Shown here: one piece after another, positions 1 to 21,467 of the stretch | Layout of the letters: every line of letters starts with the position of its first letter | Position numbering within the stretch: the stretch's first letter is position 1 | IMG/VR virus record: IMGVR_UViG_3300006080_000170 | Coordinates: 1-21,467 of that record | Reading direction: 5' to 3' (one strand) | Length of the DNA stretch: 21,467 nt | From: a virus | Program-made: the position numbers and the translations under genes | Notes under the pieces: model-generated | What the model was told of the DNA's origin: nothing | Databases searched by the model: none | What the model saw: only the letters and a program-made list of their open reading frames with translations

Positions 1-2522
1 CTGTCTGTAATAGCATACCCTTGACCTTTACTAATAACAGCAATGTCAATAAGTGAACCTGAACCATCTACCGTACCTTTAGCACGACAACCACCACCAC
101 CTTGTGCGACAATGTCAACATATACTGTTGATTCTCTAACCCAAACATTACAACCAGTTGAAATACCAGAACCAGTCAACATATATTTGTCAGTAATTTC
201 TGTTTCTAAATCGATTATATATTCCCAAACACCGTTTTGTGGGATATTTGGAGATTTAAACATACCATCCACGTGCTCAACATCGTGTCCAGCAAGGTCG
301 TTATTTGTAAATCTAAGAGTATCACCAACTTTTGCACTAACGTTTGCAGGTACAAATTGTCCGTTCTGTAACGAAATATCAATCGTTGCGGCAGACGTGT
401 CTACATATCCAGCACCTTGATTTGTTACGTTAATTGATTGAACTGCACCATCGGCAGTAGTATATGTTGTTGTCGCAGCCGTTGATGGACCACCACCAGT
501 GATTATTACATTAACTAAAGCATTGTATCCAATTCCACCATCAACCATAACAATTGAAGAAATTGAACCATTTGATTCGTCTAATGTTACGTATGCGCTA
601 GCACCCGAACCATCACCAGATATAGTAACAACAATTTCAGGGTTGACATTCACATCACCAACATATCTACCATGATCATGGTCACCAGTAGAATAAATAC
701 CAGTTGTTCCAATTTCTTCGTACATAAAGTTTTGAGAAAACTCATTCCATATAACGGTAACATCGTGATTATGTCCAAGTTCAACAGTAGTTGCGGTTAT
801 AGACATTCCAGATTTGATTGAATCAATATCTCCTTGAGATAATTGAACGGTATGAACATGGTCTGCAAGACCACCGTTATTCGGCACTTGAAGTTCCCAA
901 TAACCAGTATAATCAGCACCCGCGTTTACAGTATCAAGAGCAACAATAGTTCCATTACCAATAGTAACAGTAGCAGTTGCTTGAGTCAAAACTCCATCTA
1001 CGTCTAATACACGTAAATAAGACGCATCAGAATAACCTGTACCTGAGTTTGTAATAGTAACATCAGAACAACCATCATCGTAAGAGGCGTTACAAATTGC
1101 ACCAGTACCTAATTTACCGTTATGGTCGATTGTATAACTATAAGAATCAATAAAACCAGAATCGTCAGAAATATATACTTTATAAATCATTCCGTCAAAT
1201 AAAGAAGAACTATAAGACTCATTTGGAATATCTAATTCATAAGAACGTGTAAAGTCGTCAAGGATAGTTACTTCAGAAGCAAAATATTGCTCACATTTTA
1301 AAGGACTATCGAATTGTGGGTCACTATTAACGTCAAAACTATTTTCAACGAATGAAGCACCCATATCGGCTGTAACACCATAACCTAATACATCAGAATT
1401 GCTGTCGTGACAGTAAGAAGCATTTGGTCTAAATAAAATTGTATCACCATCTTCTGCGTATTGACCACCAACACCACGTTTTCCAACACCAGTGTTGTAG
1501 TCGTTGCCCGCCATGTCTTTAATAACAACGTAATCGCCGTTATTAATATCGTTGAAGATAAATGCGTATTGTCTGCCTCTAGAAATTATTAATTCTGGAT
1601 TATCAACATCAGGAATAGAAGTATTGTTCAGAATTGTTAAATCAGTCGCTGCAGTACCGTCAGCCTCGTGACCTGTTACTCTAAATGTCTTAGTACCATC
1701 TGCTGAAGTGTTGATAGTAAAGTCGTATGCTTTAACTTGCTCGATAGAAATAGCACGTGTAGTAGTATCTAAATCTAGAACGTTATGATTAACAAAAGGT
1801 CTAACCTCTCCAGAAATTTCTAAAGATTCACCAAATGATACGATATTATCAGTAACATCATAAACAATGTGATGAGTAGTAAAATCTCCCTCTCTAGCAG
1901 ATGTAACATTAATACCAGTATTATCGAAAGTGTAGTTGTCTTGATTAATTGCAGAAGTCATAATCAAATCAGCAATTAACTGATTCGTTTGATGAACCGA
2001 ATAACCAGAATCAGTAGCACCAGTTGTATATTGTGCTAAATTCAACTCTAAGTCGATTAATGCCTGAGCAATAACGGCATCTTGAGAAGATACGTGGGTT
2101 GAATAGTCCGTCATCAATTGAGATAACGTTTGAGAAATGTTAGTTTCTAATAAATTAGCATTATCTGAAAGAATTACACCAGAGTTATTTGCCCATGGGA
2201 TAAAAATATCATTAACAAATGCTTTAACTTCGTTGTTGATGTATGTCTCAACCGCATCCATTGCCTCGTTAGTTCGTACAACAACTTCATTCTTAAATGT
2301 GTTTTGCTGTGCCTCTAAGGGTGTTGCGATGTTTGAATTCAACCAAGTCTTCATTGAAGATGCCATAGCATTCAACTTGGTTGGAATCATCACCGCAGGG
2401 GTGTTAGTGTAAATTTCTACGTCATTAGCAAACTCGCCAATATCAATAGAATCAAAATTGATATCCGGGATATCATTAAAAGTATTGACCGCATGGGTTA
2501 TTGTATCTAATGTAATAGACAT
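1..2522 (-). CDS. Giant modular tail-fibre/adhesin-like virion protein, 3' end beyond the window
   Basis: Reading back from an ATG at 2520-2522 gives an uninterrupted frame to base 1 (840 codons, no stop), so the C-terminus is missing. AAAGGAG at 2529-2535 sits 6 bases before the ATG, and a double late-promoter box lies just upstream. Residues 1 to about 200 look helical and resemble the proximal end of many phage fibres (an opening with FNDIP, then alanine/asparagine-rich helices). Later come glycine-tyrosine repeats (around residues 485-530 and 622-710, e.g. GGIGYN, GAGYVD), an HxH module at residues 552-618 (HVH, HNH, HDH), and a cupredoxin-like segment at about 711-798 (FVPANV, VGDTLRF, GHDVEH) that keeps a histidine and a later cysteine but lacks the usual C-x2-H pair. 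The same modules occur in the 2422-residue gene upstream. Structural role is inferred from architecture and location; no specific family is recognised for the whole protein. Confidence 0.85.
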   Translation of the reverse strand, partial: MSITLDTITHAVNTFNDIPDINFDSIDIGEFANDVEIYTNTPAVMIPTKLNAMASSMKTWLNSNIATPLEAQQNTFKNEVVVRTNEAMDAVETYINNEVKAFVNDIFIPWANNSGVILSDNANLLETNISQTLSQLMTDYSTHVSSQDAVIAQALIDLELNLAQYTTGATDSGYSVHQTNQLIADLIMTSAINQDNYTFDNTGINVTSAREGDFTTHHIVYDVTDNIVSFGESLEISGEVRPFVNHNVLDLDTTTRAISIEQVKAYDFTINTSADGTKTFRVTGHEADGTAATDLTILNNTSIPDVDNPELIISRGRQYAFIFNDINNGDYVVIKDMAGNDYNTGVGKRGVGGQYAEDGDTILFRPNASYCHDSNSDVLGYGVTADMGASFVENSFDVNSDPQFDSPLKCEQYFASEVTILDDFTRSYELDIPNESYSSSLFDGMIYKVYISDDSGFIDSYSYTIDHNGKLGTGAICNASYDDGCSDVTITNSGTGYSDASYLRVLDVDGVLTQATATVTIGNGTIVALDTVNAGADYTGYWELQVPNNGGLADHVHTVQLSQGDIDSIKSGMSITATTVELGHNHDVTVIWNEFSQNFMYEEIGTTGIYSTGDHDHGRYVGDVNVNPEIVVTISGDGSGASAYVTLDESNGSISSIVMVDGGIGYNALVNVIITGGGPSTAATTTYTTADGAVQSINVTNQGAGYVDTSAATIDISLQNGQFVPANVSAKVGDTLRFTNNDLAGHDVEHVDGMFKSPNIPQNGVWEYIIDLETEITDKYMLTGSGISTGCNVWVRESTVYVDIVAQGGGGCRAKGTVDGSGSLIDIAVISKGQGYAITD
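130..390 (-). other. Degenerate cupredoxin-like domain (residues ~711-798 of the left-edge gene)
   Basis: The segment has the plastocyanin-type layout: a strand with FVPANV, then VGDTLRFTNND, then a histidine-bearing GHDVEHV, then F-x-SPNIP-x-NG. The later cysteine (GCNVW) is not followed by a histidine two residues on, so a normal type 1 copper site seems lost. The fold call rests on motif pattern only. Confidence 0.5.
670..870 (-). repeat. HxH module in the left-edge gene (residues ~552-618)
   Basis: A three-site histidine module: DHVHTV, then LSQGDIDSIKSG, then GHNHDVTV with WNE, and finally GDHDHG. The same order (HxH, short LTxxE-like helix, HxH plus aromatic strand, closing HxH) is seen in the 2422-residue protein (3925-4310) and the right-edge giant protein (19808-20028). 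Confidence 0.65.
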
Positions 2523-2612
2523 TTATGTCTCCTTTTTTTAAAAGCTTTTATTATCAGTAATATTTATATTTATAAAAAAACAAATCATTTTTAATTATTC
2601 ATTTTAATCTTT
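2523..2612 (-). promoter_or_regulatory. Intergenic leader with overlapping T4-type late promoters
   Basis: Two overlapping copies of TATAAATA lie on the minus strand at 2561-2568 and 2567-2574, 38 to 52 bases before the ATG at 2522. TATAAATA is the T4 late-promoter -10 element, recognised by the gp55-type sigma factor. Between the boxes and the Shine-Dalgarno is a 12-base perfect palindrome (2539-2550, TAAAAGCTTTTA) of unknown meaning. No stem followed by a U-run is seen, so readthrough from the upstream gene is likely and the promoter would add transcripts for the fibre-like gene at 2522. Confidence 0.65.
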
Positions 2613-5600
2613 TTATGCTAATCTAACGAAACCGTTAGTAATAGTATATTGTTCATTTTCTAGCGTTGTTAAAACTAAATCGGCATGTGCTGTCGGCGTC
2701 AATCCATTAATAGTAAATTCAATAATGGAAGGAACATGAATGTCACTAACTGCTTGTGGAACACCACCAATCGTTAATGTCATTCCAGACTTAAATCCAA
2801 CACCTTCGACAAGTATAACGTCACCTGTGTATCCTCTATCATTAGACAACCAAGTAATTTCTAAATTATCTAACAATTCTTCTTGACGTTTCGCAACATC
2901 ATAATAATCTTCCATAGTGTTCTCACCGAAAGATTCAATTGTTCTAAAACCAGTTGTAACTTGTCCTGTGTAGTCCAGATTTTCGTTATCTTGATTATGT
3001 TGTTTCCAACGTTCTTCACCACCAAGAGGCATACCGAATACATTCAATGCGCGTCCTAGTAATAAATATTCATCCGAAGATAAGTTTGGAATAGTCTTAA
3101 CAGTAACATCGTCCCAGAAAGTAAATCCTTCTTCAACGGTTGAAAGAGTTAAATAACAAACACCAGTAGCAATTGCTTTAAACACCAAAGACCTTGTCTC
3201 ATCGTACACTCCAGATGCTGGTTCAGCACCGATTAAGTATGATGCATAAGAATCTGAATCAGGTGCTGTTCCAATTTTAACAACAGAACCCGTTGGTTGT
3301 CTAACACTAAAGAATGCCTTGTAATGTTCATTTTCTTCCACAGGGAACGAAACATAAGCAATACCTCTACCACTTGGTCCAGTTCCTGATGTGAATATTT
3401 GACCATTTTCAACATCCATAAATGCCTTTCCACCTATTTGAGAATCAAACGACCACAATTCTTCAACAAGTTTAACGGAAACATTATCAACACTTCCTTG
3501 GAATCCACGAGAATAATAATATGGACTTGAAGTTTCTAATGGACGTTTATCAATATCTCCAACTAGATGTATTCTGTTGTCGTAATCGCCTGCTCTGATG
3601 AAATACTTTTTCTCACCTTCATTAACTATACCAGTTGTGTGGTGGTCTAATACTGGAACTTGTGTTTCGTGCATCTTCACAGAATTGATACTTCCCGTAC
3701 CATTAGTGATGATTGAAAGTGTAGTTCCAATAGTTCCCGCAATAGTGATGTTATGAATACCAACAGAATCAATCATCTCAGTTGAAATCGCATTATCTGC
3801 CTCACCAATTACAACAGTAATATCAGATTGTGTAGTTGTTGTTCCAGTTTCTACTAAGTCGTCATGACCTTCCCAGAAAGTTTGAGTAACAATTCTCATA
3901 CCAGAATCTAATACATCAGCAACAAACGATATATGAACGTGTCCATCTAAAGCAACATCTTCTTCAACAACAAATGCTGTACCATTCCACGAAATTATAA
4001 TTAAATGTTCGTGAGTATTATCAGTTTGCGTTAAGTGATTCATATCAAGGTAATTAATAGTACCATTGATCAAGTTCGTGTAATCGTCATAGTCACAAGT
4101 GTAATTATGATTATGTGCTTGCTCACCACCAGAAAGAATAAACGTACATGTTTCTAATGAAGTAGTATATGAAATAGTAAACGTATGTTGATAGTATTGA
4201 GAGTGAGTGTCGTCACTTTGAAGTACCGTCAATGTATTTTCATCATCGAGTTTAAGGTATTCGTACTCTGCTTGAGTCAATTCTATATTATGAGTATGTG
4301 ATGAAATTCCACTAATATGGAAAATATGATTAGTACCAGATACTTTATCAACGTCAATAATTATTTCGTAATCTACAACATTACTTAAATTTTCACCAAA
4401 TGTATATGTAATCTTAGCGTTTGTTGAGTCTGTGAATACTAAATGCTCATTGTCAAATACCATTGCAGATGAAGTTGTACTCCAATTAATCGCACTCTGT
4501 GCTGAAACATCAAAGTTCCAGTTGTTGATTAAGTTGTAAGGGTTAGTTCCCAACGTTAGTTGTAAACGACCTTGTGGACCATTTCCATCTGGGTCTGTAT
4601 TTGTTAATTCATAAGATACTTCATATAACTTTCCTGATTCAATAGGTAAAGTTTGATTGATTTCCGTGCCTGATTGAATCAAACCAGAAGCAGTTGCTGT
4701 ACCACCTTCTGCGTTCCAACCTTCTGACATGTACCAAGCATTTTGACCACTAACTCGTTGTCTCAATGAAATATTATCAAATTTACCTAAACCAACAGCA
4801 GTGAATTGCAACGTTGTTGTATTTGCTGGAGCAATGATTGTTTGTGTGTAAACACCCGCAGTCGTATGAATTGCACCTTCAACAGTAGTATCACCAATTA
4901 ATGAAATTTGAAGAGTACCAATTTCAATATTAGCAGAGTCAACGAATGTCTCAAGGATTTCATATCCAATTTCATATTCATCACCGTCTACAATACTACC
5001 AGTAACAATTTGAGATAACACTCCACCTTGAACTGCGTCTGTTGTATATGCTGAAGCATTATTAATTTCCATCGAACCTGATTCAGTCCACGGAGATTCT
5101 TTAATTGTGAAATTATCTATTGAGAAATCTGAACGTTCACCTTGGTCTAAACTTAAATAAAGTTTTGCTACACCAGTGTAATCGTTAGTAACAACAAAAG
5201 TTTCTTTATCAGTACCGTTTTCTAGTTGAACAGCATCAATGTATTGTTCAGTACCTAATTCAATATTCATTGCTTGTAGGTTAGGAATAATACCCAAACC
5301 AGAAGCAGTTAATACGTTTCCTGTACTATTTTTATGTGCTTGCGTTCCAGCAACAGGGAACGTGTTCTCTGGAGTTGGTTGTACTTGGAAATAATTTGGA
5401 CCAGAACCGTTATCAACAGCAACCTTATCATGAATATGAATAGGTGTGTACATATTATCTTGACCGTGATGGAAGTAAACAGTAATATCTTGACCAGCAG
5501 TTGACTGCGGTACATCGATAATATTGAATTGTCCGACCATAGACTCATGCCATGCACATTGATAATATAGTGTATCTGGAGATACTTCAGGAACTGTAAA

Positions 5601-8600
5601 TTCTAGAATTTCGTATTTTGGAACACCTGAGTCGTCATTGCCCCATCTATCATCACCTTCCGTTTGAACACCAGCACCTTCTTCAGCACGAGTTCCAACT
5701 ACACCAAGAGTATATTCACCGAAGTAAGCTCCGGGAGTGAAATGAGAACCATCATCCGTTGTTACATACATCGGGTGACCAGCAGCGTTTACTTTAAATC
5801 TGTAAGTACCACCGCGGTATAGGTTAAGAGTTCTGTTTGTACCTTCAATCATACCAGACTTATCAAACTTGAATAGTCCGTTATATGATTCTACGTGATA
5901 TGCACCATTTGATTCACCAGGAGGCTGGAATGGTCCAAGACCAGTTTGTCCGTCCGAACCAGAAAGTCCGAAATCTTCAGGAATAGTCCACGTGAATTCT
6001 TTAGAGAAGTTTCCAATAAATTGACTTTGTCTCCATTGTGCTAAACCAACTGTTTGACCAGGATTTAAATCGTCACATGCCGTTTTCTCGTCAACACCAT
6101 TATAGTACCAACCATCAACATCTAATTCTTCACACCATCCCGCTAAACCCATACAAGTTGGGAAGTTCTGAGATGAAGTCCAAGTTCCAGGCTCCTCTTC
6201 TGTGTTTACGAAGTCATTATGGTCGCCAGAAACAATTGTTAATCCATGGTCAGCATTCTTAGATACACAATACTTTCCGCTGTTATCAACAAATCCTTCA
6301 GTGACTAAGTTATCCCAACCACCGCCTGGAATTCCTTTAATACCCGCTGCATGCATATACATATCTGTTTCGATACCAGTATATGGGTCTTCAGCAGTTA
6401 TATATCCAGATGGATTCCAAGCATTGTTTGTAAATTTATAAGTACCACCACGGAATAATACAAAACCGCCGTTTGTTCCATCATTACCACCGAACGAATC
6501 TTGAGATGCTTCGGCTACTTGATATGGGTAGTAAGAAACGTCTGAATGATCCCACCAAGACCACAACCAAGGCGAATCTTGCGCACCTTCAACTGTTGTT
6601 AGGTTAGGGTCAGAGAATGTAACTGTTGTATTTGTATCAACAGTAATTTCCATATTATCAGTTGGTCCATAACCGTCACCAAGTCCAACAACCGTATGGT
6701 TTACAAGTGCTCCTGGTAATTCTGAAGGGTAATAAGGTTGTGGTCCAGATGGTAATTGAACTACATCACCAATATTAACACCGTGATTTTCAGATTCTAC
6801 AACATTAGGTCTTGACCAGAAGATTTGAACACCTTCAACGAAAGGAGAACCAACGTGATTGGTTAAATCGCGTTCAACTTGGAATCTGTATGATGCCAAA
6901 TCAGCAACAACTGTATATTCTTCAATAACGTTAAATTCTGAAGGAGTCGTTCCTGGTGCACCGAATAGTGGATATACGACAGATTCTGTTAATACAAAAT
7001 TATCTTTATCTACTACATTAGCAACCCAATAGTTGGTGTTACCGTGATGAATACCGTTATACACGTTAGTATAGTGAATACGTTGTCCTGGAACCATACC
7101 GTGGTCGGCACAGTTAATTCCTCGTTGTTTCTTAACATAACCAGAAATATCTTCAAATGGAATAGCAATTGAAGTAGGGTTTAAATCGTCACCGCCTAAG
7201 GTTGCGTCAAATTGACCAATTTGGAAAATATCAGAACCAGGATACCAAACACGTCCAAAGTCGTGGATATGTTGATCAATAGTGATGATTACATATGTAT
7301 CGGTTGCTGGGTCTAAAATACCAAATTCTACTGTATGGAAATGTTGAGGGTCAGAAGTACCGAAGTCTGAAGTGCGAATAATAGTATTACCATTGCCATC
7401 GTGACTGAATGTTCCGTCTGTATCTTCGGTGAGTCCAGTAACAGGGTTTGCCTTTAATATTGCTTCATCTTCTTCATTAATTAGAATTTCATGATAATGA
7501 CCAAAGTTGACTAATTCAATCTTAGTACCACCAGAAATTTCATAGTATGTATCCAATCCGTGAGTATGACCACCAGTCATTCCAACTAATACCAACGCAC
7601 CATCACCACCATTGCCAGCCGGATCCCAGTCGAATGTGACCGTATGGGAATGTCCAGTGTTGTCAAGTGTTGTAACAACTTGAGTCGGAGTTCCTGATTG
7701 AATTGTTAAATATGTAATAGGTGAAATTGTTAATTCGTGAACGTGACCAATGTTATTTACGTCATCAAGGAAAACGTCAATGCGTTCTTCACCTTTAGAA
7801 ACTTGAGTAATAACATATGTTTCCCATTGACGTTCTCCAACCGCAACACCACCAGTAGATGAACCATAAGCAAGTCCACCATCAACTAATGTTAATGCTG
7901 TAACAGAACCAGAAACTGATACACTAGCAGATGCAGTCACTACTGGAGTTCCTCCATCAATAGAAATTTCAGGAGCAGATTGATATCCTTCACCAGCACC
8001 ATTTAAAATTAGACCAGTTATCGTAGCACCAATAGTAGCACTAACAAGTGCGTCAGCAGTTGCTCCACCACCTGTAATGGTAACAGTAGGAACTGAAGTG
8101 TATTGGTCGCCGTCTGTCATGATTGCGATAGAAATTAATTCGCCAGTATTGAAATCAATATTTGCCTCAGCAGTTGCTTGGACAGTTGCTCCACCACCAG
8201 TGATAGTAACAACAGGAACTGAAGTATAACCAACACCACCATCATCGATAGTTAATGTTGCTAGAACATCCACACCTAATACGGCAGTTGCAGTAGCTGC
8301 AACGACTGGGTTTCCACCCACAAAAGTAATAACAGGTAAGGTTTGATAACCTTTACCGCCGTCTAGTAGTGTTAAAGTATTAACCGCTGCTATCCAATCA
8401 ACATCAGCAGTAGCACCATAACCACCACCACCTTCGATTGAAACAGAAGGTTTTTCGGTATATCCAAGACCACCACTAACTAATGTGATAGAACTTACTT
8501 CACCACCAGAAACTACAACAGTCGCAATAGCGGCTTCATCTGGAGTACCAGTAAAGATTACTTCAACTGGAGCAGCCGCATCTGGGTCGGTTTCTTCTTG

Positions 8601-9881
8601 ACCAGATTGGAAATCAACCAAATCTGAGATAGATAAATCGTGATATCTAGATTCAACACTACTTTGATCACCTGCACCACCAACTGATGTACAAGTGTTT
8701 AATAATTTAATATTAATGTAGTAAGAATTTGATAAATTCGGTAATGGAATCATTGTTCCATAGTTAATTGGAATCTTAACCGTGTCGCCTTCATTCAAAC
8801 CGTGGTCAATGTTGTACACGTATCTATGGTTTGTTTTAGTAGAAAGTCTGCCTTCTTCTAGTGGGTGGAAAGTACAATGGAAATACAAATCGTGATATCC
8901 ATCGACAATCCAAGACCAATCTTGTCCTGGGACTAAGTCTGGAGAAGTAAATGTTATGTTGTCATCTGATACAGCATTATGCATCAAATAATTGCCAAGA
9001 GGGTTGGTAAAGATAATTGTATCACCTTCACGAGCATTTACGTGATAAGGTACAATAGAGTGAATTTGTGTATCGGGGTCATCAAGTGCGCCTGGATTCC
9101 AAATACCACCACCAGTGACACAAGTTGCTTCCATCGCTAACATTGCCAAGTTATAATCAACATCGTTGTTCCAAGGAACAATAACATCATCACAAGTTGG
9201 TTTTACTAAATTGTCAGCTTCAATTACTGAACAAATGTAAATAACTGGGTCTGGACCACCACCCGTTTCAGAGAAAATTCCAGTATCTATTGATGGAATA
9301 TCTACTAAGTTTCTACCATTATTCGGTAGTTCCCAATTAACATCTCTTACTAATAAATCGTAATTAATTTTGTATTGAGTATTCGGTTTTAATGCAATAT
9401 CAAACGTAGTGACTGCTACTTGTACGCCGTCCGTTATTGCTTTAATAATATTTGGGCCTTCAACTAATAATTCGTCAAATTTGTACGCAATACCGTTTTC
9501 CCAAGGGGATGTTAAGTCGATACTACTATCAAAATTAGATTGTTTACAAAGTTCAATTTCTAAAGAGTCTGACGCAAAATCTGAGTTTTGTACCAAGTTA
9601 TCTGAAAGATACTTTTTATCTAATTGTTGGTTATCAACTAATGATGTTGGTGTTACGAAACTAGAGGACTTTCCCGCAATAGCAACGATAAAATCTTTGT
9701 ATGAAGCAAGATGTTCCATATTATCCATAATCTCAATAGATTTAAGCATTAATGCTAAATCACTAACTTTAAGATTTGGATCCGAGAGTTTAATGTTTAA
9801 AGAATCAAGAAAATTATCCTTCTGGGTTTCAATCGTAAGAAGTTCGTCTAAATTGAAAGTATGGTTGCTATAATGTGCCAT
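2613..9881 (-). CDS. 2422-residue mosaic virion protein with cupredoxin, HxH, jelly-roll and IPT/TIG-like modules
   Basis: A complete gene with ATG at 9881 and AAAGGA at 9891-9896. Visible modules, in order: a unique helical N-terminus; a first jelly-roll-like region (~90-190, NLVQNSDF); cupredoxin-like domain 1 (~273-346; MHN, then FHCTFHP); glycine-tyrosine repeats (~431-674); HxH cluster (~709-878); a cupredoxin-related segment near 1138 (LFRGGTYKF); cupredoxin 2 (~1350-1456; LYRGGTYRF, AGHPM, CAWHESM); carbohydrate-binding-like jelly rolls (~1593-1709 ending FDNISL, and ~2139-2264 ending FWDDVTV); a second HxH cluster (~1858-1986); and an IPT/TIG-like Ig domain at the C-terminus (~2348-2422). 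The domain mix fits an extracellular adhesin or tail fibre rather than an enzyme. It follows the 63-codon gene by 13 bases and is probably translated by coupling. Whole-protein family is not recognised; domain calls are by motif pattern. Confidence 0.92.
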   Translation of the reverse strand: MAHYSNHTFNLDELLTIETQKDNFLDSLNIKLSDPNLKVSDLALMLKSIEIMDNMEHLASYKDFIVAIAGKSSSFVTPTSLVDNQQLDKKYLSDNLVQNSDFASDSLEIELCKQSNFDSSIDLTSPWENGIAYKFDELLVEGPNIIKAITDGVQVAVTTFDIALKPNTQYKINYDLLVRDVNWELPNNGRNLVDIPSIDTGIFSETGGGPDPVIYICSVIEADNLVKPTCDDVIVPWNNDVDYNLAMLAMEATCVTGGGIWNPGALDDPDTQIHSIVPYHVNAREGDTIIFTNPLGNYLMHNAVSDDNITFTSPDLVPGQDWSWIVDGYHDLYFHCTFHPLEEGRLSTKTNHRYVYNIDHGLNEGDTVKIPINYGTMIPLPNLSNSYYINIKLLNTCTSVGGAGDQSSVESRYHDLSISDLVDFQSGQEETDPDAAAPVEVIFTGTPDEAAIATVVVSGGEVSSITLVSGGLGYTEKPSVSIEGGGGYGATADVDWIAAVNTLTLLDGGKGYQTLPVITFVGGNPVVAATATAVLGVDVLATLTIDDGGVGYTSVPVVTITGGGATVQATAEANIDFNTGELISIAIMTDGDQYTSVPTVTITGGGATADALVSATIGATITGLILNGAGEGYQSAPEISIDGGTPVVTASASVSVSGSVTALTLVDGGLAYGSSTGGVAVGERQWETYVITQVSKGEERIDVFLDDVNNIGHVHELTISPITYLTIQSGTPTQVVTTLDNTGHSHTVTFDWDPAGNGGDGALVLVGMTGGHTHGLDTYYEISGGTKIELVNFGHYHEILINEEDEAILKANPVTGLTEDTDGTFSHDGNGNTIIRTSDFGTSDPQHFHTVEFGILDPATDTYVIITIDQHIHDFGRVWYPGSDIFQIGQFDATLGGDDLNPTSIAIPFEDISGYVKKQRGINCADHGMVPGQRIHYTNVYNGIHHGNTNYWVANVVDKDNFVLTESVVYPLFGAPGTTPSEFNVIEEYTVVADLASYRFQVERDLTNHVGSPFVEGVQIFWSRPNVVESENHGVNIGDVVQLPSGPQPYYPSELPGALVNHTVVGLGDGYGPTDNMEITVDTNTTVTFSDPNLTTVEGAQDSPWLWSWWDHSDVSYYPYQVAEASQDSFGGNDGTNGGFVLFRGGTYKFTNNAWNPSGYITAEDPYTGIETDMYMHAAGIKGIPGGGWDNLVTEGFVDNSGKYCVSKNADHGLTIVSGDHNDFVNTEEEPGTWTSSQNFPTCMGLAGWCEELDVDGWYYNGVDEKTACDDLNPGQTVGLAQWRQSQFIGNFSKEFTWTIPEDFGLSGSDGQTGLGPFQPPGESNGAYHVESYNGLFKFDKSGMIEGTNRTLNLYRGGTYRFKVNAAGHPMYVTTDDGSHFTPGAYFGEYTLGVVGTRAEEGAGVQTEGDDRWGNDDSGVPKYEILEFTVPEVSPDTLYYQCAWHESMVGQFNIIDVPQSTAGQDITVYFHHGQDNMYTPIHIHDKVAVDNGSGPNYFQVQPTPENTFPVAGTQAHKNSTGNVLTASGLGIIPNLQAMNIELGTEQYIDAVQLENGTDKETFVVTNDYTGVAKLYLSLDQGERSDFSIDNFTIKESPWTESGSMEINNASAYTTDAVQGGVLSQIVTGSIVDGDEYEIGYEILETFVDSANIEIGTLQISLIGDTTVEGAIHTTAGVYTQTIIAPANTTTLQFTAVGLGKFDNISLRQRVSGQNAWYMSEGWNAEGGTATASGLIQSGTEINQTLPIESGKLYEVSYELTNTDPDGNGPQGRLQLTLGTNPYNLINNWNFDVSAQSAINWSTTSSAMVFDNEHLVFTDSTNAKITYTFGENLSNVVDYEIIIDVDKVSGTNHIFHISGISSHTHNIELTQAEYEYLKLDDENTLTVLQSDDTHSQYYQHTFTISYTTSLETCTFILSGGEQAHNHNYTCDYDDYTNLINGTINYLDMNHLTQTDNTHEHLIIISWNGTAFVVEEDVALDGHVHISFVADVLDSGMRIVTQTFWEGHDDLVETGTTTTQSDITVVIGEADNAISTEMIDSVGIHNITIAGTIGTTLSIITNGTGSINSVKMHETQVPVLDHHTTGIVNEGEKKYFIRAGDYDNRIHLVGDIDKRPLETSSPYYYSRGFQGSVDNVSVKLVEELWSFDSQIGGKAFMDVENGQIFTSGTGPSGRGIAYVSFPVEENEHYKAFFSVRQPTGSVVKIGTAPDSDSYASYLIGAEPASGVYDETRSLVFKAIATGVCYLTLSTVEEGFTFWDDVTVKTIPNLSSDEYLLLGRALNVFGMPLGGEERWKQHNQDNENLDYTGQVTTGFRTIESFGENTMEDYYDVAKRQEELLDNLEITWLSNDRGYTGDVILVEGVGFKSGMTLTIGGVPQAVSDIHVPSIIEFTINGLTPTAHADLVLTTLENEQYTITNGFVRLA
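3925..4310 (-). repeat. Second HxH cluster of the 2422-residue protein
   Basis: Residues ~1858-1986 contain SHTHNIEL, an LTQAE helix-like stretch, YYQHTFTISY, AHNHNY, THEHLIIISW and GHVHISF. This is one complete and one partial copy of the histidine module seen in the flanking giant proteins. Confidence 0.65.
5515..5835 (-). other. Cupredoxin domain 2 with a complete amicyanin-like ligand set
   Basis: Residues ~1350-1456 show LYRGGTYRF, then AGHPMYVTT, then a strand with FTVPEVSPDTLYYQ, then CAWHESMVGQF. This offers the four type 1 copper ligands: the AGHPM histidine, and the cysteine, histidine and methionine of C-x2-H-x2-M. That ligand-loop length is the one known in amicyanin. Similar domains occur in structural proteins of marine T4-like phages; whether they bind copper is not known from this sequence. 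Confidence 0.65.
7250..7755 (-). repeat. First HxH cluster of the 2422-residue protein
   Basis: Residues ~709-878 hold GHVHEL, GHSHTV, GHTHGL, GHYHEI, QHFHTV and QHIHDF at roughly 20 to 40 residue intervals, usually at the start of a hydrophobic beta-like strand. In the T4 gp37 tip, HxH motifs from three chains bind iron; a similar metal-stabilised trimer is a possible reading here. Confidence 0.65.
7861..8590 (-). repeat. Glycine-tyrosine tandem repeats (about six units of ~40 residues)
   Basis: Residues ~431-674 are degenerate tandem units of the form GGxGYxxxPxVxIxGG, then an alanine/threonine-rich strand, then LTLxDGG. Recognisable starts are GGLGYTEKP, GGKGYQTLP, GGVGYTSVP, GDQYTSVP and GEGYQSAP, with partial units at each end. 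The period is about 120 bases, but units are diverged at the DNA level. Such repeats are common in phage fibre proteins and probably form an elongated beta-structured shaft. Confidence 0.75.
8845..9065 (-). other. Cupredoxin-like domain 1 with altered axial ligand
   Basis: Residues ~273-346 show VPYHVNAREGDTIIFTNP, then MHNAV, then F-x-SPDLVPG, then LYFHCTFHPLEEG. The first histidine and the C-x2-H pair are present, but the methionine expected three or five residues after the second histidine is missing, with glutamate or glycine there instead. The site may be altered or purely structural. Confidence 0.6.
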
Positions 9882-9890
9882 TTGTTATTA

Positions 9891-9897
9891 TCCTTTA
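9891..9897 (-). promoter_or_regulatory. Shine-Dalgarno overlapping a stop codon (start of the 2422-residue gene)
   Basis: AAAGGA at 9891-9896 shares two bases with the TAA stop (9895-9897) of the 63-codon gene and lies 9 bases before the ATG at 9881. This arrangement favours termination-reinitiation coupling. Confidence 0.7.
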
Positions 9898-10086
9898 ATC
9901 ATTCTCTGAAATTAAGTTCATCTGCAACGCCGCATTTACAAACTCATCACTCATACCTAACATTTGAAATTCTTGTAATTTAATGAAATTATTTTGTTGC
10001 TGAATCATTTGATTCGTTCTTTCACGCCAAATTTTAAAAGTATCATCCTTTCTAACGTATGGTATTTCACTTGCTTCAACCGCCAT
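9895..10086 (-). CDS. Small virion-associated protein of 63 residues, unknown function
   Basis: ATG at 10086 with AAAAGGAG at 10093-10100, whose last bases overlap the stop of the 67-codon gene. The protein is polar and largely helical, without signal peptide or membrane segment. Residues 13-25 (KDDTFKIWRERTN) resemble a motif I recall from the N-termini of large structural proteins in T4-like cyanophages (a DTF-x2-W-x2-RTN pattern), followed by a glutamine-rich helix. Lying between two giant structural genes, with gaps of 12 and 13 bases, it is probably a small structural or assembly partner of one of them. The motif link is from memory; function is unassigned. Confidence 0.85.
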   Translation of the reverse strand: MAVEASEIPYVRKDDTFKIWRERTNQMIQQQNNFIKLQEFQMLGMSDEFVNAALQMNLISEND

Positions 10087-10092
10087 TATTGA

Positions 10093-10101
10093 CTCCTTTT
10101 A
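10093..10101 (-). promoter_or_regulatory. Shine-Dalgarno overlapping a stop codon (start of the 63-codon gene)
   Basis: AAAAGGAG at 10093-10100 overlaps the TAA (10099-10101) that ends the 67-codon gene, 6 bases before the ATG at 10086. Coupled translation is likely. Confidence 0.7.
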
Positions 10102-10302
10102 TTTTTCAAGAACTGATTTCATCAATTCTTTTAATTCAGTAATTTCATTCCTTAAACTATTTATAACCCGTTGGTCGTCTTTCTTTTTGAATCCCTTAAC
10201 TATATTCTCGTTTAGGAGTTTTCTACGTTTTGCGTAAACGTCAGAGTCTTGAAAAATGACAGCACCTGTAATTTCATCTCTATAATATTTTCTCTCTTTC
10301 AT
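10099..10302 (-). CDS. Small basic coiled-coil protein of 67 residues
   Basis: ATG at 10302 with TAAGGAG at 10309-10315. The N-terminal third has KYYRDEITGAVI followed by a lysine/arginine-rich stretch (AKRRKLL, KGFKKKDD). The last 21 residues form a clean three-heptad coiled coil with I47, L50, I54, L57, M61 and V64 at a/d positions. I recall similar short YYRD-x2-TGA proteins in the structural regions of other T4-like phages, but know no experimentally assigned role. The coiled coil suggests oligomerisation, perhaps with the products of the adjacent giant genes; the basic segment could also bind nucleic acid. The gene is part of the tight cassette downstream of the DUF4815 gene. Confidence 0.87.
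   Translation of the reverse strand: MKERKYYRDEITGAVIFQDSDVYAKRRKLLNENIVKGFKKKDDQRVINSLRNEITELKELMKSVLEK
10158..10165 (-). promoter_or_regulatory. Possible internal late-promoter box
   Basis: A perfect TATAAATA on the minus strand lies inside the 67-codon gene, 72 to 79 bases before the ATG at 10086. At this base composition one or two such 8-mers per strand are expected by chance in the window, and it stands alone and in coding sequence, so it is only a candidate. Confidence 0.2.
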
Positions 10303-10308
10303 ATAAAA

Positions 10309-10315
10309 CTCCTTA
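10309..10315 (-). promoter_or_regulatory. Shine-Dalgarno fused to a stop codon (start of the 67-codon gene)
   Basis: The TAA stop of the DUF4815 gene (10313-10315) forms the first bases of TAAGGAG (10309-10315), 6 bases before the ATG at 10302. A ribosome ending the giant gene is placed directly on the next start. Confidence 0.75.
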
Positions 10316-13300
10316 CGTCACTGCCAATACACGCAATTCTCTTATTGCAGGCATAAATACAGGGTTTGTTGTATATAACTCTATTCTTATTCTAAACGTT
10401 TTAAATTCACTATTAATTTTCTTCAATGGTGTGTACATATGTTCTATGAACTCCATGTCGGTTTGCACTGATGTATTACTATTAGCAACACCAGAATCCT
10501 TCATTTCTCTCCAAGTAATAGGTGCACCTTCAATTACTGCTAAACCAATTGCGTAATCTATATGATCAACAGAAACTTGCGATACAATTTTTAGGACTGG
10601 AACTTCTTCAGAAGTTGTAGTGCCGTCTAGCAACATAACCTTTCTGTAAAACTTTTTATCTAGATTATTACCAAGTGTTCCAAACCAAATATCTCCTACA
10701 GAATAACTATTAATATTTCCATTATCTGCTCCAACACCTTCTAAATCGTATTTAGATATAAACGACCCAGTGGTGATAGTCTTCATATTTGAGATATCAG
10801 CAAGATACATTCTTGTGTAGTTAGAAACGTCATCATCACCATCTACATATACTGAAGAATCGTAAATTCCAACTAAACTATTCCAACTTGCTTGAGAACC
10901 AAACCCTTGAGTGATTTGTAATTCAGGAGAACTTTGATAAACAAATGCGTGTTCTTCTTCATAATGGTCTACAACATAAGAACCGTGTGTTGTGGTATTG
11001 ATATTATCTTCAACATCAAGGTATCTTGGAGTGACTGTTCCAGTATCATAAAATACTTTAACTGAAGTTTCTGCCAGTTCTTGTACTGATAAGTACATTT
11101 GTAAATCATCTGCTGGGTTTGATAACTGAACCATCTTAGATATATAAACACCTTTTTTATGTCTATCGTCTAAAGCATCGTTATACACAACGTTTGCTTG
11201 AGTAATAATACTCATTCTTTCTGCATCCCAAACTGGTGAGATGTTAGCATTTGTTGAAGACATTTCGGCAATTACCGAAATTGGAGAATATTGGAACCCA
11301 GTGGTTTGAGCACCGTCTAAAGTTATTCTACTTTCAAACTGATAATCTTCACCATCTAATAAATCCGTAAGTGGGTTGACTATGTCTTGGTTAATAATTG
11401 CACTTAGAGTAGTAGTTGTATCTGGAAGCACCATTGGTGTAATATTAGGTGTAAATCCAGTAGCATAATCTATTCCCTCAAATGTTTTCATATTCATTTG
11501 AACAGTAGCAGTTGTTCCAACGTCAAATACACATTTATTAATTTGGAATTTGACGTCCTTAGTTTGCTCTGGAGTCCATGTCGAGTTATTTTGCGAAGTG
11601 AACATTGAACCTAAATGGTCTTGAGATGAAATATAAGTATCAGTTGCTTTATCTCTAGAACCTAATTCAGAAATCCAAATGTTATATTCTAATGAATCCG
11701 AAATCACAACGAAACAGTATTCAGTACCATTCATTAAGTAAACTGGGTCTGCGAATGTAAATCTTGTATTTGCCGTTCCAACATCTGATGTAGAAATATT
11801 CTCAGGGTAAACAAATACTGATGCTCCTGGGATATTATCAAATACTGGATAACCATTCATCATTTCTCTAATCTCAATCCTAACTGGAATTCCATTAGTA
11901 TCTTTTGAATAGAAATAAATATCGATAGAATCAATGAAGACTCCTCCATCTTGGTCAGAAACCATAAATGATTCTGCGACAGGGTCATAATATTCACGAA
12001 TTGTTTTCTTCTCTACGGATTGAGTATTACGACCTTGATGATTAACAGTTCTTGTATCCTCACCAGTCTTACTACCCGAAACGGATGTAGATTTATTAAC
12101 TGCTTGTAACGTGCTCATAATAGTACGTTGTCTTGTATTTAATGTACCAGCAGATGTAAATACGGTTTCGCAACCAGTAGTCATGGTTTCGTCAAATGCG
12201 TCTTGAACGGCTAAAGTTTGAGAACCAGTATGGAATCTAACTCCATCTGTTTGAGTCGGTGCGTCAGAAGGTATTGTGAAAATAACATCTCTTAATCTAC
12301 CTCTAGCATCACTACTTATCACCTCACCATCGATACCCGCTACACCTTGTTTCATATAAGCGTCTACATTAATGCCTGCAAATTCGAAATGCATTTGCGT
12401 TGCTGGTCTAAGTTTATCAGCAGTAATGGTGATAGGAATAGACCTCATGAAACCAATTGATGCTGAGTCAATTTGTTTATCTCCGACTTGCGTGCGAATA
12501 TCTTTAGTTTCCTTCCATGTCTTAGTACCAGTACGCACAGATGTAGAAGAACGTGTTTGGTCTTGTTTCCATTTAGCACCACGTTTTATTGTGGTTTTCC
12601 ACATAGTAAACTGTTTTGAAGGTCTTCTAAATACGTTGTTGCCAATCCAAGTATTAGTTGCCATCCAACCTTGATTCCAAATTTTGTCAAGGGTGAACCC
12701 TTTAATATTTGTATGTCCGTCTGGACCAACAACACCGTTAATATCATTAACGTCTTGAGGTTTGTCGTATGCAGTTCCTGGATGAACATCAGCAGTTCGT
12801 CCTGCCCACTTAGTTTCAGTTGCTCCAGCAGTAAAGTCTTTCTTGCCACCAGTATCCGACCAACCTGTCCAAGTAGTTTGCCAAGCTGCCCAACGAGTTT
12901 GAGTACCGTATAATTCGACTTGTCTGCGAACGTTATTATTATTTTCGTTTTGAACAATTACGTCAGACGCATACTTCTCTTCAAACCAAGTATCTGATTG
13001 CGGTGAAATCTCTATGAAACCAATCCAAGATAATTTCGCAAATGGGTTTAAGTTTAAAACCTGTGATGCGAATCTTTGACTTATCCATCCTTCATTAACA
13101 CTGAAATCCAAAGTCCAAGTTCTAGAGTTTTGTTTTAATCCACTAATATTTACAACTTCTAAATCGTACCCCTTCATAGTGAATGGAGTTGTACAAACAC
13201 CACCTTCTGGGTAAATAGATACAAAATATTCTTCGTGTGATATATCACCAATGCCGTGGTCTGTAAACGAATCCACCAACATTCCATTTTTATACCTTTC

Positions 13301-15823
13301 TAAACCATTTTCGTCCAGCACTTGCATAGACTCGGTGGTTTGTTCTAAAAGATTTAATGAAGTGTAATATTCTAAAGAATCAATACGTTCTTCTAACTCA
13401 CGTAAATCCGCCATTGTAAAGTTCTTCTGGTCGATATACGTTGTTGATATGTTCTTAGCGTGATACGTGTATGCTGGAACATAAAAATTATATAACGACA
13501 TTTCACTAGTTAATTCTTTCGGTAAAATTGCTTCCTCTGAAGAAAATCCTTCTTTTATCGAAAATACGCCATCGGTATTTAATGTCAATCTATCCGACCT
13601 TGGCAAAAAATATTCGTATGATGTAATGATGTTGGAATCTGGAAGTGGTAAGAATGTTCCGTTAGCAAAGTCTAAAGCGGTAGAACGGAAATCTAATACA
13701 TCAGAAAGTCTGAAGTCGGCATATGGTTCATAATATGCTTTATATGGTTTTATGTCACCATAACCAATACTACCATTTACGTATGAATTAACGTTCAAAT
13801 AACTTGAGTTAGTTGTATCACCATATTGGTATGCGTTGAATGTAACTAGATATTCTGTTCCTGATACAAAGGCATTTTCTTGGTCTACCCAAAGACACAT
13901 AGCCTGTTCGAACTCGGTATCAAAATCGCCTTTGATAAACATAAAGTCGTCAGAAACATCAAGTCCACTTATCACATCAACAACGGCTGTTACTTCATAC
14001 GTTCCGTAAGGTAAAAGAAGTTTTCCAGCAATGTTCATGCTGATTGGACTAGAATCATAAGAAACTTCAGCAACAGTTCTGCCTTGAGCAAGAGTTATTG
14101 ACATCTCAGAAAGTACACGGATATCATGACCATTGTAATTAGAACCTGAAGGAGCTTCATTAGTTGCAGCGTCAATAATATTAATAACTACATTTTCGTT
14201 ATTGTATAATGCTTCCCATGTCAACCCAGATGTTACACTAACTTCGTTTTTAGGGATTAAAATATTATCCGTTAAATTCCATATGTATGAGATTTTCTCC
14301 CAATGCATAGAAGGGAAACCGGCTGCAACAGAAACGGAATTACCCGTCAAATTAACATTAAAGTCTTTTTGAGTTTGATAACTTGTCTGACCAGGCGTAA
14401 CAGTAGAAATTAAAGGTTGTAAATCGTATATCCAAGGTCTGAACGTTCCAAGAGCAACAGCATCACCAGTTGGTTTTGCTAATTTTACATATACTAATGG
14501 ATTAGTTGCGGATACAATGTAAGTTGCTGGTGCAATTACGTCTAACCCTGCTGGTTGGTCTACATATAATCTAAAACTATTACCGTATGGAGTGAAGTGA
14601 GTGATTCTTCTATTAGTTGGACCAACTTCTTCTAAAGTTTCAATACCAGTATATGACGCGTTTGTAATAAATTTGATATTTTCTTTATGGATTATATCAA
14701 ACACACCAGAAACATCCCCTAATGAGGTGATGTCGAAATATGGACCAAATTCTACAGGAATTCTATCATTTTGAACTAATCTTGTTTCCCTTGCTTTACT
14801 AGCAGATAACTTGATTGGTGATAATAATTCATTTTCAAATCCTCTAACATACGCCTTTCCAGGATTAACTACTACTGTATATTGTTCTGGGTCTGTTTCG
14901 TGTTCTTCTATTCGAATTGGAAAAGTCTTTGTTGTATAATCTCCAGATTCATCGTAAGTGCGTTGTGCGAATTCTTTAATGATATCAGCATATTCTGTAA
15001 CTACAACACGTGTCGTTATATCTCCACCCTCAACGGATACAATTGGAAGAAAATCAACACCATCAGTCGAATCACTTTCGGTAGTTAATTTAAGATTAAT
15101 TGCGTATCTATCTGCGCCGGGTGCATTTTGGTTATAGAAACCAGAAGCTGGGTCTAATAATCTATCATCGGTGTTTGCTTCGATTATCTTTTCTTCAATA
15201 TCAACACCAATAATTGCCGTTGCTAGTGGGTTAATAGGGTCAACCCATATTGTCTGGTCTAAAACAGGAACAAACTCACCAGTAATATAGAATATTCCAT
15301 TTGTGACAGTTGCTTCTAGTCCTCGACCAATTTCAATAATCTCTCCATTCTTTTCTTCGGTCAATGCTGAATTGTACCAAGTGTTGTCAGAACAATTTCC
15401 ATAATCATCATATTCATCACTTGGACAAATAGTATCATATGTAATAATTGATTCGACATCTAGAAAGTTGCCAGAAAGAGGCATGATATAATAAATCGGT
15501 TGAGATTCGTCTGGATGTAGTTTTAGAATTTTACCAATAGCACCAGATGTTGGTGCGATAACAACCCTACCCAACCAATCCGCATCAACTGCAGCTAGTT
15601 TGATAAAGTGTACTATATTTAAGGATACATTAGACCCTAATACAGATGTTCCATCTTTCCATATATGATCAGCTCCAGCTCTTAATTGATTCTGGAGAAT
15701 TGATTGTATTTGAGTTAATTCCCTTGCTTGTACCGCCCTTCCTGGGTTAAAAAGAATTTTTAAAAACCCTGCGTCCGCATCAAAGTCATCAAAATATGGA
15801 GATGTGTTAAAATTCAACGACAT
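10313..15823 (-). CDS. DUF4815-type giant virion structural protein (1836 residues)
   Basis: ATG at 15823 with a modest AGGATAGGA ribosome site. The N-terminus (YFDDFDADAGFLKILFNPGR, then AVQARELTQIQSILQ) is the signature of the DUF4815 domain in large structural proteins of T4-like marine phages. Typical later DUF4815 traits are RLSDVLDFRST near residue 702 and a short coiled coil near 805-835 (LEERIDSLEYYTSLNLLE). Further on are the conserved RSIPITITADKLRP (about 1120-1140), a YYDPVAESFMV block at ~1276 followed by a PVRIEIREMMNGYP-type beta domain, and a C-terminal PAIRELRVLAV strand, as in cyanophage relatives. No catalytic motif is seen. By location next to gp8 it is probably a baseplate or fibre-attachment component; the exact position in the virion is unproven. 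It is longer than most relatives I recall. Confidence 0.92.
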   Translation of the reverse strand: MSLNFNTSPYFDDFDADAGFLKILFNPGRAVQARELTQIQSILQNQLRAGADHIWKDGTSVLGSNVSLNIVHFIKLAAVDADWLGRVVIAPTSGAIGKILKLHPDESQPIYYIMPLSGNFLDVESIITYDTICPSDEYDDYGNCSDNTWYNSALTEEKNGEIIEIGRGLEATVTNGIFYITGEFVPVLDQTIWVDPINPLATAIIGVDIEEKIIEANTDDRLLDPASGFYNQNAPGADRYAINLKLTTESDSTDGVDFLPIVSVEGGDITTRVVVTEYADIIKEFAQRTYDESGDYTTKTFPIRIEEHETDPEQYTVVVNPGKAYVRGFENELLSPIKLSASKARETRLVQNDRIPVEFGPYFDITSLGDVSGVFDIIHKENIKFITNASYTGIETLEEVGPTNRRITHFTPYGNSFRLYVDQPAGLDVIAPATYIVSATNPLVYVKLAKPTGDAVALGTFRPWIYDLQPLISTVTPGQTSYQTQKDFNVNLTGNSVSVAAGFPSMHWEKISYIWNLTDNILIPKNEVSVTSGLTWEALYNNENVVINIIDAATNEAPSGSNYNGHDIRVLSEMSITLAQGRTVAEVSYDSSPISMNIAGKLLLPYGTYEVTAVVDVISGLDVSDDFMFIKGDFDTEFEQAMCLWVDQENAFVSGTEYLVTFNAYQYGDTTNSSYLNVNSYVNGSIGYGDIKPYKAYYEPYADFRLSDVLDFRSTALDFANGTFLPLPDSNIITSYEYFLPRSDRLTLNTDGVFSIKEGFSSEEAILPKELTSEMSLYNFYVPAYTYHAKNISTTYIDQKNFTMADLRELEERIDSLEYYTSLNLLEQTTESMQVLDENGLERYKNGMLVDSFTDHGIGDISHEEYFVSIYPEGGVCTTPFTMKGYDLEVVNISGLKQNSRTWTLDFSVNEGWISQRFASQVLNLNPFAKLSWIGFIEISPQSDTWFEEKYASDVIVQNENNNNVRRQVELYGTQTRWAAWQTTWTGWSDTGGKKDFTAGATETKWAGRTADVHPGTAYDKPQDVNDINGVVGPDGHTNIKGFTLDKIWNQGWMATNTWIGNNVFRRPSKQFTMWKTTIKRGAKWKQDQTRSSTSVRTGTKTWKETKDIRTQVGDKQIDSASIGFMRSIPITITADKLRPATQMHFEFAGINVDAYMKQGVAGIDGEVISSDARGRLRDVIFTIPSDAPTQTDGVRFHTGSQTLAVQDAFDETMTTGCETVFTSAGTLNTRQRTIMSTLQAVNKSTSVSGSKTGEDTRTVNHQGRNTQSVEKKTIREYYDPVAESFMVSDQDGGVFIDSIDIYFYSKDTNGIPVRIEIREMMNGYPVFDNIPGASVFVYPENISTSDVGTANTRFTFADPVYLMNGTEYCFVVISDSLEYNIWISELGSRDKATDTYISSQDHLGSMFTSQNNSTWTPEQTKDVKFQINKCVFDVGTTATVQMNMKTFEGIDYATGFTPNITPMVLPDTTTTLSAIINQDIVNPLTDLLDGEDYQFESRITLDGAQTTGFQYSPISVIAEMSSTNANISPVWDAERMSIITQANVVYNDALDDRHKKGVYISKMVQLSNPADDLQMYLSVQELAETSVKVFYDTGTVTPRYLDVEDNINTTTHGSYVVDHYEEEHAFVYQSSPELQITQGFGSQASWNSLVGIYDSSVYVDGDDDVSNYTRMYLADISNMKTITTGSFISKYDLEGVGADNGNINSYSVGDIWFGTLGNNLDKKFYRKVMLLDGTTTSEEVPVLKIVSQVSVDHIDYAIGLAVIEGAPITWREMKDSGVANSNTSVQTDMEFIEHMYTPLKKINSEFKTFRIRIELYTTNPVFMPAIRELRVLAVT

Positions 15824-15889
15824 AGTATATCCTATCCTACAAAAATAAAAGTATTCCGATTATGCCTCTAATTGAGGCACTTCACGAGT
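15824..15889 (-). other. Gap between gp8 and the DUF4815 gene with a small hairpin
   Basis: On the minus strand TGCCTC and GAGGCA pair around a 5-base AT loop (15863-15879), starting about 10 bases after the gp8 stop. A T-rich stretch follows only after a further dozen bases, so it is not a classic terminator; it could be a weak attenuator, an mRNA-stabilising stem or chance. No late-promoter box is present, so the DUF4815 gene is probably cotranscribed with gp8. Confidence 0.35.
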
Positions 15890-16900
15890 TTAGAATTCTA
15901 CTACTAACTTCAAATCCTCAATCTGATCAGGAGCACGAGTAATCGCACGTCTGTTTTCAAGATAGATTAACTGACCTGTTCCTTCTGTCATCGCTGCCGA
16001 TGCATCTGGATATACCGCAGATAATGCTTTAGTCACACCATCAACCAATAATGGATTACGTAGTAAACCAATTTGACGGAAGTCATCATTATCAGGGAAA
16101 CCGTCTGAAGTTTCTAAACGAACGTGGATTAGACCGTGATGGCATTTTGCCGTAAAGATAGCGTCTGAATCACCGAAATTAGATTGGTCTGAACCTACTA
16201 ATACCGCATCACCATAAATCACTGGCATCCAGTCGTTAGTGGTAGAGTTAATAATATCATTCAATTCTAATTTATACAAGAATCTCCAAGAATACGAATC
16301 GTCTGTTGAAATATCAGCAGCGTTCTGTAACGTTGGGTCACCAGTTACACCAGTTGGTTCTTGTGTAGCACCAGTAGGCAACCAAAGTCCACCACTGGTA
16401 TTTTGACAAAGAGTTCTAGAATCTTGAACACCACCATCGTAAACTCCACTAATATAACATTTGCCACTTGCTGGTTCAGCAACACACATATAGATATTAT
16501 ACTCTGAATTCATTACAACTGAATGGTATCCAATCTTTGAAACGAATGAACGTCCTGGTTCAGGAATTCCTTGAACACCTGCAGCCGCGTCGCCGTCAAA
16601 GGCATACGGGTCACCAGTGTCCCAATCGATACGAGGAAGTACAGGAGAGATATCATCATTCTGAATACGTTTAGCACCCACAATATCAGTCCAAAATTGT
16701 CCTTCATGCTCGTCTAATGGGTCTGGTAATGTAAAGTTACCCGAACCCTCATCATTTCCCGCTGCGTCATTTGCCCACGGTGTACTTCTTCCAAATCCCA
16801 AATATAGGTAGTTATCGTCCGCCGCACCAGTTGCTTTGAACTGGTCGATGAACACCATCAAGTTTTGAGTTCTAAATTTGCTGGTTACAATAGCACCCAT
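15890..16900 (-). CDS. 8: Baseplate wedge protein gp8 (T4 gene 8 homologue)
   Basis: At 336 residues it matches the length of T4 gp8 (334). Shared stretches recalled from T4 gp8 include AIVTSKFRT at the start, FGRS-x-PW near residue 35, an IPRRDW-like segment (LPRIDWDTGDPY here), a cysteine-containing GG-x-W-x-P segment, and a C-terminal GQLIYLENR-x2-I followed by DQ-x-EDLKLVVEF, which parallels the T4 end. In T4, two gp8 subunits join gp7, gp10, gp6, gp53 and gp25 in each of six baseplate wedges. ATG at 16900 is supported by TAAGGAG at 16907-16913. Two late-promoter boxes lie just upstream and the DUF4815 gene follows after 66 bases, so it probably heads a late structural transcript. Confidence 0.95.
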   Translation of the reverse strand: MGAIVTSKFRTQNLMVFIDQFKATGAADDNYLYLGFGRSTPWANDAAGNDEGSGNFTLPDPLDEHEGQFWTDIVGAKRIQNDDISPVLPRIDWDTGDPYAFDGDAAAGVQGIPEPGRSFVSKIGYHSVVMNSEYNIYMCVAEPASGKCYISGVYDGGVQDSRTLCQNTSGGLWLPTGATQEPTGVTGDPTLQNAADISTDDSYSWRFLYKLELNDIINSTTNDWMPVIYGDAVLVGSDQSNFGDSDAIFTAKCHHGLIHVRLETSDGFPDNDDFRQIGLLRNPLLVDGVTKALSAVYPDASAAMTEGTGQLIYLENRRAITRAPDQIEDLKLVVEF

Positions 16901-16996
16901 ATTTTACTCCTTATCTAATAAATTAAATTCTTTAACAATAGTATTTATAATTAATATTTATAAACATTCTCTCATATTACTACAAAACTAACAAAC
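16901..16996 (-). promoter_or_regulatory. Intergenic leader with two T4-type late-promoter boxes before gp8
   Basis: Perfect TATAAATA boxes occur on the minus strand at 16942-16949 and 16955-16962, 42 to 62 bases before the gp8 ATG. Each would start a transcript some 30 to 50 bases upstream of the gene. The gap is very AT-rich and holds no convincing terminator for the upstream giant gene. Confidence 0.68.
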
Positions 16997-19900
16997 TTAA
17001 ACAGGAACAGGCCAAGTGTTTGAGTCGTCAATTATTGTCGTGTGTATGTGGTCACCCGGCTGTACTGCCGTTTCGACCCACTCTCCACCAAGTGCCACTT
17101 GCCCTTGGTATGTTATAACGTTATGTCCATCAAAATCACTAGTCTGGCCAACGATATTATACGCAATACCATTGTACGAAACTGTAACGGTATGGGTATA
17201 TATATCGGCATGAGTGCCATCTCGTTGAATCATTTCTATCGAACCACCCGCAACAAGATTCGCATATTCCGATTCTGTACACCAGTAATCGTGAGTATGG
17301 AAACCACCAGACAATAAGAACTTATGAATCGTAGTTCCTGTACCCTCTATTCTATCAAACATAGATAATGAACTTACGGTGAACAAACCATCTTCTCCAA
17401 CACCAGGATTATATTTCAAAGCATAACTATGATAATGCGATAAATTACCGTTTGGTGAATCGTAAAACACAATTCCGAAATTCGGGTCTTGAGCATTAAC
17501 GAGTTGATTAATAAAATCTAGTGATATAGGAGCACAAATTCTTCCAGCATACACACCTTCGGTATCTAGTGTACAACCATCGTATAATAAATGGTCATGA
17601 GAACCTTCACCATCGATGAATGTAGAATCAATCCATATCACTGGTGAAATATTTGCTTGTAAAATATCATTAACGTATGTTTTTCTTTCGGTTTCATCTT
17701 CAACAATAGTTGTTGATATGTTATCCGAATATGATGTGGATACAACCGTTGGTAATACTTCAAAACTATCACTACCATCCGAAAGGTATGTTACAATCGT
17801 TGTTGTAGTGTTAGTAGTAGAAGTTGTTGTCGTAGTAGTCGTTATTTGATCACTATATGTAAATATTATCGTAGTGTCACCAAAACCAGGAGTATTCGCA
17901 TACGTTGTTTCTACTGGGTTTAATTCGGTAGAAGTTGACGATTGTGTTACTACTGGGTCTAATAATAATACTTCATCAGTACTGACAACCCTTGTCACAT
18001 ATACCGAACCACCAATTTGTTGTCCGGCTGCTGTATCGTTTGGATTCCAATCAATTGTTAAGTTATGCCAGTGAAGTCCTTCAGCAGAGTTTAATAAAAC
18101 TGATAAGTAATATTTCAATGGGTCTTGAGTTCCATCTTCAATACCACCACGAATCCAAGTAGCAGAATAATAACAATAGAAAATATTTTCATCATCATTC
18201 CACTTAATTCTATATTCGTGGAAGTGCGCACCTTCTAATGAATCGTAAATTGTAACAGTAGTGATAATACCGTCAATCAATTGTGCCGCTTCCGTGGTTG
18301 TTAAACCACCAGCATACGAAATACTACCATCAGGGAATGGTCCAACAACAGTTCCTTCATGGAAGTGAGGGTGAGTTCCTCCTGGGTACGGATAACCAGG
18401 AGAGTCGAACTCTGGCATATCTTCAATTACAATAGTTTCACTGTACCCAGTTCCAGTGATGATACCATCTACTGAAATTGGATGCATATGCGAATGAGCA
18501 TAATCTAATGTATATTGAACACCATCACCCGTACTCCACATTTCAATTTCTTGAGCCTCGAATGAATCGTCTTGTGGTTGATATGTTATTAGGAATGCAT
18601 GGTAGTGATTATTCAACGCACTTGAATATATAACAACTTCGTCTAAAGTTCCGTTCTTCAATTTCGTTGTTTGTTCGGTGGTCATTGGTGTTGACCTTCT
18701 TCCAACATTTACTCCTGTTCCATCTAATGGTAGGTCGTCAAACTGATGAATATGGTCTGGTTCAGAACCACTTAGGTTTAACCAGTCATGAGCACCACCA
18801 ACAATCATTAAAGGTGCTTCAAACACAGGCTCTCCACTCCAACCAACCGATGATAAAATACCATCAACACTTGTTGGATGCTCGTGGGTTTGCTCGTCTA
18901 ATTTAAAGAATTCACCAGTACCGTAAACACCTTCAGTCCATTCCGAAATTTCTATTGAATAGAATTGTTTAGTTGCCGAATTGTATATAACTTCGTATTG
19001 ATGGTAGTGCCTCTTCTGGTCTTCCTCAACATGAATTGAAGAAAACAATGTAACTTTAGTTCCTTCAGGTTCATTTGCTAAAAGCTCTGCTTCTTCTCTA
19101 CTAATAGTTTTCGATGTTCTACCATAATTGACACCAAACGTATCTAACAACTCATTAGATAAATAATGTTGATGAGATGATTTGGCAAATTCATTAGAAT
19201 AACCGATAGAAATAGTCGGTGCGGTTAAGATATACGTGTATCCGCTAGTTTCTTCAGATGGTGGTGCCCAAGCAGTATCTGCTCCAATATCATATGGTTC
19301 CCATAATCCAGTATCTTCGTTATAACGCCAACCCGCAGAAGCACCAATTGGAATTTGATCATCTACCCTATGACTCCATGCTGTGTCTGTTGGGTGAACG
19401 TGAGATGCTGGGTCGTTGTGAGTCCAAACAGGCCAGAACGAATCCCAGTTTTCCATTTGAATATCAGAAATTTCAACACAATTAAATTCACCAACTATAT
19501 GGTCATATGTAACTTCATATCCGTGTACGTGAGCAGTTTCACTTGAAGGAATTTGTTCAGGTGCGTTAGGAATATCAACAGAATTATATAAATCCGTGAT
19601 TTTATACATTGTAGTGTTATTTGGTCCAGCACCGTATGGTGCTTGGAATGTATTAATACCTAAACGTGTAGCAAATATAATTTCACCATCAACCGTTTCG
19701 CCCATTGTTAATATAGACTCACCCATAGTGGTTAAATCTACAACTTCGGTATCAGGATTCCAAATTGATAATGGAGTTCTATCATATGCTAAATCAGTAC
19801 CGTAAGAAACAAACTCTAACACATCGTGTCCTTCAGGGTTTGTTTGTCCGATAATTACAAATTCTGAATATTGTGAAGACCAAATTATAGTAAACGTGTG

Positions 19901-21467
19901 AGTGTAAAACTCTGCGTGAGTTAAATCTGATTGAACCGTTGTAATCGTCTGTCCTGGATTGTCTTTCAAGAATTGTACTTCAGAACCAGTCAAATCAATC
20001 GTATGACCGTGAGTTGCTCCATTAACTGGATTTGCCAATACATTGAAATGCGCCGAGTTTCCGTCAAAGTTCTCAGTCAGTGTATATAAATGACCTGAAG
20101 TGCCACCCCAATTAGTTGACCAATCACCAAAGATATACTTACCTTGTAACTCTACAATAGAACCACGATAAACAAATCCTCCTAAAATTGAAATACCAGT
20201 ACCGTGAGAATACTCATGAATTGGTTTTTTCAAATCAAGCATATATTCAACGGTAGTAGGATAACCTAAATCAATAGCAATTTGATCAATCAGTCCTTGG
20301 TCTAATTCGAATTCGTGATATGCTTCAATAACTCTCCAACCATAGTTGCCACCTTTCTCGACAATATTGATTTCTTCAAACTTGTCTTGTCCAACATCAG
20401 CTGCCCATAAACGTCCTGTGATATCAAAAGAGAATCTCCACGGATTTCTGAAACCCATTGCCCATATTTCAGGTTTGTATGCTTCTGCTTCTGCTTGACC
20501 TTCTTTGTAAATATGATTTACGAAAGGGTTATCTGCGGGAATTGTGTAAGGCATTCCGTTCACAACATCTTCTGTAACATCAATACGAAGAATGTTACCT
20601 AATAAGTTTGTTGGATTTTGAGCATTACCATATGGACCATGTCCTCCGTGTCCTGTTGCCCATGAAGTATCACCAGCAGAACCACCATCACCTAATCCAA
20701 TGTATAACATACCGTCTGGACCAAATGCTAATTCACCACCATTGTGATTAAAATCGGGTTGAGGAATAGTCATCAAAATTCGTTCAGAAGAAATATCGGC
20801 TGCGAATTTGTCTTCACCAGCAGTGAATTCAGAGATGACAGTTGACGAAAGTGGGAAACCCCAAGCACCAGTACCACCACCTTGTTCGGTCATGTAATAA
20901 ACGTAAAACTTTCCATTGTTTGCGTAATCAGGATGGAATGCTAATCCAAGCACACCACGTTCGTCATAGTTAGCAAAAGAACCTAATCCAATAACGTGCT
21001 GAAGGGATGTTAAATCTAGTAATAATGTTTTATCACCATCTACGTCATTCATTAATTTGATGTATCCACTTTGGTCAACAATAGCAAAAGGATATTGAGT
21101 TGTTGCGTCAAGAGAGAAATTAGCTACAATCGCAGGGTTAGAATATGCGTCATCAATAATTCGTTCTTTGTAAATTTCGTCACTGTATTCGTCTAAATCG
21201 AGTTGATTAATTACACCGTCTTTGTTGAAGTCAATTCGAGGATAACCATCAGGCATAACTTCTAACAAATATGCCCACAAATCTGTATGAGCAGTCGTAA
21301 TACCATTCATATGATCCATGACTGTGTGAGTCACATGAATCCACATAGCACGTTCGGACGAAGTCAATAAATACGGTAATGGGAACGATTCAATCGTGGC
21401 AATGTCGGTATCAGTACCTATTAAGTCTACACCAATCAAATCGCCCGTAGCACCAACTCCTGGAACT
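16997..21467 (-). CDS. Giant virion protein with sugar-dehydrogenase propeller and HxH repeats, 5' end beyond the window
   Basis: The frame is open to the right edge (at least 1489 codons) and ends with TAA at 16997. The first in-frame initiator is a TTG at 21439 with no Shine-Dalgarno and coding sequence upstream, so the gene almost certainly begins outside. Numbering from that TTG: an EF-hand/dockerin-like loop at 70-81 (DFNKDGVINQLD); a glucose/sorbosone dehydrogenase-type beta-propeller at about 106-615; an HxH module inserted in it at 474-545; degenerate ~130-residue HxH repeats at about 752-1447, interrupted by a threonine-rich linker at 1200-1214. No signal peptide, transmembrane segment or trimerisation chaperone is visible. 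Lying immediately upstream of gp8 under late control, it is most likely a tail-associated adhesin or fibre; enzymatic activity is possible but unproven. Confidence 0.9.
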   Translation of the reverse strand, partial: VPGVGATGDLIGVDLIGTDTDIATIESFPLPYLLTSSERAMWIHVTHTVMDHMNGITTAHTDLWAYLLEVMPDGYPRIDFNKDGVINQLDLDEYSDEIYKERIIDDAYSNPAIVANFSLDATTQYPFAIVDQSGYIKLMNDVDGDKTLLLDLTSLQHVIGLGSFANYDERGVLGLAFHPDYANNGKFYVYYMTEQGGGTGAWGFPLSSTVISEFTAGEDKFAADISSERILMTIPQPDFNHNGGELAFGPDGMLYIGLGDGGSAGDTSWATGHGGHGPYGNAQNPTNLLGNILRIDVTEDVVNGMPYTIPADNPFVNHIYKEGQAEAEAYKPEIWAMGFRNPWRFSFDITGRLWAADVGQDKFEEINIVEKGGNYGWRVIEAYHEFELDQGLIDQIAIDLGYPTTVEYMLDLKKPIHEYSHGTGISILGGFVYRGSIVELQGKYIFGDWSTNWGGTSGHLYTLTENFDGNSAHFNVLANPVNGATHGHTIDLTGSEVQFLKDNPGQTITTVQSDLTHAEFYTHTFTIIWSSQYSEFVIIGQTNPEGHDVLEFVSYGTDLAYDRTPLSIWNPDTEVVDLTTMGESILTMGETVDGEIIFATRLGINTFQAPYGAGPNNTTMYKITDLYNSVDIPNAPEQIPSSETAHVHGYEVTYDHIVGEFNCVEISDIQMENWDSFWPVWTHNDPASHVHPTDTAWSHRVDDQIPIGASAGWRYNEDTGLWEPYDIGADTAWAPPSEETSGYTYILTAPTISIGYSNEFAKSSHQHYLSNELLDTFGVNYGRTSKTISREEAELLANEPEGTKVTLFSSIHVEEDQKRHYHQYEVIYNSATKQFYSIEISEWTEGVYGTGEFFKLDEQTHEHPTSVDGILSSVGWSGEPVFEAPLMIVGGAHDWLNLSGSEPDHIHQFDDLPLDGTGVNVGRRSTPMTTEQTTKLKNGTLDEVVIYSSALNNHYHAFLITYQPQDDSFEAQEIEMWSTGDGVQYTLDYAHSHMHPISVDGIITGTGYSETIVIEDMPEFDSPGYPYPGGTHPHFHEGTVVGPFPDGSISYAGGLTTTEAAQLIDGIITTVTIYDSLEGAHFHEYRIKWNDDENIFYCYYSATWIRGGIEDGTQDPLKYYLSVLLNSAEGLHWHNLTIDWNPNDTAAGQQIGGSVYVTRVVSTDEVLLLDPVVTQSSTSTELNPVETTYANTPGFGDTTIIFTYSDQITTTTTTTSTTNTTTTIVTYLSDGSDSFEVLPTVVSTSYSDNISTTIVEDETERKTYVNDILQANISPVIWIDSTFIDGEGSHDHLLYDGCTLDTEGVYAGRICAPISLDFINQLVNAQDPNFGIVFYDSPNGNLSHYHSYALKYNPGVGEDGLFTVSSLSMFDRIEGTGTTIHKFLLSGGFHTHDYWCTESEYANLVAGGSIEMIQRDGTHADIYTHTVTVSYNGIAYNIVGQTSDFDGHNVITYQGQVALGGEWVETAVQPGDHIHTTIIDDSNTWPVPV
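17100..19185 (-). repeat. Array of about four degenerate ~130-residue HxH repeats
   Basis: Units begin near SSHQHYL, PDHIHQF, HPHFHEG and GSHDHLL. A full unit reads HxH, then GVN-x-GR, an E-rich helix (SREEAELL, TTEQTTKL, TTTEAAQL, SLDFINQL), a second HxH (HYHQY, HYHAF, HFHEY, HYHSY), an F-x-x-x-EIS-W strand, and in the first two a third site (HEHP, HMHP) followed by SVDGI-x-x-x-GW/GY. Units are too diverged to align simply at DNA level. With the copy in the propeller and earlier sites the gene carries about 16 HxH sites. Confidence 0.7.
17798..17842 (-). repeat. Threonine-codon tract (15 codons, 13 threonine)
   Basis: Residues 1200-1214 of the right-edge giant protein are 13 threonines with one serine and one asparagine, written with mixed ACT, ACA and ACG codons. 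It separates the third and fourth HxH repeats and looks like a flexible or extended linker. Confidence 0.85.
19594..21125 (-). other. Glucose/sorbosone (PQQ-type) dehydrogenase beta-propeller domain
   Basis: The blade motifs are in family order: RGVLGLAFHPDYANNG, PDFNHNGGELAFGPDG with YIGLGDGG, NLLGNILRID, PEIWAMGFRNPWRFSFD, a DVGQ-x4-EINIV-x-KGGNYGW stretch, PIHEYSHG with GGFVYRG, and YIFGDW. The histidine of NHNGG (232), R285 and the R331-N332 pair match positions of the catalytic base and cofactor-side residues in soluble aldose dehydrogenases and HIPL-type relatives. The last blade (GESILTMGETVDGEIIFATR, MYKI) follows an inserted HxH module. PQQ use is inferred from the family. Confidence 0.85.
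19808..20028 (-). repeat. HxH module inserted into the sugar-dehydrogenase propeller
   Basis: Residues ~474-545 read ATHGHTIDLTGSEV, QSDLTHAEFYTHTFTIIW and PEGHDVLEF. This is the same module as at 3925-4310, placed between the strand after GDW and the final blade of the propeller. Confidence 0.7.
21197..21232 (-). other. EF-hand/dockerin-like calcium loop
   Basis: The 12-residue loop DFNKDGVINQLD has D1, N3, D5, G6, I8 and D12 in place. Only one loop is seen, so it is more like a single dockerin or calcium-adhesin loop than a paired EF-hand. Confidence 0.7.

Follow-up and report, generated by a model that had tools for sequence, protein, structure and literature searches.

The window considered here is the whole 21,467-nucleotide stretch of DNA that was analysed, and it comes from an uncultured marine virus of bacteria, a T4-like phage. 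Its features of interest are collected in Table 1. Residues 431-674 of P0001 match PHROG families of virion structural and baseplate proteins, and the neighbouring genes encode gp8 and DUF4815. On grounds of homology and position, namely these PHROG matches, the gp8 neighbour and annotations in cyanophages, we infer that P0001 is part of the virus particle. A Pfam search with P0001 gave no match at all, and its membership of the Copper-bind and Cupredoxin_1 families (PF00127, PF13473) was rejected on this basis.

Table 1. Features of the window discussed in the text.
Feature	Position	Strand	Basis
P0001, 2,422-residue tail/baseplate-type protein	2613..9881	-	ORF; PHROG matches; neighbours
Predicted cupredoxin domain, P0001 residues 1316-1458	5508..5936	-	AlphaFold2 model; Foldseek/VIA-align matches; conservation in viral relatives
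H1369, first candidate copper ligand	5775..5777	-	Sequence; conserved profile column 45
C1442, candidate thiolate ligand	5556..5558	-	Sole Cys of domain
H1445, candidate ligand	5547..5549	-	Sequence
M1448, candidate axial ligand	5538..5540	-	Sequence
Second cupredoxin-like segment, P0001 residues 256-360	8802..9116	-	Ligand invariance; model pLDDT 54.7
Half copy like N-terminal part of domain, P0001 residues 1086-1240	6162..6626	-	tblastn; conserved
Third, degenerate cupredoxin-like segment, P0002 residues 696-810	93..437	-	Sub-threshold PF13473, PF00127
Glucose/sorbosone-dehydrogenase propeller in P0005	20126..21001	-	PF07995, E 3.4e-33

The initial annotation had described, at 5515-5835, a domain with all four type 1 copper ligands and a C-x2-H-x2-M loop. 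These positions do correspond on the minus strand to residues 1350-1456 of P0001, and all four residues were found there (H1369, C1442, H1445 and M1448), the last three in the loop CAWHESM. The window encodes five long proteins, and the pattern C..H..M occurs only once among them. In the first viral scan all four ligands were kept in 15 of 15 full-length relatives, and the set is therefore not due to chance; two further loci cover residues 1-39 only and are uninformative on the ligands.

An AlphaFold2 model of residues 1316-1458 (pLDDT 83.8, pTM 0.80) has the Greek-key beta-sandwich of the cupredoxin superfamily. The candidate ligands fall in blocks with pLDDT 91-93 and, as judged by sequence and strand order rather than by distances, the type 1 set of two His, Cys and Met lies at the ligand positions of the fold. 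All 25 PDB matches obtained with Foldseek at E<=0.001 are copper proteins of the cupredoxin fold, with moderate TM-scores (0.35-0.55). Among solved structures, those of rusticyanin, AcoP, nitrous oxide reductase and laccase match best; rusticyanin aligns over 109 residues at 2.6 angstroms with a VIA-align Z of 9.0, the highest obtained, although values of 8-9 are only slightly over the level that VIA-align terms common. Searches of solved structures with the sequence of the domain did not reach a cupredoxin at any meaningful rank: one gave a lipase as its single match, another gave HPr, an alphavirus glycoprotein and others at E 0.2 or worse with no cupredoxin among them, and a third placed pseudoazurin at E 0.4, below spurious matches.

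The domain resembles several known copper proteins. It had been called amicyanin-like, a description that holds for the spacing of the loop, since C-x2-H-x2-M is also the ligand loop of amicyanin, and amicyanin 3ply is among the fold matches of the model (E 1.5e-3). Identity with amicyanin is rejected, as the NCBIfam amicyanin model gives no match to the domain at E<=1 and scores only 12.8 bits against a relative (L075), with a cut-off of 110.2; furthermore, the domain has His-Pro where amicyanin has His-Asn. The single-domain blue or green copper proteins rusticyanin, AcoP and auracyanin share the fold and have His2CysMet ligands, but their ligand loops are longer, their identity to the domain is 10-17%, and they are free electron carriers rather than virion modules. 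By sequence, the nearest family appears to be PF25489 (At5g54830-like domain), whose bacterial members, where read, show the same H...C-x2-H-x2-M pattern. The P0001 domain scores 13.4 bits against PF25489 (cut-off 27), and differs from it in lying inside a huge tail protein and in the greater length of the loop that leads from the first His to the Cys. The Pfam cut-off is passed by three of the eight genome relatives tested, and weak matches are seen for seven of 12 phage-type members, the best at E 0.0016; clear matches come from cellular relatives only.

The domain is one member of a family that is widespread in marine phages. A profile search that disregarded the four ligand columns recovered 387 domains, of which 82 were incomplete and were dropped; the remaining 305 complete copies comprise 255 distinct ones and 83 representatives below 70% identity. 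The full set (HCHM) is present in 236 of the 255 distinct copies. The initial annotation had spoken of selective retention in one copy: the set is indeed complete here, but it is equally the common state of a large marine phage family. One of the exceptions, a close relative (L050), has Asp in place of the second His, and rows reading MCHM, which probably reflect an alignment slip with the His two residues earlier, were counted as found. Among 141 HCHM copies, the C-x2-H-x2-M spacing is exact in every one and 134 have a single Cys. Cultured cyanophages, for example Syn9, P-SSM2 and S-RIM2, carry the same domain. In cyanophage proteins it often stands at the C-terminal tip, as in a 'T4 gp10-like' protein of Syn9 and a connector of S-RIM2.

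Four ligands are kept in 69 of the 83 representatives, three in 4, two in none, one in 4 and none in 6. Joint loss of ligands was seen in 48 pairs, where shuffling gave 7.2 on average and never more than 19; none of 3,060 control column sets matched the ligand set in this respect, and when 231 column pairs were ranked by co-loss, the top six were exactly the six ligand pairs. The first viral, cyanophage and genome scans used peptide patterns that included the ligands, and a recount was therefore made with ligand-free scan patterns only: of 52 representatives, 41 keep four ligands, 4 three, none two, 4 one and 3 none. Ligand-less copies are under-counted in the survey. A ligand-less seed returned 37 loci, and the 15 distinct profile copies among these are all HCHM, so that the profile evidently misses most of the ligand-less subfamily. 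In a tree-based test, ligand-bearing and ligand-poor states changed into one another 7 times, giving 3-4 independent pairs on supported branches and 6 on all branches. This test is underpowered, p < 0.05 being unattainable at this sample size, and its direction agrees: Cys and second His changed in the same direction in 3.9 of 4, compared with 1.0, 1.6 and 1.0 of 4 for the three control columns listed.

Other cupredoxin-like segments lie nearby, and in both of those named by the initial annotation ligands were said to have been lost. Both segments are genuine features, though they differ in kind. The loss is correct for 130-390 (P0002 residues 711-797), which is truly degenerate: the first His is kept, the Cys, second His and Met are gone, as they are in the relatives seen, and the matches to PF13473 and PF00127 are weak and below the Pfam cut-off. 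It is misleading for 8845-9065 (P0001 residues 272-345), in which H301, C336 and H339 are retained and the Met alone is missing, replaced within CTFHPLEEG. This copy is not decayed, because all 17 of the 17 aligned rows have the same His2Cys set. That invariance is the one indication that the segment may bind metal; its model does not confirm the fold (Table 1), and a Pfam scan of 8802-9116 yielded two chance-level families and nothing else. At the site of the half copy, relatives give tblastn matches to the domain at E 1e-6 to 6e-4.

Ligand-less copies thus occur in the same kinds of protein, as 10 of the 83 representatives with one ligand or none and the P0002 copy illustrate, which means that the fold can be of use where the site is missing. 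The domain could accordingly be regarded as a metal-free scaffold, a borrowed beta-sandwich block of the tail in which the four residues are kept by descent or packing. We consider this unlikely. The four residues are lost jointly and not singly, far above other conserved columns; at a median pairwise identity of 34% they are as well conserved as the Gly, Phe and Tyr residues that have a structural role; and a lone exposed Cys would otherwise not be expected to persist.

Alternatively, the site might hold zinc, or whatever metal is at hand, for stability only. A zinc-bound cupredoxin-like protein (4hcg) is found among the fold matches, and zinc and iron sites exist in tail fibres. Cys-His2-Met is, however, the type 1 copper ligand set, and in the domain family its Met is conserved, the only recurrent single swap being to Gln (3 of 83 representatives), which is the ligand in stellacyanin. 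Binding of another metal also fits poorly with the cellular relatives, those from Gammaproteobacteria adjoining triheme cytochrome genes in 4/4 loci and then in 24/24 loci read, and we hold it to be quite unlikely. Relatives outside the Gammaproteobacteria have no cytochrome neighbours, and some 'genome' relatives from bins or single-cell data (L099-L104) resemble phage genes by their protein content and were therefore left out of the cellular evidence for function.

The electron-transfer clusters of the gammaproteobacterial relatives also bear on a redox role. The propeller gene lies next but two from the domain gene, and a virion quinoprotein-type sugar dehydrogenase could in principle pass electrons from host surface sugars to a copper carrier. 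The gene order GSDH, gp8, DUF4815 is kept in 24 of 26 loci, the propeller motifs HNGG and RNPW, which presumably have catalytic roles, are invariant in 14 of 14 rows, and the domain is also present in 18 of 26 propeller contigs. Nevertheless, the solved structure that the propeller matches best is that of a binding protein, hedgehog-interacting protein, ahead of the quinoprotein dehydrogenases, and a propeller was seen in only a minority of the phages with the copper domain, making such a redox pair very improbable. It is just as improbable that the copper-loaded module is displayed as bait for a receptor through which the host takes up copper, on the model of the 'Ferrojan Horse' idea reportedly published for iron: the domain does sit at the C-terminal tip in 9 of 12 phage regions examined, but the copper of type 1 sites lies buried and is released with difficulty.

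The explanation that we favour, and regard as probable, is that the domain is a cupredoxin module with which a tail or baseplate protein binds copper. It would be a genuine cupredoxin whose type 1-like site (His2-Cys-Met) takes a single copper ion, and would form one module of a very large tail/baseplate-type protein of a T4-like phage. Real metal binding, at which the initial annotation had hinted, is well supported by inference because a cupredoxin fold is predicted, co-loss is strongest among the ligand columns and in most copies the domain offers the Cys no partner. The metal would be copper rather than another, and the site may be filled after the virion exits the copper-poor host cytoplasm; the metallated, stiffened beta-sandwich could then provide the tail with a stable module that serves recognition or forms a joint. 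This reading allows redox activity but does not depend on it.

Metal ions built into tail parts, as proposed here, have a precedent in the T4 tail fibre proteins gp37 and gp12, whose sites are HxH between fibre chains, whereas the candidate site of P0001 is His2CysMet within one domain. Marine phages are also reported to encode a copper cupredoxin as a metabolic gene, cyanophage plastocyanin (petE), which is a host-type protein that carries electrons in free form in infected cells and not a tail module. A literature search, conducted without preprints and most subscription journals, did not turn up any description of a cupredoxin domain in a phage virion.

As the ligands are kept or lost together in many marine viruses, their particles are suggested to carry copper. 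A more elaborate scheme, which we think distinctly unlikely as a whole, is that marine tailed phages have taken the blue-copper component of bacterial electron-transfer chains into their tails as a working metal site that is empty at assembly, picks up copper once in seawater and works on the surface of the host, paired in this clade with a dehydrogenase-type propeller. If the domains do hold copper, many marine phages, and cyanophages most visibly, would bear a redox metal on their tails. Copper would then join the trace-metal chemistry of ocean viruses and would be a factor in adsorption that can be put to a direct test. An old electron-carrier fold would also have found a new use. Should the pairing with a dehydrogenase-type propeller also be true, the virion would itself be a carrier of redox chemistry.

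The 21,467 bases of this IMG/VR virus record, which make up the whole window, are mostly covered by five long minus-strand genes, one of which encodes a tail/baseplate-type protein, P0001, with a cupredoxin domain. The initial annotation had seen an amicyanin-like copper ligand set in residues 1350-1456 of P0001, and this observation is exact, because the four candidate ligands H1369, C1442, H1445 and M1448 are all present with the spacing C-x2-H-x2-M. The ligand loop of amicyanin has this same length, and to that extent the name stands, but the domain does not match the amicyanin family model and an identity as amicyanin was rejected.

Genes and features of the window
Feature	Coordinates	Strand	Remarks
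T4 gp8-like baseplate wedge protein		minus	gene
DUF4815 protein		minus	gene
P0005		minus	gene; protein with glucose/sorbosone-dehydrogenase propeller
P0001	2613-9881	minus	gene; 2,422 residues; bears the cupredoxin domain
P0002		minus	gene; extends past the contig end
Cupredoxin domain	5508-5936	minus	natural extent about residues 1316-1458 of P0001
HxH-rich repeats, P0001	7512-7781
HxH-rich repeats, P0005	16997-21466
Glucose/sorbosone-dehydrogenase (PQQ-type) propeller, P0005	20126-21001	minus	PF07995, E 3.4e-33

P0001 and P0005 also contain 11 and 18 HxH motifs, respectively, in a repeated small domain (GHVH...GHSH...GHTH) that is kept in relatives; these motifs are reminiscent of the metal-binding HxH sites in T4 fibres.

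The domain was modelled from an alignment of 36 sequences from the window and IMG/VR, with a mean pLDDT of 83.8 and a pTM of 0.80. In the model, with residues numbered within the domain, H54 sits between strands 44-49 and 56-59, C127 closes strand 122-127, and the loop preceding strand 134-140 holds H130 and M133. At E<=0.001 Foldseek gave 25 matches in the PDB, each of them a copper protein with the cupredoxin fold; they include nitrous oxide reductase, AcoP, laccases, nitrite reductase, rusticyanin and auracyanin; their TM-scores are moderate (0.35-0.55), and rusticyanin aligns with the model over 109 residues at 2.6 angstroms (VIA-align, Z 9.0). Sequence searches alone did not reach solved cupredoxins from the domain. 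The BFVD fold matches include 'beta-sandwich' proteins of Pithovirus and Marseillevirus, so giant viruses may carry related cupredoxins.

Of the 17 viral loci found in a first scan, 15 are full length, and each of these keeps the four ligands. The set was widened by further scans, twelve named phage regions and one genome scan, and 349 loci (3.56 million bases) were searched with a profile blind to the four ligand columns, which makes detection of a copy independent of its ligands. This yielded 387 domains, of which 305 were complete, 255 distinct and 83 below 70% identity. Among these 83 representatives four ligands are kept in 69, three in 4, two in 0, one in 4 and none in 6, with ligand-less copies under-counted, because 37 loci whose seed copy lacks the ligands contributed no more than 15 distinct copies found by the profile, each with the complete set. 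Joint ligand loss amounted to 48 pairs against a shuffled mean of 7.2 and maximum of 19 (5,000 shuffles); ligand-poor copies cluster, so independent losses are few and a tree-based test is without power. Normalised joint loss was 6.7 for the ligands. Of 3,060 control sets, each made up of four other conserved columns from the same sequences, none exceeded 2.5; ligand and control columns have one tree in common, which makes this contrast fair. The six ligand-ligand pairs are exactly the top six of 231 column associations. The pattern stands in scans with ligand-free patterns only (four, three, two, one or none kept in 41, 4, 0, 4 and 3 of 52). An intradomain disulfide does not explain conservation of the Cys, which is the single one in 134 of 141 four-ligand copies of an earlier, smaller set.

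Gln replaces Met in three of the four three-ligand representatives, and copies with Gln at this axial position occur at loci L299, L304, L306 and L310. The axial ligand of stellacyanin is likewise Gln. In the close relative L050 the second His is Asp (CAWDASM), which may be genuine or an assembly error. The ligand-less subfamily is that of L149:9972-10370 and relatives (37 viral loci, the seed copy lacking all four ligands), and would suit as a natural metal-free control.

The initial annotation had contrasted the domain with two nearby cupredoxin-like segments that have lost ligands. The contrast holds for the segment at 130-390 in P0002, which like its relatives is without the Cys, the second His and the Met and is a true degenerate copy. 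It fails for the copy at 8845-9065, which has lost the Met alone: H301, C336 and H339 do not vary in any of 17 aligned rows, nor does any position of HCTFHPLEEGR, so this copy is not decayed. A site of three ligands, or one completed in some other way, is likely here, but the segment modelled poorly (pLDDT 54.7).

The copy of phage P-SSM2 matched 352 of 50,697 phage-collection records at E<=1e-3, of which 345 carry the name Synechococcus phage, Prochlorococcus phage or cyanophage. Among the rows listed, the commonest annotation under the match is baseplate wedge tail fibre connector. The match ends at most 24 bases from the gene end in 9 of 12 fetched phage regions (the exceptions being P-SSM2, P-SCSP2 and P-HM1), so the domain is a C-terminal tip there. 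In some cyanophages, S-H9-1 (L118) and S-CAM4 (L124), it tips a protein annotated as, or BFVD-matched to, an S8 (subtilisin-like) protease.

Among named families PF25489 (At5g54830-like) is the nearest. Its cut-off was passed by 3 of 8 genome relatives tested, and phage copies match weakly. The Marinifilum relative is a small lipoprotein-like protein. Gammaproteobacterial relatives are flanked by triheme cytochrome genes in 4/4 genome-scan loci, with a 10-11-haem cytochrome nearby. A Pfam-model search of 369 genomes from the class of the organism holding L114 matched 26, and all 24 loci read (L354-L377; two further matching places are omitted from this count) have C-x2-H-x2-M and an adjoining gene with three CxxCH motifs. 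Cytochrome neighbours were not found beside the Marinifilum, planctomycete, verrucomicrobial and betaproteobacterial (L110) relatives. The family therefore has at least one branch in electron-transfer gene clusters, as would be expected of a redox copper site. The gammaproteobacterial cluster (L112-L115, L354-L377) comprises triheme cytochromes and a protein of about 460-600 residues with a cupredoxin domain, and it resembles an electron-transfer system; L113 and L114 add NHL-propeller proteins, and L112-L115 the 10-11-haem cytochrome.

In the window, a PQQ-type propeller sits inside the tail-region protein P0005 and is kept in 26 viral loci. That it forms a redox pair with the copper domain is very improbable: its gene is nearby, its HNGG and RNPW motifs are invariant (14/14 rows) and its order ahead of gp8 and DUF4815 is kept in 24/26 loci, but its best solved match is hedgehog-interacting protein.

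The domain, we think, takes up a single copper ion in a type 1-like site. The cytoplasm in which phage proteins are synthesised contains hardly any free copper, and we therefore suggest that the site would fill after release of the phage. With copper in place, the Cys-His-Met loop would be fastened to the His strand, which would stiffen the exposed tail module. Taken whole, this explanation of a type 1-like site, loaded after release and stiffening the tail, seems to us reasonably probable; the site may also serve redox chemistry at the host surface.

Phage-encoded plastocyanin is already known as a metabolic gene, and the portions of the literature searched held no report of cupredoxin modules in phage tails. 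The fold and ligand set of the domain are of known kinds; if virion tail proteins do employ them as a conserved metal site, that would be a new use.
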